This document shows positions 1-64,000 of a stretch of 64,000 nucleotides of DNA, one piece after another (the first letter of the stretch is position 1; every line of letters starts with the position of its first letter). The notes beneath the pieces are model-generated. The model had not been told where the DNA came from, searched no databases, and saw nothing but the letters and a program-made list of their open reading frames with translations. The position numbers were made by a program, and so were the translations under genes. The DNA is from Goekera deserti (GTDB lineage: Bacteria > Actinomycetota > Actinomycetes > Mycobacteriales > Geodermatophilaceae): contig NZ_JAAGWK010000020.1 in assembly GCF_010685995.1 (NCBI RefSeq), positions 1 to 64,000 of the forward strand, in the 5' to 3' direction.

Positions 1-70
1 CACGAGCCTCACGCACGAGCCGCTGGGCCCGCTCAGGCAGCTCGTCGGGGTACTGCCGTGGTGCTAGCAC
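1..70 (-). CDS. IS3-family transposase OrfA, N-terminal fragment cut by the window edge
   Basis: Read on the minus strand from a GTG at 70, the frame gives MLAPRQYPDELPERAQRLVR and stays open to base 1. This is the typical opening of IS3-family OrfA proteins (a PRQYPxELRERAxRLV helix that starts the DNA-binding domain). Only 23 codons are visible, so the family call rests on that one motif. A purine-rich AGAGAG lies about 10 bases before the GTG. The gene points out of the window, away from the polysaccharide cluster. If right, an insertion sequence borders the cluster on this side. Confidence 0.55.
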   Translation of the reverse strand, partial: MLAPRQYPDELPERAQRLVREAR

Positions 71-110
71 TGGTCCACTCTCTTTTGGCTTCAGCACCTC
101 CATCCATCCC

Positions 111-138
111 TGGGCGGTTCAGTGCTCAGAACCGCCCA
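111..138. repeat. Perfect 10-bp inverted repeat beside the IS3-like gene
   Basis: TGGGCGGTTC (111-120) and GAACCGCCCA (129-138) are exact inverted repeats separated by 8 bases. The minus strand from about 122 reads TGAACCGCCCA, a usual form of an IS3-family end (ends start with TG). It lies about 50 bp upstream of the OrfA start, the normal spacing. It may be the IS left end, or a hairpin that insulates transcription. Confidence 0.5.
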
Positions 139-331
139 CATGCCCAGCCACCGCGGTCAACGCGTCATCTCCGGGTAACGCAGGCTTCATGCCAGGTGGC
201 TTGTATCAGTCGAAGCTGGGAACGACCGAGGACTTGCCTGGAACCCTCCGGGCAACCGCACGTCTCGATCGCCAACCGTGACAGTAGGTTGACGCCGTAG
301 CTCGATCGAGTGACGTCCATAGGGGGCAACG

Positions 332-1678
332 ATGGCCGAACGTCGTAGGTTCATGGCTCGGTCGAACCGTGTGGCGGTCGTGGGGTTGAACTTCGCGCCC
401 GAGACGACCGGCATCGCCCCGTACACGACGGGTTTCGCCCGCCACCTCGCTCTCGGCGGGATGCAGGTCACGGCGGTGACGGGCCACCCCCACTACCCCG
501 AATGGGCCGTGCACCCCGGCTACGAGGACGCGCGCGCGCCGGAGGTCGACGAGGGCGTGGAGGTGGTGCGCGTGCAGCACCCCGTGCCTGGCAACCCCAC
601 GGGGCTGGCACGCATCTGGATGGAGATCGTCTTCTCGGTGCGGGCCGGGCTGCGCCTCCTGCGGCTGCGGCCCAGCGCGGTGGTGGTGGTCAGCCCCGCG
701 CTGCTGTCCATCGTCCCGGCCGTCGTTCTCGCGTTCTTCCTGCGCTTCCGGGTGGGCGTGATCGTCCAGGACCTCTACGGCGCGGCACTCGCCGAGACCG
801 GGCTCGCCGGCGGCCGGCTCGCCCGCGCCACTGCCCGACTGGAGCGCGCCCTCCTCCGCCAGGTACACAGCGTCGCGGTCATCCACGACGTCTTCCGAGC
901 CAGCCTCGTCGCGCAGGGGATCCCGACCAACCGCATCACCGTGATGCCGAACTGGACCCACGTCACGATGCCCTCGACCACCGACCGGGAAGCCGTCCGC
1001 CGCAACCTCGGCTGGGGCCCGGACGAGGTCATCGCCCTCCACGCCGGCAACATGGGCGTCAAGCAGGGCCTGGAGGGGCTCATCGACGTCGCCCGGCTGG
1101 CCACCGAGCGCGGCAGCGCCGTCCGCGTGGTGCTGCTCGGCACCGGATCGCAAGCGGCACACCTGGCCACCTACGCGGAGGGTGTCGGCCGGGTGACCTT
1201 TATGCAGCCCCTGCCCAACGGCATGTTCGAGGCGGCGCTCGCCGCCGCCGACTGCCTGCTGCTGCACGAGAAGCCCGGTGTGCTCGAGATGTCCGTTCCC
1301 AGCAAGCTGACCACCTACTTCGCGGCCGGCCGGCCGGTCGTGGCCGCGACGGACGCCCGGAGCGGGGCCGCTGCCCTGGTCACGGCGTCCAAGGCCGGCA
1401 AGCGAGTCGCCTCCGGCGATCCCGGCGCCCTCCTCGACGCAGTGGAGTGGCTGGTATCCGAGCCTCGTCGCGCCGCGGTGATGGGAGGCAACGGGCGCCG
1501 ATACGCGGCCGAGCACCTCACCGAGTTCTCCGCGATGGAACGGCACCAGGCCTGGGTGCTCGACCTCGCCGGGGAGGCCATCGCCGCGCGCATCAGCCCC
1601 AACGAGGTCATGGACACCTGCCACCTGGGCGACCAGGCGCCTCGACTGGATGCCGTCACGAGGCAGGTCGCTCGCTGA
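332..1678 (+). CDS. WcaI-like GT4 glycosyltransferase
   Basis: A 448-residue cytoplasmic glycosyltransferase expected to add a sugar to the lipid-linked exopolysaccharide repeat unit. The N-terminus VVGLNFAPETTGIAPYT followed by VTGHPHYPEW is characteristic of the WcaI (colanic acid) branch of GT4. A hydrophobic stretch near residues 115-145 suits the membrane association seen in that group. The C-terminal half carries a GT-B donor-binding fold (HAGNMGVKQGL near 247, then VPSKLTTYFAAGRPVVA near 325). The ATG at 332 is chosen because AGGGGGC sits 5 bases upstream. It is the first gene of the polysaccharide region and its 3' end overlaps the convergent small membrane protein gene by 23 bases. 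Confidence 0.88.
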   Translation: MAERRRFMARSNRVAVVGLNFAPETTGIAPYTTGFARHLALGGMQVTAVTGHPHYPEWAVHPGYEDARAPEVDEGVEVVRVQHPVPGNPTGLARIWMEIVFSVRAGLRLLRLRPSAVVVVSPALLSIVPAVVLAFFLRFRVGVIVQDLYGAALAETGLAGGRLARATARLERALLRQVHSVAVIHDVFRASLVAQGIPTNRITVMPNWTHVTMPSTTDREAVRRNLGWGPDEVIALHAGNMGVKQGLEGLIDVARLATERGSAVRVVLLGTGSQAAHLATYAEGVGRVTFMQPLPNGMFEAALAAADCLLLHEKPGVLEMSVPSKLTTYFAAGRPVVAATDARSGAAALVTASKAGKRVASGDPGALLDAVEWLVSEPRRAAVMGGNGRRYAAEHLTEFSAMERHQAWVLDLAGEAIAARISPNEVMDTCHLGDQAPRLDAVTRQVAR

Positions 1679-1907
1679 ACTCCCGGTGCGCCCGGTCGCG
1701 CGACCCCAGCAGCCACTGTCGGCGGGCATCGGTGACCAGGAGCACCCCGATGACCAGGATGACGACGCCCGCCGCTCCTGCGACGAGCATCCCCAGCTGC
1801 CCACCGACCCGCATCCAGAAGACAGCCGCCCACCCGTCCAGGACGAGCACCCCGATCAGCAGGACGTACAGCGGGATCGTCAGCCACAGCCGGCGGCGGC
1901 GCGCCAT
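1656..1907 (-). CDS. Small two-helix membrane protein downstream of the LCP gene
   Basis: An 83-residue protein starting MARRRRLWLTIPLYVLLIG. It has a basic N-terminus and two hydrophobic segments (about residues 8-30 and 38-58) separated by a short loop, then a charged tail. I prefer the ATG at 1907 because it leaves a 5-base gap after the LCP stop codon, as expected for a co-transcribed pair; a longer reading would run into the LCP gene. No family is recognised. It may be an accessory of the LCP attachment enzyme. Its 3' end overlaps the convergent glycosyltransferase gene by 23 bases. Confidence 0.65.
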   Translation of the reverse strand: MARRRRLWLTIPLYVLLIGVLVLDGWAAVFWMRVGGQLGMLVAGAAGVVILVIGVLLVTDARRQWLLGSRDRAHREFSERPAS

Positions 1908-1912
1908 CGGGG

Positions 1913-3055
1913 TCAGCGGAACTCGTCGAGGTGGTCCGCCAGGACGTCGTCCCGCAGGTAACGCCACAGCAGCGGCGCCCGCTCCACGTCCACGTACTGC
2001 ACCGCGCCGCCGGCCTCGGTGCCCGTGCCGGAGATCGGGACGCTCAGCTGTGCCGGCGGCCCGACGTCCCGCATGCTCCAGGCCAGGTCGACCAGGTCCG
2101 GGCCGCTGAGGCTGTCGTCGACGCTCACGGAGCGGGTGAGTGCCTCCAGCGTGCCGGTGAGGGTGCCGACGTCGCTGAACACCCCGAGCTGCGTCACCCG
2201 GTCGAACACGGCGCTGAGCACCGCCTGCTGCCGGGCGGCGGTCGTGGCGCCGGCCTCGGGCGACGCGTCACGCACATAGGCCAGGGCGCCGGCGCCATCG
2301 AGCCGCTGCCGCCCACCCGGGAAGTCGAACCCCCTGTTCGCGTACGGCTGCGGCACGTCGACCTCGATGCCGCCCAGGTCGTCGACCACGGCGGCGAAGC
2401 CCTCGAAGTCCACCTCCGCGTAGTGGTCGACCAGCACACCGCTCAACGTCTCCACCGCACCCACCAGCGACGCCGGGCCGCCGTCCCGGAAGCTCGCCGA
2501 CAGCGTCGTGCCCTCACCGGTCACCCAGGTGTCCACCGGCACGGCGACCACCTGTGCCTGCGTCAGGTCCGAGCCGACGTGCACCAGGGACACCGCATCG
2601 ACCAGCGGGCGGTCCTCGCCGGCGACGGGCTCCACCCCCACCAGCAGAAACGTCAGACTCCCCCGCGCTGCCGGAGCGGGACGATCCCGGGTGGGGAACG
2701 CCGACTCCACCCGGCTGACGTTCCCGTCCAACCGCTGGGTGCTCAGCGTCGCCCCACCGATGAGCACGCCCAGCGCGACCACGAGCAGCCCGGCCACGGC
2801 GATGCCCAGACTCCGCACCCTGCTCCGCTCGGGCACCGCGCGGTGCCGCGGAGTCGGGGCCGGCTCCCGCTCGACGGCAATCGAGGGCCGGCCGGCAGGT
2901 ACCGGGGCACCCGGCTGGCCACCGTCCGCCGGGTGGGCGGGGGCAGCATGCCGGCCCACCCGGGTGACGTCAGCCTCGGAACGGGGAGCCGCCGCGTTCT
3001 TCGCGGAGGAACGCAGCGTCCTCGGCGCGGGATCGTGCGGGTCTCGGCTGCTCAC
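1913..3055 (-). CDS. LytR-CpsA-Psr (LCP) family glycopolymer transferase
   Basis: LCP proteins transfer lipid-linked glycopolymers onto the cell wall outside the membrane. The 380-residue product has a long proline- and arginine-rich cytoplasmic N-terminus, one membrane helix (about 83-105, LGIAVAGLLVVALGVLIGG) and an extracellular LCP domain. LCP-like landmarks are FLLVGVEP, DAVSLVHV, the conserved-type DLGGIEVDVPQPY and ARQQAVLSAVFDR. The usual RSDT is replaced by a weaker LVDAVS, so the phosphate-binding arginine set is partly altered. GTG start at 3055. The position beside an exopolysaccharide locus fits a role in anchoring its product to the wall. Confidence 0.85.
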   Translation of the reverse strand: MSSRDPHDPAPRTLRSSAKNAAAPRSEADVTRVGRHAAPAHPADGGQPGAPVPAGRPSIAVEREPAPTPRHRAVPERSRVRSLGIAVAGLLVVALGVLIGGATLSTQRLDGNVSRVESAFPTRDRPAPAARGSLTFLLVGVEPVAGEDRPLVDAVSLVHVGSDLTQAQVVAVPVDTWVTGEGTTLSASFRDGGPASLVGAVETLSGVLVDHYAEVDFEGFAAVVDDLGGIEVDVPQPYANRGFDFPGGRQRLDGAGALAYVRDASPEAGATTAARQQAVLSAVFDRVTQLGVFSDVGTLTGTLEALTRSVSVDDSLSGPDLVDLAWSMRDVGPPAQLSVPISGTGTEAGGAVQYVDVERAPLLWRYLRDDVLADHLDEFR

Positions 3056-3134
3056 GATGCCCCATCATCACCCGAACAGGTGACGACGGGCTACCTGCTG
3101 CGAGCAGATCACAGCACCGCGTACCTGCTCGAGG

Positions 3135-3377
3135 TCAGATCCCGTGCTGGACGCCGTCGACGTCCTCGACACGAGTGCGCACACCACAGCTCCGACAGAC
3201 CACGTACTCCCTGCGCTGAGGGTCCCACCCCGGTCGCAGCCACGCCAGACCACGCCGGCGGGCATGGGAGGCCACGACGACCAGATCAGCGGCGCGGCAC
3301 ATGGAGCACGCGCCATCGACCGGGCCCACCACGGTCCGGACTCTGCGCTCCCCCACCCTGGCAGGATGCCGCGTCAT
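3135..3377 (-). CDS. Small zinc-ribbon protein
   Basis: An 80-residue protein with two CxxC knuckles, CSMC (about residues 25-28) and CRSC (about 60-63), spaced as in a zinc ribbon. The segment between them contains LAWLRPGWDPQRREYVVC. It starts at an ATG (3377). The cysteine arrangement argues for a real gene, although no function can be assigned. It lies between the sugar transferase and LCP genes on the same strand. Confidence 0.6.
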   Translation of the reverse strand: MTRHPARVGERRVRTVVGPVDGACSMCRAADLVVVASHARRRGLAWLRPGWDPQRREYVVCRSCGVRTRVEDVDGVQHGI

Positions 3378-3467
3378 GGCCGGGGCCCCAGGCAGCCGGC
3401 ACGGCGATCCCTGTCACACGAGCCGGCGGGGCCGCCCGCGCCCCGGTGCGCCACGGGAGATCGCAGG

Positions 3468-5006
3468 TCAGTAGGCGCCCGAGCCGCGGAACACCGCGCC
3501 GACCGTCTTCGACAGGATCATCAGGTCGTAGGTCAGTGACCAGTTCTCCACGTACCGCACGTCCAGCCGCACCGAGTCGTCCCAGGACAGGTCCGACCGG
3601 CCGCTGACCTGCCACAGCCCGGTCATGCCCGGCTTGACCAGCAGCCGACGGCGCATGTCGTAGCCGTACTGCTCGACCTCGCGGGTGACGTGCGGCCGGG
3701 GACCGACCAGTGACATGTCGCCGCGCAGCACGTTGATCAGCTGCGGCAGCTCGTCGATCGAGTACCGGCGCAGCACCGTGCCCACCCGGGTCACCCGGGG
3801 ATCGCTGCGCATCTTGAACTGCACGTCGTTGCCCTCGTTGGACGCCATCAACGTGTCCACGGCACGATCGGCACCAGGGACCATCGTGCGGAACTTCAGC
3901 ACGTGGAACGGCGACTCGCCCTTCCCCACCCGCTCGTGCCGGTAGAACACCGGCCCGCGGCTGGTGGTCTTGATGGCCACCGCCACGGTGAGCAGCACCG
4001 GCAGCAGCAGCAGCAGACCCACCGCCGCAGCGGTGCGGTCGAAGGCCTCCTTGGTGACCCGCCGGATGCCCTTGAGCTCCGGGCGCTCCACGTGCATCAG
4101 CGGCAGGCCACTGACCGGGCGGATGTAGACCCGCGGGCCGGCGACCTCGGTGACGGCAGGCGCGAGCAGCAGCTCGGCGCGGGTGTCCTCCAGCTCCCAG
4201 CCCAGGCGCCGCAGTGCCGCACCGTCCAGCTCGGGCGACGGGAGCACCGCGACGGTGTCCACCTCGTAGCGCTGGACCACGGAGACCACGTCGTCCAGGT
4301 CGCCGAGCACCGGCAGCTCGTCGAAGACCAGCTCGTCCTTGCCGCGCACGTGCGGCGGGATGCAGCAGCCGATCACGCGGTAGCCGTGGTAGGCCTCCCG
4401 CTCCATCTGGGCGTGCATCGCGACGACGCCGGCCCGGTGCCCGACGATGATGGCGGTCTGCTGGAAGTGGCCGTGCCGGCGCTCCCGGTGCAGCCAAGCC
4501 CGCTGCAGGTACCGCTGCACCAGCGTCAGCAGGGTGGCCAGCGGCAGCGCCACGACGACGAAGCCGCGCGCCACCTCCACCTTCAGGCCCCAGCTCACCG
4601 TTGCCAGCGCCGCCAGCAGGAACACGGCGGCGGAGAACACCCGGCGGAACTCCTCGGCGCCGAGCCAGAGGAAGCGCTGCTCGTAGGTGCGGCCGACGAG
4701 CATCGCACCGACCCAGACGAGCGGCAGCAGCACGATGATCAACACCGTCGCCGTCATGAACCGGGCGCTGACACCGTGCCCCACCGGCGCCGCGTAACCG
4801 ACGAACGCGGCGATCAGGGCGCACAGCGCGTCGGCCACCACGATCCGCCGTACGTAGGCGGGCCGCCAGGCCCGGCGGGCAACGGTGCCCTCGCCGCGCA
4901 GCTTGGCAACCGGGATGAAACGCCAGCGCTGTTGGGTGAGCGTGCGGGTTCGAGGCCCGCTGTCTCGTGTCGTGGTCGCGACCAATGCAGCCATCCCCGT
5001 GTGCAT
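3468..5006 (-). CDS. Exopolysaccharide polyprenyl glycosylphosphotransferase
   Basis: Initiates repeat-unit assembly by moving a sugar-1-phosphate onto undecaprenyl phosphate at the inner face of the membrane. The 512 residues show four N-terminal helices (about 50-165), a degenerate Rossmann-like CoA-binding-type domain (about 180-290), a fifth helix (about 325-350) and the C-terminal catalytic domain. Hallmarks are HVLKFRTM, YSIDELPQLINVLRGDMS followed by LVGPRP, KPGMTGLWQVSGRSDL and the terminal RGSGAY. Length and layout match WbaP/CpsE/ExoY-type enzymes. ATG start at 5006. This is the committed first step for the cluster. Confidence 0.93.
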   Translation of the reverse strand: MHTGMAALVATTTRDSGPRTRTLTQQRWRFIPVAKLRGEGTVARRAWRPAYVRRIVVADALCALIAAFVGYAAPVGHGVSARFMTATVLIIVLLPLVWVGAMLVGRTYEQRFLWLGAEEFRRVFSAAVFLLAALATVSWGLKVEVARGFVVVALPLATLLTLVQRYLQRAWLHRERRHGHFQQTAIIVGHRAGVVAMHAQMEREAYHGYRVIGCCIPPHVRGKDELVFDELPVLGDLDDVVSVVQRYEVDTVAVLPSPELDGAALRRLGWELEDTRAELLLAPAVTEVAGPRVYIRPVSGLPLMHVERPELKGIRRVTKEAFDRTAAAVGLLLLLPVLLTVAVAIKTTSRGPVFYRHERVGKGESPFHVLKFRTMVPGADRAVDTLMASNEGNDVQFKMRSDPRVTRVGTVLRRYSIDELPQLINVLRGDMSLVGPRPHVTREVEQYGYDMRRRLLVKPGMTGLWQVSGRSDLSWDDSVRLDVRYVENWSLTYDLMILSKTVGAVFRGSGAY

Positions 5007-5255
5007 TGTCGGGCGACGAGCCCGGAGCGGAAGAGCGGGACGCCAGGAACCTCGTCGTCCGTCCGGCGCCCCGAACGTAACGGAGACCTGCCGGGCAGGC
5101 CAGCCACGATCTGACCTTTCTCGGCACCGGAGCCGTCAGGTCCATCACAGGGAACGCCGGCCGTCGTGACCCCGGCCACGACATCAGCCAAGGAGAGAGC
5201 CTGGATTCCACATGGGTGCACGAACGGCCACGGAGAGTCCGCGGACCCGACGTTC

Positions 5256-7349
5256 TCAGGTGTAGGCGCGCACCCAGTCCACGTACATGTCCGTCACCCC
5301 GCTGGTCGGGGTCAGGTCGACCGGCCAGCCGCCACCGAGGGCCAGGTTCAGCATGAAGTAGAACGGCCGCTCGCTGTTCAGCAGCCCGTCCCACTCGACC
5401 ACCTGACGGCCGTCGATGAAGTACTCGGCCCCCCCGGGGACGATCCGCACGCCGTAGGTGTGCCAGGACAGCGCCCAGTCCGTCGCGCCGTTGGGCGTCA
5501 GGCAACCGATCGACGGGTCGTCCTGCTCGGTGTTCCAGTTGATCAGGGAGTGGCAGCTCGCCGAGGTGTCGTGCCCGTAGAGCTCGAAGGCGTCGACCTC
5601 GGCCTGCTCGGTGGTGCGCTTGGTGGCGCTCTCGGAGTCGAGCATCCAGAACGCCGGCCAGGACCCCACACCGGGGGCGCCCAGCACGCGCGCCTCGAAG
5701 TACCCGTACTGCGCCGTGAAGCCGGACCCGTCGACCCGCATCGACGAGAGCAGGCCGCCGAGGTGCTGCCGGCCCTGGCCGTAGGGGTCCGTCCGCGCGC
5801 CGATGGGCTCCGCCCGGATGCGCAGGTAGTCCGAGTCGAGGGTCGCCAGGGTGTCCTCGCCCCATGCCGGGTCGGCGAAGACGGCGTCCCCGAAGTCGGT
5901 GCCGCCCCAGTAGGTCGGCTTGATCGCGGCGTAGGTGCTGCCCGCCCCGCTCTGCGAGACCGACAGCGGGTCGGTGAACTCCTCGTCCCACTGCAACGTC
6001 AGCCCGGCCGGAGCGTGACCCGACCGGTCGACGTCCACCCCGACGGTGTTGAACAGCTGGGCGTGCAGGCGTGCACGGTCCGCCGGCGCGTCATCGCGCC
6101 GGATCTCCACCGTCACCGGCCCGCGCGGCAGTTCCCGGGTCGAGAAGCGCAGGACTGCCAGACCGTCCGCACCGGCGGTGGCCGTGGCCACCGTGTGGAC
6201 GGCGCCGCCATCGGCGGTGAAGGGCACCCACGTCCGGGCGGTGAGCTCGACACCGGCTCCGGTCTGGACGGTGAGCACCGCGTCACCGTCGACCTGGGCG
6301 CCGGTCTCCGGGCAGACGAGCGCCAGGTCCGCCGCAGCCGCGGGTGCAGCAGCGCACTCGGCGGGCGACGGCGGGGCGACCGCGTACGTGGGCCCGTCCG
6401 CCGACCCCCAGCGAGGAGGCGTCGTGCCCCGGTCGTACGCCGCGATCTCCCTGACACCGAGGGTGGCGCCGGGGATCGTGCGCCGGAGCTCGAGCGTGAG
6501 ACCTCGGGTGACCCTGGGGGTGAAGGCGACGGTCGTCGCCTCGCCGTCCGCACCGGAGATGCCGGTCACGGCGACCCGGCTGCCGTCGTCGAAGACCACC
6601 GTCCCGAAAAGCGGCGCCGCGGCCGTGTAGCCCGGGTCGACGACGGACTGCAGCCCGCCCAGCACGACCACGCTGGACAGCTCGCGCGGGCTGTCCCAGC
6701 GCAACCCGATCGACGGCTCGTCGTCCCCGGTGGCCGCGGTCCACGTGGCCCCGGCGTCACCGCCTGCCAGGTCGCCGTCGACCAGCGCCTGCGCGGCGTC
6801 CGGGTCGCTCGTGGTGTCGACGTCCACCTGCTGTGCCGCGCGGTCGGCCCAGCGGGCCACGCTCGCGTCGCCGGTGGCATCGATCCGCCAGGCGCCCAGC
6901 GCGACCTCGCGGGCACCCTCGGGCGCGCCGGCGACGCGCAGCACGGCCGAGCTGGTCGACCGGGGCGTGAAGTCGACGGAGACGTCGCCACGCTCGTCCG
7001 GCGACAGCAGCAGCGAGCTGCCGTCGGAGAACGTCAGCGTGGCCGACGTCATCGACGTGTCGGCGACCCCGGAGCCCACCAACCGGACGCGGTCCACCGT
7101 GGTGGGCTCGTCCCACGTCATGGTCAGCGCGACGCCCGTCGTCTCACCGGCGCTGCGCCAGGCGACCTCGGGGCGGGAGCCGTCCCCGCCCACCGACGCG
7201 TCGGTGAGGTCGCCGGCGGAGTACCCCGTGGCGGTCGACGTGGCGGTCACGACGGCAGCGTCGCTGCGGGTGGCGACGTACACCACAGCGCCGCCCACGA
7301 CCGAGACCACCACGACGGCCGCGGCGAGGAGGATCCTGCTGGGGGTCAT
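5256..7349 (-). CDS. Secreted glycoside hydrolase family 16 enzyme with two discoidin-like domains
   Basis: A 697-residue exported enzyme. An N-terminal hydrophobic segment (about 4-26) is a signal anchor or signal peptide. Two discoidin-like beta-sandwich domains follow (about 45-170 and 190-320; the second holds SIGLRWDSPRELSSVVVLGG), then an Ig-like linker. The C-terminal GH16 domain (about 455-697) starts TLQWDEEFTDPLS. The GH16 active-site motif is AEVDAFELYG, with likely nucleophile E584, assisting D586 and acid/base E589. It probably trims or remodels the beta-linked polysaccharide made here. It is homologous to the GH16 gene at 17978-19723, which lacks the first discoidin-like domain. 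Confidence 0.9.
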   Translation of the reverse strand: MTPSRILLAAAVVVVSVVGGAVVYVATRSDAAVVTATSTATGYSAGDLTDASVGGDGSRPEVAWRSAGETTGVALTMTWDEPTTVDRVRLVGSGVADTSMTSATLTFSDGSSLLLSPDERGDVSVDFTPRSTSSAVLRVAGAPEGAREVALGAWRIDATGDASVARWADRAAQQVDVDTTSDPDAAQALVDGDLAGGDAGATWTAATGDDEPSIGLRWDSPRELSSVVVLGGLQSVVDPGYTAAAPLFGTVVFDDGSRVAVTGISGADGEATTVAFTPRVTRGLTLELRRTIPGATLGVREIAAYDRGTTPPRWGSADGPTYAVAPPSPAECAAAPAAAADLALVCPETGAQVDGDAVLTVQTGAGVELTARTWVPFTADGGAVHTVATATAGADGLAVLRFSTRELPRGPVTVEIRRDDAPADRARLHAQLFNTVGVDVDRSGHAPAGLTLQWDEEFTDPLSVSQSGAGSTYAAIKPTYWGGTDFGDAVFADPAWGEDTLATLDSDYLRIRAEPIGARTDPYGQGRQHLGGLLSSMRVDGSGFTAQYGYFEARVLGAPGVGSWPAFWMLDSESATKRTTEQAEVDAFELYGHDTSASCHSLINWNTEQDDPSIGCLTPNGATDWALSWHTYGVRIVPGGAEYFIDGRQVVEWDGLLNSERPFYFMLNLALGGGWPVDLTPTSGVTDMYVDWVRAYT

Positions 7350-7481
7350 GGTGATGTCCCGTCCGCTGGTCGGACCTGGCAGGGCGACGACCCGCCAGGC
7401 TTAAGGTCGGCTGACGCAGCACCCCGCACGGCCTCGACCCGTTCCAGGCCGCAGATCCCGAGGCGCCCGCTTGGACGTGAC

Positions 7482-8948
7482 ATGACGACGTTGACACTGA
7501 TCACTCTCGCGGTCGTCATCTACGGTACCTGCGCCACGAACCGCTACCCGACTGCGCTGGCGCTGGGCGGCGGGACACCCGTCGGCGCGGCCCTGGTCGC
7601 CGGCGACACCGCCGTCCCGACGTTCTACGCCGTGGCCCTCGGGGTGCCCATCGGGCTCTTCGTGCGGCTGTTGCGCCGGACCAGGCGCGGTGAGCGGACC
7701 GCCGGGCCCCCCACGCCGGGCGTGGTGGCCCTGCTGCTGTTCACGGCCACCTCCATCAGCGTCACGCTCCTGGCACCCCTGCTGTTCCCCGGGATCCGGG
7801 TGCTCGCGCCGGACGGGTCGGTGGCGAGGCTGACCCCCGGCGTGGTCAGCACCTCCAACATCGCCCAGATCGTGTACCTGCTCCTCGGGGTGGCGGTCGT
7901 GCTCTTCCTGGCGCGCTCACCGGGCGCCACGCCCCAGGTGATCGGGGTCGTCACCGGCGTGGTGACGCTGCTCAGCTTCGGCAAGCTGCTCTCCCAGCTC
8001 GGCGGCCTGCCCTTCCCGGAGTTCTTCTTCGACAACTCGCCGGCCTTCTCCTTCGTCGACGCCGCCCCCGGGGGCCAGGTGCGCTTCCGCGGGATCCTGT
8101 CCGAACCCGCCGGGCTCGCCGGCTCCTCGCTCGTCACCATCGCCTACATGTCCTCGCGGGCCGTCCGGGTACACGGGTGGCACCGGGTCGGGGCCATCGC
8201 CATGGCCGTCATCGCGGCGGTGATGGCGGTGCTGTCGACGTCGACCACCTTCATCGTCGCCGGCCTGCTGCTGCTCGGCCTGGCCGCCGGCAGCGCTGCG
8301 GTCCGCATCGTGCTGCGGGCGGGCAGGGTGAGCGCACTCACCGTGACGCTGGGCTGCCTGATCACCATGGCGGGTGCCTACCTGCTGCCGATCGTGGCCG
8401 GCTTCATCACCACGGCGATCAACGACAAGGTCGGGTCCAGCTCCTACGACGAGCGGTCCGGGGCCGATGCGCGCTCCTACGAGATCGTGCGCGAGACCTA
8501 CGGCCTGGGGGTGGGGCTGGGCGCCCACCGGCCGTCCTCCTTCGTGGCCGCACTGCTGAGCACCACGGGCGTCCTCGGCACGCTGCTGTTCGTGCTCGCC
8601 GTGGGCACGCTGATCTGGCGGGCGAGCAGGGTCGACGCCTACCGCCCGGTCATCTGGGCCCTCGTGGCGTTGCTGCTCACCAAGGTGCTGGCCGGCCCGG
8701 ACCTCGCCGACACCAGCGGCATCCTGTGGATCTCCCTGGGGCTGCTGGCCCGGGCCGCCCGCCTGCGTGCCGATCGACCGGGCACCGCTGGCGCTCCCGG
8801 CCCCCGCGTCCGGCAGCCGACACTGCGCACCGGCCAGGACGACCGTCTCGGAGCCGGGCCGGCGGGCTGGTCAGTCGGTCGTGAGCGACTGCCAGCGGCC
8901 GGCCGTCACGTCGATCCCCCGGACGTTGTCCACCGCCACGCTCGCTGA
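7482..8948 (+). CDS. Wzy-like polysaccharide polymerase
   Basis: A 488-residue polytopic membrane protein with about ten to twelve hydrophobic helices, no soluble domain and a large loop near SSSYDERSGADARSYEIVRE, as in O-antigen ligase/polymerase (Wzy) proteins. It should join repeat units outside the membrane. I start at the ATG at 7482 because the first helix begins there; the reading frame upstream is only an artefact of the opposite gene. Divergently transcribed from the GH16 gene. Its last 26 codons overlap the convergent Wzz-like gene by 78 bases. Confidence 0.82.
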   Translation: MTTLTLITLAVVIYGTCATNRYPTALALGGGTPVGAALVAGDTAVPTFYAVALGVPIGLFVRLLRRTRRGERTAGPPTPGVVALLLFTATSISVTLLAPLLFPGIRVLAPDGSVARLTPGVVSTSNIAQIVYLLLGVAVVLFLARSPGATPQVIGVVTGVVTLLSFGKLLSQLGGLPFPEFFFDNSPAFSFVDAAPGGQVRFRGILSEPAGLAGSSLVTIAYMSSRAVRVHGWHRVGAIAMAVIAAVMAVLSTSTTFIVAGLLLLGLAAGSAAVRIVLRAGRVSALTVTLGCLITMAGAYLLPIVAGFITTAINDKVGSSSYDERSGADARSYEIVRETYGLGVGLGAHRPSSFVAALLSTTGVLGTLLFVLAVGTLIWRASRVDAYRPVIWALVALLLTKVLAGPDLADTSGILWISLGLLARAARLRADRPGTAGAPGPRVRQPTLRTGQDDRLGAGPAGWSVGRERLPAAGRHVDPPDVVHRHAR

Positions 8949-10211
8949 CGCGACGCGGACACCGGCGAGCAGCTCCAGCCCGAACAGGAACGACGATCGC
9001 GTGGTGGCCCCGGCCTGCACGACCACCAGCGTGCTGTCGGCCATGGTGCAGATGACCGAGGCCTCCGACCGCTCGACCAGCGGCGGACAGGCGATGAGCA
9101 CGTGGTCGTAGGCGTCCTTCGCCTCGGCGAGCAGCTCGGACATCTTGGACGTGCTCAGCAGCTGTGCGGACCCGTCGACCAGCCGGCCCGCGCCGAGGTG
9201 GAACACGTTGTCGGACGACCCCGGTCGGGTCGCCTCTGCCGCGCCGACCGACCCGGCCAGCACATCGGCGACGCCCAGCGCCTCCGCGTCGTCAGCGTGC
9301 CGCCTGCCCTTGGCGCGGGGTTCGCGGGCCCGGAAGTCGACGTCCAGCACCAGCACCCGGTAACCGATCTCACCGAGCGCCGAGGCCAGCTCGGTGGCGA
9401 TGGACAGGGCCTTGCTGTCCGCCGTGACCGGGGCGACCGCCAGGGCGCCGCCGATCTGCGACCCGAACTGCAGGTTGGCCCGCAGGGTGCGGAACGCCTC
9501 CACCCGGCCGTCGGTGCCGCTGCCGGGCCGACCACCCCGGGTGCGCGCCAGCGGGATCGAGGTCAGGGTGGCCAGTCCCGGGGTGTCCGGCAGGTCACCC
9601 AGGGTCCTGATCCGGGTGTCCACGGCGTTGCGGACGACGAGGACCACGATGCCGACCAGCGCTCCGAGCAGCAGGCCGATGAGAGTGTTGCTGCGCGGCT
9701 GCGGTGACACGGCGACCTCGGGTGCCACCGCGGGCTCGATCAGGCTGATCTGCACGGGCGACGTCCCCGCCCCCGGCGCGTCCAGCTGCCCTGCCTCCTG
9801 GGCCAGGGTCGTGGCCACCGCGTTGGCGACGTCCGCTGCGACGTCCGGGTCCTCGCCGTTCACGAAGACGTCGATGATCGCCGTCTCCTCGCGGGCGGCT
9901 GCGGTGACCTGTGCCCGCAGGTCGTCCACGTCCACGTCGCCCCCCAGGTCGTCCGCGACCCGGTCGAGCACCGCGGCGGAGGTCGCGAGCTGCGCGTAGG
10001 TCGACGCCCGCTGCATGGCGAACACGTTGCCCTGCTGGAGGTCCGCCGGCGTCGCCGCACCCAGCGTCGAGACGACCACCGTGGCCCGGGCCGCGTAGGT
10101 GGGCGTCACCAGCGTCGACAGCCCGTAGCCTGCTGCCGCCCCCAGGATCGCAAGGCCCGCGATGATCCACCAGCCGCGCCGGAGGATGCGCAGGTAGTCA
10201 TGCAGCAGCAC
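8871..10211 (-). CDS. Wzz/BY-kinase-type chain-length protein with a degenerate kinase domain
   Basis: Controls polysaccharide chain length as a membrane co-polymerase. Residues 11-35 and about 174-196 are the two helices that bracket a periplasmic-type Wzz domain. The cytosolic half resembles a bacterial tyrosine kinase (BY-kinase), but the P-loop position reads APVTADSKALS instead of GEGKS/T. The third motif is VLIACPP instead of the usual IDTPP, and there is no C-terminal tyrosine cluster. Only the Walker A' position (VLVLDVDF) keeps an aspartate. I infer a catalytically dead kinase domain kept as a scaffold. ATG start at 10211, divergent from the flippase gene. Confidence 0.87.
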   Translation of the reverse strand: MLLHDYLRILRRGWWIIAGLAILGAAAGYGLSTLVTPTYAARATVVVSTLGAATPADLQQGNVFAMQRASTYAQLATSAAVLDRVADDLGGDVDVDDLRAQVTAAAREETAIIDVFVNGEDPDVAADVANAVATTLAQEAGQLDAPGAGTSPVQISLIEPAVAPEVAVSPQPRSNTLIGLLLGALVGIVVLVVRNAVDTRIRTLGDLPDTPGLATLTSIPLARTRGGRPGSGTDGRVEAFRTLRANLQFGSQIGGALAVAPVTADSKALSIATELASALGEIGYRVLVLDVDFRAREPRAKGRRHADDAEALGVADVLAGSVGAAEATRPGSSDNVFHLGAGRLVDGSAQLLSTSKMSELLAEAKDAYDHVLIACPPLVERSEASVICTMADSTLVVVQAGATTRSSFLFGLELLAGVRVASASVAVDNVRGIDVTAGRWQSLTTD

Positions 10212-10422
10212 GGGTTGCTCCAGTCACGGGTTCGTGGGCGAGGCGCCCTGTCAGGGTCCCGGCGAACTGGAGGAGGACACCGAGCTGGGCCGATCCTAGG
10301 GAGACCACCCGGTGTCCCAGGAGTCATTCGCCTCACTATGAGCCGACAGTGGCCGGCCAGGTGCGAGTATCCCCTCTGCGCGTCCTGACCGACGGACGCC
10401 GCCGACAGCGGGGAGGACGAGC

Positions 10423-11835
10423 TTGCCAGGAGCTCCGTCCTTCCGGTCCACGCTCGGTCTCATGGCGGGCACCAGCCTGCTCGTCCCCGTCGTCGGTGTG
10501 TTCACGGCGCCGATCCTGGCCCAGGCACTGGGGGTGGCCGGGCGGGGCGAGGCCGCCGCAGCCATGGCACCGAACGCACTGGTGGTGGCCGTGGCGACGC
10601 TCGGGTTGCCGGAAGCACTCACCTACCACCTTGCCAGACGACCGCAGGTCACCGCTCGCGCGCTGCTCTTCACCGCGGTGATCAGCGCACTCGTGGGGCT
10701 GCTCTGCCTGGTCGGCACCTTCTTCCTGTCCGACTACCTGTCCGGCGGCAACGCAGACCTGGCCGACCTGGTGATCCTGGGTACGGCGTTCGCCGTCCCC
10801 ACCCTGCTGGTCAACCTGCTCCGGGGAGCCGCGTCGGGGAGACAGATGTGGCGCGCGGTGGCGGCCGAACGGGTCGTGAACTCCGTCCTGCGCCTCACCG
10901 GCATCGCCGTCCTCGCCGCTCTCGGAGCACTGACGGTCGAGCGCGCCGTCCTGGTGATGTGTGTCGCGCCGCTCGTGGCCGGGGTCGCCTACTGGCGACT
11001 GTTCACCCCGAGCCCGCAGCCGCCGGCGACGGGAGGACGACAGGAGCGGGTCGAGCGCCAGCTGATGAGCTTCGGGTCGCGCATCTGGTTGGGGTCGGTG
11101 GCCAGCATCCTCACCGGGCGGCTCAGCCAGCTGCTGGTCACCCCGTTGTCGAACGTCGAGCAGTTGGGGTTGCTGGTCGTGGCGATCACGATCTCCGACG
11201 TCCCGTTCATCGTCGCGACGGCCATCCGCGACGTCATGTTCGGGGTGGACAGCCACTCCGCGGACGCCGAACGGCTCGCCCGCACCTCGCGCGCCGCCAC
11301 CCTGGTCTGCCTGGTCGGCTCGGCCGTGCTGGCTGTGACCCTGCCCAGCTGGATCGGCGTGCTCTTCGGCCGGGAGTTCGCCTCTGCCGCACCGGTCACC
11401 GTCATCCTGCTGGCGGCCGCCGTGGTCAACGTGCCCGGGCTCATCGCCGGCGCCGGGCTCAGCGCCTGGGGCCGGCCCGGGTTGCGCAGCCTCGGCCTCG
11501 TCGTCGCGCTGCTGACGAACCTCGCCCTGTTCCTCCTGCTCGTGCCCACGTACGGGGCCATGGGCGCCGGTTGGGCCGCCTTGATCAGTGGCCTGGCGGT
11601 CTCGACCTACGCCGTCGTCGCCACCTCGCGGGTGCTGAGGGTGCCCGCGCTGTCGTTCCTGGTGCCCACCCGCGCGGACGTCGCCCTCGTCCGGTCAGAG
11701 CTCAGGCCGGCGCTGCGCCGCCTCCGTGGGAGGCGACGAGCGGCCGGGGAGCCTGGACCGGATGCCGCCGAGCAGGCGGAGCCCCGTTCGCCACAGGAGC
11801 GCCACGTCGGAGCCGCGGACGACGACGAAGTCTGA
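10423..11835 (+). CDS. Wzx-type flippase (MOP superfamily), first copy
   Basis: Exports lipid-linked repeat units across the membrane. The 470-residue protein has about twelve to fourteen helices and the Wzx-like start ending in LGVAGRGEAAAAMAP, then GLPEALTYHLARRP. The TTG at 10423 is the best start because GGGAGGA (10411-10417) sits at the right distance and the first helix follows at once. Its 3' end overlaps, in antiparallel orientation, 141 bases of a homologous flippase gene (11695-13113). Two copies in one locus suggest two substrates or a duplication. Confidence 0.87.
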   Translation: MPGAPSFRSTLGLMAGTSLLVPVVGVFTAPILAQALGVAGRGEAAAAMAPNALVVAVATLGLPEALTYHLARRPQVTARALLFTAVISALVGLLCLVGTFFLSDYLSGGNADLADLVILGTAFAVPTLLVNLLRGAASGRQMWRAVAAERVVNSVLRLTGIAVLAALGALTVERAVLVMCVAPLVAGVAYWRLFTPSPQPPATGGRQERVERQLMSFGSRIWLGSVASILTGRLSQLLVTPLSNVEQLGLLVVAITISDVPFIVATAIRDVMFGVDSHSADAERLARTSRAATLVCLVGSAVLAVTLPSWIGVLFGREFASAAPVTVILLAAAVVNVPGLIAGAGLSAWGRPGLRSLGLVVALLTNLALFLLLVPTYGAMGAGWAALISGLAVSTYAVVATSRVLRVPALSFLVPTRADVALVRSELRPALRRLRGRRRAAGEPGPDAAEQAEPRSPQERHVGAADDDEV

Positions 11836-13113
11836 TCCGCGCACCTGCATCACCCGCGCGGCGCACCGGGTCATGTAGACGCTGAAGACGACGTTGCTCA
11901 GGAAGCTGGCGACAGCCGCCCCCACCGCGCCGCCGAGCGGGACCAGGACGACCAGCAGGGGCAGGTTCACCGCCAGCGTGACGGCGAGACCGGCGCTGCG
12001 CAGCCCCGGGCGCCCCCAGGCCCCGAGGCCGGCCGAGGCCAGGATGCCCGGCACGCAGACCACGGAGCCGGCGGTCAGGACCAGGGTGGGCAGGATCGCG
12101 TCGGTGAACCCGGCGCCGAAGAGCGGCCCGATCCACAGCGGCAGGGTCGCCCCGAGCAGCAGCGAGCCGATGGCGGCGAGCAGCCAGGTGGCGCGCGCGG
12201 TGACCACGAGCTGCTCGGCGTCCTGCGTCTTGCTGTTCACCCCGAACAGCGCGTCCCGAACAGCCAGACTCACGATCAGGGGGACGTCGGAGACGGTGAC
12301 CGCCACGACGAACAGGCCGAGTTGCTCCACGTCGGACAGCGGCGCGACGAGCAGCTGCCCGGTGCGGGCCAGCAACATGCTGGCGGCCGCGCCCATCCAG
12401 ACCCGCACGCCGAACGAGAGCAGCCAGCCGGCCATGGTCGCCGACGTCGGCCCACCGGTCGGCGCCCGGGGAGGCCGGCCGAGCAGGCGGACGTAGGAGA
12501 TCCCGCACACCACCAGGGCCAGCGAGGAGACCACCACTGCGCTGAAGGCGGTGAGGCCCCCGACCAGGAACAGCACCAGCAGGGCGAGCAGGCGGACCAC
12601 GACGCTGATCAGTCGTTCGGCTGCCACCGCCCCCCACATCTGCCGGCCCTGGGCGGCACCGCGCAGGACGTTGACCAGCATGGCGGGCAGCGCGAGCGCG
12701 GAGCCCAGCAGGACCAACCGGCCCAGCGCCGGGTCCCCGGCGCTCAGGAACGGCAGCGCCGGGACGACGACGAGGAGGCACACGGCGCCGAAGGCCAGGG
12801 AGATGGCCGACGCCCAGGCCACCGCGGACCGCGTGTGCTCCGGGCGCTTGGCGATGTGGTACGTCAGGGCCTCGGGCAGTCCGAGGGTGGCCACGCTGAC
12901 CAGCAGGGCCCCCGGCGCCAGCGCTGCGGCCACCTCGCCCCGGCCCGCGACCCCGAGCCCCTGCGCGAGGAGGGGGGAGCTCAGCAGCCCGCCGAACGGG
13001 ACGAAGAAGCTGGCGAACGTCATCAGCAGCACGGCCCGGCGCAACGGCGCCCGGTCCGGGTCCGGTGGCGCCTCGGTCGGGGCGTCGACCGCCGCGTCGT
13101 CGCGGGACGTCAC
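11695..13113 (-). CDS. Wzx-type flippase (MOP superfamily), second copy
   Basis: A 472-residue polytopic protein clearly homologous to the flippase encoded convergently at 10423-11835. Compare LGVAGRGEVAAALAP and GLPEALTYHIAKRP with LGVAGRGEAAAAMAP and GLPEALTYHLARRP in the first copy. The GTG at 13113 is chosen because it overlaps the stop of the upstream glycosyltransferase in the classic GTGA arrangement (13110-13113), implying translational coupling. It likely flips the product of the downstream-facing glycosyltransferase and acyltransferase set (13.1-16.5 kb). Confidence 0.87.
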   Translation of the reverse strand: MTSRDDAAVDAPTEAPPDPDRAPLRRAVLLMTFASFFVPFGGLLSSPLLAQGLGVAGRGEVAAALAPGALLVSVATLGLPEALTYHIAKRPEHTRSAVAWASAISLAFGAVCLLVVVPALPFLSAGDPALGRLVLLGSALALPAMLVNVLRGAAQGRQMWGAVAAERLISVVVRLLALLVLFLVGGLTAFSAVVVSSLALVVCGISYVRLLGRPPRAPTGGPTSATMAGWLLSFGVRVWMGAAASMLLARTGQLLVAPLSDVEQLGLFVVAVTVSDVPLIVSLAVRDALFGVNSKTQDAEQLVVTARATWLLAAIGSLLLGATLPLWIGPLFGAGFTDAILPTLVLTAGSVVCVPGILASAGLGAWGRPGLRSAGLAVTLAVNLPLLVVLVPLGGAVGAAVASFLSNVVFSVYMTRCAARVMQVRGSDFVVVRGSDVALLWRTGLRLLGGIRSRLPGRSSPPTEAAQRRPEL

Positions 13114-14144
13114 GAGCCCGGTTCTCGGTCGACGGGCACGACGGTCGAGGCGCGGACACCCATGACCAGGTCCTCGACCATGCGCTCGGGACCCAGGCCG
13201 CCGCGCCGAGGCGACCGGTAGACCCCGGCACGGATGTTGCGCGCCAGCACGGCCGCTCGGGCGGACCGCCGGCGGGCCTGGAACACGTCGTTGCGCATCT
13301 CGGTCAGCTCTGCCAGCCGCCGGTACCGGCCGGCGACGGCACGGAACCGTGCATCGCCACCTGCCGCCTCGAACCCGGCGAGCAGCTCCGACCGCTGCCG
13401 GGTCATCACGACCATCGCCTGCAGGCGGTCCGGTCCCTCCGCCAGCTTGACCCGGACTCGTTGCCCCAGGCTGTCCCTGCGGGCGCCGTAGAGCTGGGCC
13501 GGGTGCTGGCGGTAGTCGGCCAGCCGCTCGTCGAGCATGCAGATCCTGCCGAAGTTGGACGCCAGGAAGTACACCCATCGGTCGTGCGAGAGCAGGGTCT
13601 GCGGATCGAAGAGGTCGGGGCCCCTCCGGTCCTCGGGCAGCAGGTCCAGCAGCGTCCGGCGGAAGAGCATCGTGAAGCCGAAGAACTTGCCCCAGGGGTC
13701 ACCGACGCCGGGCGGCAGCAGCTGGGTCCGGGTGATGGTCTGGTCGTCGTGACCGATCAGCTGACCGGTCGCGTCCATGAGGTTCACCTGGTGCGTGCAC
13801 AGGTCGGCGCCGTGCTCGTCGATGGCGGCCCGGGTGAGCTCGAGCTTCCGGGGAGCCCACCGGTCGTCCTGGTCGGCGAAGGCCACGTAGGCGCCCGCGG
13901 CACGCCGCGTGGCCCGCAGGAAGTTCTCGGAGAAGCCGAGACTGGTCGGGTTCACACCGACCCGCACCGGGAACGGTGCGTCCCTGCCGAACTGGGCGAC
14001 GATCTCCAGCGTCTCGTCCCGGGAGCCGTCGTCGGCGACGATCAGCTCACACGGGGTGACCGTCTGCCGCCCGATGCTCTCCAGCTGTTCCCTGACGTAC
14101 CGGGCACCGTTGTACGTGCCCATGACGACCGATATGTCCGACAT
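13110..14144 (-). CDS. GT2 glycosyltransferase (rhamnosyltransferase-like)
   Basis: A 344-residue cytoplasmic GT-A enzyme. The opening ISVVMGTYNGARYVREQLES, IVADDGSRDETLE and the metal-binding AFADQDDRWAP are standard family 2 motifs, with the spacing of the RfbF/rhamnosyltransferase branch. The C-terminal third is helical and basic. ATG at 14144 is preceded by GGGGGGAGGAACGC, a very strong ribosome binding site. Coupled to the flippase by a 4-base overlap. Sugar specificity cannot be read from sequence. Confidence 0.9.
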   Translation of the reverse strand: MSDISVVMGTYNGARYVREQLESIGRQTVTPCELIVADDGSRDETLEIVAQFGRDAPFPVRVGVNPTSLGFSENFLRATRRAAGAYVAFADQDDRWAPRKLELTRAAIDEHGADLCTHQVNLMDATGQLIGHDDQTITRTQLLPPGVGDPWGKFFGFTMLFRRTLLDLLPEDRRGPDLFDPQTLLSHDRWVYFLASNFGRICMLDERLADYRQHPAQLYGARRDSLGQRVRVKLAEGPDRLQAMVVMTRQRSELLAGFEAAGGDARFRAVAGRYRRLAELTEMRNDVFQARRRSARAAVLARNIRAGVYRSPRRGGLGPERMVEDLVMGVRASTVVPVDREPGS

Positions 14145-14239
14145 GCGTTCCTCCCCCCGGGACTGTCCCTCACCGACCACCGCAGGCCCACGCTGCACGG
14201 CCTGCCGCGCCGATGGCGCGAGCTGTCCGGGCGCGCAGG

Positions 14240-15367
14240 TCAGAGGCCGACCCGGTCGCGCCATGCGAAGACCGGGCGTTCCACGACCACGTAGAGCAGG
14301 CTGCCCGCGGCCACGCCGAGCGCCGTGAGTGCCACGGTCCGCAGGACGACCGGCCCGTCCCACACCTCGACGATGGGCTCGAGGAGCACATAGTGGCTGA
14401 TGTAGATGCTGTAACTGGCCAGGCCGATGAACGACACCGACTTCCAGCAGGAGAACCGGTGGAAGGCGGTCTGCAAGCGCGTGCCGGTCGGCAGCAGCCC
14501 GTACACGATGACCGCGGCCGAGCAGAGCGGGATCACCGCGTTGCGCCAGATCGCCTCGTACTGGTCCGATCCCACCGCGGACACCGCCAGGAACAGCACC
14601 ACCGCGACGACGGGCACCCAGTCCCGGGACACGGTGCCGAGCCACCGGGAACCGCCCGCCCGCCACGACCGGTAGGCGAGCGCCGTCAGCACACCCCAGG
14701 CGATCGCGTCCATGCGCACGTCCGTCCCGCGCAGGACATGGGCCTCGGCGTCGCCACGGACGCAGAGCACGACACGCATGACGGTGGAGTAGGCGATGGC
14801 CGCGACGGCCAGGGCGATCAGTGCACCGTGCCAGCGGCGGGTGTGCAGCAGCCCGAACCAGATGAGCGCGAAGGCGATGTAGAACTGCTCCTCGACCGCC
14901 AGGCTCCACACGACGTTCGACCCGGGGAGGACCTCGTAGCTCGCTGCACCGTCGAAGACCTGCACCCAGTTGTAGGTGAAGAACACCTGGGACGCCACGG
15001 CCCCCCAGTGCACGGGCCGGAAGCACGCGTAGACGAGCGTGGGCAGCAGGATGGCCACCACGAACGGTGGGCCGAGCTTCAACAGTCGACGGACGTAGAA
15101 GCGCTTGACGTCGAACGAACCCGTCCGCTCACGCTCGCGCAGCAGCACCGACGTGATGATGAACCCGCTGATCGTGAAGAAGACCACGACGCCGCTGTCC
15201 CCCGGCACGAAGGTCAGTCCCGAGTGCTGGAACAGCACGATGACCACCGCGAGCGCACGCATCGCATCGATGTGCGCGAACCGGTTGGCCGCGTTGACCG
15301 GTGCCGCGGGGACGTCGACGGCGGAGGCCCCGCCGTCGGCGGTCATCGTCGGATCACCGGCTGACAT
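14240..15367 (-). CDS. Acyltransferase family 3 membrane protein
   Basis: O-acyltransferase of the acyltransferase-3 family, expected to acetylate or acylate the polysaccharide. The 375 residues contain about ten helices. Landmarks are the N-terminal IDAMRALAVVIVLFQHSG (catalytic-type histidine in the first helix), FFTISGFIITSVLLRERERT and the VWSLAVEEQFYI motif. It sits between two GT2 genes on the same strand, which supports decoration of the repeat unit. ATG at 15367 is used; an ATG seven codons later is also possible. Confidence 0.9.
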   Translation of the reverse strand: MSAGDPTMTADGGASAVDVPAAPVNAANRFAHIDAMRALAVVIVLFQHSGLTFVPGDSGVVVFFTISGFIITSVLLRERERTGSFDVKRFYVRRLLKLGPPFVVAILLPTLVYACFRPVHWGAVASQVFFTYNWVQVFDGAASYEVLPGSNVVWSLAVEEQFYIAFALIWFGLLHTRRWHGALIALAVAAIAYSTVMRVVLCVRGDAEAHVLRGTDVRMDAIAWGVLTALAYRSWRAGGSRWLGTVSRDWVPVVAVVLFLAVSAVGSDQYEAIWRNAVIPLCSAAVIVYGLLPTGTRLQTAFHRFSCWKSVSFIGLASYSIYISHYVLLEPIVEVWDGPVVLRTVALTALGVAAGSLLYVVVERPVFAWRDRVGL

Positions 15368-15537
15368 GGGGTCGGGCCGTGTTCAAGGCAACAGCCTCCC
15401 AGTTCACACGTCGGCTGGACCGCCCGGTGGGGCACAGAGCCCAGCCCGGTACACCCGAGCCTGCCCGGTGACCACCCGCACCACCAGGGTCCACCGGTGT
15501 GATCTGAGCTGGCGACGACCGGCGCGGTCACCGGTCG

Positions 15538-16455
15538 TCAGGCCGGGATGTCGAGGATGCGCTCGGGCGTGAACCGTCCGCGCAGCACGTCCCGGGCAGC
15601 GCGGACGTTGCCCCGCAGTCGCTCCCGCCGCCACTGCGTCTCCTGCCCGACCACCGACCTGACCACGTTCTTCCCGCAGCGGAAGACGGTCTCGTGCACG
15701 GTCAACCAGAGCGGGAAGCTGCCCTTGTGGTGCAGGTACGCGGGGTTCATCACCTGCGAGTAGCCCAGCCGCACGTGGGCCGTCCGGCCGCCGGACTTGA
15801 CCCCGCGGTGCACGATCACGCAGTCGTCCACGATCGCCAGGGTGCCCTTGCGCATCAGCCGACGAGCGAAGTCGTGGTCCTCGAGCCAGGAGTACAGCGG
15901 CAGGCGGGCATCGAACACCTCCCCGCCGACCGCCGGTGGCCGGAAGGCGAAGTTGCACCCGTACAGCGTGCGGCTCGGCGTCCACGTCCCTGTGCCGGGT
16001 GTCGCAGCCGAGGCCGCGAGCTCGGCGGCCGCGACGTCCGCCGGCACCTCCTCGGCAGCAGCGCCGTCCAGCAGCACCCGTCCGGTGAGCGCGACGACGT
16101 GCGGGTGCGCGTCGAAGAACAGCATGGCCTGCTCGATGAAGTCCGCGCGGACGACGGCGTCGTCGTCGAAGCAGAAGACGTGCGTGGCGTGGGGTACGGC
16201 GGCGAGGCCGGCGTTGCGCTGCGCTGCCAGCCCGCGGTCGTGCACCAGGACGGCGCCGGGCGGCAGGGGCGTGGCCGGCAGGCTCGCCTCGTCCGGGGTG
16301 GACACGACCAGCGTGAAGTCCTGACGGGTCTGCCGACCGAGACCCTCGATGACGTCACCGAGCAGCTGTGGCCGGCCCGCCGAGGCGAGGACGACCGCTA
16401 TGGACTCCGGCGGACGGCCGACCTCGGCCGATCCGACCGCGTCTGGCTGTGTCAT
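15538..16455 (-). CDS. GT2 glycosyltransferase
   Basis: A 305-residue family 2 enzyme with AVVLASAGRPQLLGDVIEGL at the N-terminus, LAAQRNAGLA, and the metal site VFCFDDDAVV. The tail includes YGCNFAFRPP and SWLEDHDFARRL, typical of acceptor-side motifs in this family. The ATG at 16455 is favoured over the GTG one codon upstream because GGGAG is then spaced 7 bases. It heads the minus-strand set that continues through the acyltransferase, second GT2 and flippase genes. Confidence 0.88.
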   Translation of the reverse strand: MTQPDAVGSAEVGRPPESIAVVLASAGRPQLLGDVIEGLGRQTRQDFTLVVSTPDEASLPATPLPPGAVLVHDRGLAAQRNAGLAAVPHATHVFCFDDDAVVRADFIEQAMLFFDAHPHVVALTGRVLLDGAAAEEVPADVAAAELAASAATPGTGTWTPSRTLYGCNFAFRPPAVGGEVFDARLPLYSWLEDHDFARRLMRKGTLAIVDDCVIVHRGVKSGGRTAHVRLGYSQVMNPAYLHHKGSFPLWLTVHETVFRCGKNVVRSVVGQETQWRRERLRGNVRAARDVLRGRFTPERILDIPA

Positions 16456-16697
16456 CACACGTCTCCCGTGTCCGCTGCAGAGGGGCCGTCGCGCACCGGG
16501 CTGCGCCCAGCGACCGGCTCAGGCTAACGGCGCACCCGCCCGCCGGGTCGAGTCGTGAGCCACACCGCGACACCGCAGGACACGGGCACGTGCCGCGCAT
16601 CACCCGGCTGTGACCTCGACGGACACCAACGACCCGGGCAGGTGACCTAGGTTGATGTCGGCGCCCCCGAGCGCGACACCGGGACCGGAGGGACGCC

Positions 16698-17792
16698 GTG
16701 CACCGCGCCACCGAGGACCAGGACGTCTCCGACTCCGCCTCCCGCGTCCTCGCCCATCAGGGCCGTTCCACCGCCCTCGACGTGGCGCGCGGTCTGGCCA
16801 TCGTCGGCGTGGTGTTCAACCACGTGGTGGACGGTCTGATCGGCGCGTCCCTGCTGGACGAGGAGGCGGGGCTCGCCCGGGCCAACGACGCCCTGTACCT
16901 GCTGCGGATGCCAGCGCTGATGTTCCTCGTGGGCCTGTTCGTCCCGGGCGGGGTGCGGCGCCACGGCGTCACCGGCTACCTACGGCGTCGGGTGCCGTTG
17001 CTGGTGTACCTGTACGTGGTCTGGCAGCTGGTGGAGGGCTCGATCGAGATCGCCACGAACGACCTGCGCAACGGGAACACCGACCCGGTCGACATCGTGG
17101 AGATCTGGCTGCCGCTCGCTCACCTGTGGTTCCTGCCCCTGCTCGCCATCGCGACCGTGGTCGTCGTGCTCCTCCGACCCTGGCGCCGCGACCGGATCGC
17201 CGTGGCGGTGCTCGTCGGCCTGGTGCTCGTCACGGTGCTGACCTGGGGGCGGGGCACTCCCGTGCTGGGGCTGCGGGGCATGTCACTGGTCGGTTTCCTC
17301 GCCGTCGGGGCAGCCATCGGGCTCCCCCGGTCGACTCGCTGGTCGGCGGCACCGTGGTGGACCTGGGCGCTGGTGGGCACTGCGTCGACCCTGCCGTTCC
17401 TGTACCTGGCGTCCGGGGACGTGGGGCCGGCGACCGTCCTGCAGAGGATGGACGCGACCTCCCAGCTGCAGAGCGCGGTCGCGGCCGCGTGCGGCGTCGT
17501 CTCGCTGCTCGCTGTCGCCCGACTGGTCAGTGCGGTGCCGCTCGTACGCTCTGCTGTCGCGGCGGCGGGCCGGGTGACCCTGCCCGTCTACCTGGCGCAC
17601 GTGCTGGTGGTGGCCTCGGCCCGGATCGTCCTGGACCACGCCGGGTTCCAGCAGCCGGTGGCCATGGTGCTGGTGCTCGTACCGCTGGGCGTGGGCGTCC
17701 CGTGGGTGCTCATGAGCGCGCGCAGCACCCTGCGCCTGCGTTGGATGTTCGAGCTGCCACGGCCGCTGGCGAGGTGGACCAGCCCTCGGTGA
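16698..17792 (+). CDS. Acyltransferase family 3 (OpgC/WcaK-type) membrane protein
   Basis: A 364-residue polytopic protein starting LDVARGLAIVGVVFNHVVDG, with the histidine of the first helix that marks acyltransferase-3 enzymes. It has about ten helices and the LARAN...RMPALMFLVGLFV segment common in the family. GTG at 16698 has GGAGGG at ideal spacing. It is divergent from the GT2 gene at 15538-16455 and probably modifies the same polymer, or a second one. Confidence 0.85.
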   Translation: MHRATEDQDVSDSASRVLAHQGRSTALDVARGLAIVGVVFNHVVDGLIGASLLDEEAGLARANDALYLLRMPALMFLVGLFVPGGVRRHGVTGYLRRRVPLLVYLYVVWQLVEGSIEIATNDLRNGNTDPVDIVEIWLPLAHLWFLPLLAIATVVVVLLRPWRRDRIAVAVLVGLVLVTVLTWGRGTPVLGLRGMSLVGFLAVGAAIGLPRSTRWSAAPWWTWALVGTASTLPFLYLASGDVGPATVLQRMDATSQLQSAVAAACGVVSLLAVARLVSAVPLVRSAVAAAGRVTLPVYLAHVLVVASARIVLDHAGFQQPVAMVLVLVPLGVGVPWVLMSARSTLRLRWMFELPRPLARWTSPR

Positions 17793-17977
17793 ACAGCACA
17801 CCGGGGTGGGCCGTCAGGCGGGTGTGGTCGGAGCGTCGGACGAGGTGCTCGCACACCGCTACGGCCCCGTCGGTAACCGTTCTGGAGACCTTGTGTGATC
17901 ATGCAGTTTCGAAGAGTCATGGTCGCCGGCATCGTCCAGCTGCCTGCTCGCCCAGTCACACACCGAGGCGGTTCACC

Positions 17978-19723
17978 GTGTCCCGACGATGGCTCACCGT
18001 GGCGACGTGCAGCACCGTCGTCGCGCTGACGGTCTGTACGCCCGTCCTGGTCCTGCCCTGGTCCTCGGACGGCGCGCGCGTGACGACCGCCACGGCCGCC
18101 GCACCCAGCGAACGGCCCATCCCGGTCGCGGCAGCCAGCAGTTCGGACCCCGGTGGCGTCATCGCGTCCCCGGCCGCCCTGGTCGACGGGGACGTCGCCC
18201 GCGGGCTCACCGGCTCCGAGTGGGCGCCCTCCCCGACGGATCCCCATCCGTGGGTGGAGCTCTCGTGGAGCTCACCACGCCAGCTCGCCAGCGTGCAGGT
18301 CTTCGGACCGTCCGCCCGAACGGTCGACCCGGGCGCCTGGCACTCGGCACCGCTGCACGGCACCCTGCGCTTCGACGACGGCAGCTCGGTGACCGTCTCC
18401 GGGATCGCGAGCGGGGGCGGCGAGGGCACCACCGTCGCCTTCGCCCCGCGCACGACCTCCCGGGTCCGGCTGGAGCTGGCCCGAGCCCTGCCGCTGGCCA
18501 CCGTCTCGCTGCGCGAGTTCTCCGCGTACGAGGTCGGCAGCACCCCGCCGCGGTGGCCGCGCGAGGCGACCGGGCTGTCGGCCAGGTCGCACCCGGCGGC
18601 GCACTGCTCGGCATCGTCGTCCCCCGTCGGGATGAGGACCGGCGACGGGCTCGCGCTGGTCTGCCCGGCCCCCGGTTCACGGGTGACCGGCACGGCGACC
18701 GTCGTGGTCGCCGGCCCGGCGAACACGCCGGTGACGGTCCGGGCCGGCGTCCCCACTGCCGATCGCGCCACGTCGGTGCGTGAGGTGGGCCAGGGCACGA
18801 CCGACGCCGCCGGACGCGCCGTGCTGACCGTCGCACTGGCGACGCTGCCGCGCGGCCCGCTCACACTGGAGGTGCTGCGGAGCGGGCCGGCGGCGCGGGC
18901 GGGCGACGTGCCCCTGTACGTGCAACTGGTCAACGGCTCCGGAGTCCCGGTACCGGCCGGCAGCACGGCCCCGGCCGGCATGACCCTGCAGTGGGCGGAG
19001 GAGTTCACCGACCCGCTGTCGATCAGCCGCACCGGCGATGACGCCGTCTACGCCGGGATGAAGCCCTCCCACATCGGGGGTGGCAGCTTCGGCGACTCCT
19101 TCTTCGCCGACCCGGCCGACGACGACGGCACCTTCGCCACGGTCGACGACGAGTACCTGCGCATCCGGACCCAGCCGTCGGACCCTGCCACCACCCGGTG
19201 GGGTCTCAGCCACACCGGCGGCATCCTCTCCTCGACCCGCGTGGGCGGCAGCGGCTTCTCGGCCCAGTACGGGTACTTCGAGGCCCGGATGCTCGGCGCG
19301 CCGGGCGTCGGCTCCTGGCCGGCCTTCTGGATGATGGACACCGAGAGCACCACCCCGCGAGGTCCGGTCAACGCCGAGGTGGACGCCGTGGAGCTCTACG
19401 GCCACGACACCGGGTACAGCTGCCACAGCACGCACAACTGGGGTGTCGGCACCGACGACGGCGGCACACCGAACTGCGTCGAGCCCCCTGGCCTGGTCGA
19501 CTGGGCGCTGGGCTGGCACACCTTCGGGGTGCGGTTCGTCCCCGGCGGCGCCGTCTTCTACCTCGACGGTGCCCAGGTGGCGTCGTCCAGCGGCCTGATC
19601 CACGACAGCGAACCGTTCTACTTCATGATCGACCTCGCACTGGGTGGTGGCTGGCCGGTCGACCTGGCAGCCACCGGGGAGCGCACCGACCTCTACGTGG
19701 ACTGGGTGCGCGTCTACACGTGA
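17978..19723 (+). CDS. Secreted GH16 enzyme with one discoidin-like domain
   Basis: A 581-residue exported protein. A signal peptide or anchor spans about residues 5-28. A discoidin-like domain (about 60-185, with HPWVELSWSSPRQLASVQV) and an Ig-like linker follow, then the GH16 domain from about 335. The active-site motif is AEVDAVELYG (E467, D469, E472). It is homologous over its whole length to the GH16 gene at 5256-7349 but has only one discoidin-like domain. GTG at 17978 places the basic residues RRW right before the hydrophobic core; GAGGCG lies upstream. Probably acts on the extracellular polymer of this locus. Confidence 0.88.
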   Translation: MSRRWLTVATCSTVVALTVCTPVLVLPWSSDGARVTTATAAAPSERPIPVAAASSSDPGGVIASPAALVDGDVARGLTGSEWAPSPTDPHPWVELSWSSPRQLASVQVFGPSARTVDPGAWHSAPLHGTLRFDDGSSVTVSGIASGGGEGTTVAFAPRTTSRVRLELARALPLATVSLREFSAYEVGSTPPRWPREATGLSARSHPAAHCSASSSPVGMRTGDGLALVCPAPGSRVTGTATVVVAGPANTPVTVRAGVPTADRATSVREVGQGTTDAAGRAVLTVALATLPRGPLTLEVLRSGPAARAGDVPLYVQLVNGSGVPVPAGSTAPAGMTLQWAEEFTDPLSISRTGDDAVYAGMKPSHIGGGSFGDSFFADPADDDGTFATVDDEYLRIRTQPSDPATTRWGLSHTGGILSSTRVGGSGFSAQYGYFEARMLGAPGVGSWPAFWMMDTESTTPRGPVNAEVDAVELYGHDTGYSCHSTHNWGVGTDDGGTPNCVEPPGLVDWALGWHTFGVRFVPGGAVFYLDGAQVASSSGLIHDSEPFYFMIDLALGGGWPVDLAATGERTDLYVDWVRVYT

Positions 19724-19778
19724 TCGGTCTCATCGCCGGTGGACCGCTGAGCTGCTCGGCGCCGGGCATCATGACCGG

Positions 19779-20891
19779 GTGACGAACAGCCCCCGGGTGA
19801 CCCTGGTGCACGAGCGGTTCACCGAGTTCGCCGGCTCCGAGATGGTCGTCGACCAGCTGGCCCGCGAGTGGCCGGGCGCCCCGGTGTTCGCCCCGGTCGG
19901 CCGGCCCGGTGTCATGCCGGCCGACGTGGAGCCGCGGGTGCGCACCACCCGGCTGTCACGGCTGCTGCGCGGCAGCACCTACGCCCACCTGCTGCCCGCG
20001 CTGCCGGTGGCGATGAGCCGGCTGCCGCTGCCCGACTCCGACGTGGTCATCGCCTCGCACCACGCCTTCGCCACCCAGGTGGTGCGGGCCACGAGCGCAC
20101 CGGTCATCGCGTACGTGCACACCCCGGCGCGGTGGATCTGGGACCCGTCGATGCGCGCCAACGAGTTCGGCGGCCGCGTCGGCGTGGCGGCGCTCGGCGC
20201 TTTCTCGACCGCGTTCCGACCGTTCGACCTGGGGGCAGCTGCCCGGGTGCACACGATGGTGGCCAACTCCACCGAGGTGGCCGACCGGATCCGGACGTGG
20301 TGGCACCGGGACGCGACGGTCGTGCACCCGCCGGTCGACACCGAGTACTACAGCCCCGACCCCGCCGTCGAGCGGGAGGACTTCTTCCTGCTCGCCGGCC
20401 GGATGGTGCCCTACAAGCGCCCCGACCTGGCCGTCGCGGCCGCGAAGCGGGCCGGGGTGCGGCTGGTCGTCGCCGGCGACGGCCGCGCCCGCGCCGAGGT
20501 CGAGCGGCTGGCCGGCCCGGACACCACCTTCGTCGGCCGGGTCGACGACGCCGCGCTGCGTGACCTCTTCCGCCGCTGCCGCGCCCTGCTGATGCCGGGC
20601 GTCGAGGACTTCGGCATCGTCCCGGTCGAAGCCCAGGCTTGCGGCGCACCGGTGCTCGCCATCGGCGCCGGCGGCGCGCGGGACTCGGTGCTGCCCGGCG
20701 TCACCGGTGAGCTCGTGCCGGTCACCGAGCCGGGGGGCGACGAGGTGGCCGACTGGGCCCGTCAGCTCGAGACCTTCGACGGCGCCCGCTACGACACGGC
20801 TGTGATCCGCCGGCATGCCGAGTCGTTCTCCCGGCCGGCCTTCCGCAGTGCCATGTCCACGGTGGTGGCCCGGACGCTCACCTCGGCCTGA
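19779..20891 (+). CDS. GT4 glycosyltransferase (mannosyltransferase-like)
   Basis: A 370-residue GT-B enzyme. The N-terminus VTLVHERFTEFAGSEMVVDQ and YVHTPARWIWDP are typical of a GT4 group annotated as mannosyl- or GDP-mannose-dependent transferases. The donor site reads FFLLAGRMVPYKRPDLAV and PGVEDFGIVPVEAQACGAPV with the E(x7)E pattern. GTG at 19779 is the only in-frame start that keeps the conserved N-terminus without a long extension. It follows the GH16 gene by 55 bases on the same strand. Confidence 0.88.
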   Translation: MTNSPRVTLVHERFTEFAGSEMVVDQLAREWPGAPVFAPVGRPGVMPADVEPRVRTTRLSRLLRGSTYAHLLPALPVAMSRLPLPDSDVVIASHHAFATQVVRATSAPVIAYVHTPARWIWDPSMRANEFGGRVGVAALGAFSTAFRPFDLGAAARVHTMVANSTEVADRIRTWWHRDATVVHPPVDTEYYSPDPAVEREDFFLLAGRMVPYKRPDLAVAAAKRAGVRLVVAGDGRARAEVERLAGPDTTFVGRVDDAALRDLFRRCRALLMPGVEDFGIVPVEAQACGAPVLAIGAGGARDSVLPGVTGELVPVTEPGGDEVADWARQLETFDGARYDTAVIRRHAESFSRPAFRSAMSTVVARTLTSA

Positions 20892-21007
20892 ACTCGCGGC
20901 ACGCCGACACGGGAGCTCCGTCACGCGATAGCCCGAGCTCGCGATTTGTTAGGTAGAAGGGTCGCGATGTGTTGGGTTCGCAGATGGCTTCCTGTTAGTT
21001 TGGCGCC

Positions 21008-22279
21008 ATGGGATATCGCCGACGGATCGTGGACGACCTCCTCGACGAACTGTTCCCCCACCTGGCGGCGATCTCGTTGGAGGGCGCCAAAGGGGTCGGC
21101 AAGACGGCGACCGGCACCCAGCGGGCCACGACGGTCTTCTCCCTGACCAGCAGCCGCGAGCGCGAGAGCCTCGCCGCCCGCCCCGACTACGTGGTCGAGG
21201 CCCCCGCACCGGTGCTCATCGACGAGTGGCAGCTGCTCCCCGAGGTGTGGGACCGGGTCCGTCACGCCGTCGACGACGACAGCACCGGTGGGCGGTTCCT
21301 GCTCACCGGTTCCGCCGGCGTAGCCCCCGGGGTCCGCATCCACTCCGGGGCCGGGCGCATCGTCAGCATCACCATGCGTCCCCTGTCGTTCGCCGAGCGG
21401 AACCTGACCAGCCCGACGGTGTCACTGGGCGAGCTCATGAGCCCGTCCCGGACCGACGTGGTGGGGTCCAGCGACGTCCACCTGCCCGACTACGTCGAGG
21501 AGATCATCCGCTCGGGACTGCCCGGGATCCGCGACCTGCCTCCGCGAGCCCGCCGCGTGCAGCTCGACAGCTACCTCGCCCGCATCGTGGAGCGCGAGCT
21601 GCCCGACAACGGCCTCGCCGTCCGCCGACCGGCGACCCTGCGAGCCTGGCTCGCCGCCTACGCCGCTGCTACCGCCACGGACGCCAGCTGGTCGACGATC
21701 CTGGACGCCGCCACCGCCGGCGAGCCGGACAAGCCGGCCCGGCAGACCGTCGACGGCTACCGAGACCACCTGCTCCGGCTGTTCCTGTTGGATCCGGTAC
21801 CCGCCTGGTCGCCGACGTTCGCACCCCTCAAGCGGCTCACCGCCACGCCCAAGCACCACCTCGTCGACCCGGCCCTCGCCGCCCGGCTCGTCGGGGTCGA
21901 GACCGCCGGCCTGCTGCGCGGCGACGGAGACCGCGTCTCGACATCGACCGGCACGTGGGTGGGCGCGCTGTTCGAATCGCTGGCCACCCAGAGCGTGCGG
22001 GTCTACGCCGCCGCGATGGACGCCACGGTCGGACACCTGCGCACCAGGGACACCGGGCGCGAGATCGACCTGATCGTCGAGGGCCCGGACCGGCGCGTCG
22101 TGGCCATCGAGGTGGAACTCGCGGCCACCGTCAGCGACAACGACGTGCGCCACCTGCACTGGCTGCGCGACAAGCTCGGGGACCGCGTGGCCGACCTCGT
22201 CGTGATCACCACTGGACCGCACGCCTACCGGCGCACGGACGGCGTCGCCGTCGTCCCGCTCGCCCTGTTCGGACCTTGA
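21008..22279 (+). CDS. AAA ATPase with C-terminal DUF4143 nuclease-like domain
   Basis: A 423-residue stand-alone ATPase of the AAA_14/DUF4143 type. Walker A is GAKGVGKT (26-33), Walker B is VLIDEW (about 69-74) and a sensor-like FLLTGSAG follows. The C-terminal part (about 190-400) ends with EIDLIVEGPDRRVVAIEVE, a PD-(D/E)xK-like D...ExE arrangement. Family function is unsettled; these genes move between genomes and flank variable loci. The 115 bases upstream are less GC-rich than the neighbours, with no clear ribosome binding site, so a leaderless start at the ATG (21008) is likely. It interrupts the glycosyltransferase genes and may be an insertion. Confidence 0.85.
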   Translation: MGYRRRIVDDLLDELFPHLAAISLEGAKGVGKTATGTQRATTVFSLTSSRERESLAARPDYVVEAPAPVLIDEWQLLPEVWDRVRHAVDDDSTGGRFLLTGSAGVAPGVRIHSGAGRIVSITMRPLSFAERNLTSPTVSLGELMSPSRTDVVGSSDVHLPDYVEEIIRSGLPGIRDLPPRARRVQLDSYLARIVERELPDNGLAVRRPATLRAWLAAYAAATATDASWSTILDAATAGEPDKPARQTVDGYRDHLLRLFLLDPVPAWSPTFAPLKRLTATPKHHLVDPALAARLVGVETAGLLRGDGDRVSTSTGTWVGALFESLATQSVRVYAAAMDATVGHLRTRDTGREIDLIVEGPDRRVVAIEVELAATVSDNDVRHLHWLRDKLGDRVADLVVITTGPHAYRRTDGVAVVPLALFGP

Positions 22280-22301
22280 TCCACCGCTGACTGCGCGCCG
22301 G

Positions 22302-23408
22302 TCAGCCGCCGGTCACCGGCCGGCCCAGGACGGCGAGCACGGTCTCGGCAGCCACGTCGTCCCAGGTCCGCGGCGTGCGCGGCACCGGCGCCGGGACTTC
22401 CTCCAGCGCCCGCAGCACCGCCGCCGCCCACCCCGGGACGTCGTCGGCGGGCAGGTGCTCGGCAGCCGCCCCGCTGACCTCGACCAGCGCCGGGTCCAGC
22501 GAGGTGACCAGCCGGGCACCCAGGTCCAGGGCCTCGACCGCCGGCAGGCCGAAGCCCTCGACCAGGCTCGGGGTGAGAACGACCGAGGAGTTCTCGTAGC
22601 TCCAGCGCAGCGTGCCGTCGTCGACCCCGGTGAGTTGCACCACGTGCCCGGACGCCAGCAGCCCCGCGTGGTCCGGGCCGTAGGAGTCCACGCCCCAGTT
22701 CGGTGGCCCGACCAGTGCGAGCACGGCGTCCGGGCGCTGCTTCACCACCCGCGCCCAGGCGGAGACGACCACGGCCAGGTTCTTGCGCGGTGAGCTGTCC
22801 CCGACCACCAGGCCGAACGGCCGGCCGGCGAGCGCCGGGACGGGCACGGCGGTGGCGCCCAGCAGCTTGGGGCTGGTGGCCAGGGGCACCGCGGTGGCCC
22901 GGGCGCCGACCCGCGCGTCCCAGCGGGTCAGGCGGTCGCGGGTGGCGGCGCTGACGCAGACCAGTGCGTCGGCCTGCCGCAGCGAGGCGGCGTAGGGCCT
23001 GCCCAGCAGGGTGCGCTTGGCCAGCGGGAAGTCCCCGGGCCGGTCGAAGAGGATCATGTCGTGCACCGTCAACGCGGTGCGCGCGGCGACCCCGCGGGGC
23101 AGCAGGTGCTTGGCGCCCTGCACCACGTCGAACCGGGCACCGAGCCGGCGGGCCAGCGCGGCCCGCTCGTAGGCCGGCACCAGCGGGTCGGGCACCGCGG
23201 GCAGCGGCACCACCCGGTCGGGAGACCCGACCAGCTCGGCGAGCGGCCCGGCGGCGGCCGGTGAGGTGAGCAGGTGCAGCTCGACGTCGTCCCGGCGGTG
23301 CAGGGCGCGGGCCAGCTCGACGGTGTAGCGCACGATGCCACCGCCCGAACCGTCCGGCGGCACGTGACCGGCCATGAGCAGCCAGCGGGTGGGCGAGGCG
23401 GTCGACAC
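22302..23408 (-). CDS. GT4 glycosyltransferase
   Basis: A 368-residue GT-B enzyme. WLLMAGHVPPDGSGGGIVRY marks the acceptor side, and the donor half has GLVVGDSSPRKNLAVVVSAW and SSVVLTPSLVEGFGLPAVEA with the conserved glutamates. I start at the GTG at 23408 (MSTASPTRWLL), directly before the first beta strand; the upstream reading is compositionally non-coding. It converges with the AAA ATPase gene (22-base gap) and closes the polysaccharide region on the right. Confidence 0.87.
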   Translation of the reverse strand: MSTASPTRWLLMAGHVPPDGSGGGIVRYTVELARALHRRDDVELHLLTSPAAAGPLAELVGSPDRVVPLPAVPDPLVPAYERAALARRLGARFDVVQGAKHLLPRGVAARTALTVHDMILFDRPGDFPLAKRTLLGRPYAASLRQADALVCVSAATRDRLTRWDARVGARATAVPLATSPKLLGATAVPVPALAGRPFGLVVGDSSPRKNLAVVVSAWARVVKQRPDAVLALVGPPNWGVDSYGPDHAGLLASGHVVQLTGVDDGTLRWSYENSSVVLTPSLVEGFGLPAVEALDLGARLVTSLDPALVEVSGAAAEHLPADDVPGWAAAVLRALEEVPAPVPRTPRTWDDVAAETVLAVLGRPVTGG

Positions 23409-23566
23409 GTCGCCCAGTCCAACACGGGAGGCCCGGGACAACGCCGACCGGGACCACCCTTCCTCGTCACACCCGCGCGACATCCGGCCGCTGAGCCGTG
23501 CGCAGCACCGTGACCTCCAGCGACCTGCGCGAGCACACCGCCGGAAGACGGCCGTCACCTGAGCGG

Positions 23567-24498
23567 TCAGCCCGCCTTCCCGCCGGCTCGGGCCCGCTCG
23601 CAAGCAGCGACCAGTGCGGCCGGGATCCGACCTCGGTCGCGCACGGTCAGCCCTGCGGTCAGCGCCCACGCCCGCACCTCGGCCGCCGGCACGCCCGGCG
23701 AAGCGGGGACGGCTCCGACGGGACCTCCCCACCGGCGAAGATCGACTCCAGTCCCGTGGTCGCGTGCACGACGCCCAGCTCCGCGAGGCAGGCGCCCAGC
23801 CACCGGCAGGTCCACTCCTCGGCCAGCTCGCGGGTCCCGCAGAAGGTCACCGGCACCTGGGGGAACCGGGCCTGCAGCTCCGCCAGCGCCTCCGGGACGC
23901 GGACCCCCGGCGCATGCGGCAGCGCGAACAGCCCGCTGTACCGGTCCTCGACCACCACCGCCGCCCTCGGCAGGGCGGCCAGCTCCGCGACGGCCTAGGT
24001 GAGCGTGCCGGCGAGCAGGCTGCCGGCCAGGTCGGCCAGGCTCTTGCGCTCGACCGCGGCCACCACCTCGCCGTCCCGCTCCACCGCGTGGTCACCGGCC
24101 GGCAACCGTCGCCGCACCGTGGTCGCCTGCTGCACGGAGAACCGGTACGGGTACTTCTCCGCGGAGTCCACCACGATGTCCGGCACCTGGCCGTGCGCCC
24201 GGGCCCGCGGCACGTCCACGGCCGGGCGGGCCTGCTTCGTCGTCCGTGGCGACTGCCAGGAGATCACCTCGCGGCCGCGGGCCCGGGTCACCACCAGCTG
24301 GGAACGATTCTCCCTGGCCCGGTCCGGCACCAGGTCGATCGCCGGCCCCCGGCGGGTGCAGCTGCGCACCGGCCACCGCTCGAGCACCTCGGCGTCCACC
24401 GGCCACTCGACCGCGCGGTGGCAGTAGACCTTCGTCGTCCGCGGCCAGGTCTCGCGGGTCTTGACGACCACGCCCGACGTCCCGAGTCCGATCCGCCC
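23567..24498 (-). pseudogene. Broken ERCC4-domain nuclease with C-terminal Lsr2-like domain
   Basis: Three minus-strand pieces together match an actinobacterial ERCC4-Lsr2 protein. Piece one (down to 23998) has TWPRTTKVYCHRAVEW, RENRSQLVVTRARGREV and the nuclease core IVVDSAEKYPYRF...AAVERKSL. It stops at TAG (23997-23995), where relatives have a tyrosine (LxYALAELAALPRA). The same frame then continues as AVAELAALPRAAVVVEDRYS. Near 23690-23720 the frame must shift by one base to reach AAEVRAWALTAGLTVRDRGR, the Lsr2-like tail. The start is also unclear, as it runs into the VanZ gene. Two independent lesions make decay the simplest reading. Confidence 0.8.
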
Positions 24499-24571
24499 CC
24501 AGCCGTCCCCCGCCGAGCCCCCGGACCTGCTCGGCGCACGACCGTCACGAACGGTCCGTAGCGTCCGTGTC

Positions 24572-24997
24572 GTGGGCACCCGCGCAGCACGCGTCGCGCT
24601 GGCCGGGTACCTGCTCGTCGCCGCACTCGGCACGCTGGTCCCGACCCTGGGGCCTGCGGTCGTCTTCTCCGCGGTCCGGGACTTCCAGGCGGCCAGCGGG
24701 GCGTCCTGGGGCACCAGTGGACGGCTGGTCGAGCCGGGTCTCAACGTGCTGCTGTTCGTGCCGCTCGGCGCCCTGCTCTGCGGGTCCCTCCCGCGCCTGC
24801 GCGGGCGGTGGGTGTGGGCGCTGTGCACGCTGACGTCCGTCGGCGTCGAGATGGTGCAGGCGGCCCTGGTGCAGAGCCGGATCGCCTCCCCGTGGGACGT
24901 CGTCGCCAACAGTGCCGGCGCTGCGCTCGGGGTGCTCGTGCACCACGCCCTGCGCCGGCGTCGCCGGGCGGGCGCCGCGGCCCACCCACGGTCGTGA
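24572..24997 (+). CDS. VanZ-family membrane protein, first copy
   Basis: A 141-residue protein with four helices. GTLVPTLGPAVVFSA, RLVEPGLNVLLFVPLGALL, the LPRLRGRWVWAL segment and the terminal VVANSAGAALGVLV match VanZ-like proteins. Some family members give low-level teicoplanin resistance, but most are uncharacterised. GTG at 24572 precedes the first helix. It overlaps the next small gene by GTGA (24994-24997). A second copy lies at 25251-25697. Confidence 0.85.
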   Translation: MGTRAARVALAGYLLVAALGTLVPTLGPAVVFSAVRDFQAASGASWGTSGRLVEPGLNVLLFVPLGALLCGSLPRLRGRWVWALCTLTSVGVEMVQAALVQSRIASPWDVVANSAGAALGVLVHHALRRRRRAGAAAHPRS

Positions 24998-25176
24998 GTG
25001 GACTGGAGCTCCACGACGCGGACCGATCCGAGCACGCCATCGGCGTGGCGCTCGAGGCACGCAGGGCTGGACTCGTACGCGCAGGTACGGCCTTCGTCGA
25101 CGTACCACCCACGGTGCAGCTACCGGCCGGCCGGACCACCGCCGACCTGCTCGGCCGCGACGACGACGCACGGTGA
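24994..25176 (+). CDS. Small protein of unknown function, coupled to VanZ
   Basis: A 60-residue soluble protein (SGLELHDADRSEHAIGVALE onward). Its GTG lies inside the VanZ stop codon region (GTGA), the pattern of translational coupling, and it fills the space before the second VanZ gene. I recognise no family. The overlap and regular composition support it, but it could be chance. Confidence 0.45.
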   Translation: MSGLELHDADRSEHAIGVALEARRAGLVRAGTAFVDVPPTVQLPAGRTTADLLGRDDDAR

Positions 25177-25250
25177 TCCACCATCACGTCGGCCTGCCTG
25201 TGCTGGCCCGGCAGGGCTGAGATCGCGTGGGGGACCGTATCGTCGGGCCG

Positions 25251-25697
25251 ATGGGTGTGCGGACCGGACGGGTGCTGCTCGGCATCTGCCTGCTCGCGGC
25301 CGGAGCAGGCACCCTGGTGCCGGCCGTCGGCCCCGGGGTCGTCGGGTGGGCCAGCGATGCCGCCACCCGGGTCCAGCAGCTCACCGGCCTGACCTCGACG
25401 ACGGCCTCGCGGCTGGTCGAGCCCGGCCTGAACGTGGTGTTGTTCCTCCCGCTGGGCCTGCTCATCAGCGCGGCCTTCCCCCGGTTGCGCGGGTGGTGGG
25501 TGTGGGCGCTGTGCACCGCCGGCTCACTCGGCGTGGAGATCGCCCAGGTGGTCGGGGTGCCGGGCCGCGACGCATCGCTGCGGGACGTCGCGACCAACAG
25601 CCTCGGCGCCGCCCTCGGCGTCCTGATGATCCGGGTGCTGCAGGCACGCGCCGCCCGTCGCGAACGGGCCCTCGGCGGGGTCACCGGCGGCCGGTGA
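25251..25697 (+). CDS. VanZ-family membrane protein, second copy
   Basis: A 148-residue, four-helix VanZ-like protein. SRLVEPGLNVVLFLPLGLLI, PRLRGWWVWALCTAGSLGVE and DVATNSLGAALGVLM align closely with the copy at 24572-24997, so this is a tandem duplication with one small gene between. I use the ATG at 25251, the last start before the first helix; an upstream start at 25227 is possible. Function as for the first copy is unknown. Confidence 0.85.
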   Translation: MGVRTGRVLLGICLLAAGAGTLVPAVGPGVVGWASDAATRVQQLTGLTSTTASRLVEPGLNVVLFLPLGLLISAAFPRLRGWWVWALCTAGSLGVEIAQVVGVPGRDASLRDVATNSLGAALGVLMIRVLQARAARRERALGGVTGGR

Positions 25698-25774
25698 GAA
25701 CGCAGCCTCACCCCCCGGGGTGACCGGACGCGCCCGGGGCACCAGAGCAGGCGCCCCGCCGCCGATCCCCCAGC

Positions 25775-26311
25775 ATGAGCACCTCCGTCCTGCGGTTCGC
25801 CCCGCCCGCGCGCACCCGCCCGGCCCGTCCCGCGCCGGTCACGCCGAACCCGCACGGCCGGCACGAGGTCGCCGCGACGCTCCCCGGCCGGCAGGAGCTG
25901 CTCGACCACCTGGCCCGGCTGCAGCCCACCTCCCACGAGGCGGCAGGCACGCTGCTGCTGATCGGCCTGGTGCACACCGAGGCCACCGTGTACCCGGCCG
26001 CGACGGTGCTGGACACCGCCACCTCGTTGATCTCCTACGCCCTGCGCGAGGGCGACCTGCTCGGCCGCGCCGGCCCCGCCGAGTTCGCGGCCGTCGTCCA
26101 GGGCTCCGACGCCGACGCCGACGCCGCGGCCGCCCGGGTGCTCGCCGCCGTCGGTGCCGCCCGGATCCCCGGGCTGACCGTGGCCGCCGGCACCGCCGCA
26201 CTGCAGCCCGACCGCCGCCCGGCGGAGATCCTGCGCCGGGCCACCCTCAGCCTGACCGTCGCCCGCTCGATCGGCGGGGGCCAGGTGATCCGCTACCGCG
26301 GGTCCCGCTGA
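25775..26311 (+). CDS. Small stand-alone degenerate GGDEF protein, copy 1
   Basis: A 178-residue soluble protein that has the size and pattern of a lone GGDEF domain. LPGRQELLDHLARL corresponds to the family's D-x-LT-x-LPNR entry, LLLIGLVHTE to the first beta strand, and GDLLGRAGPAEFAAVV to the signature hairpin. The motif reads GPAEF instead of GGDEF, so diguanylate cyclase activity is not expected. The C-terminus (ILRRATLSLTVARSIGGG) matches the A-x-x-A-x-x-x-AK helix of the fold. Two paralogues follow at 27361 and 30421. It might bind nucleotide or a partner. Confidence 0.72.
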   Translation: MSTSVLRFAPPARTRPARPAPVTPNPHGRHEVAATLPGRQELLDHLARLQPTSHEAAGTLLLIGLVHTEATVYPAATVLDTATSLISYALREGDLLGRAGPAEFAAVVQGSDADADAAAARVLAAVGAARIPGLTVAAGTAALQPDRRPAEILRRATLSLTVARSIGGGQVIRYRGSR

Positions 26312-26348
26312 GCCACCGTCCTGGAACTCGACTGGTAGCGTCACACCA

Positions 26349-26585
26349 GTGAAGAGCAGCATCGACGGCCTCGGGCGGATCGTCGTCCCCAAGGCCCTCC
26401 GTGACGCACTGGGTCTGACCCCCGGCACGGCGGTCGACATCAGCCGGTACGGGGCGGGGCTGCAGCTCCTGCCGGCAGGCCGCACCGCCCGACTCGTCGA
26501 CGACGACGGACTGCTCGTGGCCGACTCGACCACCCCGGTCACCGACGACGACGTCTTCGGCATCCTCGACGCCGGCCGGCGGTGA
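26349..26585 (+). CDS. vapB: AbrB/MazE/SpoVT-type antitoxin
   Basis: A 78-residue DNA-binding antitoxin. SSIDGLGRIVVPKALRDALG followed by LTPGTAVDISRYGAGLQL is the swapped-hairpin AbrB fold. The C-terminal part (VTDDDVFGILDAGRR) would wrap the partner toxin. GTG start at 26349. Its stop overlaps the toxin start by 4 bases (26582-26585), as in most type II modules. These modules normally repress their own promoter. Confidence 0.9.
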   Translation: MKSSIDGLGRIVVPKALRDALGLTPGTAVDISRYGAGLQLLPAGRTARLVDDDGLLVADSTTPVTDDDVFGILDAGRR

Positions 26586-26995
26586 CCACCCTGGCGTTCG
26601 ACACCAGCGCCGCCGTGCCGCTGCTGGTCCGCTCGCACGACGCCCACCTCGACGTCCGCCGGCACGCGACGGGTCGCGCGTGGGTGCTCACCGCCCACTC
26701 CCAGCTGGAGACGTACTCCGTGCTCACCCGCCTGCCCGGCGATGCCCGGGTCGAGCCCGCCGACGCCGTCCGGCTGCTCGACGCGGCCTTCGGCACCCCG
26801 GTGCTGCCCGACCCGGAGGACGTGGCCCACCTGCCCGCCACCCTGGCCGCCGCCGGGATCGCCGGTGGCGCCGTGTACGACGCACTCGTCGGCCTGACGG
26901 CTCGCACGGCGGACGTGCCGCTGCTCACCCGCGACGCCCGCGCGCTCGCCACCTACAGCCGACTCGGGGTCACGGTGGAGCTCGTCGCGGGCTGA
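26582..26995 (+). CDS. vapC: PIN-domain toxin (VapC family)
   Basis: A 137-residue PIN-domain ribonuclease. The first metal-binding aspartate is in LAFDTSAAVPLL (D7), the conserved glutamate in HSQLETYSVLTRL, and the later acidic pair in VYDALVGLTARTADVPLLTRDARA. VapC enzymes cut tRNA or rRNA when not held by the antitoxin. Coupled to the AbrB-type antitoxin by GTGA. The pair sits between two degenerate GGDEF paralogues. Confidence 0.9.
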   Translation: MTTLAFDTSAAVPLLVRSHDAHLDVRRHATGRAWVLTAHSQLETYSVLTRLPGDARVEPADAVRLLDAAFGTPVLPDPEDVAHLPATLAAAGIAGGAVYDALVGLTARTADVPLLTRDARALATYSRLGVTVELVAG

Positions 26996-27360
26996 CCCGG
27001 CCGCGCCCGACCGCAGCCGGGCGGGCGCACACGCCGCCGCGCGCCACCCTGCGACGCCCGGCCCGAGGCCCCGCAGGCGAGCACCGCGAGGACCCGGCAG
27101 CCGTCCGCACGTCCCGCCTCGACGCCGGCACCGGCGGAGATCCCTGCCGCACACCTCGTGGGTGTCCACGCTGCCGGCGTCCCTGCTCGTCTGCGGGGTG
27201 CCACGCCTGACGTGCCCGGACCCGGGCGTTGGTCGCTCAGCGTGAGATCCGGCACCCGGCACCGCCCGGCGTCCCCGATCAGGTGAACCGCCTCCCCAGC
27301 CCGGGGGGCTCGGTGTCCCCGCGACCTCAGCGGCGGGTACGGAGTGCCGACACCTCTGTC
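26996..27360. other. Intergenic stretch with no supported gene
   Basis: These 365 bases lie between the PIN toxin and the second small GGDEF gene. The reading frames here are low-complexity and arginine-rich, as expected for random high-GC sequence. A weak hairpin (GCCCG/CGGGC near 27004-27026) after the toxin stop might end its transcript. I see no other structure. Confidence 0.5.
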
Positions 27361-27903
27361 ATGACCACCCTGGACCTCGCTCCCACGCGTCCGGCGACGC
27401 CCCACTCGGCCGCTGCCGCGGCCGCCTCCGCTGCCCTGCGCTCGCTCGGCACGGCCTCCGTCGCCTCCCTGCTACCCGGCCGATCCGCCGTCCTCGACCA
27501 CCTCGCCGAGGTGCTGCCCGGCTCCGACACCCACCCCACCTCGCTGGTGATCGTGGGCCTGCTGCGCCGCGACGACACCTGGCCGACCGCGCCGGGCGTG
27601 CTCGACGTGGTGACCAGCCTGCTCGCCGGCACCGTGCGCGGCGACGACTGGCTCGGCCACACCGGGCACGCCGAGTTCGCCGCCGTGCTCTCCGGCGACG
27701 CCGCCGACGCGGAGGTCGCTGCGGCACGCGTGCTGGCCGCGGTCACCGAGGCCGGCATCCCGGGCGTGCGCGCCTGCGCGGGCGTCACCGTGCTCAGCTC
27801 GGACGTCACCCCCGCCGAGGCGCTCCGCCGGGCGACCCTCAGCCTGACCGTCGCCCGCTCCGTCGGCCCCGAGCAGGTGATCCGCTACAGCGGTTCCCGC
27901 TGA
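27361..27903 (+). CDS. Small stand-alone degenerate GGDEF protein, copy 2
   Basis: A 180-residue protein homologous to the one at 25775-26311. Its tail ALRRATLSLTVARSVGPEQV continuing to IRYSGSR is almost identical to copy 1. The signature hairpin is DDWLGHTGHAEFAAVL, with GHAEF in place of GGDEF, so both catalytic glycine and acidic positions are altered. An alanine-rich N-terminal extension (about residues 15-40) precedes the domain. ATG at 27361. A strong hairpin follows the stop. Likely a receptor or pseudo-enzyme; function unknown. Confidence 0.72.
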   Translation: MTTLDLAPTRPATPHSAAAAAASAALRSLGTASVASLLPGRSAVLDHLAEVLPGSDTHPTSLVIVGLLRRDDTWPTAPGVLDVVTSLLAGTVRGDDWLGHTGHAEFAAVLSGDAADAEVAAARVLAAVTEAGIPGVRACAGVTVLSSDVTPAEALRRATLSLTVARSVGPEQVIRYSGSR

Positions 27904-27927
27904 CCGACCGGCACGAGGACACGACCG

Positions 27928-27975
27928 GCGGGGCCGGGCGCGGGGACAGCGAGGTCCACCGGCGCCCGGCCCCGC
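27928..27975 (+). terminator. Long perfect hairpin after GGDEF-like copy 2
   Basis: GCGGGGCCGGGCGC (27928-27941) and its exact reverse complement (27962-27975) form a 14-bp stem with a 20-base loop, 25 bases after the stop codon. There is no U-tract; a run of ten C follows (27988-27997). It is probably a GC-rich terminator of the kind common in actinobacteria. Confidence 0.6.
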
Positions 27976-28099
27976 CCTCGTCTGCCACCCCCCCCCCCAC
28001 ACCCGGGTCCGCCGCCGCTCGGTCACGATCCGGTCAGGCCACGCCGGACGTCGGCGTGTCACCACCCCACCCACTGTCCCCGTCCGGATCATCTGCACC

Positions 28100-29077
28100 A
28101 TGCGTAACCGGTCGCTCACACGTGGTCTCGTGATCGCGGGCGTCCTGGCCGGGGTGCCGGCCCTGGCCGCCCCTGCGCTCGCCACGCCGGGTGCCCCCCC
28201 GGCACCGACCACCGTGCACGCCGTGGCCGGCGACACCGAGGCGACCGTGAGCTGGAACCCCGCCCCGGGCAGCGACGTCACGTACACGGTGGTCGCGCTG
28301 CCGGGCTCCGCGGGCTGCAGCACGACGACGACGAGCTGCACCGTGCCCGGGCTGATCACCGGGCTGAGCTACCGGTTCACCGTCGTCGCCCGCACCGACG
28401 CCGGCACCTCACCGGCCAGCCTGCCGTCGAGCATCGTCCGCGTGGGCGCGGGACCCGTCGCCGCGGCCGCCGCGGTGCCGCCGGCGCCGGCTGTCCCCCA
28501 GCCGCCCCTGCCGCAGCCGGTTCTCCCCCAGCCGGCAGCCGGGGCGGCCGCGCTCGCCCTCCCCCAGGTCGCGCTGCAGCCGGCCGGCACCGTGCCCGCC
28601 GCCGCCGTGCCAGGCCCCACTGAGGACGCGGCGGCGACCGCGGGTGCTGTGCCGGCCGCTCCTCCCCAGCTGCCGGCCGCGGACGCGGTCCCCGTCGCCG
28701 CCGGCCTGCTGACCTGGGGCGAGACCGACGGCGGGCTGCTGATGGCCTTCGCCGCCGTCGGCCTCCTCGCGCTGCTGACCATCGCGGCAGCCGCCGCGCG
28801 GGCGCGCTCCCGCTTGCACGCCGACGACGCCGTCCTCGACCCGGACGAGGACGCCTGGCTCCACGACGCCGATCCCGCCGGTGACTGGTTCACCTGGGCT
28901 GACGAGGCCACCCCGGCCCCGGCGACTCCCCCGACTCGACGGTCCCGGACCGCCCCGCCCTCGAGTCGGCCGGCGCCGACCCGCCGCCAGCCGGCACGAG
29001 CAACCGGCACGCTGCCCGCCCGGACGCCGTCCGGCAGCCCGCGCAGCCGCCCCCGCCAGGCCACCCGCACCCGCTGA
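28100..29077 (+). CDS. Secreted/membrane-anchored fibronectin type III protein
   Basis: A 325-residue surface protein. It has a signal peptide (about 1-29, ending APALATPGA), one FN3 domain (about 35-115: TVHAVAGDTEATVSWNPAPG, then GLSYRFTVVARTDAGTSPAS) and a long alanine/proline-rich spacer (115-205). One membrane helix follows (about 210-232), then an acidic and finally very basic proline-rich cytoplasmic tail. The layout suggests a wall-spanning stalk with an extracellular FN3 head. ATG start at 28100. No enzymatic motif is visible. Confidence 0.75.
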   Translation: MRNRSLTRGLVIAGVLAGVPALAAPALATPGAPPAPTTVHAVAGDTEATVSWNPAPGSDVTYTVVALPGSAGCSTTTTSCTVPGLITGLSYRFTVVARTDAGTSPASLPSSIVRVGAGPVAAAAAVPPAPAVPQPPLPQPVLPQPAAGAAALALPQVALQPAGTVPAAAVPGPTEDAAATAGAVPAAPPQLPAADAVPVAAGLLTWGETDGGLLMAFAAVGLLALLTIAAAAARARSRLHADDAVLDPDEDAWLHDADPAGDWFTWADEATPAPATPPTRRSRTAPPSSRPAPTRRQPARATGTLPARTPSGSPRSRPRQATRTR

Positions 29078-29103
29078 CCTCCGCTCGGGACACGGCCGAT
29101 CAC

Positions 29104-29117
29104 TAGCACATGTGCTA
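29104..29117. promoter_or_regulatory. 14-bp palindrome, likely antitoxin operator
   Basis: TAGCACATGTGCTA is a perfect palindrome ending 10 bases before the antitoxin ATG at 29128. Phd/YefM antitoxins autoregulate by binding such palindromes at their promoter. The adjacent TGCTACTTT could serve as a -10-like element, making the transcript nearly leaderless. The operator role is inferred from position and symmetry. Confidence 0.6.
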
Positions 29118-29127
29118 CTTTTCCGAC

Positions 29128-29376
29128 ATGACGGTCGTGGGACTGCGAGAGCTACGGCAGAACGCCTCCGAACTGTTGCGCCGGGTCGAGGCGGGCGAGC
29201 AGATCACCGTGACCGTGTCCGGGCGCCCCAGCGCCCGGCTGGTCCCGGCACTCCCCCCGTCCTGGCGCCGCTGGGAGGACGTCGCCGAGCTCTTCGCCGG
29301 CCCTGGCGACGAACACTGGGTGGACGACCGCGCGCGGCTCGACGACGCTGTGCGCGACCCGTGGACGCCCCGGTGA
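29128..29376 (+). CDS. Phd/YefM-type antitoxin
   Basis: An 82-residue antitoxin. TVVGLRELRQNASELLRRVE followed by AGEQITVTVSGRPSARLVP is the conserved Phd/YefM DNA-binding domain; the acidic C-terminal part should bind the toxin. The ATG at 29128 is preferred over the one at 29110, because that upstream ATG lies inside the operator palindrome and adds six unconserved residues. The stop overlaps the PIN toxin start (GTGA, 29373-29376). Confidence 0.9.
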   Translation: MTVVGLRELRQNASELLRRVEAGEQITVTVSGRPSARLVPALPPSWRRWEDVAELFAGPGDEHWVDDRARLDDAVRDPWTPR

Positions 29377-29753
29377 GAGCTGTGCTCGACACCAGCGTGG
29401 TGATCGCGACGGACGTCGGTCCGTTGTCCGGGGACCTGGCCATCAGCTCGGCGACCATCGCAGAACTGCACGTCGGCGTGCTGGTGGCCACCGATGCCGG
29501 CATCCGCGCCGAACGTCTCCGCCGACTGTCCGTGCTGCAGCGCCAGTTCGACGCGCTGCCCGTGGACGACGTCGTCGCCGCCAGCTACGGACGACTCGCG
29601 GCGGCCGTGGTCGCCGCTGGACGCCGACCACGGGCGCGCACCATGGACCTGCTCATCGCCGCGACCGCGCACGCACATGGCGCCAGCCTGTACACGCGGA
29701 ATGCCGCAGACCTCGTCGGGGTGGAGGACCTCGTGGAGATCCTCCCCGTGTGA
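29373..29753 (+). CDS. vapC: PIN-domain toxin (VapC family)
   Basis: A 126-residue PIN ribonuclease. Metal-binding acidic residues are in RAVLDTSVVIA (D6), SSATIAELHVGV and RTMDLLIAATAHAHGASLYT, followed by the typical TRNAADL. The GTG at 29373 gives the 4-base overlap with the Phd-type antitoxin; an in-frame GTG four codons upstream is less likely. The second toxin-antitoxin pair within 3 kb marks this stretch as accessory. Confidence 0.9.
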   Translation: MRAVLDTSVVIATDVGPLSGDLAISSATIAELHVGVLVATDAGIRAERLRRLSVLQRQFDALPVDDVVAASYGRLAAAVVAAGRRPRARTMDLLIAATAHAHGASLYTRNAADLVGVEDLVEILPV

Positions 29754-29891
29754 CGGGCCGCCAGCAGTGCACTCGTCGCACGAGAGCGGACGTGATCAGG
29801 ACGTCGCTCGGGCCCGGAGACACCGGACGCGTCGGGCCTGCTGCCATCCCGGTCTGACCGGGGTGCCGGCGTCCGGGGACGCCAGGGGCCG

Positions 29892-30098
29892 TCAGGCCAC
29901 CAGTTCCTCGGCGACGTCGTGGGCGGGGAGAGCCGGGACGACCCGCAGGGCCGGCTCCGGGGGGTGCACCGGGACGGCGCGGGTGAGCAGCGCGGCCGTG
30001 TGGGCCGAGATCGTCGCGCCCCAGGCGGGGAAGCCGGGGACGGGGGCGGCCAGCGGAGCCAGCAGCGCCGGGATGAGCGATGCGCGCGGCGGGGTCAT
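29892..30098 (-). CDS. Possible small protein of unknown function
   Basis: A 68-residue frame (MTPPRASLIPALLAPLAAPV onward) rich in alanine, proline and leucine, with normal amino-acid balance rather than the arginine-rich pattern of shadow frames. AGGAG is only one base from the ATG, so the start is weak. No family recognised. It lies between the second toxin and the triple palindromes. Confidence 0.3.
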   Translation of the reverse strand: MTPPRASLIPALLAPLAAPVPGFPAWGATISAHTAALLTRAVPVHPPEPALRVVPALPAHDVAEELVA

Positions 30099-30204
30099 GC
30101 TCCTGTCTTCGGCACGCCGGGCCACCGACTGAACCCGGACACGCCCGGCCGCGCCCACCCGGCGCGGACCGTCCCACCACCCCGGCCCCCCGACCACCCC
30201 CACC

Positions 30205-30325
30205 CGGCCCTTTCCGCGGAAGTGGCCGCCGGGGGCGCCCACCAACCACCCCCACCCCGGCCATTCCCGCGGAAAGGGCCGCCGGGGGCGCCCACCCGCT
30301 GCGGCCATTCCCGCGAAAAGGGCCG
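30205..30325. repeat. Three near-identical 24-bp palindromes
   Basis: Copies at 30205-30228, 30258-30281 and 30302-30325 each read CGGCC-N-TTNCCGCG-AA-GGCCG with small differences, so each can fold into a hairpin centred on CGCG. Copies 1 and 2 are both followed by the same CCGGGGGCGCCCACC. They fill most of the 322-base gap before the third small GGDEF gene. They may be protein-binding sites, a mobile palindromic element, or both. Confidence 0.7.
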
Positions 30326-30420
30326 TTCGGGACGGCGGGTGCGGGGCGCGGTCTGCCTCTGAGGGGTGAGACGGGGCACATCGGCGACAGGCAGCGGCCT
30401 GCCGTGCCGATGCCTGGACC

Positions 30421-30933
30421 ATGACCTGCGTCGAGAACCGCCCCGTGGCCGGGACAGCCGTGGGAGCGCCCACGACCGGGACCGACTCCCCACCCGTGAC
30501 CGACCTGCTCCCCGGCCGGCTCGCCCTGCTGGACCACCTCACCGGCGTGCTGCCCTTCGCCTCCGCGCAGGCCACCACGCTCGTGCTGATCGGCATCGTG
30601 CACACCGAGGACGGCGCGCTCCCCCCGGTCGCCGTCCTCGCCCGGACGACGCGGCTGATCGCCTCCTCGCTGCGCGGCGACGACTGGCTGGGCCGCTCCG
30701 GCCCCGGCGAGGTCGCCGCGGTGCTGGCCGGCACCGCGGAGGACGCGCACAGCGCCGCCGCTCGGGTGCTCGACGGGATCGCCACGCTCGGCGTCCCCGA
30801 CCTGGCCGCAGCTGCGGGCATCGTCGTCCTGTCGGCCGACCTGACCGGCGAGCAGGCGCTGCAGCGGGCCGCCGCCGCCCTCGACGACGCCCGCTCCCGC
30901 ACCCGGGGACGGATCGTCCTGACCGCCGGCTGA
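30421..30933 (+). CDS. Small stand-alone degenerate GGDEF protein, copy 3
   Basis: A 170-residue protein of the same family as the genes at 25775 and 27361, with LLPGRLALLDHLTGVLPF, LVLIGIVHTEDGALPP and GDDWLGRSGPGEVAAVLAG. GGDEF has become GPGEV, the most altered of the three. The C-terminal helix (EQALQRAAAALDDARSRTRG) still fits the fold. ATG at 30421. It converges on the formate dehydrogenase operon with 46 bases between stops. Confidence 0.7.
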   Translation: MTCVENRPVAGTAVGAPTTGTDSPPVTDLLPGRLALLDHLTGVLPFASAQATTLVLIGIVHTEDGALPPVAVLARTTRLIASSLRGDDWLGRSGPGEVAAVLAGTAEDAHSAAARVLDGIATLGVPDLAAAAGIVVLSADLTGEQALQRAAAALDDARSRTRGRIVLTAG

Positions 30934-30979
30934 CGGCCTCCACCGAGCCGGCCGGTGCACGAGGACCCGGGCAGCCCGG

Positions 30980-32080
30980 TCAGCGGGTGACGGAGCGGGC
31001 CTCCCCCCCGGCGAGCTCGGCGGCCTCGGCCTGCCGGGCGGCGAGCCGCTCCCGCTGCGGGACGACGGTGTACTTCGGGTCGCGGGCGCTGGCCATCCCG
31101 GCGTCGAAGACGCCGAACCGGGTGAGCATCGAGCCGGTGGCCAGCAGCGCACCGGCCAGGACGCCGGCGGTGCGGCTGCGCCCGGCCAGCAGGGTGAGCC
31201 CGGCACCGCCGATGGTGCACGCCTTGGCCGCGCGCAGCAGCCGGCCGGCCCGGCCCAGGTGGTAGGGCTCGCTGACCAGGCCGTGCCCGTGTTCGACCCG
31301 GTGCGCGGCCGCCAGCTCGATCGCCGCACCGGCGAGGGCGACCTTCCGGGACGGTCCCGACTCCGCAGGAGGGGACAGGGCCATCGACACCCCGCCGCCG
31401 GCAGCGAGCGCGGACCCGGCGAACAGGAACGGCAGCTCCTCGTACGGCTCGTGCCAGCTGGGCGTGGCCGTGTTGGCCAGCAGCACTGCGGTGTAGGTGG
31501 TCATCGGGCCGCCGAACACGGCCGCACCGACCGCCGCGCCCTTGCGCACGCCGGGGATCCACCGGGCGACCGGCAGCGCGCGCACCGCCGGCACCAGCTC
31601 GAGCACGTGCAGCCCCGCGGTGGCCACGGTGAGCGCGCTGAACGGCGAGAGGATGTAGGAGCCCACCGACAGCGGCGAGGTGGGCTTGAACACCCGCAGC
31701 ATGTGCAGGAAGCGCATGGGCCGGCCGAGGTCGACGATCAGCAGCACGACCGAGGCCAGCGCCCCGCCGGCCGCGGTGTGGTGCGCGGCCCGGGTGAGCA
31801 CCGGGCGGCCGGTGAACTCCCCGAGCGCGCCGATCACCGACGACACCCCGGCGGCGCCGCCGAGGAACAGGTAGAGCGGGACCTCGGGGTTCTTCCAGGT
31901 GGCCGGCTTGACGATCGGCCGGCCGTAGTAGGAGGAGAACTCGGCGTCCTCGACGGTGGGGTCGCCGTCCCGGCCGCGCCGGCCGCCCTTGCGCGTGCGC
32001 CGCTGGTCACCCCGGGTGCCGGTGGACGGCGGGTCGGCCCGGCGCCACCCACCCCCCGGCGTCGCCACCCCGCTGGTCAC
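30980..32080 (-). CDS. NrfD/PsrC-like membrane anchor of formate dehydrogenase
   Basis: A 366-residue polytopic quinone-binding subunit. After a charged N-terminus it has eight or nine helices, with YYGRPIVKPATWKNPEVPLY and YLFLGGAAGVSSVIGAL at the entrance, as in NrfD proteins. It should pass electrons from the ferredoxin-like subunit to menaquinone. GTG at 32080 is my start; the N-terminal 50 residues are low in conservation and a start further in is possible. It is separated from the upstream subunit gene by a 134-base gap that holds three hairpin repeats. Confidence 0.87.
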   Translation of the reverse strand: MTSGVATPGGGWRRADPPSTGTRGDQRRTRKGGRRGRDGDPTVEDAEFSSYYGRPIVKPATWKNPEVPLYLFLGGAAGVSSVIGALGEFTGRPVLTRAAHHTAAGGALASVVLLIVDLGRPMRFLHMLRVFKPTSPLSVGSYILSPFSALTVATAGLHVLELVPAVRALPVARWIPGVRKGAAVGAAVFGGPMTTYTAVLLANTATPSWHEPYEELPFLFAGSALAAGGGVSMALSPPAESGPSRKVALAGAAIELAAAHRVEHGHGLVSEPYHLGRAGRLLRAAKACTIGGAGLTLLAGRSRTAGVLAGALLATGSMLTRFGVFDAGMASARDPKYTVVPQRERLAARQAEAAELAGGEARSVTR

Positions 32081-32090
32081 GCCCCCGCCC

Positions 32091-32200
32091 CCTGACTTGA
32101 GCCCGAAAAAGTCAGGGAGGCGGCCGGAGCACCCCGACTCGAGCCCGGAGGAGTCAGGGAGGCGGTCGGAGCACCCCGACTCGAGCCCGGAGGAGTCAGG
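32091..32200. repeat. Three tandem hairpin repeats with 42-bp period in the formate dehydrogenase operon
   Basis: Copies at 32091-32116, 32133-32158 and 32175-32200 are spaced exactly 42 bases. Each has the form (C)CYGACTYGAGCCCG-RRR-AGTCAGG, so CTGACTT or CCGACTC pairs with AAGTCAG or GAGTCAG. They lie between the ferredoxin subunit stop (32214) and the anchor start (32080). A single copy occurs at 56553-56576, also between two minus-strand genes. They may attenuate transcription, protect the 3' end, or be a mobile palindromic repeat. Confidence 0.75.
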
Positions 32201-32213
32201 GGGGCCGGGGCGG

Positions 32214-33281
32214 TCATGGCCGGCGTCCGACGAAGGCGGTGAGGACGACGCCGACGACCATCGCGGCACCCGCGGCCGCGTGCTTCCACATCGACGGCAG
32301 GTCGCGCGTGGTGACCACCGGGTCCGGCGGGAGGCCGTAGACCTCGGGCTCGTCCAGCAGCAGGAAGAACGCGCCGTCCCCGCCCACGCCGTCGTTCTCG
32401 TCGCGGCCGTAGAGCCGGGCGGTCTGCACGCCCTGCCCCTGCAGGGTGGCCAGCCGCGCGTCGGCCCGGGCGTGCAGCTCGTCGAGGTCGCCGAACTGGA
32501 TGGACTGGGTGGGGCACGCCGTCGCGCACGCAGGCTGCAGACCGTCGGTGAGCCGGTCGTAGCACATCGTGCACTTGAAGACCCGGCCGTCGTCCTTGCG
32601 CTGGTCGATCACGCCGTAGGGGCAGGCCGGCACGCAGTAGCCGCAGCCGTTGCAGATGTCGCCCTGCACCACGACGGTGCCGAACTCGGTGCGGAACAGC
32701 GCGCCGGTCGGGCAGACGTCCAGGCAGGCGGCGTGCGTGCAGTGCTTGCACACGTCCGAGCTCATCAGCCAGCGGATCTCCCGGTCACCGCTCTGGCCGG
32801 TCTGCGGGTCGAACTCCGACAGCGACTGGGCGTTCAGCACGCTGGTCTGCGCCGCGCGGGGGGCGTCGTCGGCCATGACCCGGTCGTGGGCGTGCACGTC
32901 CCCGGTGCCCGGCGAGCGACCGGGCAGGCCCACCGCCGGCATGGGCAGGTCCACGGTGCGCACCTGCTCGACGAAGGCCACGTGCCGCCAGCTGTTCGCC
33001 CCCAGCATGCCGGTGTTGTCGTAGGACATCCCGGACAGCGCCATCTGGTCCCTGGTGCCGTTCGCGTCGTCCATCGGGAGCGTGTTCCACTCCTTGCACG
33101 CCACCTCGCAGGCCTTGCAGCCGATGCAGACCGAGGTGTCGGTGAAGAACCCGACCCGCGCCGGGTGGTCGGGCTCGTAGCCGGCGTCCCCGCTCACGTC
33201 GGGCAGCGGGCCGAACAGCCGGTTGCCGTCCGGCCGGCCGGTGCCGGGCAGGCCCGGGCTCGCGGAACTGACCGTCGTCAT
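32214..33281 (-). CDS. fdhB: Formate dehydrogenase iron-sulfur subunit (four 4Fe-4S clusters)
   Basis: Electron-transfer subunit of about 355 residues. Cysteine clusters are CIGCKACEVACKEWN (near 52), CKHCTHAACLDVCPTGAL, CNGCGYCVPACPYGV and CTMC with CATACPTQSIQFG. That makes four ferredoxin-type sites, as in FdnH/FdoH. A C-terminal helix (about 330-350, AAGAAMVVGVVLTAFVG) anchors it in the membrane. ATG at 33281 has GGAGAGGG upstream. It follows the catalytic subunit by 73 bases and is followed by the NrfD-like anchor, forming one operon. Confidence 0.93.
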   Translation of the reverse strand: MTTVSSASPGLPGTGRPDGNRLFGPLPDVSGDAGYEPDHPARVGFFTDTSVCIGCKACEVACKEWNTLPMDDANGTRDQMALSGMSYDNTGMLGANSWRHVAFVEQVRTVDLPMPAVGLPGRSPGTGDVHAHDRVMADDAPRAAQTSVLNAQSLSEFDPQTGQSGDREIRWLMSSDVCKHCTHAACLDVCPTGALFRTEFGTVVVQGDICNGCGYCVPACPYGVIDQRKDDGRVFKCTMCYDRLTDGLQPACATACPTQSIQFGDLDELHARADARLATLQGQGVQTARLYGRDENDGVGGDGAFFLLLDEPEVYGLPPDPVVTTRDLPSMWKHAAAGAAMVVGVVLTAFVGRRP

Positions 33282-33354
33282 GCAGACACCCTCTCCTGGG
33301 ACTGCGGTCGGGCGCTCGACGAGGCCCCGTGACGACCGGCAGCAGGGGCCCCGG

Positions 33355-36300
33355 TCACGGCGTCTCCTCCACGGCCACCCGGCCACCGATCGGCATCGTC
33401 CCGGAGCGGACGCCGGCACGCCGGCGGAAGCCCTCCACGTACTCGGGCAGCGCCGCACCGCGCGGGCGCCGGCCGGGGCGGATGTCGCAGGTGGCGACCT
33501 TGAACTCCTGGATGTGCACGTTGGGGTCCATGACCACCCCCATCAGGTCGTTGGCCGAGTCGCCGGTGGACAGGCCCTCGGCGCCCCAGTGGTAGGGGAT
33601 GCCGATCTGGTGCACGACCCGGCCGCCCTTCAGCCGCAGGGGCCGCATCCGCTCGGTGACCAGGACCCGGGCCTCGATCGCCGAGCGCGCACTGATCAGC
33701 GTCGCCCAGCCACCGTTGTCCAGGCCGCGCTCGGTGGCCAGCGCCGGTGACACCTCGACGAAGAACTCCGGCTGCAACTCCGACAGGTAGGGCAGCGTGC
33801 GGCTCATCGCACCGGCGGTGTGGTGCTCGGTGAGCCGGTAGGTGGTGAACACGTACGGGTAGACGTCGCTGGTCGGCGGGTTGCCCCGGTTGTACGGCGC
33901 CTGGATCTCCTCGATGCCGGGGTTGGCCTGCACGCCGTACAGCGCGTTCTCCACCGGGGACTCGGCCGGCTCGTAGTGCGTCGGCATCGGACCGTCGGCC
34001 AGGCCCTTGGGCGCGAACAGCCAGGCCTTCCCGTCGCCCTGCATGATGAACGGGTCGGCACCACCGATGCCGGCCTGCGCCTTGGCGCCCGGCGGCGGCA
34101 CGTGGTCCGGGCGCTTGGTGGCCTCGAAGTCCGGCACGTCGTCACCGGTCCAGCGACCGGCTGCCTCGTCCCACCACACGTACTTCTTGCGCTCGCTCCA
34201 CGGCTTGCCCGCGGGGTCGGCCGAGGCGCGGTTGTACAGCGTGCGCCGGTTGTACGGCCAGGCCCAGCCCCACTCCGCGGCCACGTAGTCCTGCTCCCGG
34301 CCGGGACGGCGACGGTCGGCCTGGTTGACCTCGTCGGCGTAGACGCCGCTGTAGATCCAGCAGCCGCCGGTGGTCGAGCCGTCGTCCTTCATGTCCATGT
34401 ACCCCGACAGCGCCCGACCGTCCGGGCCGACGCCGTTGATCTCCCGCAGCACGGCCTCGGCGCTGGGCTCGACCTGCTCGCCGTGGGTCGGGTAGTCCCA
34501 GGTCAGGTCCAGCAGCGGCCGGTCGCGCGGGTCGGTCGAGCCGGCCAGCTTCTCCCGCAGGATCCGGCCCAGGTGGAAGTAGAACCACAGGTCGCTGCGG
34601 CAGTCGCCCGGCGGCTGGACGGCCTGGTGCCGCCACTGCAGCAGCCGCTGGGTGTTGGTGAAGGTGCCCTCCTTCTCCGCGTGCGTGGCCGCCGGCATGT
34701 AGAAGACCTCGGTGCCGATCTCCTCGGTGACCAGCTCCCCGGTCTCGATCTCCGGGGCCGTCTTCCAGAAGCTGGCCGACTCGATCATCTGCAGGTCACG
34801 GACGACGAGCCAGTCCAGGTTGGCCAGCCCGAAGCGCTGCATGCGGCCGTTGGCGTGGCCGACGGCCGGGTTCTCGCCCACCAGGAAGTAGCCCGGGACC
34901 TTGCCCGCGACCATGTCGGCGATCGTCCGGTAGGAGCTGTGGTCCCCGGTGATCTTCGGGATGTACCCGAAGCAGTAGTCGTTCTCGGCGGTCGCCGCGT
35001 CGCCCCACCAGCTCTTGAGCAGGCTCACCGTGTAGGCGCGCATGTTGCCCCAGAAGCCGATCGCGCCGCTGTTCTCGGCGCAGTAGTCGTCCAGGCTCTG
35101 GTGCTGCAGCGCGTGCGGCATGGGCAGGTAGCCGGGCAGCAGGTTGAACAGCGTCGGGACGTCGGTCGACCCCTGGATGCTGGCGTGCCCGCGCAGCGCG
35201 AGGATCCCGCCGCCGGGCCGGCCCATGTTGCCCAGCAGCGACTGCAGGATCGCCGCGGTGCGGATGTACTGCGCGCCGACGGTGTGGTGCGTCCAGCCGA
35301 CGGAGTACACCCACGCCGTCGTCCGCTCGCGGCCGCTGTTCTCGGTGACGGCCGTCGCGACCTCGAGGAAGACCTCGGGCTCGACGCCGCAGATGTCGGC
35401 CACTATCTCCGGGGTGTACCGGGCGAAGTGCCGCTTGAGCACCTGGAAGACGCAGCGGGGGTGCTGCAGGGTCTCGTCCCGCAGCGGCTTGGCGTGCAGC
35501 GGGGGCCCACCGCTGCCGAAGGCCTGGTGCGGGTCGGCCTCCTTGACCGACTCGTCCTGGGCCAGCCGCTCCTGCTCCTGCGCGCCGGCCGGGTCGTCCT
35601 GGTCGACGCCGTCCCCGGGACGGTCGGTGTGGCCGGTCTCGCCGCTGCCGACCTGGCTCTCGAACTGCCAGCTGGCCTCGTCGTAGTGGCCGGTCTCCGG
35701 GTCGAAGCCGGAGAACAGGCCGTCGAGGTCCTCGGTGTCGACGAAGTCCTCGCCGACGATCGCCGCGGCGTTCGTGTAGGCGACGACGTACTCACGGAAG
35801 TCGAGGTCGTTGCTCAGGACGTGGTTGATGATGCCGCCGAGGAAGGCGATGTCGGTGCCGACCCGGATGGGCACGTGCACGTCGGACACCGCGCTGGTGC
35901 GGGTGAACCGGGGGTCGATGTGGATGACCTTCGCCCCGCGCGCCTTGGCCTCCATCACCCACTGGAACCCCACCGGATGGCACTCGGCCATGTTCGAACC
36001 CTCGATGACGATGCAGTCGGAGTTCGCCAGGTCCTGCTGGAAGTTCGTGGCGCCGCCACGACCGAACGTGGTCCCCAGACCGGGGACCGTGGCGGAGTGC
36101 TATATGCGGGCCTGGTTCTCGATCTGGATGGCCCCCATGGCGCTGTAGAGCTTCTTCATGAGGTAGTTCTCTTCGTTGTCCAGCGTCGCGCCACCGAGGC
36201 TGGCCACCCCCATCGTGCGGTTGACCGGGTGCCCGCCGTCGGTGTCCTGCCAGCCCTTCCGGCGCGCGTCCAGGACCCGGTCGGCGATCATGTCCATCGC

Positions 36301-36690
36301 GACGTCGAGGTCCAGGTCGGTCCACTCGGTGGCGTGCGGGGCGCGGTAGCGCACCGTGGTGACCCGGCTGGGGCTGGTGACCAGCGACTTGCTGGCGCTG
36401 CCCTTGGGGCAGAGCCGGCCGCGGCTGATCGGAGAGTCGGGGTCGCCCTCGATCTGCACGATCTGCTCGTCCTTGACGAAGATCCGCTGGCCGCAGCCGA
36501 CGGCGCAGTACGGGCAGACGCTCTGCACGACGCGGTCGGCGGTGGCCGTGCGGCTCACCACCTGCTCCGTCGCCTTGCTGCGCGCGGCCGCGCCGCGGCC
36601 GAGCGGGTCGGGTCCGGTGAGCTGCCGGAACACCGGCCAGGAGTCGAGCCAGGTCTTCACCCGCCCGATGCTGCCACTGCCGTGCGACAT
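33355..36690 (-). CDS. fdhA: Formate dehydrogenase catalytic subunit, selenoprotein with UAG at the Sec position
   Basis: Molybdopterin bis-MGD enzyme that oxidises formate. Read through one TAG it is 1111 residues, the usual size of FdnG/FdoG-type subunits. The N-terminal 4Fe-4S site is VCPYCAVGCGQRIF with a later RGRLCPKGSASKS. The active-site stretch reads NQARI, then TAG (residue 197), then HSATVPGLGTTFGRGGATNF. In relatives this residue is Sec or Cys. The frame is intact on both sides (MAECHPVGFQWVMEAKARG onward), with no other lesion. ATG at 36690. It is first in an operon with the iron-sulfur and NrfD-like genes. No selenocysteine synthesis genes are in view. A gene caller would split it at the TAG. 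Confidence 0.92.
36070..36088 (-). promoter_or_regulatory. SECIS-like hairpin downstream of the UAG codon
   Basis: The minus strand reads GGTCCCCGGTCTGGGGACC: a perfect 7-bp stem with the loop GGTCT. The stem starts 11 bases after the TAG and the loop 18 bases after it, within the spacing allowed for bacterial SECIS elements. The E. coli fdhF SECIS apical loop, bound by SelB, also contains GGUCU. The element is in frame within coding sequence, as bacterial SECIS elements are. Confidence 0.88.
36100..36102 (-). other. In-frame TAG at the selenocysteine position
   Basis: The codon at 36102-36100 on the minus strand is TAG, between ATA (Ile196) and CAC (His198). Homologues have Sec (TGA) or Cys here. 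The flanking frame is fully conserved, so I read it as a recoded UAG decoded by a tRNA-Sec with a CUA anticodon. That tRNA is not in the window. Confidence 0.85.
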
Positions 36691-36891
36691 CGGCCCGTCG
36701 AGGTGCCGGATCCTCCGCACCCGGGACGGGGCCCGGGGGCACCGGGACGGCTGTGACGGGTGTGATCGCCGGCCACAGATCATGACGGCGCGTCGCACGT
36801 CGACACGCCGAGACCGCCTGTCGTCGAGCAGTGACAGACGGCTACGGTCCCCGTGCCCGTCTTCCTCACGGGTGCATGGGGGGAACGTCCG

Positions 36892-38280
36892 ATGACCACC
36901 ACCGCCGAGCCGCCTGTCTCCAGGCGGCACGGGGCCAAGAAGAAGCCCCGGCGCCACGCCGAGCGCGCCGCCGAGCGCACGCCGTCCACCGGTGGTCCGG
37001 TGGGCGCGCTGCCCGACCCGGGTTCCACGCTGCCCCGGCAGCGCACGCCCGAGCAGCTGGCCGCTGCGGCCCGCGCCGCGGCGCTGCTGGAGGCCGACGC
37101 CGCCGAGGCACTGGTCCGCCCGCCGCTGGGCCGCACCCCACCGCGCCCGGTCGGGTCCAAGCCGAAGCCCCCGCCCTCCCGGGGCACCGGGCCGCTGGCC
37201 GACCGGTCCCGTGGCACGGGGGCGCTCGCCGGCACCGGCGCCACCGCGCCGGACCACGGCGACTCGGGCCGGCACACCGGTGGGCAGGGCGCGCTCGACG
37301 CCACCGGCGCCTGGTCGGCCGACACCGGCCCGCAGACCGGTGCCCACACCGGCGCGCACACCGGGCCCCGGACGGGACCGCAGACGGGGTCCCGGACGGG
37401 CCGGGGCACCGGTGCGCACGACGCCGTCGCCGTGGCGGCGAAGCCGCCGGTCCCGGCCGGGGTCAAGCCGCCGCCGGTGCCCACCCACGCACCCGAGGGC
37501 GGCTCGTGCGTGCCCGGCTACGCCCCGGCCCCGCGTGCCCTGCGGCGCCAGCAGACCGTCGAGCGCGCACGCTGGGCGGCCTGGCGGCCCGGCTGGCTGT
37601 CCATGACCCTGGTCGCCTGGGCACTGGCGTTCCTGGCCGTGCCGCTGCTCGTGCTGCTCACCGACACCTTCGGATCGCTCGGCGGCGCCCCCGCGGAGAC
37701 CGACCGTAGCTCGTCGACCGGCGCCCCGGGGAGCGGCTCCACGCAGGCACCGGCCACCGGCGGTGCCGCCCCCACCGACGGCGCGGCCGGTCCCACGGCC
37801 GCCGCGGGCACGTCCGCCGCCTCCGCCTCGGCGCGGGCACCCCGGTCGGCGTCGGCCTCGGCGAGCGCCCCCGCGGACGCGGCGGCCGACCCGACGTCGG
37901 CCGCCGGCGCCCCGGTCGCGCCCGCGGCGGTGGTGCCGTCGAGCGCGGCGGCCGGCGCCCCGAGCTCGGTCGCCGCCCCGCCGGTGACCGGTGGCGACCC
38001 CGCCCCCGCACCCCCGGTCCGGCAGCAGCCGCCGGTCCTCACCGACCCCGGTCCCGGACCCGGCTCGGGTTCCGGCTCCGGGTCGGGCTCCGGCTCGACG
38101 ACGGCACCCGGACCGGGGACGACGACGGCCCCGGTCGCCCCGTCCAGCTCCCCGGCACCCCCGCCCGCGCCCCCGTCGGCGGAGGAGCCCGCACCCGACC
38201 CCGAGGACCCGGTCGCACCCGAGGACGGCGGCACCGGCTCGGGCGACGCGGGCGGCAGCACCGGCGACACCGCCGGCTGA
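36892..38280 (+). CDS. Low-complexity single-helix membrane protein
   Basis: A 462-residue protein. The N-terminal half is basic and proline-rich with short repeats such as TGAHTGAHTGPRTGPQTGSR. One membrane helix lies at about residues 240-265 (LSMTLVAWALAFLAVPLLVLL). The outer half is Ala/Ser/Pro/Gly-rich with a GSGSGSGSGSGS tract and an acidic end. ATG at 36892 has GGGGGGAA upstream; a GTG at 36853 is less likely. It resembles wall-spanning stalk proteins of actinobacteria, but no domain is recognised. Divergent from the formate dehydrogenase operon. Confidence 0.65.
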   Translation: MTTTAEPPVSRRHGAKKKPRRHAERAAERTPSTGGPVGALPDPGSTLPRQRTPEQLAAAARAAALLEADAAEALVRPPLGRTPPRPVGSKPKPPPSRGTGPLADRSRGTGALAGTGATAPDHGDSGRHTGGQGALDATGAWSADTGPQTGAHTGAHTGPRTGPQTGSRTGRGTGAHDAVAVAAKPPVPAGVKPPPVPTHAPEGGSCVPGYAPAPRALRRQQTVERARWAAWRPGWLSMTLVAWALAFLAVPLLVLLTDTFGSLGGAPAETDRSSSTGAPGSGSTQAPATGGAAPTDGAAGPTAAAGTSAASASARAPRSASASASAPADAAADPTSAAGAPVAPAAVVPSSAAAGAPSSVAAPPVTGGDPAPAPPVRQQPPVLTDPGPGPGSGSGSGSGSGSTTAPGPGTTTAPVAPSSSPAPPPAPPSAEEPAPDPEDPVAPEDGGTGSGDAGGSTGDTAG

Positions 38281-38331
38281 CGCACCGCCGGCCGAGTTGC
38301 TGCCCCGGGGGGAGCCGCCGAGACTCCACCG

Positions 38332-39678
38332 GTGAGCGACACCGATCCGACCACCGAGACCACCGACACCCGGCTGAGGCGGGCCATCAGCGGCCGGATG
38401 CTGTTCCTGTTCATCCTCGGCGACGTGCTGGGGGCGGGCATCTACGCCCTGGTCGGCGAGGTGGCCGGCGAGGTCGGCGGTGCCATCTGGGTGCCGCTGG
38501 TCGTCGCGCTGGCGCTGGCGATGCTCACCGCGGCCTCCTACGCCGAGCTGGTGACCAAGTACCCGCGCGCCGGCGGCGCCGCGGTCTTCGCCCAGCGCGC
38601 GTACGGCCGGCCGGTGCTGTCCTTCCTGGTCGGCTGGTGCATGCTCGCCGCCGGCGTCACCAGTGCCGCCGGTCTCGCGCTGGCCTTCGCCGGTGACTAC
38701 CTGGCCGTGTTCCTCGACGTGCCCGCGGTGCCCGCGGCGCTGGTGTTCCTGCTGCTGGTCGCCCTGCTCAACGCGCGCGGGATCCAGGAGTCGGTGCGCG
38801 CCAACGTCGTCATGACCGTGGTGGAGGTCGGCGGGCTGCTGCTGGTGATCGGCCTCGGTGTCCTCGTCCTCGGCCGGGGCGACGGCGACCTGGGCCGCAC
38901 GGTGGAGTTCCCGCCGGGGGTGTCCGCCGGGTCGGCGGTGCTCGGGGCGGCGCTGCTGGCGTACTACTCCTTCGTCGGCTTCGAGACGTCGGCCAACGTC
39001 GCCGAGGAGGTGCGCGACGTCCGGCGCACCTACCCGACGGCGCTGTTCGGGGCACTGCTGACCGCCGGCGCGGTGTACGTGCTCGTCGGGCTCACCGCCT
39101 CGATCGTGCTGGCACCCGAGGAGCTCGCCGGCTCCTCCGGCCCGCTGCTGGCCGTCGTGCAGGCCAGCGGAGCCGGCGTGCCCGACCAGCTGTTCAGCGC
39201 CGTCGCGCTCGTCGCCGTGGCCAACGGGGCACTGCTCACCATGATCATGTCCAGCCGGCTGGTCTTCGGCCTGGCCGAGCAGGGCCTGCTGCCGGCCCCG
39301 TTCGGCCGGGTGCTGCCTCGGCGACGCACCCCCTGGGTGGCCATCGTGGTGACCACGGCGGTCGCGATGGGCCTCACCCTCACCGGCGATCTGGCGACGC
39401 TGGCCACCACCGTCGTCCTGCTGCTGCTGCTCGTGTTCCTCAGCACCAACGTGGCCGTGATCGTGCTGCGCCGGGACGAGGTCGGGCACGCCCACTTCCG
39501 GGCGCCACTGGTCCTCCCGGTGCTGGCGGTCGGCTCGTGCCTGCTGCTGCTGGCCCAGCAGGAGGCCGGCACGTGGCTGCGTGCCGGGGTGCTGCTCGCG
39601 GTCGGGCTGCTGCTCTACGGGCTGGCCCGGGTGGCCGGCCGCCGGACGACGGACGACGCGGTGGCCCGGCGGCCCTGA
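38332..39678 (+). CDS. APC-superfamily amino acid permease
   Basis: A 448-residue transporter with about twelve helices. FILGDVLGAGIYALVGEVAG in the first helix is the substrate-binding G-x-G-I-Y type signature of APC permeases. AYGRPVLSFLVGWCMLAAGV and FVGFETSANVAEEVRDVRRT (helix 6 region) agree. It probably imports amino acids or amines by proton symport. GTG at 38332. Its stop is 16 bases from the convergent HNH lipoprotein gene. Confidence 0.9.
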   Translation: MSDTDPTTETTDTRLRRAISGRMLFLFILGDVLGAGIYALVGEVAGEVGGAIWVPLVVALALAMLTAASYAELVTKYPRAGGAAVFAQRAYGRPVLSFLVGWCMLAAGVTSAAGLALAFAGDYLAVFLDVPAVPAALVFLLLVALLNARGIQESVRANVVMTVVEVGGLLLVIGLGVLVLGRGDGDLGRTVEFPPGVSAGSAVLGAALLAYYSFVGFETSANVAEEVRDVRRTYPTALFGALLTAGAVYVLVGLTASIVLAPEELAGSSGPLLAVVQASGAGVPDQLFSAVALVAVANGALLTMIMSSRLVFGLAEQGLLPAPFGRVLPRRRTPWVAIVVTTAVAMGLTLTGDLATLATTVVLLLLLVFLSTNVAVIVLRRDEVGHAHFRAPLVLPVLAVGSCLLLLAQQEAGTWLRAGVLLAVGLLLYGLARVAGRRTTDDAVARRP

Positions 39679-39694
39679 CACCGCAACCGGGCGG

Positions 39695-40582
39695 CTACTC
39701 GCAGGCCACGCCGTCCCCGTCGCCGTCCATGCCGGGGTCGTAGCCCGGCTGGCCGGCGCGCAGCGGCGCTGCCCCGGCCGCCCGGGCAGCCGCGCAGTCG
39801 GGGTAGACCGTCCCGTCCGTGGGCGGCTCCGGCGTCCCGGCAGGCGGGGTCGGGGTGGCCGGCGGCGCCCCGGCGCAGTCGGTGAGCACCGCGGCGATCC
39901 GGTCGTGCTCGGCGGCGGTGGTCCACAGCCGGTAGCCGGCCTTGACCTGCACCTGGCGGGTCACGTACGTGCACCACCCGGCCCGTCGCGGGGGCAGCCA
40001 GGTGGCGGCGTCGCCGTCGCCCTTGCTCTCGTTGGTGCGCCCGTCGACGGCCATCAGGTTGAGCGGGTCGTTGGCCAGGGCCTCGCGCTCGGCCTGGCTC
40101 AGCTGCTGGGCGCCCTTCTGCCAGGCGTCCGACAGCGGCACCACGTGGTCCACCTGCACCTGCGAGGACGTCGAGACGCCGCGGGAGAAGGCGATCTCCG
40201 CACCCGTGTACGGGTCGGCCAGCCGGCCGGTGAGCACCGTGCAGCCGTCGTCGTCCAGCACCACCTGGGTGAGGTCGCGGGCCAGCACGTCGTTGCGGGT
40301 GTCGCAGCCGTTGCCGTCGACGTCGGCCCAGGCCGGCCCGAACACGGTCTCCCGCTCGTAGCCGGTGCGCGGCGCGCGGCCCTTGACCGGCACCGTGGCC
40401 AGCAGGGCCAGGGCGTCGTCGGCGCTCACCACCGGCACGGCGGCGGACCCGGCGGGGGCGGCCGGCCCCGGGCTGGAGGAGGCGGCGTCGACCGGTGGGT
40501 CGGTGGGCAGCGAGCAGCCCGCGAGCAGCAGCACGACCGCCATCGCCGTCCCGACCCTCCGCACGAGTCCGATGCTCCCCAC
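39695..40582 (-). CDS. Lipoprotein with HNH (DUF1524) nuclease and excalibur domains
   Basis: A 295-residue exported protein. The lipobox is LLLAGC (about residues 18-23). A DUF1524/GmrSD-C-type HNH domain has VDHVVPLSDAWQKGAQQLSQ, then LANDPLNLMAVDGRTNESKG and CTYVTRQVQVKAGY. The C-terminus is an excalibur calcium-binding motif (DCAAARAAGAAPL...YDPGMDGDGDGVACE). Homologues are secreted or cell-surface nucleases of unknown role, possibly nutrient DNA use or competition. GTG at 40582 keeps the basic n-region (LVRR) ahead of the hydrophobic core. Confidence 0.85.
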   Translation of the reverse strand: MGSIGLVRRVGTAMAVVLLLAGCSLPTDPPVDAASSSPGPAAPAGSAAVPVVSADDALALLATVPVKGRAPRTGYERETVFGPAWADVDGNGCDTRNDVLARDLTQVVLDDDGCTVLTGRLADPYTGAEIAFSRGVSTSSQVQVDHVVPLSDAWQKGAQQLSQAEREALANDPLNLMAVDGRTNESKGDGDAATWLPPRRAGWCTYVTRQVQVKAGYRLWTTAAEHDRIAAVLTDCAGAPPATPTPPAGTPEPPTDGTVYPDCAAARAAGAAPLRAGQPGYDPGMDGDGDGVACE

Positions 40583-40636
40583 CCGCGGAGCCGGACTCCA
40601 CGACCGGACCCGGCGTGTCGCCGATCGCGGCGGGTC

Positions 40637-43363
40637 ATGATCATCCAGGCGGGTGACGTGCGGGTCGCCCGGCTCAGGCGCCACCGGGCCACGACCGATG
40701 GTGTCCAGGTGACCGCCCCCCTGTGGCGGCAGCCCGCTGCGGCTGCTGTCACCGCCTCGACAGCCGTGCTGCTCACGGCTGCCGTCACCACGCCCTTCCG
40801 CGGGGTGCAGTGGGACTCCCTGGTCACCGCGCTGGCCCTCACCCACGCCTCGGTGCTGATGGTGCTCGCGGTCCGCCGGCTGCCCCGGTCCGAGCGCCGG
40901 CCGTGGGCCTACGCCCTGCTGGCGGTCGCGGCGGCCACCCTGCAGCTGCTGTCCACCAACCTGCCCGCGCAGGACCTGTTCTCCGTGGCCAACGCGGTGC
41001 TGTTCGTGCCCTCCGGTGGTGGCGCGATCGCCTGCTGCTGGGCCCTGTCCCGCGCCGCGGGCCGCGCGGGGGTCACCCCGTCGGTCTTCGGCGCGGACTC
41101 GGTCTACGTCGTCGCCTCGGTGTTCACCCTCGCCTACGCCCTGCTCGTCGAGCCCCTGCAGACGACCCGTGCGGTCACCGGCACGGAGACCGCGACCCTC
41201 GTCGGCTACTGCGTCTACGCCGCGATGTCGATCGGCTACGCGGCCGTGGTGGTCACCCGGGTCTCGCCCCGGCTGCGGGCCGCAGCCACGGTGCTGCTCG
41301 GCGCGATGGTGTTCACCGCCGTCTCGGCCAGCGCGTTCGTGCTGATGGAGCTGCTCGACCCGCGCGTGTGGATGACCGTCTCGAACCTGGCCCTGCTGGT
41401 GGCCGGGTACCTCGTCGTCGTCGCGGTGCGCATGGCCGGCCGGCCGGACCGGACCACCCCCCGGGACGACGACGGCGCCGGCACCGCCCTGCGCGTGCTC
41501 CAGGTCGCGCTGCTGGCCCCGGCGGTGGCCCTGCTCAGCACGCTGCTGCGCGGCACCCCGATCAGCACCACGCTGGTGGTGCTCCTCTTCCTGCTGTTCC
41601 TGTGCAGCGCGCTCGGCATCGGCGCGTTCGTCTACCGGATGGCGGGGCTGGACCGGCAGCTGACCCGCACCCAGCAGGACCTGCTGAGCCTGATCGACGG
41701 CAGCAGCGACCCGATCGTCGTGCTCGACCGGGAGCTGCGGGTGGTGGCCTGCTCCCCGGTCGTGGCCGGCGTGCTCCGGCTGGGCGACGGCCCGGTCCTG
41801 GGCACCCGGCTGCCCGACCTGTTCGTCGCCGAGGACCGCGACCTGCTGCGCGCTGCCCTGCAGCCGGGCGGGCTCCGGGGACAGGGCGGGACACAGGGTG
41901 CCGGTCCGGAGCTGGTCCGCCTGGACGGCGGCCGTGACGGTGTGCGCGACCTGGAGGTCGTCTGCTCGGGCACGGTGGAGGACCAGCTCGTGGTGCGGAT
42001 CGACGACGTCACCGACCGGCGCGAGCAGCTGCGCTCGCTGGCGCGGATGGCCTACACCGACCACCTGACCGGCCTGCCCAACCGCGCGGCGTTCGAGGAC
42101 GCCGGCGCTGCCTGGGCCGCCGAGCACGCGGACGCACCGGCCGGTGTCCTGGTGGTCGACCTGGACGGCTTCAAGGCCGTCAACGACACCGCCGGGCACG
42201 AGGCGGGCGACCTGCTGCTGGTCGAGGTCGGCCGCCGGCTGCGCCGCGTGGTCCGCGACGAGGACGTCGTGGCCCGCCTGGGCGGGGACGAGTTCGCGCT
42301 GCTGGTCCGGGGCCTGCCGGACGAGGTCGACGACGTCGCCCGCCGGCTCCTCACGTCCGTCTCCCTGCCCTACGCGACCGTCGGCGGGGACTTCCCCGTC
42401 GGGGCGAGCATCGGGGTGAGCTCGCTGGGCCCGGCCGGTGCCCAGGCTGCCGTCCGGGAGGCCGACGAGGCGCTGCGCTCGGCGAAGGAGCTCGGCAAGG
42501 GCTGCGTGCGCCGGCACACCCCGGCGGTCGTCGAGCAGTCCCGGCGCACCACCGTGCTCTCCCGCGATCTGGTGCCGGCCCTGCGCGCCGGCCGGCTGCG
42601 GGTCGGGTACCGGCCGGTCACCGCACCGGGCACGGGACGGGTCACCGCGCTCGAGCTGACCCCGACCTGGGACCACCCGGCCCTGGGCCCGGTCGCCGAC
42701 GACGTGGTGCGGGCCCTGGCCCACCGCCACGGCGTCACCGCCGAGGTGCAGCGCTGGCTGGTCGGTCAGGCCCTGGAGGAGGCCGGCCCGCTGCTGCGCG
42801 GCCTGGACGTCGCACTCGCCGCCTCCGTGGCCGCCGACGAGCGCCTCCCGCAGGGGCGGGCCGCCCACTGGCTCGCCCGGATCGACGGCGCCGGCCTGCG
42901 GACCGACCAGATCGTGCTGCTGGTGAGCGAGGAGGTGCTGGCCACCGCCGGGGAGGACGTCGTCGCCGTGGTCTCGGCGCTGCAGGCGGCCGGCGTGCGA
43001 CTCTGCGTCGCCGACCACGGCCTGGGCCGGACCCTGGTCGCCCAGCAGGCCCAGCTGCCCTTCGACGCCGTCCGGGTCGACCTCGGCGGGCTCGGCCGGG
43101 TGGACGCCGACCACGTCGCCCGGGCGGTGCGCTCGTGCGCTGCCGCCGCCGGGGCGTACGGCACGGACGTGGTGCTCGCCGGCGTCACGACCGCGGAGCA
43201 GTACGCCCTCGCCTGCGACCTGGACGTCGCCGGGGTGACCGGCCAGTTCGTGCACCAGGCGGTACCGGTCGCCGCGCTGCCGGCGCTGCTCGGCATCGAC
43301 GGCCCGGGCGCTGCCGCCGCCGACCCCTCCGGTCCCGCCGAGCTGGCCGGCAGCGCGTCATGA
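40637..43363 (+). CDS. Membrane PAS-GGDEF-EAL protein 1: intact GGDEF, degenerate EAL
   Basis: A 908-residue protein. Seven or eight N-terminal helices (about 35-330) are followed by a PAS domain (about 345-420, SLIDGSSDPIVVLDRELRVV), a GGDEF domain and an EAL-like domain. Residues 549-553 are GGDEF in VARLGGDEFALLVRG, so diguanylate cyclase activity is likely. The EAL half has TALELTPTWDHP in place of E-A-L-x-RW and VADHGLGRT in place of DDFGTG, so it should not degrade cyclic di-GMP. ATG at 40637; a GTG at 40709 is an alternative. Its stop overlaps the next start by ATGA. Confidence 0.87.
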   Translation: MIIQAGDVRVARLRRHRATTDGVQVTAPLWRQPAAAAVTASTAVLLTAAVTTPFRGVQWDSLVTALALTHASVLMVLAVRRLPRSERRPWAYALLAVAAATLQLLSTNLPAQDLFSVANAVLFVPSGGGAIACCWALSRAAGRAGVTPSVFGADSVYVVASVFTLAYALLVEPLQTTRAVTGTETATLVGYCVYAAMSIGYAAVVVTRVSPRLRAAATVLLGAMVFTAVSASAFVLMELLDPRVWMTVSNLALLVAGYLVVVAVRMAGRPDRTTPRDDDGAGTALRVLQVALLAPAVALLSTLLRGTPISTTLVVLLFLLFLCSALGIGAFVYRMAGLDRQLTRTQQDLLSLIDGSSDPIVVLDRELRVVACSPVVAGVLRLGDGPVLGTRLPDLFVAEDRDLLRAALQPGGLRGQGGTQGAGPELVRLDGGRDGVRDLEVVCSGTVEDQLVVRIDDVTDRREQLRSLARMAYTDHLTGLPNRAAFEDAGAAWAAEHADAPAGVLVVDLDGFKAVNDTAGHEAGDLLLVEVGRRLRRVVRDEDVVARLGGDEFALLVRGLPDEVDDVARRLLTSVSLPYATVGGDFPVGASIGVSSLGPAGAQAAVREADEALRSAKELGKGCVRRHTPAVVEQSRRTTVLSRDLVPALRAGRLRVGYRPVTAPGTGRVTALELTPTWDHPALGPVADDVVRALAHRHGVTAEVQRWLVGQALEEAGPLLRGLDVALAASVAADERLPQGRAAHWLARIDGAGLRTDQIVLLVSEEVLATAGEDVVAVVSALQAAGVRLCVADHGLGRTLVAQQAQLPFDAVRVDLGGLGRVDADHVARAVRSCAAAAGAYGTDVVLAGVTTAEQYALACDLDVAGVTGQFVHQAVPVAALPALLGIDGPGAAAADPSGPAELAGSAS

Positions 43364-46200
43364 CCGCCGTCACGCCCGCGGCCGGCGGCGGCCGCACCGA
43401 CGCGCCCGGCGACCAGGCCCGCCCCGCAGGGGTGAGGGTGCGGTCCGCCGCGCTCCAGGGCAGTCCCGGGCGGGCCGACCAGGGAGAGGTGAGCTCCCCA
43501 CCCGTGTCAGTGCCGGCACCGGTCCCGGTGGGGCCGGCGCGGCCGGCGGCGACCGGGCGTCGGACCCGGGGCGACCTCGTCGTCGCCGGCCTGCTCACCG
43601 CCGTCGCCGTCCTGGTGCTGGTCGGGTTCGCCGCCCCCGGGCTCCGGCCGCCGGCGCTGGGCCCGGTGCTCGTGGTGCTCGCGTCAGTGGCCGCCGTGGT
43701 GCTCTGGCGCTCGGTCGCCGGCGGCCGTGCCCAGCGTGGCTGGCGGCTGGTCGCGGCGGGCGTGGTGCTCAGCACCGCCGGCGTCGTGATCGGCACCGAC
43801 GTCGACGGCCCCGGCTCCAGCACGCTGCTCGGCCTGCCCGGCCAGGTCGTCTCCCTGCTCGGCGTGGTGTGCATGATGGACCGCGCCGCCTGGCGCGAGC
43901 GGCGGCTGCAGCTGTGCATCGCGCTGGCCCTGTTCGTCGACGCCGCAGTGCTCACCGGCTACGGCCTCTACTCCGCCCTCGGCGTCTGGGACCGGGTCGC
44001 CGGCGCGCAGGCCACGGCCGGGCTCGTCGTCACGCTGCTGGTCGGCGGGCTCCGGCCCGGTGTCGCGCTGCTGCTGTGCCTGACCGTCCCGCGGGGGAAG
44101 CGACGGATGGCACTGCTGCTGATGGTGGCCGAGGCGACCTCCAGCCTGGGGTGGCTGCTCGTCAACATGGCCGACGGCGTGCTGGTGGCCGGCCTGCCGC
44201 TGCCGACCGCGCCGTCGCTGCCCGCCGCCGCCTTCGCCGTCAGCATCGCGCTGTTCCTGCTCAGCCAGCGGCTGGACCGCTCCTCCCGGCCACCGGACCC
44301 CGACCAGCGGTGGTCGCTGTCCGGCTCGGTCGTCGCGGTCCTGCCGCACCTCACCGCCTGGATGGGCGGCAGCGTCCTGCTGCTGGACGCCGCCCGCTCG
44401 CAGCAGGTGACCGGCCCGGCCTTCGCCCTGGGCATCACCGGCCTGGGCCTGATCGCCGTCCACCAGCTCGTCGTCGACGCCCAGCAGCAGCGGCTCACCG
44501 CGCAGCTGGCCCGCAGCGAGGCCTACTTCCGCACGCTGGCCCGCACCAGCGCCTCCCCCATCCTCATCGTCGACGACGAGCTCCGGGTCAGCTGGTCCTC
44601 CCCGAGCCTGGTCGACCTGCTCGGTGAGGGCGCCGGTGAGCTCGTCGGCCACCGGGTCACCAACGGCGTGCACCGGGACGACCTCCCGACGGTCTACGCG
44701 GCGCTGTCCGCCCGCCAGCCCGCCGGCAGTGCCGAGACCCGATCGCGGACCGCGCGGGTGCGGCACAGCGACGGGAGCTGGCGGCTGATCGAGATCACCG
44801 CGCGGGACCTGCGCGAGGACGCCGACGTCGGTGCGATGGTGCTGTACCTGCGCGAGGTGGCCGGCGCCCGCACCGTGGACCTGCCGCAGACCTCCCTGGA
44901 GTACGCCGACCAGGAGACCGGTCTGCCCAGCCGCCCCGCCCTGGTGCAGCGGCTGACCGGGCTGCTGCGCGAGCTGCGGCCCGGCACCGAGCCGGTCACG
45001 CTCGTGACCCTCGCGGTGTCCGGTCTGGACGGTGCCCGGGTGCTCGGCCCGGACGCCGAGACCGACCTGCGGCGCCAGGTCGTCACCACCCTGGCGCGCG
45101 GGCTGCGCAGTCACGACTGGCTGGCCCAGCGCTCCCCCGACTCGTTCTCCGTGCTGGTCGGCGGCTCGGTCTCCGACGCCGAGACCCTGGCCCAGCGGCT
45201 GGTCGACGCGGTGGTCTCGGTGCCCTCGGGTGCTGCCCGGCTGACCGCGGTCGCCGGCGTGCTCCCGCTGGGACGTGGTGCCGGCACCGACGGCGAGTCA
45301 CTGGACGCCGGCGAGGCACTGCGCCGGGCCGACCTGGCCCTGGCCGGCGCGCGGGAGACCGGGCCCGGCTCGGTGCGCCGCTACGACGACGCCCTGCGGG
45401 CTGCGCAGGGGCGCCGCGACCAGCTGCGCACCGACCTCGCCGGTGCCCTGGCCCGGGGCGAGCTGCGCATGGTCTACCAGCCCGTCGTCGACCTCGCGCT
45501 GCACGCGCCGGCCGGCGTGGAGGCGCTCATGCGGTGGCAGCACCCCGAGTTCGGGGCGGTGTCCCCGGCCGACTTCATCCCGCTGGCCGAGGAGTCCGGG
45601 CTGATCGTCGACCTGGGCCGCTGGGCGCTGGTGCAGGCCTGCACCGCGACCGGGCAGCTGGCCGCCGACGAGCTGTACGTGGCCGTGAACGTCTCGGCCC
45701 GGCACGTGCTCAGCGGCCAGGTCGTGGACGACGTGGTGTCGGCCCTGGCGAGCAGCGGCCTGCGCCCCGACCGGCTGGTCCTGGAGATCACCGAGTCGGT
45801 GCTGCTGGACGAGCTGCACATCACCGACGACCTGGAGGCGCTGCGCCAGCTGGGCGTCCGCATCGCGGTGGACGACTTCGGCACCGGCTGGTCCTCGCTG
45901 GCCCGCCTGGTGAGCCTGCCGATCGACGTGCTCAAGATGGACCGCGCCTTCCTCACCGACCTGGAGACCGACCCGCAGCGCCGCTCGCTGTGCCGCTCGG
46001 TGCTGCAGCTGGGCTCCAGCCTGGGCCTGGCCGTGATCGTCGAGGGCGTGGAGCGGACGGCTGAGCTGCAGCTGCTGCAGGACATGGGGCACCGCTTCGT
46101 GCAGGGCTTCCTGCTCGCCCGGCCGATGGAGCTGGCCCAGCTCACCGACCGGCTGGCCGACCACGACTGGACGACGGCACTCGTGAGGAGCGACCGATGA
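43360..46200 (+). CDS. Membrane PAS-GGDEF-EAL protein 2: degenerate GGDEF, intact EAL
   Basis: A 946-residue protein with about nine N-terminal helices (about 65-375), a PAS domain (about 385-500), a GGDEF-like domain and a C-terminal EAL domain. The signature loop is AQRSPDSFSVLVGG, so the cyclase motif is lost. The EAL half is canonical: VEALMRWQHPEFG (EAL 721-723), VNVSARHVLSG, VLEITESVLLDE, AVDDFGTGWSSL (838-843), LKMDRAFL and VIVEGVERTAEL. It should hydrolyse cyclic di-GMP. ATGA overlaps at both ends put it in one translationally coupled operon with its neighbours. Confidence 0.9.
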   Translation: MTAVTPAAGGGRTDAPGDQARPAGVRVRSAALQGSPGRADQGEVSSPPVSVPAPVPVGPARPAATGRRTRGDLVVAGLLTAVAVLVLVGFAAPGLRPPALGPVLVVLASVAAVVLWRSVAGGRAQRGWRLVAAGVVLSTAGVVIGTDVDGPGSSTLLGLPGQVVSLLGVVCMMDRAAWRERRLQLCIALALFVDAAVLTGYGLYSALGVWDRVAGAQATAGLVVTLLVGGLRPGVALLLCLTVPRGKRRMALLLMVAEATSSLGWLLVNMADGVLVAGLPLPTAPSLPAAAFAVSIALFLLSQRLDRSSRPPDPDQRWSLSGSVVAVLPHLTAWMGGSVLLLDAARSQQVTGPAFALGITGLGLIAVHQLVVDAQQQRLTAQLARSEAYFRTLARTSASPILIVDDELRVSWSSPSLVDLLGEGAGELVGHRVTNGVHRDDLPTVYAALSARQPAGSAETRSRTARVRHSDGSWRLIEITARDLREDADVGAMVLYLREVAGARTVDLPQTSLEYADQETGLPSRPALVQRLTGLLRELRPGTEPVTLVTLAVSGLDGARVLGPDAETDLRRQVVTTLARGLRSHDWLAQRSPDSFSVLVGGSVSDAETLAQRLVDAVVSVPSGAARLTAVAGVLPLGRGAGTDGESLDAGEALRRADLALAGARETGPGSVRRYDDALRAAQGRRDQLRTDLAGALARGELRMVYQPVVDLALHAPAGVEALMRWQHPEFGAVSPADFIPLAEESGLIVDLGRWALVQACTATGQLAADELYVAVNVSARHVLSGQVVDDVVSALASSGLRPDRLVLEITESVLLDELHITDDLEALRQLGVRIAVDDFGTGWSSLARLVSLPIDVLKMDRAFLTDLETDPQRRSLCRSVLQLGSSLGLAVIVEGVERTAELQLLQDMGHRFVQGFLLARPMELAQLTDRLADHDWTTALVRSDR

Positions 46201-48779
46201 CGCTGCCCGAGCGCCTGCCGGTGCGCCCGCTGCTGGTCAACACCGTGCTCACGGTGCTGGCCATGAGCGTGGCGCTGCACCTGGACGCCACCCACGACCG
46301 CAACCGGGACGACCTGGTGCTGGCGCTGTCCGCGGTGCACGTCAGCTGGCTGGTCGTGCGGCTGCTGCGCGGCACGGACCGCGCGGCCGCCCGGCCCTGG
46401 CGCTGGCTCCTGGTCGCAGCGACCCTGCTGGCCCTGGCCTGCCTGGGCACCGGCAGCGGCATGACCCGCGAGCTCGGCACCCTCGGCGTGCCGGACCTGC
46501 TGCTGATCGGGGCGGCCGTGTGTCCGCTGGTCACCTGCGTGCTGCTCGCCGCGGCCACCGGCCGCACCGCCGGCCGGCTGGTGCTGGCGCTGGACGGCGC
46601 CGTCCTGCTCGGCACCGTGCTGGTCATCGGGGAGGTGCACGTGCTCACCCCGGCGCTGCGACCCGAGGCCGTCACCGATGCGCTGGCGCCGCTCGTCGTG
46701 GTCTACGGCTGCTACGCGGCGGTGGCCATCGGGCTGCCCAGCGCAGTGCTCATCGCCACCCGGGTCGAGCTGCGTGCCGCGGCGTCGCTGCTCACGCTGA
46801 TGGTGGCGCTGCAGGGCGTGGCCGGCATCTCGCTGGCGATGAGCGTGGACGAGTCCTCACCCACCTGGGAGCTGACCGCGAACCTCACCCTGTCGCTGAG
46901 CATGCTGGTCGGCGTCGCCGCGGTCGCTGTCGCGCCCCGGTCGCTGCCCCCACGCGGGCAGCACCAGCACCTCGCGGTGGGCCGGCTGGAACTGACGGTC
47001 ACCGTGCTCGCCCTCGCCGGGCTACCGGTCGACGTCGTCGTCATGCGGCTGCAGGGACAGACCCTGTCCACGACGGCGACGGTCGGCACCGCGGTCGTGA
47101 TGCTGCTGCTCGTGCTGCGCACGGCCGGTCGGATCGTGCACGGCCAGCGACTCAGCCGTGACCTGGTGGCCACCGAGGAGGACGTGCGCGACCTCGTCGA
47201 GGCCAGCTCGGACGGCGTCGTGATCATCGACGGTGACCTGGCCCTGGTGTCGGTCTCCCCCGTGGCCCGCGCCGTGCTCGGGCTGCCCCCCGGCCCGCTG
47301 CCGGCCGCCGGTTTCCCGTCGCTGGTGCACGAGGAGGACCGCGCGCTGGTCCAGCTGCAGCTCTGCGCCGCGCTGGTGCCCGAGGCCGGGCCGCTGCTGT
47401 TCCGGGTGCAGCTGGCCGGGGGGGTGCGCGAGGTGGAGACCACCATCACCGAGCGGCTGCACAGCCCGCGCCGGGTGCTGCACCTGCGGGACGTCACCGA
47501 CCGGCTCAGCCGCGAGCGCGAGCTCGAGCAGCTCGCGTTCACCGACCACCTGACCCAGCTGCCCAACCGGGCGATGCTGTTCCGGGAGCTGTCGCGGGAC
47601 GCCGGCGACGGGGCCCGCTCGCTGCTGGTGGTCGACCTGGACGGCTTCAAGGCCGTCAACGACGTCGCCGGCCACGAGGCCGGTGACCACCTGCTGATCG
47701 AGGTCGGCCGGCGGTTGCGCAACGTCGTGCGGGACGGCGACCTGGTGGCGCGCCTGGGCGGGGACGAGTTCGCGGTGCTGGTGGCCGGCGGCCTGGCCGA
47801 GGCGATCGACATCGCGCAGCGGGTCGTGGTCACCCTGACCCACCCGCACCGCACCGGCGGGTGGGCCTTCGGCGTCGGTGCCAGCGTGGGGGCCAGCACG
47901 ATGCTGCCCGGCGGCGGGCAGCTGGCCTTCCGGCAGGCCGACGCCGCCCTGCGCGCGGCCAAGCAGGCCGGCAAGGGCTGCCTGCGGGTGTGGACCGACG
48001 ACGGCGTCACCAGCGTCGCCGCGGACTCCGACCTGGTCGCCGCCCTCGTCGACGGGCAGGTGCAGCTGCGCCTGGACGTCGACGGCGACGGCCACGGCGG
48101 CACCGCCGTCCTGCACGCCTCCCCGGTGTGGGTGCACCCGGTGGCAGGCACGCTGCCCGCCGTCGAGGTGTGGGCCGCCGCCGAGCGTCAGGGGCGGGCC
48201 ACCGAGCTGAGCACCTGGCTGCTGGCCCGGGCCTGCACCGAGATCGCCGACTGGGCGCCGGGTGTGCTGCTGGCGCTGGACCTCACCGCCGCCCAGGCGC
48301 ACTCCGCCGACCTCGCCGGTGACGTGCTGTCCGCGCTGTCGGTGGCCGGGCTGTCCCCGCGCCGGCTGGTGCTCGCGCTCACCGAGGAGACCGCGCTCAC
48401 CGCACCCGCCTCGTTCGGCCCCGCACTGGTGCGGCTGCGCGACGCCGGGGTGCAGCTGGCGCTGGACGAGTTCGGCCTGGGTCAGACCCTGTTCGCCCAC
48501 CTGGACCGGCTGCCGCTGACCGCGGTGCGGGTCGACCTGTCCGCGTTCGTCCGGCAGGGCAGGCCTGATCTGGCCCCCCAGGTGCTGGCCTCCATCGTCA
48601 GCACCGCGCACGCCTTCGGCCTGCTCGCCGTGGCCGCCGGGGTGGACGGCCCCGAGCAGCTCGCCATGGCCCGCGCCGCGGGCGTGGACGCCTTCGGCGG
48701 CCGGGCGTTCCCGCAGGGCCTGACCGTGGCGTCGGCCCGCGCCCTGATCGGGCAGCGGCTGCCGTCCCCCACGCCCTGA
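46197..48779 (+). CDS. Membrane PAS-GGDEF-EAL protein 3: intact GGDEF, degenerate EAL
   Basis: An 860-residue protein with seven or eight N-terminal helices (about 15-310), a PAS-like segment (about 325-420, DLVEASSDGVVIIDGDLALV), GGDEF and EAL-like domains. GGDEF is intact (521-525, VARLGGDEFAVLVAG) and preceded by FTDHLTQLPNRAML. The EAL half lacks the EAL and DDFG motifs (VWVHPVAGTLPAVEVW; LALDEFGLGQTLF), so it is expected to be a pseudo-phosphodiesterase. It starts inside the stop of protein 2 (ATGA at 46197). It shares its catalytic pattern with protein 1. Confidence 0.88.
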   Translation: MTLPERLPVRPLLVNTVLTVLAMSVALHLDATHDRNRDDLVLALSAVHVSWLVVRLLRGTDRAAARPWRWLLVAATLLALACLGTGSGMTRELGTLGVPDLLLIGAAVCPLVTCVLLAAATGRTAGRLVLALDGAVLLGTVLVIGEVHVLTPALRPEAVTDALAPLVVVYGCYAAVAIGLPSAVLIATRVELRAAASLLTLMVALQGVAGISLAMSVDESSPTWELTANLTLSLSMLVGVAAVAVAPRSLPPRGQHQHLAVGRLELTVTVLALAGLPVDVVVMRLQGQTLSTTATVGTAVVMLLLVLRTAGRIVHGQRLSRDLVATEEDVRDLVEASSDGVVIIDGDLALVSVSPVARAVLGLPPGPLPAAGFPSLVHEEDRALVQLQLCAALVPEAGPLLFRVQLAGGVREVETTITERLHSPRRVLHLRDVTDRLSRERELEQLAFTDHLTQLPNRAMLFRELSRDAGDGARSLLVVDLDGFKAVNDVAGHEAGDHLLIEVGRRLRNVVRDGDLVARLGGDEFAVLVAGGLAEAIDIAQRVVVTLTHPHRTGGWAFGVGASVGASTMLPGGGQLAFRQADAALRAAKQAGKGCLRVWTDDGVTSVAADSDLVAALVDGQVQLRLDVDGDGHGGTAVLHASPVWVHPVAGTLPAVEVWAAAERQGRATELSTWLLARACTEIADWAPGVLLALDLTAAQAHSADLAGDVLSALSVAGLSPRRLVLALTEETALTAPASFGPALVRLRDAGVQLALDEFGLGQTLFAHLDRLPLTAVRVDLSAFVRQGRPDLAPQVLASIVSTAHAFGLLAVAAGVDGPEQLAMARAAGVDAFGGRAFPQGLTVASARALIGQRLPSPTP

Positions 48780-48915
48780 GCCGGGGCCGGGCCTGCGTCC
48801 CCCGGGCCCAGTCACCCACCCGGGAGGGGGACACGGCGACGGACACCACGTGAAGATCGTGTGAACGCGGTGACGGCGACGTGCCGAGCGGGCTCCGGTG
48901 GCCGACAGTGGGGCG

Positions 48916-49914
48916 ATGCGACCTGATGCCCGGGCCTGGTTCGAGCACCGCACCACCACGGCCACCTCGATGGCCGAGATCGACGTCGAAGCCCTGCTGC
49001 TGGCCAAGCGCCGCGGGGGCCACCGGGTGAGCGTCGTGCTCCCGGCGCGCAACGAGGAGGCCACCGTCGGCACCCTCGTGGCCGACCTGGCCGACCGCTG
49101 GGTGCACGGCACGCCCCTGGTCGACGAGCTGCTGGTCATCGACTCGGACTCCACCGACCGCACCGCCGAGGTGGCCCGGGCCGCCGGCGCCGACGTGGTG
49201 GCCACCGTCGACGTGCTGCCCGGCCACGGCAACCGGCCCGGCAAGGGCGAGGCGCTGTGGAAGTCGCTGGCCGCCACCAGCGGCGACATCGTGGTGTTCC
49301 TGGACTCCGACCTGCTCGGGGAGGTCGGCCACTACGTGCCCGGGTTGCTGACCCCGCTGCTGCTCGACCCGCGGGTCGACTACGTCAAGGGCTGCTACAC
49401 CCGGCCGCTGCACGTCGACGGCGTCGCGCGCCCGGCCGGTGGCGGCCGGGTCACCGAGCTCACCGCCCGCCCGCTGCTCAACGCGCTGTGGCCGGAGCTG
49501 GCCGGCTTCGTGCAGCCGCTGGGCGGGGAGTACGCCGGGCGGCGCAGCGTGCTGGAGCAGGTGCCGTTCGTCTCCGGCTACGGCGTGGAGATCGGCCTGC
49601 TCGTCGACCTGCTGCAGGAGTGCGGCCTGGCCGGTCTCGCCCAGGTCGACCTGGGCGTGCGCCGGCACTCGCACCAGACCGACGAGGCCCTGGGCCGGAT
49701 GGCCGGCCAGATCGTCTCCACCGTGCTGGCCCGCGCCGAGCGCGGCCGCACCGGACGCCGCCGCCTCGACCCGGGCGGGCTGCTGACGCAGTTCAGCAAC
49801 GACGGCACCGGCTTCATCCCGGTCAGCCACGCCGTCTCGGTCGACGAGCGCCCGCCGATGATCGCGGTCGCCGAGTACGCGGTCGCCCGCGGCGAGGTCG
49901 TCGAGCAGGCGTAG
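48916..49914 (+). CDS. gpgS: Glucosyl-3-phosphoglycerate synthase
   Basis: GT81/GT2-like enzyme that joins glucose from UDP/ADP-glucose to 3-phosphoglycerate, the first step to glucosylglycerate and methylglucose lipopolysaccharides. The 332 residues show VSVVLPARNEEATVGTLVAD, LLVIDSDSTDRTAEVARAAG, PGKGEALWKSLAATSGD, the metal site VFLDSDLLGE and GEYAGRRSVLEQVPFVSGYG, all typical of GpgS. ATG at 48916 fits the conserved start RAWFEHRT; a GTG six codons upstream is possible. Length matches mycobacterial GpgS. Confidence 0.93.
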   Translation: MRPDARAWFEHRTTTATSMAEIDVEALLLAKRRGGHRVSVVLPARNEEATVGTLVADLADRWVHGTPLVDELLVIDSDSTDRTAEVARAAGADVVATVDVLPGHGNRPGKGEALWKSLAATSGDIVVFLDSDLLGEVGHYVPGLLTPLLLDPRVDYVKGCYTRPLHVDGVARPAGGGRVTELTARPLLNALWPELAGFVQPLGGEYAGRRSVLEQVPFVSGYGVEIGLLVDLLQECGLAGLAQVDLGVRRHSHQTDEALGRMAGQIVSTVLARAERGRTGRRRLDPGGLLTQFSNDGTGFIPVSHAVSVDERPPMIAVAEYAVARGEVVEQA

Positions 49915-50020
49915 CCGCCGTCCTGGTGGAGGTGGCGGGCTGACGAGCCCCTGCGCGCCACGCCGCCGTGAGCTGTGGACCGGGTCGTCGCAGCCCACCC
50001 GCTCCGCCGGGCTCGTCCCC

Positions 50021-50160
50021 GCTCCCGCGGTGCCGTGCCCGCTCCCGCCGTGCCGTTCCCGCTCCCGCCGTGCCGTTCCCGCTCCCGCGGTGTCTCCCGC
50101 GCTCCCGCGGTGTCTCCCGCGCTCCCGCGGTGTTGCCCCTGCTCCTGCGGTGTTGCACGA
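50021..50160. repeat. Seven tandem 20-bp repeats
   Basis: Seven units of exactly 20 bases run from 50021 to 50160, first unit gctcccgcggtgccgtgccc; later units change the second half to tgtctcccgc, tgttgcccct and tgttgcacga. The period is not a multiple of three, so the array is not a protein repeat. It occupies much of the 484-base gap between gpgS (ends 49914) and the next membrane protein gene (starts 50399). Confidence 0.85.
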
Positions 50161-50169
50161 CCGCAGGAG
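50142..50169. terminator. Hairpin at the end of the 20-bp repeat array
   Basis: CTCCTGCGG (50142-50150) pairs exactly with CCGCAGGAG (50161-50169) over a 10-base loop. The left arm belongs to the last repeat unit and the right arm is an inverted copy of the unit core. It could end the gpgS transcript. No U-tract follows. Confidence 0.5.
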
Positions 50170-50398
50170 CGGGTGCAGCACCGCAAGAGCCGTGCGCGCG
50201 GGCCGCGGTCGCGGCCAGCTCGTAGGCTCGGCGGTGGCAGATGGCGACGGCGACAGCAAGCGACGGCGACGGCCGCAGCCCGTGCCGTGCCGACGCGTAC
50301 CGCTGGGTCCCGTTCTCTGCCACTGTGCCTCTTCCAGCGGCGCCGGCCCAGCTGCGGCAGATGAGGCGTGGACCGTCGTGGGAGGTGAGCGCACGACC

Positions 50399-50863
50399 GT
50401 GGCGGACGACGACTGGTGGGACTCGGTGGACACGACACCGGTCGCCCCTCCCCGGCGGGCGACGCGGCTCGGCCCGGGCGCTCTCCTCGTGCTCCTGGCC
50501 CTGTACGCGGTCGCGCTGTGGGCCGTGGTCACGGCCTACTTCATCCGCGGCAATGCGATGGTGGAGTGCGACATCGGGAACGGCTTCTTCCAGCTGCAGG
50601 TCACGAGCATCCCGCTGGTCCCCCTCGCCTTCGTCTCGGTGACGACCGGCTGGCTGGTCTGCCTGTTCGTCCCGTACCGCACCATCTCCTACGCGCTCGG
50701 CATCGCGCTCTCCCTGACCCTGCTGTGGTTCTCGGTCCGGGCGTACCTGAGCTGGACCGCGCCGCCCGCCGACTACCCCGTGTCCGGGTCCTGCTTCAAC
50801 GGGTTGCCGCGCTCCTGGCCGTCGTGGCTGCCCGGCCCGAAGGCCCCCGTCGGCCCCCGGTGA
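50399..50863 (+). CDS. Small membrane protein of unknown function
   Basis: A 154-residue protein with a charged N-terminus (ADDDWWDSVDTTPVAPPRRA) and three hydrophobic helices at about residues 26-48, 65-87 and 93-112. A conserved-looking loop ECDIGNGFFQL and a C-terminal pair of cysteines suggest an outside loop. GTG at 50399 is preferred; GGAGG lies about 12 bases upstream, and a GTG seven codons earlier is possible. No family recognised. Confidence 0.6.
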   Translation: MADDDWWDSVDTTPVAPPRRATRLGPGALLVLLALYAVALWAVVTAYFIRGNAMVECDIGNGFFQLQVTSIPLVPLAFVSVTTGWLVCLFVPYRTISYALGIALSLTLLWFSVRAYLSWTAPPADYPVSGSCFNGLPRSWPSWLPGPKAPVGPR

Positions 50864-50987
50864 TGGGCTCGCGCCCCCGCAGCTGACCGGACCCGCGGGC
50901 GGCGGCACCGCGGCCGATGATCGCGCAGGTCGGCGAGCGCGCAGGTCGGCGTCCCCCGGGTCGACGGCGGCCTGGGCGAGGCCCCAG

Positions 50988-51287
50988 TCACCGTCCAGTG
51001 GACGGGCTGTCCAGCCCACCAGCGCGGCGTCCGCGCTGAGCACTACCCAGCCAGTCCTGGCAGTCCCGATCGTCGCCCTCAGGGACGGTGTCCCCCACGA
51101 CCGGGCGTGAGCGGCCGCCACCGTCTGGCTGCACCACCGGAGACCGCGACCGCGAGGGCGGAGCGAGGTACACCGCGGGTGCCGGCCCACCGTTCCGTGC
51201 GAACAACCGGGGGACGAGCAGGAGCAGGGCGGCGCCGCTGAGCGCGACACCGACGATGCTGATGACGAACAGCGTGGAGGACCGCAT
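50988..51287 (-). CDS. Small single-helix protein of unknown function
   Basis: A 99-residue protein whose first 28 residues (MRSSTLFVISIVGVALSGAA onward) form a signal peptide or anchor. The rest is polar and rich in Arg, Gly and Pro. The ATG at 51287 has AAGGGGTG five bases upstream, better than the GTG two codons before it. No domain is recognised. Confidence 0.55.
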   Translation of the reverse strand: MRSSTLFVISIVGVALSGAALLLLVPRLFARNGGPAPAVYLAPPSRSRSPVVQPDGGGRSRPVVGDTVPEGDDRDCQDWLGSAQRGRRAGGLDSPSTGR

Positions 51288-51514
51288 CTTCACCCCTTAC
51301 AGGGAGGAGCTCGCCACGGCCGTGATGGCTGCGCCACCCACGGCGGCGAAGGCAGAGCTCTCCGTGATCGTCTCGTGGTGCAACGAATGGCAGGAGCAGC
51401 GACTTCTGGCCACACCCCTGCCCGCCGGCGAGGGCCACGGCCGACCCGGAGCCGCGCGCGAGTGGGGAGGAACGATCGACCGAGCACCGACTGCACGTCG
51501 ACGGCGAGGACTGG

Positions 51515-51697
51515 GTGGTCGCCGCACGGCCCGGTTGGCCGGGCACCTACGACTTCACCTGGGTGAGCGGTGCCCACGACCCGGCCTACGGTCTCAGCAT
51601 GTCCGGCGTCGGGGAGCCCATGAGCGAGGCGCAGATGCGCACCACGATCAGCGAGTTCCTGGACGAGATCAACCCGGACACGGGGTACCTGGCCTGA
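51515..51697 (+). CDS. Small conserved-looking protein, start uncertain or N-terminus lost
   Basis: The 60-residue frame VVAARPGWPGTYDFTWVSGA continuing to SMSGVGEPMSEAQMRTTISE and a final NPDTGYLA reads like a genuine small soluble protein. The frame stays convincing upstream (EHRLHVDGEDW before the GTG) back to a stop at 51365-51367, but offers no ATG, GTG or TTG before 51515. Either it begins at a CTG near 51491, or the real start has been lost. GGGGAGGA near 51463-51471 could be its ribosome binding site. Confidence 0.5.
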   Translation: MVAARPGWPGTYDFTWVSGAHDPAYGLSMSGVGEPMSEAQMRTTISEFLDEINPDTGYLA

Positions 51698-51767
51698 TCC
51701 GGCCGCCGCACGACCCGACCCGACAGTTGCCGTCCGATGAGCGGGTCAACGGCTCGCCGCTCCCTGG

Positions 51768-52631
51768 TCAACCGTCCCCATAGGGCACCTCGACGACCGT
51801 CCCGGCGGAGTCCGCATACCGGAGCGCGGTGGCCTGACCGTTGCCCTCGCTGTCCAGCCCGCCGGGCCACCAGGCTCCCCACCAGCCGTCAGGCGTGAGC
51901 GTCGTGTGGACGACCCGGTCACCAGGGAGGACGACGTCGACGGCGGTGACGCCTGGTGCAGCCTGGCCGACGGCGGAGCCGAACGCATCGGGGGACGGCT
52001 CCTCCCCCGGCATGGCCTGGGTGAAGGTCGAACCGTCGAGGCGGACCCCGGTCACCGGACGCGCCGACGTGTCCGGGGTGCGCCCACCGCCGCTGGCGAG
52101 CACCAGGTCGTCGGCTGCCGCGGCTCCCCGCCGGACGAGGCAGGTGGTCACCTGGGTGTCGCTCACCAACACCACATAGGACCAGCTGCCCCGTCGCTCG
52201 GCGAGCACGGGGACGGCCGGGGCGATCGCATCCCCCATGGACAGGGGGCCGAGCGCGCGGCAGTCGTCGACCACCTGCTCGGACTCGGCGGGTGACAGCG
52301 GGGCCGGCGAGACGTCGTAGTCGGCGAAGGCGGTCGGGGTGGCCCCCGGCACGAGGCTCGCCGCAGCGATGACACCGACGGCGGCCGCGATGCCGGCCAG
52401 GAACTGGCGCCGCACACCCCGACGGGGGCGCACAGTCGGCGCGCCAAGACCGGCCGCCTCCCCGACACGCGGGCGGACGGATACGCCGGCGGGCGGCTCG
52501 ACGGTCCGTCCCGCGTCCTCGTCGGACCCACGGAGCTCTGCCAGGAACGCCGCAGGCAGCTGCCGCAGAGCGCCGGTGTCGACAGGATCGGCGGTGGCGA
52601 GGTCTGCGTCGAGCTGCTGGTCAGTGGTCAT
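51768..52631 (-). CDS. Predicted anti-sigma or sigma-linked membrane protein
   Basis: A 287-residue protein. It has a cytoplasmic N-terminal region of about 70 residues (LRQLPAAFLAELRG), one membrane helix (about 78-98, FLAGIAAAVGVIAAASLVPG) and an extracellular domain of about 190 residues with two cysteines (VDDCRALG, TTCLVRRG). The layout and the 11-base overlap with the upstream sigma factor gene suggest it restrains that sigma factor. No zinc-type anti-sigma motif (HxxxCxxC) is visible, so this rests on context. Confidence 0.6.
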   Translation of the reverse strand: MTTDQQLDADLATADPVDTGALRQLPAAFLAELRGSDEDAGRTVEPPAGVSVRPRVGEAAGLGAPTVRPRRGVRRQFLAGIAAAVGVIAAASLVPGATPTAFADYDVSPAPLSPAESEQVVDDCRALGPLSMGDAIAPAVPVLAERRGSWSYVVLVSDTQVTTCLVRRGAAAADDLVLASGGGRTPDTSARPVTGVRLDGSTFTQAMPGEEPSPDAFGSAVGQAAPGVTAVDVVLPGDRVVHTTLTPDGWWGAWWPGGLDSEGNGQATALRYADSAGTVVEVPYGDG

Positions 52632-53199
52632 CGTGGCGGTCCTCCGTGGCGAGCTGGCTGAGGGCGACGCGGAGGCGGGTCCGGGCCCGGTGGAGTCGCA
52701 CGCGGCTGGTGCCGGCGGTCAGTCCGAGCACCGATCCGGCCTGGGCCGGGGTCAACCCGTCCCAGGCGGTGAGCGTGATCAGCTCACGGTCGCTGTCGGA
52801 CAACTGAGTCAGGGCCGCACGGACCTGCCGGCCGCGGGCCCGCGCCTCCAGGTCCTGCTCGGGCCCGGGCACGAGCGGCTGGGTGCCCAGTTCTCGTGCG
52901 AGCAAGCGCCCCAGGTGCTCGGCGCGCCGCTCCCCCCGCCCGTGGTCGGCCATCGCCCACCGGGCCGTGACGAACAGCCAGGGCAGGACGTCGTCCAGGT
53001 TGGCGGGGAGCTGGTCGCGCTTGCGCCAGGCGACCAGGAACGTCTCGGCGACGATGTCCAGCGCGTCCTCCCGGTCGGCGCAGCGGCGCAGCGCGTACCC
53101 GAGGACGGCGACGCCATGGGCCCGGTAGGCGAGCTCGAACAGCTCCTCGGGCGGACGGAGCCGTGGACCGGGCGGCGAGTCCCCGTCGAGTGCGATCAC
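52621..53199 (-). CDS. ECF-type RNA polymerase sigma factor
   Basis: A 192-residue sigma-70 family factor. Region 2 is FELAYRAHGVAVLGYALRRC to EDALDIVAETFLVAWRKRDQ and LPWLFVTARWAMADHGRGER. Region 4 is QLSDSDRELITLTAWDGLTP followed by AQAGSVLGLTAGTSRVRLHR, a helix-turn-helix. Size and lack of regions 1 and 3 fit the extracytoplasmic-function group. GTG at 53199 gives a standard N-terminus with few extra residues. Its stop overlaps the start of the membrane partner (52621-52631). A GTATAC just upstream could be part of its promoter. Confidence 0.9.
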   Translation of the reverse strand: MIALDGDSPPGPRLRPPEELFELAYRAHGVAVLGYALRRCADREDALDIVAETFLVAWRKRDQLPANLDDVLPWLFVTARWAMADHGRGERRAEHLGRLLARELGTQPLVPGPEQDLEARARGRQVRAALTQLSDSDRELITLTAWDGLTPAQAGSVLGLTAGTSRVRLHRARTRLRVALSQLATEDRHDDH

Positions 53200-53269
53200 G
53201 CCTGTATACGTCCGGATCCGCCCGGCCGTTACAGCCGGGCGGTCTGGGGCGCCGTCCCGGCCCGAACAA

Positions 53270-53935
53270 TCAGCGCAGCGCGGTGTCGTCCAGGTGGGCG
53301 GCGAGGTCACCCGGGGTGTCGAAGAGGGCGACGGCGCCGGCGTCCCGCAGCTCGTCGTCACCGAAGCCGCCGCTGCGCACGACCAGGGCCGGCATCCCGG
53401 CCTGTCGGGCGGCCTGCACGTCGAAGGGTGAGTCACCGATCATCACGCTGGGCGCGTCGGCGGGCTCCCCCAGCTTCTGCAGCGCGACCTGCAGCAGGTC
53501 CGGCGCCGGCTTGCTGGCCTCGACGTCGTCGCTGGTGGTCCAGTCCTCGGCGAGCTCGCGGGCGTCCAGCAGGTCCAGGTACGTCTCCACGTGCTGCGCC
53601 TTGCCCGAGCTGGCCAGTACCACCCGGTGGCCGCGCTCACGGAGCGCCACCAGCAGGTCACGCGCCCCGGGCAGCGGGCTCATCTCGTCGATCAGCCGGT
53701 CGACCTCGGTCACCCACTGCTCCCGCGCGGCGTCCCCGACCCGCCGCTCCAGGTCGTCCCCGCCCAGCGCCGTCACCAGCTGGTCACCGCCCATGCCGAT
53801 CAGCCGGTGGATGCGCCACACCGGGAACGTCTCGCCCTGCGCCCGCAACGCGCGGTACCAGGCCAGCGCGTGCTGGTAGTTGGAGTCGACGAGCGTCCCG
53901 TCGACGTCGAGCACTGCGATCGTGGACCCGGCCAT
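53270..53935 (-). CDS. HAD-family phosphatase
   Basis: A 221-residue haloacid-dehalogenase hydrolase of the phosphoglycolate phosphatase type. Motif I is VLDVDGTLVDSNY (D10 and D12), motif II VVLASSGKA, motif III the lysine in EASKPAPDLLQVAL and motif IV VMIGDSPFDVQAARQAGM. A helical cap lies at about residues 20-90. It probably dephosphorylates a small sugar phosphate. ATG at 53935. Confidence 0.92.
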   Translation of the reverse strand: MAGSTIAVLDVDGTLVDSNYQHALAWYRALRAQGETFPVWRIHRLIGMGGDQLVTALGGDDLERRVGDAAREQWVTEVDRLIDEMSPLPGARDLLVALRERGHRVVLASSGKAQHVETYLDLLDARELAEDWTTSDDVEASKPAPDLLQVALQKLGEPADAPSVMIGDSPFDVQAARQAGMPALVVRSGGFGDDELRDAGAVALFDTPGDLAAHLDDTALR

Positions 53936-53982
53936 GGGCTGCTCCTGCCCACTCAGCGCCGGGCCAACCGGCTCGCTGCCGG

Positions 53983-54282
53983 TCAGGAGCCGGAGCAGGC
54001 CGCCGAGATCGCCGACAGCTGGTCCTGGTCGTCCTCGGCGACGGTGATGTCGCCACCGTCGTCGGTGGCCACGCCGTCCTCGGCCAGCGCGTCGAGGGTG
54101 TCCCCGTCCAGGCCGGCCTGGAGTGCCTGGTCGGCGAAGCAGTCCGCGATCGCGGCGGAGACGCCGTCGGCCTGCATCGCCGCCGAGATCTCCGACGCCG
54201 CGGGCGGCTCGGACGAGCAGCCCACCAGCAGCAGCCCGCCGGCGACGACGCCCACCAGGGTCCGCAACGCCGGGGTGCTCAC
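53983..54282 (-). CDS. Small secreted lipoprotein
   Basis: A 99-residue lipoprotein. The signal ends in the lipobox LLLVGC (cysteine at about residue 22), followed by a serine/proline linker and an acidic helical domain with two cysteines (IADCFADQAL and AISAACSGS). GTG start at 54282. It is similar in build to many short actinobacterial lipoproteins. Function unknown. Confidence 0.7.
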   Translation of the reverse strand: MSTPALRTLVGVVAGGLLLVGCSSEPPAASEISAAMQADGVSAAIADCFADQALQAGLDGDTLDALAEDGVATDDGGDITVAEDDQDQLSAISAACSGS

Positions 54283-54318
54283 CTGCCCGACGCTAGCCGA
54301 CCCGGACCCCCGTGAGGC

Positions 54319-55431
54319 TCAGCCGTGCACCAGCACCCCGCGGATCGTCTCCCCGGCCGCCTGGTCCCGGTAGCCCTGCGCCAGCTGGTCCAGGGTGTAG
54401 CGCCGGGTGATCAGCGCGTCCAGCTCCAGCCGGCCCTCCTCGTGCAGCCGCAGCAGCGCCGGGATGTCCCGGAAAGGGTTGCAGGAGCCGAACAGCGCCC
54501 CCTGCACCCGGTGCTCGAACACCGTCAGCGGGTTGCCGAGCAGCGAGACGGTCACCTCGGTCGGCAGGTCGGCCAGGGCGGTCAGCACCAGCGTGCCGCC
54601 CTTGCCCAGGCAGCGCACCGCCCCACTGGTGGTCTCGACGTCGAGCGCGCCGGTGGCCAGCACCACCACGTCGGCGCCGGTGCCGCGGGACAGCTCCCGG
54701 GCCAGCCCCGCCGCGGTCCGGGCGTCCTCGGCGGTGTGGGTGGCGCCGAGCCGGGTCGCGAACTCCCGCTTGAACGCCACCGGGTCGACGGCGACGACGT
54801 GCTGCGCGCCGGCGTGCACCGCGCCCTGCACCGCGTTCACCCCCACCCCGCCCACCCCGACGACGACGACGGTGTCACCGGGCCGCACGCCCCCGGCGTA
54901 CACCGCCGAGCCCCAGCCGGTCGGCACCGAGCAGCTGAGCAGCGCCGCGGTGTCCAGTGCGACCCACGGCTCGATGCGCACGCAGGAGAACTCGCTGACC
55001 AGCGTGTGCCGGGCGAAGGCGCCGACCATGCAGAACCCGCCGAGGGGCTCGCCGTCCAGCCGGAAGGGCCAGGTGCCGCCGGGCAGCTGGCCGGTCGCGA
55101 TGGTGGCGCCCAGGTCGCACAGGTTGGACCGGCCGGTGGCGCACCAGCGGCAGTGCCCGCAGGCCGGCAGGAAGCTGGTGATCACGTGGTCGCCGGGCTG
55201 CAGGCGGCTCACCCCGGGCCCGACGGCGAGCACGGTGCCGGACCCCTCGTGGCCGCCGACGATCGGGTACCGCCCCCCGGCGTTGGCGTGCCGCAGGTGC
55301 TCGTCGGAGTGGCAGAGGCCGGCGAAGGCCATCTCCAGCAGCACCTCACCGGGGCCGGGGTCGCCGACCTCCAGCGTCACGAGCTCGTAGTCCTGCCCTG
55401 CGCCGCGCAGCACGGCCCCCTGGGTCTCCAC
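54319..55431 (-). CDS. NDMA-dependent type zinc alcohol dehydrogenase
   Basis: A 370-residue medium-chain dehydrogenase. Catalytic zinc ligands are in FAGLCHSDEHLRHA and GGHEGSGTVLAVGPGV; the structural zinc site is CGHCRWCATGRSNLC. The Rossmann motif is VVVVGVGGVGVNAVQG. The spacing after the structural zinc (LGATIATGQLPGGTWPF) matches the NDMA-dependent alcohol dehydrogenase group, which holds its nicotinamide tightly and, in known members, relies on mycofactocin. GTG at 55431. No mycofactocin gene is seen in the window. Confidence 0.88.
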   Translation of the reverse strand: METQGAVLRGAGQDYELVTLEVGDPGPGEVLLEMAFAGLCHSDEHLRHANAGGRYPIVGGHEGSGTVLAVGPGVSRLQPGDHVITSFLPACGHCRWCATGRSNLCDLGATIATGQLPGGTWPFRLDGEPLGGFCMVGAFARHTLVSEFSCVRIEPWVALDTAALLSCSVPTGWGSAVYAGGVRPGDTVVVVGVGGVGVNAVQGAVHAGAQHVVAVDPVAFKREFATRLGATHTAEDARTAAGLARELSRGTGADVVVLATGALDVETTSGAVRCLGKGGTLVLTALADLPTEVTVSLLGNPLTVFEHRVQGALFGSCNPFRDIPALLRLHEEGRLELDALITRRYTLDQLAQGYRDQAAGETIRGVLVHG

Positions 55432-55500
55432 CCCGGCGAGTCTGCCGGTCGCCCGGGTGCACCGTCAGCGGGGGCCCGGCGCATGCGGGAGGATCGGCCG

Positions 55501-55694
55501 GTGCCCGACGAGCCGCTCGCCCGCCTGCGCGCCCTCTGCACGGCACTGCCGGAGGTCACCGAGCGGCTCCACCACGGCGAACCGACCTGGAACGTCTCGA
55601 CCGGAAGGTGTTCGTGAGCTACGCCGACCAGCACCACGACGACCGCACCGCCTGCTGGGCCGCCTGCACCCACGACGAGCGGGACGCCCGGTGA
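55501..55694 (+). pseudogene. Decayed MmcQ/YjbR-family gene
   Basis: The frame from the GTG at 55501 reads PDEPLARLRALCTALPEVTE and RLHHGEPTWNVS, the start of an MmcQ/YjbR protein (about 120 residues in relatives). It then runs out of frame. One base is missing (or two are extra) between about 55590 and 55604; the neighbouring frame continues as KVFVSYADQHHDDRTACWAA and stops early at 55694. The C-terminal third of the family is absent, so this is a remnant. It still overlaps the next gene by GTGA. Confidence 0.75.
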
Positions 55695-56200
55695 GCGGGC
55701 CCACCGAACCGATCACCGCTGCGTGCCCCGGGTGCGGCGCGGTGCTCGCCGAGGTCCCCGGCGCGACCGGCCCCCGGCACCCGGGCGCCTCGCGGGCCTG
55801 CACGGAGCTGTTCGCGGAGACCCTGCACGGCAGCCGGGAGGAGGCGCACACCGACGTGCGCGCGGCCGCCCTGGTCGAGTTGGCCGACGCCACCTACGCA
55901 GCCCAGCACGAGCGCGACCCCCGCCGGCTCACCGCGGCCCTGATCCGGCTGCGCGCGCACGTCCACGACGCGGACGACGCGCAGACCGCCACCGTCGTCG
56001 ACCGGGCCGGTGACCTGCCCCCGGTGACCGCCGAACGGCCGGCCTCCTGGACGTCGACGCCCGCGGACATGGCCGCCGATCTCGACGTCGTCGACCTGTC
56101 CGCGCTGGTGCGCTCCTGGGCCGACGCGGTGTGGGCCGACTGGTCACCGGCCCACGACGAGGTGGCGGTGATCGTCGCGGGCAGCACCGCGAGCGCCTGA
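55691..56200 (+). CDS. DUF5946-like protein with N-terminal zinc knuckle
   Basis: A 169-residue soluble protein. ITAACPGCGAVLAEVPGATG and GASRACTEL give a CxxC plus a later cysteine near the N-terminus, as in the DUF5946 family, where the C-terminal two thirds are helical. LVRSWADAVWADWSPAHDEV closes the domain. GTG at 55691 overlaps the stop of the decayed gene upstream. The family name is from memory and the role is unknown. Confidence 0.65.
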   Translation: MSGPTEPITAACPGCGAVLAEVPGATGPRHPGASRACTELFAETLHGSREEAHTDVRAAALVELADATYAAQHERDPRRLTAALIRLRAHVHDADDAQTATVVDRAGDLPPVTAERPASWTSTPADMAADLDVVDLSALVRSWADAVWADWSPAHDEVAVIVAGSTASA

Positions 56201-56204
56201 CCGA

Positions 56205-56537
56205 TCAGGCGCCGGCGGCGCTCTCCACGTGCACCTGCAGGGCGGTGCCGTCCCCGCTGAGCCAGCCCTTGCCGCGGGCGTGCTCCACCATGCCGTCGAA
56301 ACGCTGCGACCAGTCCGCGCCGGTGGCCGACGGCTGCGCGGCCGCCCGCAGCGCCGCGACGTCCAGGAAGCCGGTCGTCGCGTCCTCCAGCCGGCCCAGG
56401 CCGGCGTCCCGCAGCAGGCCATCGGCCTCGCCGTCGGTGACCTCACCCAGCGCCAGGTGCAGCGCCCCCAGGTCGTCCACGTCCACGACCCGCACCTCGG
56501 GCACCTCGTCGGCGCCTCCCACGATCTCCACGATCAC
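56205..56537 (-). CDS. Small protein of unknown function downstream of menB
   Basis: A 110-residue soluble, acidic protein. IVEIVGGADEVPEVRVVDVD opens it, and DWSQRFDGMVEHARGKGWLS lies near the end. GTG at 56537 is chosen because GGGAG sits six bases upstream. No family is recognised. It shares the strand of menB, separated by a gap holding one dispersed hairpin repeat, so it may be the last gene of that transcript. It converges with the DUF5946-like gene. Confidence 0.65.
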   Translation of the reverse strand: MIVEIVGGADEVPEVRVVDVDDLGALHLALGEVTDGEADGLLRDAGLGRLEDATTGFLDVAALRAAAQPSATGADWSQRFDGMVEHARGKGWLSGDGTALQVHVESAAGA

Positions 56538-56552
56538 TGTGTTCTCCCAGGG

Positions 56553-56576
56553 TGACTTGAGCCCGAAGAAGTCAGG
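56553..56576. repeat. Dispersed hairpin repeat, same family as 32091-32200
   Basis: This stretch matches copy A of the triple array at 32091-32116 at nearly every base (tgacttgagcccgaa, then gaagtcagg). TGACTT pairs with AAGTCA over a 10-base loop. Here too it lies between two minus-strand genes, after the menB stop. Two sites 24 kb apart show it is a dispersed element. Confidence 0.75.
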
Positions 56577-56587
56577 TGGGCGGCGGC

Positions 56588-57475
56588 TCAGACGTGCCAG
56601 GGGAAGCGGGAGAAGTCGGGGTCCCGCTTCTCCAGGAACGCGTCCCGGCCCTCCGCCGCCTCCTCGGCCGTGTAGGCCAGCCGGGTCGTCTCCCCGGCGA
56701 ACAGCTGCTGGCCGACGAGGCCGTCGTCCAGCAGGTTGAACGAGTACTTGAGCATCCGCTGGGCAGTGGGGCTCTTGGCCACGATCCGCCGGCCCCAGTC
56801 CAGGGCGGTGGCCTCCAGCTCGGCGTGCGGCACCACCCGGTTGACCATGCCCATGCGGTGGGCGTCCTCGGCGGAGTACTCCTCGCCGAGGAAGAAGATC
56901 TCGCGGGCGAACTTCTGCCCCACCTGGCGGGCCAGGTAGGCCGAGCCGAACCCGCCGTCGAAGCTGCCGACGTCGGCGTCGGTCTGCTTGAACCGGCCCT
57001 GCTCGGCCGAGGCGATGGTCAGGTCGGCGACGACGTGCAGGCTGTGCCCACCGCCGGCCGCCCACCCGGGGACGACGCAGACGACGACCTTCGGCATGAA
57101 CCGGATCAGCCGCTGCACCTCGAGCACGTGCAGCCGCCCCGACGAGCCGGCGGAGGCCTCGTAGCCGTACTTCCCGCGCACCCGCTGGTCACCGCCGGAG
57201 CAGAAGGCCCAGCCGCCGTCCTTGGGGCTGGGCCCGTTGCCGGTGAGCAGCACGCAGCCGACGTCGGTGGACAGCCGCGCGTGCTCGAAGGCCTGCAGCA
57301 GCTCGTCGACGGTCTGCGGCCGGAAGGCGTTGCGCACCTCGGGCCGGTCGAAGGCGATCCGGACCACGCCGGCGTCGACCGCGCGGTGGTAGGTGATGTC
57401 GGCGAAGTCGAAGCCGTCCACCTCGCGCCAGGCCGAGGGGTCGAAGGTCTCCGAGACGTCCGCGCGGGCACTCAC
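56588..57475 (-). CDS. menB: 1,4-dihydroxy-2-naphthoyl-CoA synthase
   Basis: Crotonase-fold enzyme that closes the naphthoquinone ring in menaquinone synthesis. The 295-residue product has DITYHRAVDAGVVRIAFDRP, RNAFRPQTVDELLQAF, the oxyanion-hole segment GGWAFCSGGDQRVRGKYGY and VPGWAAGGGHSLHVVADLTI. The ending SRFPWHV is typical of MenB. GTG at 57475 matches the family start. Other men genes are not adjacent on this side. Menaquinone is also the likely acceptor for the formate dehydrogenase in this window. Confidence 0.94.
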   Translation of the reverse strand: MSARADVSETFDPSAWREVDGFDFADITYHRAVDAGVVRIAFDRPEVRNAFRPQTVDELLQAFEHARLSTDVGCVLLTGNGPSPKDGGWAFCSGGDQRVRGKYGYEASAGSSGRLHVLEVQRLIRFMPKVVVCVVPGWAAGGGHSLHVVADLTIASAEQGRFKQTDADVGSFDGGFGSAYLARQVGQKFAREIFFLGEEYSAEDAHRMGMVNRVVPHAELEATALDWGRRIVAKSPTAQRMLKYSFNLLDDGLVGQQLFAGETTRLAYTAEEAAEGRDAFLEKRDPDFSRFPWHV

Positions 57476-57555
57476 ACCGGCGAACCTATCCCGGCCCGCC
57501 GGGCACGGCACGCGCCGTCCCCGGCGGGAGCCGTGGCTCCCGCCGGGACCGCGGC

Positions 57556-57681
57556 TCACCTCTGGCGGGCGAAGGGCCCCCCGATGGCGAGGACGAGGCC
57601 GTCCTCCTGGATGACGAACAGCGTCGTGCGGTCCGGGGAGGAGGTCGGCCCGGCCCGCTCGGGACGACCGGCGGGACACAC
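57556..57681 (-). CDS. Possible very small protein
   Basis: A GTG at 57681 opens a 41-residue frame ending TLFVIQEDGLVLAIGGPFAR, a sequence with natural beta-strand pattern. The 360-base gap between menB and the phytase-like gene otherwise holds no supported gene. An ATG at 57712 (TTTDEPETSS) lies in a different frame, so a frameshifted longer gene is also possible. Confidence 0.3.
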   Translation of the reverse strand: MCPAGRPERAGPTSSPDRTTLFVIQEDGLVLAIGGPFARQR

Positions 57682-57835
57682 TGCTGGTCTCGGGCTCGTC
57701 CGTGGTGGTCATGCGTCCTCCGGGTCGGACGGATGGTGCTGGGCGCCCCACTCCCGGAGTGCAGGGTGGCGGCCCGGCCGACGCAGGACGAGCAGGTCCG
57801 TCCCGGCCGGCGATGCCGCCGGCCGGAACGCCGGC

Positions 57836-59080
57836 TCAGCGCCCGCGCAGGCCAGGCACGTCCAGCACGATCAGCTCGGTGTCGTCCGGGCGCCCGGCGA
57901 TGCGACCGTCGTTGCCGGGGAAGTTGTTGTCGTTGGCGACCAGCACGCGGTTGCCCCCCAGCGGCAGCAGCGACTCCACCGACGTCAGCGGGAAGCTGAA
58001 CTCCGGTCCGACGCCGAACTCGCCGGGCCGGGCGGGGCTGGACACACCGCCGGGGTCGGCGATGTCGAGCAGGTCGACCGCCACCCGGCGCGAGGCGTAC
58101 CCGGCGGCGTCGGTGCAGTCCAGGTCGGCCACGACCAGCCGCTTCACCCGGGCCTCGGGCCCCTCGAAGTCGTCCCGCTCGATGAACAGCAGCCGCCGGC
58201 CACCGCCGAGCACCTGGGCGTCGCCCACGACGAGCTGCGGCTCGGCCAGTCGGATCGACCAGGTGCGGTCGGTGTAGGCGCTGGTGCGGGTGTCGAACTC
58301 GTAGACCACCCGGCGGCGCTGGTCGGGGTCGTCGGTGAGCGCCCCCTCCAGGATCGGGTACAGGTACCGGCCACCGGGTGCGGCGGCCATGGCCTCGAAC
58401 CCGCGACTCGACCGCACGGTCGGCACCTCACCGGGGGCGAGGTCCGGCGAGGCCGGGGACTTCCGCCCGTCCGGCAGCGGCACCGGGGCCTGGAGCACCT
58501 TGCCGGTCGCGTCCAGATGCAGCAGGTACGGGCCGAACTCCTCGCCCACCCACAGGTCGCCGCGGCCGTCGCGCTGCAGGGACTCGATGTCGAAGTCGGC
58601 GCCGGTGAGCAGCCGGTCGGGCGTGTCCTCGTTGACGATCGGGAACGGCACGTGCCCGTCGGGGTCGCGCAGGGACAGGAACCCGTTGACCGTCACCTGA
58701 CCGGTGCCCCTCCCGCCGGCCGTGCGCGGGTCGAGGCTGATGTCGTAGATGCGCAACAGGAAGTCCGCGGAGTTGCCCTTCGCGCCGTAGCCGTTGTCCG
58801 GCATGGCCAGCAGGTGCCGGCCGTCGGAGCGGCCGGCCTCGGCGGGCAGCACCGCGGAGAACCCGGGCACCGGCTGCCCCGGGTACGGCGGGGTGACCCC
58901 GTTGGCCGGGGTCGTCGCGGCGCCGGACGGCGGGCCCGGCTGGTAGGCGGTGGCGGAGAGCAGCGCGCGGGAGAGCAGCGTCGGCTCGGCGGCGCGGTGG
59001 GCCGAGGCCGGGGACACCGACGCGGTCAGGGTCAGGCCGACGGCAGCGGCGACGAGGACGCCGCGGGGACGGGTGCGCAC
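57836..59080 (-). CDS. Secreted esterase-like/phytase-like beta-propeller protein
   Basis: A 414-residue exported protein with a signal peptide (about 1-27, ending VSPASA). The rest matches the esterase-like activity of phytase family: LLAMPDNGYGAKGNSADFLL near the start, NEDTPDRLLTGADFDIESLQ, DLWVGEEFGPYLLHLDATGK and the closing VANDNNFPGNDGRI. These residues form the calcium- and phosphate-ester-binding propeller in relatives. GTG at 59080 has AGGAGC upstream. Likely releases phosphate from organic esters outside the cell. Confidence 0.87.
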   Translation of the reverse strand: MRTRPRGVLVAAAVGLTLTASVSPASAHRAAEPTLLSRALLSATAYQPGPPSGAATTPANGVTPPYPGQPVPGFSAVLPAEAGRSDGRHLLAMPDNGYGAKGNSADFLLRIYDISLDPRTAGGRGTGQVTVNGFLSLRDPDGHVPFPIVNEDTPDRLLTGADFDIESLQRDGRGDLWVGEEFGPYLLHLDATGKVLQAPVPLPDGRKSPASPDLAPGEVPTVRSSRGFEAMAAAPGGRYLYPILEGALTDDPDQRRRVVYEFDTRTSAYTDRTWSIRLAEPQLVVGDAQVLGGGRRLLFIERDDFEGPEARVKRLVVADLDCTDAAGYASRRVAVDLLDIADPGGVSSPARPGEFGVGPEFSFPLTSVESLLPLGGNRVLVANDNNFPGNDGRIAGRPDDTELIVLDVPGLRGR

Positions 59081-59246
59081 AGGGAGCTCCTCGGACGGGG
59101 TGGGGTGACCCCCTGACACCAGTGCCCGCCGGTGACCGCCGGGTGAACGGCGCCGAGCACTGCGGCCAACGCACAGCGGCCGCTCAGCGGGCACCGGGGC
59201 GCGACCGGGCGGACCGGGGTGGCCCGCGGGGGTTAGCGTCGGGGGC

Positions 59247-60047
59247 GTGTCGACGACGGAGCTGCGCATCGGCACGGTCAACATCGCCTCCGGTCGCGGG
59301 CTGTCCGGCCCGTCGACCGGCGCCGACGGCCTGGCCGCCGCCGTGGCCGGCCTGGACGTCGAGGTGCTGGCGGTGCAGGAGGTCGACGTCCACCAGCCCC
59401 GCTCGCACGGGGTGGACCAGCCGGCCGTGCTGGGCGCGGCCCTGGGGACGGTCGACGGCCGGTTCGTGCCGACCGTCGCCGGGACGCCGGACCCGTTCCG
59501 CAGCTGGCTGGCCGCCGACTCACCCGGGCACCCGCTGGACGAAGCCCCGGCCGGCCCGCACTACGGCATCGCGCTGCTGAGCCGCCGTCCGGTGCGGGCG
59601 TGGCACGTGCTGCCGCTGGGGGCCGGGCGGGCGAAACTGCCGATCAAGGCGCCCGACCCGCGCACCGGGGTGCCCCGCTGGTGGTGGTTCCCCGACGAGC
59701 CGCGGGTCGCCGTGGCCGCCGAGCTGGACGGGCTCACCGTGGTCGCCACCCACCTCTCCTTCGCCCCGCACACCGCGCTGCGCCAGCTGCTGCGGCTGGG
59801 CCGCTGGGCGCGGTCGCTGCCGGGCCCGGTCGTCGTCGCCGGTGACCTGAACCTGGTCGGTCCGGTGCCGGGCGCCATGCTGGGCGCGCAGCGGCTGGTC
59901 ACCGGGGGCAGCTACCCCGCGGACCGGCCGCGGGTGCAGTTCGACCACCTGCTCGGGCTCGGTGCGCTGACCGCGGAGCGGCCCGAGGCCCGGCAGCTGA
60001 CCGTCGGGGACCACCGGCTGCTCGCCGCGACCGTGCGCCGCGGCTGA
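59247..60047 (+). CDS. Endonuclease/exonuclease/phosphatase (EEP) family protein
   Basis: A 266-residue EEP-fold hydrolase. IGTVNIASGRGL carries the first Asn, VLAVQEVDVHQPRSHG the metal-binding Glu, GIALLSRRPV is typical, VVATHLSF holds the His strand, VVVAGDLNLV the Asp/Asn pair, and FDHLLG and TVGDHRLLAATV the final Asp-His. All active-site positions are present. The substrate (DNA, lipid phosphate or sugar phosphate) cannot be told. GTG at 59247. Confidence 0.88.
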   Translation: MSTTELRIGTVNIASGRGLSGPSTGADGLAAAVAGLDVEVLAVQEVDVHQPRSHGVDQPAVLGAALGTVDGRFVPTVAGTPDPFRSWLAADSPGHPLDEAPAGPHYGIALLSRRPVRAWHVLPLGAGRAKLPIKAPDPRTGVPRWWWFPDEPRVAVAAELDGLTVVATHLSFAPHTALRQLLRLGRWARSLPGPVVVAGDLNLVGPVPGAMLGAQRLVTGGSYPADRPRVQFDHLLGLGALTAERPEARQLTVGDHRLLAATVRRG

Positions 60048-60053
60048 CCGCCC

Positions 60054-60521
60054 TCAGGCCACCAGCGGCCAGAGGGCCGGCAGCGCGGCCGCGAGCCCGG
60101 GGTGCAGCGGCAGCGCGTCCAGCTCGGCGGCACCGAACCACCCCGCGCCGGAGCTCTCCGCGTCCAGGGTCAGGTCGGCGACCTCCAGCCGGGCCACCGG
60201 GACGGCGAGCACCGTGGTGTAGCGCCACCCGCCGTGGTCGTCGACGTACTCCCCACCGAGCACGAGGTCGCCCGGCCGCAGGCCGAGTTCCTCACCGGCC
60301 TCGCGCAGCGCGCCGTCCGCCGGCGACTCCTGCGGGTGCAGAGCGCCACCCGGGGTGCCCCAGGTGCCGCCGTGGTGCGACCAGCCGGCCCGGTGCTGCA
60401 GCAGCACCTGGACGCCGCCCGGCGCGGGGCGGTGCACGAGCAGCCCGGCCGCGCCGGCCAGGCCCCAGTGCCGGTGCCCGAGGTCGCAGGTCGTCCAGCC
60501 GTCGGTCGCCACGGAGGTCAT
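60054..60521 (-). CDS. Nudix hydrolase
   Basis: A 155-residue MutT/Nudix enzyme that hydrolyses nucleoside diphosphates linked to another group. The Nudix box is complete: G-x5-E-x7-REAGEELGL (GALHPQESPADGALREAGEE). The N-terminus HWGLAGAAGLLVHRP and HRAGWSHHGGTWGTPGGALH fit the group. ATG at 60521 is chosen; a longer reading adds 17 glycine-rich residues of no known fold. It converges with the EEP-family gene (6-base gap). Confidence 0.92.
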   Translation of the reverse strand: MTSVATDGWTTCDLGHRHWGLAGAAGLLVHRPAPGGVQVLLQHRAGWSHHGGTWGTPGGALHPQESPADGALREAGEELGLRPGDLVLGGEYVDDHGGWRYTTVLAVPVARLEVADLTLDAESSGAGWFGAAELDALPLHPGLAAALPALWPLVA

Positions 60522-60706
60522 CACCGACCAGTGTCCCCCGCCGGCGCCCACGGTGCCGGGGGGGCCGGTCACCGTGCGTCGCCGGGGCGCCGGCGTCCGG
60601 CACCCGGTCGGGCGTCACCCCCGCTTGGGCTCCAGTCCGGCCGGCAGGCCGCCGATGTACCCCGCAGAGCCCGGCGACCGGCCGGCACGTGGCGAGGAGA
60701 ACACCG

Positions 60707-60907
60707 GTGACCATCCCCACCCCGCGGCAGCCCCTGGCCGACGCCGACCACCTGCTCGCCGCGCTCGGCCAGCAGGTCGAGCTGCTGGGCCTGGACGCCC
60801 CGCTCGCCCCGGCGGCGCTGCGCCCCCGCGTGCAGCGGGACGCCGGCGCGCTCGCCGAGCTGCTGCGCTCGCTCCCCCGCCAGCGGGGCCCGCTCGCCGC
60901 CGCCTGA
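60707..60907 (+). CDS. Small helical protein of unknown function
   Basis: A 66-residue protein (LADADHLLAALGQQVELLGL onward) that is almost wholly helical and leucine/alanine-rich. GGCGAGGAG lies six bases before the GTG at 60707, a convincing start. No family is recognised. It precedes the phosphatase gene by 142 bases on the same strand. Confidence 0.55.
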   Translation: MTIPTPRQPLADADHLLAALGQQVELLGLDAPLAPAALRPRVQRDAGALAELLRSLPRQRGPLAAA

Positions 60908-61049
60908 ACCACCCGGCGGCGAGCCTCGGCGACGGCCCGGCCGACCAGCACGCTGCGCCACACTTCCCTCACAGCCTGCCGTGCCCCATCATCGGGGCGG
61001 ACCCGGTGCCCCGAGGACGGGAGAGCCGGTCCGCCAGGGGGGACCAACG

Positions 61050-62915
61050 GTGTTCGTGGGACCGGGGGACACAGCCCCCGGACACTGCCGGGCCGCCGAC
61101 GCCGCCCGGCTGTCCGCCGTGCGCGCCACCGGGCTGGTCGGCGGCGACCCCGGGCCCGCCCTGTCCCGGCTGGTCGACACCGCCCGCACCGTGCTGCGCG
61201 CGCCCTACGCCTTCCTCACCGTCGTCGACGACGCGCACAGCCACTTCGTCGCCCAGTCCGGCACCTCGGCCGGGGCGGACACCGGGCTGCCGATCGCCGA
61301 GTCCTACTGCCGGTTCGTCGTGGACACCGGCGAGCCGCTCGTGCTCGGCGACGTCCGGCTGGACGAGCGCACCCGGGACAACCCCGCGGTGCACACCCGG
61401 GAGCTGGTGTCCTGGGCCGGGCACCCGGTGCACACCCCCGACGGGCATGTGCTGGGCACGCTCTGCGTCAGCGACACCACGCCCCGGGAGTGGACGGCGG
61501 CCGACCGGACCAACCTCGCCGTGCTGGCCGAGGGGGCGACGCGGGAGGTGGCCCTGCGCGCCGCCCTCGCCGCGGCCGACGAGGCGGTGCGCACGGCGCA
61601 GGCCTCCGCCGCCGTCGCCGAGCGCGCGGCGGCCGAGGCGCGGCGGGCGCAGGAGCGGCAGGCGCTGTTCGCCCGGATCGGCGAGCTGCTCACCGCCGGA
61701 CTCGACCTGCCCGCGGTCTGGGAGGCCGTCGTCCGGCTGGCGGTGCCGGCGGTGGCCGACTACGCGTTCGTGCACGCCGTCGAGCGCGACGCGCTGGCCG
61801 GGCAGTTTCTGCTGCACCGCGACCCGGCGCGCCAGGCGGTGGCCGAGCGGCTGACCAACCTGCTGCCGCGCCGGCTCTCCGACCGCAGCGGGCCCGGTCT
61901 CGTCGCCCGCACCGGCGTCACCCAGGTGGTGCAGGTGATCGACCCGCACTCCCCCGACCTCAGCGCCGAGCAGCGCACCGCAGTGGTGCAGCTGCACTCG
62001 ATCAGCAGCATCTCGGTGGCGCTGCGGGCCCGCGGGCAGGTCAGCGGCGTGCTCACCGTGGTGCGGGTGCAGGGCTCCACGCCCTACTCCGACGACGACG
62101 TGGTGCTGGTGGAGACGATCGCCGCCCGCGCCGCCCTCGCGCTGGACAACGCGCTGGCCTACCAGCAGGAACGTCGGGCGTCGCTGCGGCTGCAGCGGGC
62201 GCTGCTGCCCGAGCTGCTGCCACACCCGGAACAGCTGGACCTGGCCGCCCGGTACCGGCCGGCCGGGCGGCGGCAGGTGGTCGGCGGCGACTGGTACGAC
62301 GCCTTCGTCGACGGCCGCAGCGCGACCACGCTGGTCATCGGGGACGTCGCCGGGCACGACATCGCCGCCGCGGCCGCGATGGGCCAGCTGCGGGCGATGA
62401 TCCGGATGGCCGGCCACGACGGCCGGCTCAGCCCGGCCGAGGTGTTCACCGCCGTGGACGCCGCGACCGACGGGCTGGGCACCTCCGTGTTCGCCACCGC
62501 GCAGCTGGCACAGGTGCAGCGGGCCGGCCCGGCCGGCGACGTGACCCTGCGCTGGACGTCGGCGGGGCACCTGCCCCCGGTCGTGGTGGACGCCGACGGC
62601 CGCGCGCGGCTGCTGGACTCCGGCGCCGACCGGCCGCTGGGCCTCGCGCTGCCCGCGGACGCCGCCGGGCGCCGCCGGGACCGGCTCAGCGTGCTGCGGC
62701 CCGGGGAGACCCTGGTGCTCTACACCGACGGGCTGGTCGAGGGCCGGGGGCACGACCTCGACGCCGGCACCACCCAGCTGCTGCACGCCGCCGCCGGCAC
62801 CCGCGGGCTGCCCGCCGACGACGTGTGCGGCGCCCTGCTGGAGTCCCTCGGCACGCCGGGCTCGGACGACATCGCACTGCTGGTGCTGCGCAACCCGGCC
62901 CGACCGGCAGGATGA
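61050..62915 (+). CDS. GAF-GAF-SpoIIE (PP2C) serine phosphatase
   Basis: A 621-residue soluble signalling phosphatase. The first GAF domain spans about 25-165 (FLTVVDDAHSHFVAQSG, then PIAESYCRFVVDTGEPLVLG). A coiled helix follows (about 175-215), then a second GAF (about 220-370) and a SpoIIE/PP2C domain (about 385-618). Metal-binding residues are in VVGGDWYDAFVDG, IGDVAGHDIAAAAAMG, VLYTDGLVEGRG and SDDIALLVL. Such proteins usually dephosphorylate anti-sigma antagonists. GTG at 61050 has AGGGGGGA upstream. Confidence 0.92.
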   Translation: MFVGPGDTAPGHCRAADAARLSAVRATGLVGGDPGPALSRLVDTARTVLRAPYAFLTVVDDAHSHFVAQSGTSAGADTGLPIAESYCRFVVDTGEPLVLGDVRLDERTRDNPAVHTRELVSWAGHPVHTPDGHVLGTLCVSDTTPREWTAADRTNLAVLAEGATREVALRAALAAADEAVRTAQASAAVAERAAAEARRAQERQALFARIGELLTAGLDLPAVWEAVVRLAVPAVADYAFVHAVERDALAGQFLLHRDPARQAVAERLTNLLPRRLSDRSGPGLVARTGVTQVVQVIDPHSPDLSAEQRTAVVQLHSISSISVALRARGQVSGVLTVVRVQGSTPYSDDDVVLVETIAARAALALDNALAYQQERRASLRLQRALLPELLPHPEQLDLAARYRPAGRRQVVGGDWYDAFVDGRSATTLVIGDVAGHDIAAAAAMGQLRAMIRMAGHDGRLSPAEVFTAVDAATDGLGTSVFATAQLAQVQRAGPAGDVTLRWTSAGHLPPVVVDADGRARLLDSGADRPLGLALPADAAGRRRDRLSVLRPGETLVLYTDGLVEGRGHDLDAGTTQLLHAAAGTRGLPADDVCGALLESLGTPGSDDIALLVLRNPARPAG

Positions 62916-62919
62916 CCTC

Positions 62920-63027
62920 GTGAGCGATGCCCCCGCCGGCACCGTCCCGTTGCGCCGCCACCAGCTCGAGCCCGGGTCGACCGAGCGGTTCCTCACCTGG
63001 TTCGTCACCGACGTCCTGCCGCGCTGA
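62920..63027 (+). CDS. Very short frame, possibly a truncated NIPSNAP-like gene
   Basis: From a GTG at 62920 (3 bases after the phosphatase stop) the frame reads SDAPAGTVPLRRHQLEPGST then ERFLTWFVTDVLP and stops at 63027, giving 35 residues. It looks like the first strand of a larger dimeric alpha-beta barrel protein, cut short. I cannot exclude a chance frame. Confidence 0.3.
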   Translation: MSDAPAGTVPLRRHQLEPGSTERFLTWFVTDVLPR

Positions 63028-63084
63028 CGCCCCCGGCGGACAGCTAGCGTGCACCACGTCACATCCCCGACGGGAAGGCCGCCC

Positions 63085-63954
63085 GTGGACCTCGACAAGC
63101 TGGTCGCCATCGACGTGCACGTGCACGTGGAGGCCGACCAGCACGGCCACTTCTCCATGGACGACGAGCTGCTGACCGCGGCGTCGAAGTACTTCAAGGG
63201 CGACCCGTACCACCCGACGGTGCCGCAGATCGCCGAGGACTACCGGGCGAAGGACATGGCCGCGGTCGTGTTCACCGTCGACACCGAGGCCGCCACCGGC
63301 CAGCCGACGCTGTCCAGCGAGGAGATCGCCGACCTGGCCGCCGAGCACCCCGACGTGCTCATCCCGTTCGGCTCGGTCGACCCCGCCCGCGGGCGTTCCG
63401 GGGTGCGGCTGGCCCGCCGGCTGGTGGAGCAGCACGGCGTCCGGGGCTTCAAGTTCCACCCGTCGCTGCAGGACTTCCTGCCCAACGACCACCGGGTCTA
63501 CCCGCTGTACGAGGAGATCCAGGCCCTCGGCGTCCCGGCGCTGTTCCACACCGGCCAGACCGGCATCGGCGCGGGCCTGCCCGGCGGGCGCGGCATCAAG
63601 CTGCGCTACTCCGACCCGATGCTGCTGGACGACGTCTGCGCCGACTTCCCCGACCTGACCGTGATCATGGCGCACCCGTCGGTGCCCTGGCAGGACTCGG
63701 CCATCTCCATCGCCACCCATAAGGCCAACGCCTACATCGACCTGTCCGGCTGGTCGCCGAAGTACTTCCCGCCCCAGCTGGTGCGCGCGGCGAACACCCT
63801 GCTCAAGGAGAAGGTGCTGTTCGGCTCGGACTACCCGCTGCTCACCCCGGAGCGGTGGATCCGCGACTTCGAGGCCCTGGAGATCAGGGACGAGGTACGG
63901 CCGCTGATCATGAAGCAGAACGCGATCCGCGCCCTCGGGCTGGACCGTGCGTGA
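63085..63954 (+). CDS. Amidohydrolase family 2 protein
   Basis: A 289-residue TIM-barrel metal-dependent hydrolase or decarboxylase of the ACMSD type. Metal ligands are in IDVHVHVEADQHG, the later histidines in GFKFHPSLQDFLP, LFHTGQTGIG and IMAHPSVPWQD, and the catalytic aspartate in LFGSDYPLLTPERW. Family members act on aromatic or lignin-derived acids. GTG at 63085 has GGGAAGG upstream. It is followed by, and overlaps by 8 bases, a probable acyl-CoA ligase gene, suggesting a catabolic operon. Confidence 0.9.
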   Translation: MDLDKLVAIDVHVHVEADQHGHFSMDDELLTAASKYFKGDPYHPTVPQIAEDYRAKDMAAVVFTVDTEAATGQPTLSSEEIADLAAEHPDVLIPFGSVDPARGRSGVRLARRLVEQHGVRGFKFHPSLQDFLPNDHRVYPLYEEIQALGVPALFHTGQTGIGAGLPGGRGIKLRYSDPMLLDDVCADFPDLTVIMAHPSVPWQDSAISIATHKANAYIDLSGWSPKYFPPQLVRAANTLLKEKVLFGSDYPLLTPERWIRDFEALEIRDEVRPLIMKQNAIRALGLDRA

Positions 63955-64000
63955 CGCCGGCATCGGGTCCTGGCCGGAGCGGCAGCGCCGGGTCCGCCCG
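63947..64000 (+). CDS. Probable acyl-CoA synthetase, first codons only
   Basis: A GTG at 63947 opens RDAGIGSWPERQRRVRP, which runs to the window end. G-x-GSWPxRRAxxxP is a common start of AMP-binding acyl-CoA ligases in actinobacteria. Only 18 codons are visible, so the call is tentative. It overlaps the amidohydrolase stop by 8 bases. Confidence 0.4.
   Translation, partial: MRDAGIGSWPERQRRVRP

Follow-up and report, generated by a model that had tools for sequence, protein, structure and literature searches.

In many GGDEF-EAL proteins one of the two halves is dead, and its purpose is a standing question. In the stretch of Goekera deserti DNA analysed here (contig NZ_JAAGWK010000020.1, 64,000 nucleotides, hereafter the window), three consecutive genes, P1, P2 and P3, raise this question together: each of them combines a GGDEF and an EAL domain, of which only one appears to be live. 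Do the three genes form one module, how did they come to stand side by side, and what do their dead halves do?

Architecture of the locus

P1, P2 and P3 are three open reading frames on the + strand at 40637-48779, each overlapping the next by ATGA. The features of the locus are:

40637-43363, + strand: P1 (908 aa, putative start), predicted diguanylate cyclase, extra copy; 10TM-like membrane region, PAS, live GGDEF (42050-42499), dead EAL (42563-43255)
43360-43363, + strand: ATGA overlap of P1 stop and P2 start
43360-46200, + strand: P2 (946 aa), predicted c-di-GMP phosphodiesterase; 10TM, PAS, dead GGDEF (44905-45363), live EAL (45433-46125)
45106-45117, + strand: RSHD, the retained RxxD inhibition-site motif of the P2 dead GGDEF; R and D conserved in 62/62 orthologues
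45133-45147, + strand: SPDSF in the P2 dead GGDEF
46197-46200, + strand: ATGA overlap of P2 stop and P3 start; 4-base overlap kept in 51/53 relatives with the pair
46197-48779, + strand: P3 (860 aa), predicted diguanylate cyclase; 10TM, PAS, live GGDEF (47535-47975), dead EAL (48102-48710)
47757-47771, + strand: GGDEF motif in P3
48898-49914, + strand: glycosyltransferase family 2 gene, which we take to be GpgS-like; conserved downstream neighbour of the pair, a landmark outside the system

The preliminary description of this DNA had recognised three adjacent genes joined by ATGA overlaps, and this is borne out at 43360 and 46197. The common membrane-PAS-GGDEF-EAL layout that it had proposed also holds, by Pfam, TIGR00229, models of P2 and P3 and the hydropathy of P1. 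The Pfam scores are 125 bits (GGDEF) and 99 bits (EAL) for P1, 116 and 129 bits for P3, and 224 bits for the EAL of P2, the GGDEF of which scores 16 bits, below the cut-off of 23.8. The PAS matches are weak, with one above the Pfam cut-off in P1, one in P2 and none in P3 (22.2 against 22.6); TIGR00229 sensory_box is above its own cut-off in P2 and P3. In the AlphaFold models (mean pLDDT 85.2 for P3 and 78.6 for P2) ten long N-terminal helices precede the PAS in both proteins, and the N-terminus of P1 has 7 segments by hydropathy. The membrane domain has no Pfam family match, and the best 50 fold matches listed for the models are PAS-GGDEF-EAL or EAL structures, none of which informs on this domain.

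P1 and P3 share 35% identity across nearly their full length. P2 is 28-29% identical to either of them and can be aligned only from the PAS onward, and profile comparison links the P3 and P2 families in their membrane parts as well (hhalign probability 92%, E 6e-7, 15% identity). Sequence comparison supports the descent of all three proteins from one 10TM-PAS-GGDEF-EAL ancestor.

Predicted activities of P1, P2 and P3

The motifs of a GGDEF cyclase, namely GG(D/E)EF, the Mg Asp and the N/D of FKxxND, are present in the aligned P1 and P3, which also retain RxxD, and fail in P2, where SPDSF stands for GGDEF, the Mg Asp is absent and RxxD is retained as RSHD. Conversely, the metal, ligand and catalytic residues of an EAL phosphodiesterase are complete in P2 (11/11 scored residues) and fail in P1 (4/11) and P3 (3/11). 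SPDSF and the full set of canonical EAL motifs in P2 had been correctly read in the preliminary description. Its statement that P1 and P3 keep GGDEF and lose both EAL and DDFG is accurate for P3 (HASPVW, DEFG) and needs correction for P1, the EAL motif of which is ELTPTW: the Glu of EAL is still there, and the losses are R, N, the first E of ExxE, the first D of DDFG, K, the last E and Q. The motif states thus support the proposed division of work among the three proteins, and we infer that P1 and P3 make c-di-GMP and that P2 degrades it.

P2 and P3 as a conserved gene pair

We searched 112 genomes of the Geodermatophilaceae with the membrane region of P3. A match above 70 bits was present in 60 of the 111 other genomes; full analysis covered 58 of these, the other 2 being truncated at contig ends. 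P2 orthologues that carry both domains occur in 62 genomes. The two orthologues are adjacent in 53 relatives, falling under five genus codes (17, 15, 12, 8 and 1 genomes), and over the 54 pair loci (53 relatives and the window) the coupled predicted cyclase and phosphodiesterase genes lie on the same strand, with the 4-base start/stop overlap in 52. The exceptions are L070, where the cyclase gene is broken, and L142. A downstream glycosyltransferase lies on the same strand in 48/48 pairs where it was found; none of the conserved neighbours of the pair explains the target of the module.

P2-P3 is a conserved two-gene unit in the Geodermatophilaceae, and the trio is not conserved. Beside the pair, no third gene of this kind occurs in the 53 relatives, which, together with the failure to find P1 elsewhere in the family, weakens the earlier suggestion that two cyclases are made per phosphodiesterase in a fixed ratio. 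The partners themselves also separate. With the neighbours in place, the phosphodiesterase gene stands alone at 7 loci (L132, L133, L134, L135, L137, L138 and L139) and the cyclase gene alone at 3 (L049, L064 and L155), four more single-gene loci that are cut by contig ends being outside this count. These 10 clean losses of a single partner speak against an obligate complex: the partners are not strictly interdependent. Moreover, many relatives lack the membrane part of P2 (in genera g2, g3 and g12 the match starts only near residue 350), so membrane sensing shared by the partners is not the general rule.

Constraint on live and dead domains

The live/dead pattern is repeated in the orthologues and is therefore neither chance nor a sequencing effect. 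All 62 P2 orthologues have 11/11 scored EAL residues and lack the Mg Asp. In their dead GGDEF, RxxD is found in 62/62, its R and D being among the 23 of 149 columns that are invariant, and the tail of the motif keeps D/E in 62/62 and F in 61/62. The P3 orthologues have GGDEF, the Mg Asp and RxxD in 58/58 and the ND Asp in 57/58. Their EAL retains at most 5 of the 11 scored residues, with the E of EAL, the first E of ExxE, K and the last E in 0/58. Residues that would presumably correspond to the ligand contacts of LapD or FimX are rare as well (R in 2/58, N in 1/58, Q in 3/58). The second E of ExxE, which matters for dimerisation in known EAL proteins, is kept in 57/58, and the dead EAL has a shared signature in which H replaces E (53/58) and GMG occurs (54/58).

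The dead half diverges faster than the live half in each protein. The GGDEF of the phosphodiesterase is less conserved than its EAL in 1368/1378 locus pairs, and the EAL of the cyclase less conserved than its GGDEF in 1361/1378. Only 22/242 columns of the dead EAL reach 95% conservation, versus 119/243 in the live EAL of P2. Median dN/dS, by a simple count method over 197-198 close pairs that are related and non-independent, is 0.28 for the live EAL, 0.41 for the dead GGDEF, 0.35 for the live GGDEF and 0.52 for the dead EAL.

Faster evolution in nearly all comparisons and so few conserved columns in the dead EAL would suit the view that the dead domains are decaying leftovers, with P2 a plain phosphodiesterase and P1 and P3 plain cyclases that share an operon, the dead halves having no allosteric role. 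We consider this unlikely: the dead domain is still alignable at sufficient length in 58/58 P3 and 62/62 P2 orthologues, dN/dS stays below 1 in dead as in live domains, RxxD is invariant in the dead GGDEF, and the dead EAL carries a signature of its own.

History of the pair

The history of the pair can be read against a second, paralogous tandem pair, system B, of which the genome has its own copy (L053) and which we also found at L066, L068, L069, L071, L140 and L141. Gene order in system B is that of P2-P3: the dead-GGDEF gene comes first (B-first), and the second gene (B-second) keeps both domains. The EAL of B-first is also altered at scored residues in L053, L066 and L140.

In the GGDEF tree the P2 orthologues group with B-first (100/98) and the P3 orthologues with P1 and B-second (96/78), and these two groups recur in the membrane-PAS tree at 100/100. 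Both trees reject a topology in which P2 joins P1/P3 (AU p 0.023 for GGDEF, p 5e-05 for membrane-PAS). The EAL tree does not separate the pair branchings, as grouping the P2 orthologues with B-first costs 0.40 log units (p 0.466). The GGDEF and EAL trees sampled 15/62 phosphodiesterase and 15/58 cyclase orthologues and were built without the genome's own L179 and the partial L169.

These groupings indicate that duplication acted on an existing pair as a whole; and since the GGDEF of B-first is dead too while B-second keeps both domains, the losses were sequential, with GGDEF lost first and the EAL of the P1/P3 line later. In the simplest reading, a 10TM-PAS-GGDEF-EAL gene would have been duplicated in tandem, the first copy would have lost its GGDEF, the pair would then have been copied whole, and the second gene of the copy that includes P2-P3 would have lost its EAL. 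The preliminary description had derived the trio by duplication of a bifunctional ancestor, which agrees with a common ancestor. It had further made the three genes sister copies with complementary losses within the operon, and had proposed separate GGDEF and EAL trees as a check: the former rejects sister copies and the latter leaves the pair branching unsettled. Three sister copies from a recent duplication in the operon are rejected by the GGDEF and membrane-PAS trees.

Dead GGDEF domains have long stems (0.36-0.6), and two fast domains of this kind might attract each other and so place P2 with B-first artificially. Such an artefact is extremely unlikely, because the membrane-PAS region, which had no part in the loss of GGDEF, gives the same grouping and rejects the alternative at p 5e-05, and both pairs share one gene order.

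The whole-pair history also bears on the idea of a fixed 2:1 complex of cyclases and phosphodiesterase that arose when a single bifunctional gene was recently duplicated and its copies underwent complementary loss. ATGA coupling runs across all three genes and the whole layout is of common ancestry, as this idea would have it, but the trees part P2 from P1/P3 before the split of the two pairs, the search found no P1 in the 111 other genomes of the family and single genes have been lost at pair loci; we judge it very unlikely. An obligate 2:1 complex is specifically disfavoured by the single-gene loci and the absence of P1 elsewhere.

Origin of P1

The membrane region of P1 matches 45 other genomes. 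By coordinates 43 of these matches are the P3 orthologue; one is a paralogue (L170) and one is weak (21.5 bits). By this membrane-region search no P1 orthologue was found in the other 111 genomes of the family, so that P1 is found in this genome only, of 112. P1 looks like an extra, fast-evolving cyclase copy, and its place in the trees is not firm.

Two origins may be considered. In four trees (GGDEF 100/97, EAL 99/94, full-length 99, membrane-PAS 91/93) the P3 orthologues form a group that excludes P1, and sisterhood of P1 and P3 is rejected by GGDEF (p 0.022), as would suit an old paralogue kept only here, which is a possible origin. On the other hand, P1 shares an operon with P3, its very long branches (EAL 1.55, membrane 1.8) can push it outward artificially, and its sisterhood with P3 survives the EAL (AU p 0.159) and full-length (p 0.052) tests. 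A recent duplicate of P3 that evolved fast is a possible, if somewhat unlikely, alternative.

Possible roles of the dead domains

In the preliminary description the dead domains were regarded as possible sensors of c-di-GMP or GTP. For the dead GGDEF of P2, sensing of c-di-GMP is plausible in view of RxxD in 62/62 orthologues. With a dead active site and RxxD, P2 resembles an I-site receptor of the CdgI/PelD type in its motifs and is predicted to bind c-di-GMP. Retention of RxxD is not automatic, as two other damaged GGDEFs of the genome are without it (EGERF with PPQA, SGEGF with PGRR); among the genome's other GGDEF-EAL proteins it is kept in 2/5 damaged GGDEFs. However, the dead GGDEF also retains D/E and F in the tail of its motif, so RxxD is not the sole remnant and may be structural. 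Sensing of c-di-GMP through RxxD is most likely the role of this domain, but it is the least secure step of the mechanism proposed below. GTP sensing by this domain is disfavoured, since the Mg Asp and GG are lost.

In the dead EAL of P1 and P3 the ligand residues are lost, and c-di-GMP sensing there is unlikely. The dead EAL of P3 is modelled as an EAL barrel (TM 0.85, 2.6 A to the MorA phosphodiesterase domain; pLDDT mostly 75-95), and the fit is closer for the live EAL of P2 against an EAL-c-di-GMP complex (TM 0.92, 1.6 A). Loop 6 is described as important for dimerisation in known EAL proteins (PMC7290235). Rather than sensing a ligand, the dead EAL of P3 most likely has a role in contact or structure.

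Three further reading frames of the window encode free-standing dead GGDEFs of the P2 lineage, which are possible associates of the system:

25775-26311, + strand: S1, free-standing dead GGDEF, RxxD as REGD
27361-27903, + strand: S2, free-standing dead GGDEF, RxxD as RGDD, no Pfam match
30421-30933, + strand: S3, free-standing dead GGDEF, RxxD as RGDD

S1-S3 fall within the P2 dead-GGDEF group (100/99). Small frames similar to them occur in relatives, about 10 kb from the pair in several genomes of the Modestobacter group. One may speculate that the dead-GGDEF lineage became a dedicated c-di-GMP receptor module, acting in cis where fused to P2 and in trans as S1-S3 and their relatives, such that breaker, cyclase partner and small receptors would form one feedback circuit of former cyclase paralogues. 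This extension is a long shot.

Taxonomic range

A profile of the dead EAL gave, among the matches listed for a 249-genome sample of the order, 26 places at 225-364 bits, all in the family, the next being at 161 bits. At E 1e-50, 2/394 genomes sampled from the class have a match, both in the family. The membrane-PAS profile of B-first reaches 350-550 bits on proteins of its own type and less on P2 orthologues; outside the family no listed match exceeds 116 bits. In a scan of named genomes at least 37 loci were found, of which 36 are titled Blastococcus, Modestobacter, Klenkia, Geodermatophilus or Geodermatophilaceae. The remaining locus is titled Bacillus sp. AZ43 and marked unverified. Weaker relatives may lie beyond the matches listed in these searches. 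In the literature, with subscription papers mostly outside the scope of the search, we found no paper on GGDEF in Geodermatophilaceae and no relevant one on c-di-GMP in Modestobacter.

Comparison with known systems

DosC and DosP are cytosolic oxygen sensors, and DosC has no EAL domain. They resemble P2-P3 as a cyclase/phosphodiesterase operon, and DosP is among the closest solved structures to our models, among the matches listed; unlike in DosC-DosP, both partners of P2-P3 are membrane GGDEF-EAL paralogues with opposite dead halves. In Escherichia coli the DosC-DosP (DgcO-PdeO) genes are described as one operon, and the proteins as forming a complex in vitro (PMC8846402, PMC5635695). Closer to a trio are KoBdcA, KoBdcB and KoBpdA of Kosakonia oryzendophytica, two cyclases and a PAS-GGDEF-EAL phosphodiesterase encoded near a single operon, for which PAS-mediated contacts and antagonism are reported (PMC13141831). 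As described there, the cyclases are without EAL and the cluster adjoins a cellulose operon, so that, unlike P1-P3, it is not a set of GGDEF-EAL paralogues.

For the single proteins, Streptomyces offers counterparts by description: CdgC, a membrane protein with GGDEF, a highly degenerate EAL and shown cyclase activity, is like P3, and RmdB, a membrane GGDEF-EAL phosphodiesterase, is like P2; the account of the two does not describe them as an overlapping pair (PMC6205966). CdgI of E. coli, with a dead active site and an intact I-site, binds c-di-GMP as a purified protein and, as described, has no EAL domain (PMC5635695). It can serve as a model both for S1-S3 and for the P2 dead GGDEF.

LapD and FimX are likewise GGDEF-EAL proteins, membrane or cytosolic, in which degenerate domains serve as receptors, and LapD structures match our models. 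Both bind c-di-GMP through a degenerate EAL. In P3, by contrast, the EAL ligand Arg, Asn and Gln are lost in most orthologues, and GGDEF is intact.

Proposed mechanism and significance

Building on the domain anatomy and motif states, and on the conservation, order, overlap and descent of P2-P3 from an older duplicated pair, we lean towards a model in which the operon is a membrane-bound antagonistic c-di-GMP module. According to this model, P2 and P3 would be made by translational coupling and would act as a local, membrane-bound sink and source of c-di-GMP with paired PAS inputs, to which P1 would have been added in this lineage as a second cyclase. With a 10-helix membrane domain and a PAS in each protein, both activities could be set by the same or paired inputs in the same place. 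The dead GGDEF of P2 would bind c-di-GMP at its retained RxxD and tune the EAL domain, such that the breaker responds to its own substrate. In P3 and P1 the dead EAL would no longer bind c-di-GMP and, with its fold and loop-6 Glu kept, would be a structural or contact domain.

The pair is real and conserved, and its age relative to its paralogues is well established; it is an antagonistic cyclase-phosphodiesterase pair of reciprocally inactivated paralogues. It offers a natural comparison, in which one ancestral layout has yielded a pure breaker on one side and a pure maker on the other within a conserved operon, and the paralogous system B in the same genomes represents an earlier stage, with one gene in which both domains are intact. 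The locus serves as a model of evolution and does not represent a novel type of system; with the pair standing beside this earlier stage, the order of the losses and the role of each dead half are directly testable by swaps between the two pairs.

Small GGDEF proteins, a PIN-domain neighbour and an in-frame TAG

The window also encodes three small free-standing proteins (S1-S3), each with a dead GGDEF domain of the lineage of P2, the operon's predicted phosphodiesterase, and each with the RxxD inhibition site kept. Two of them flank a PIN-domain protein (44.2 bits), and a formate dehydrogenase-like frame is found on the opposite strand.

25775-26311, + strand, S1
26582-26995, + strand, PIN-domain protein
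27361-27903, + strand, S2
30421-30933, + strand, S3
33355-36450, - strand, formate dehydrogenase-like frame with an in-frame TAG

By eye, a second PIN-like reading is possible at about 29.3-29.8 kb.

The TAG of the formate dehydrogenase-like frame lies at what we take to be the Sec/Cys site of such enzymes. The Goekera deserti genome carries a tRNA-Sec (65.4 bits) whose anticodon is CTA, and this same tRNA is called Pyl by ARAGORN. In Geodermatophilaceae, the encoding of Sec by UAG has already been published (PMC5330540). All three genes of the GGDEF-EAL operon, P1, P2 and P3, end in TGA.

Variation of the pair and its paralogues

In the P2 orthologues of the genera coded g2, g3 and g12 (L187, L191, L193 and other Blastococcus loci), the match to P2 starts at about residue 350, and their membrane part appears to be either lost or highly divergent. 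Locus L198 comes from a record titled Bacillus sp. AZ43 and marked UNVERIFIED_ORG; its content places it among the Blastococcus-type loci, and the label is probably wrong. At L070 (genome G001) the cyclase gene of the conserved P2-P3 pair is broken, its membrane part being split over two frames.

Goekera deserti itself has a paralogous tandem GGDEF-EAL pair, system B (locus L053, contig C1, 4939-10553), in which the GGDEF domain of gene 1 is dead and both the GGDEF and EAL domains of gene 2 are intact. In Modestobacter caceresii (L170 / L223), a second P3-type gene, with a dead EAL domain and fast-evolving, lies apart from the pair: extra cyclase copies originated more than once.
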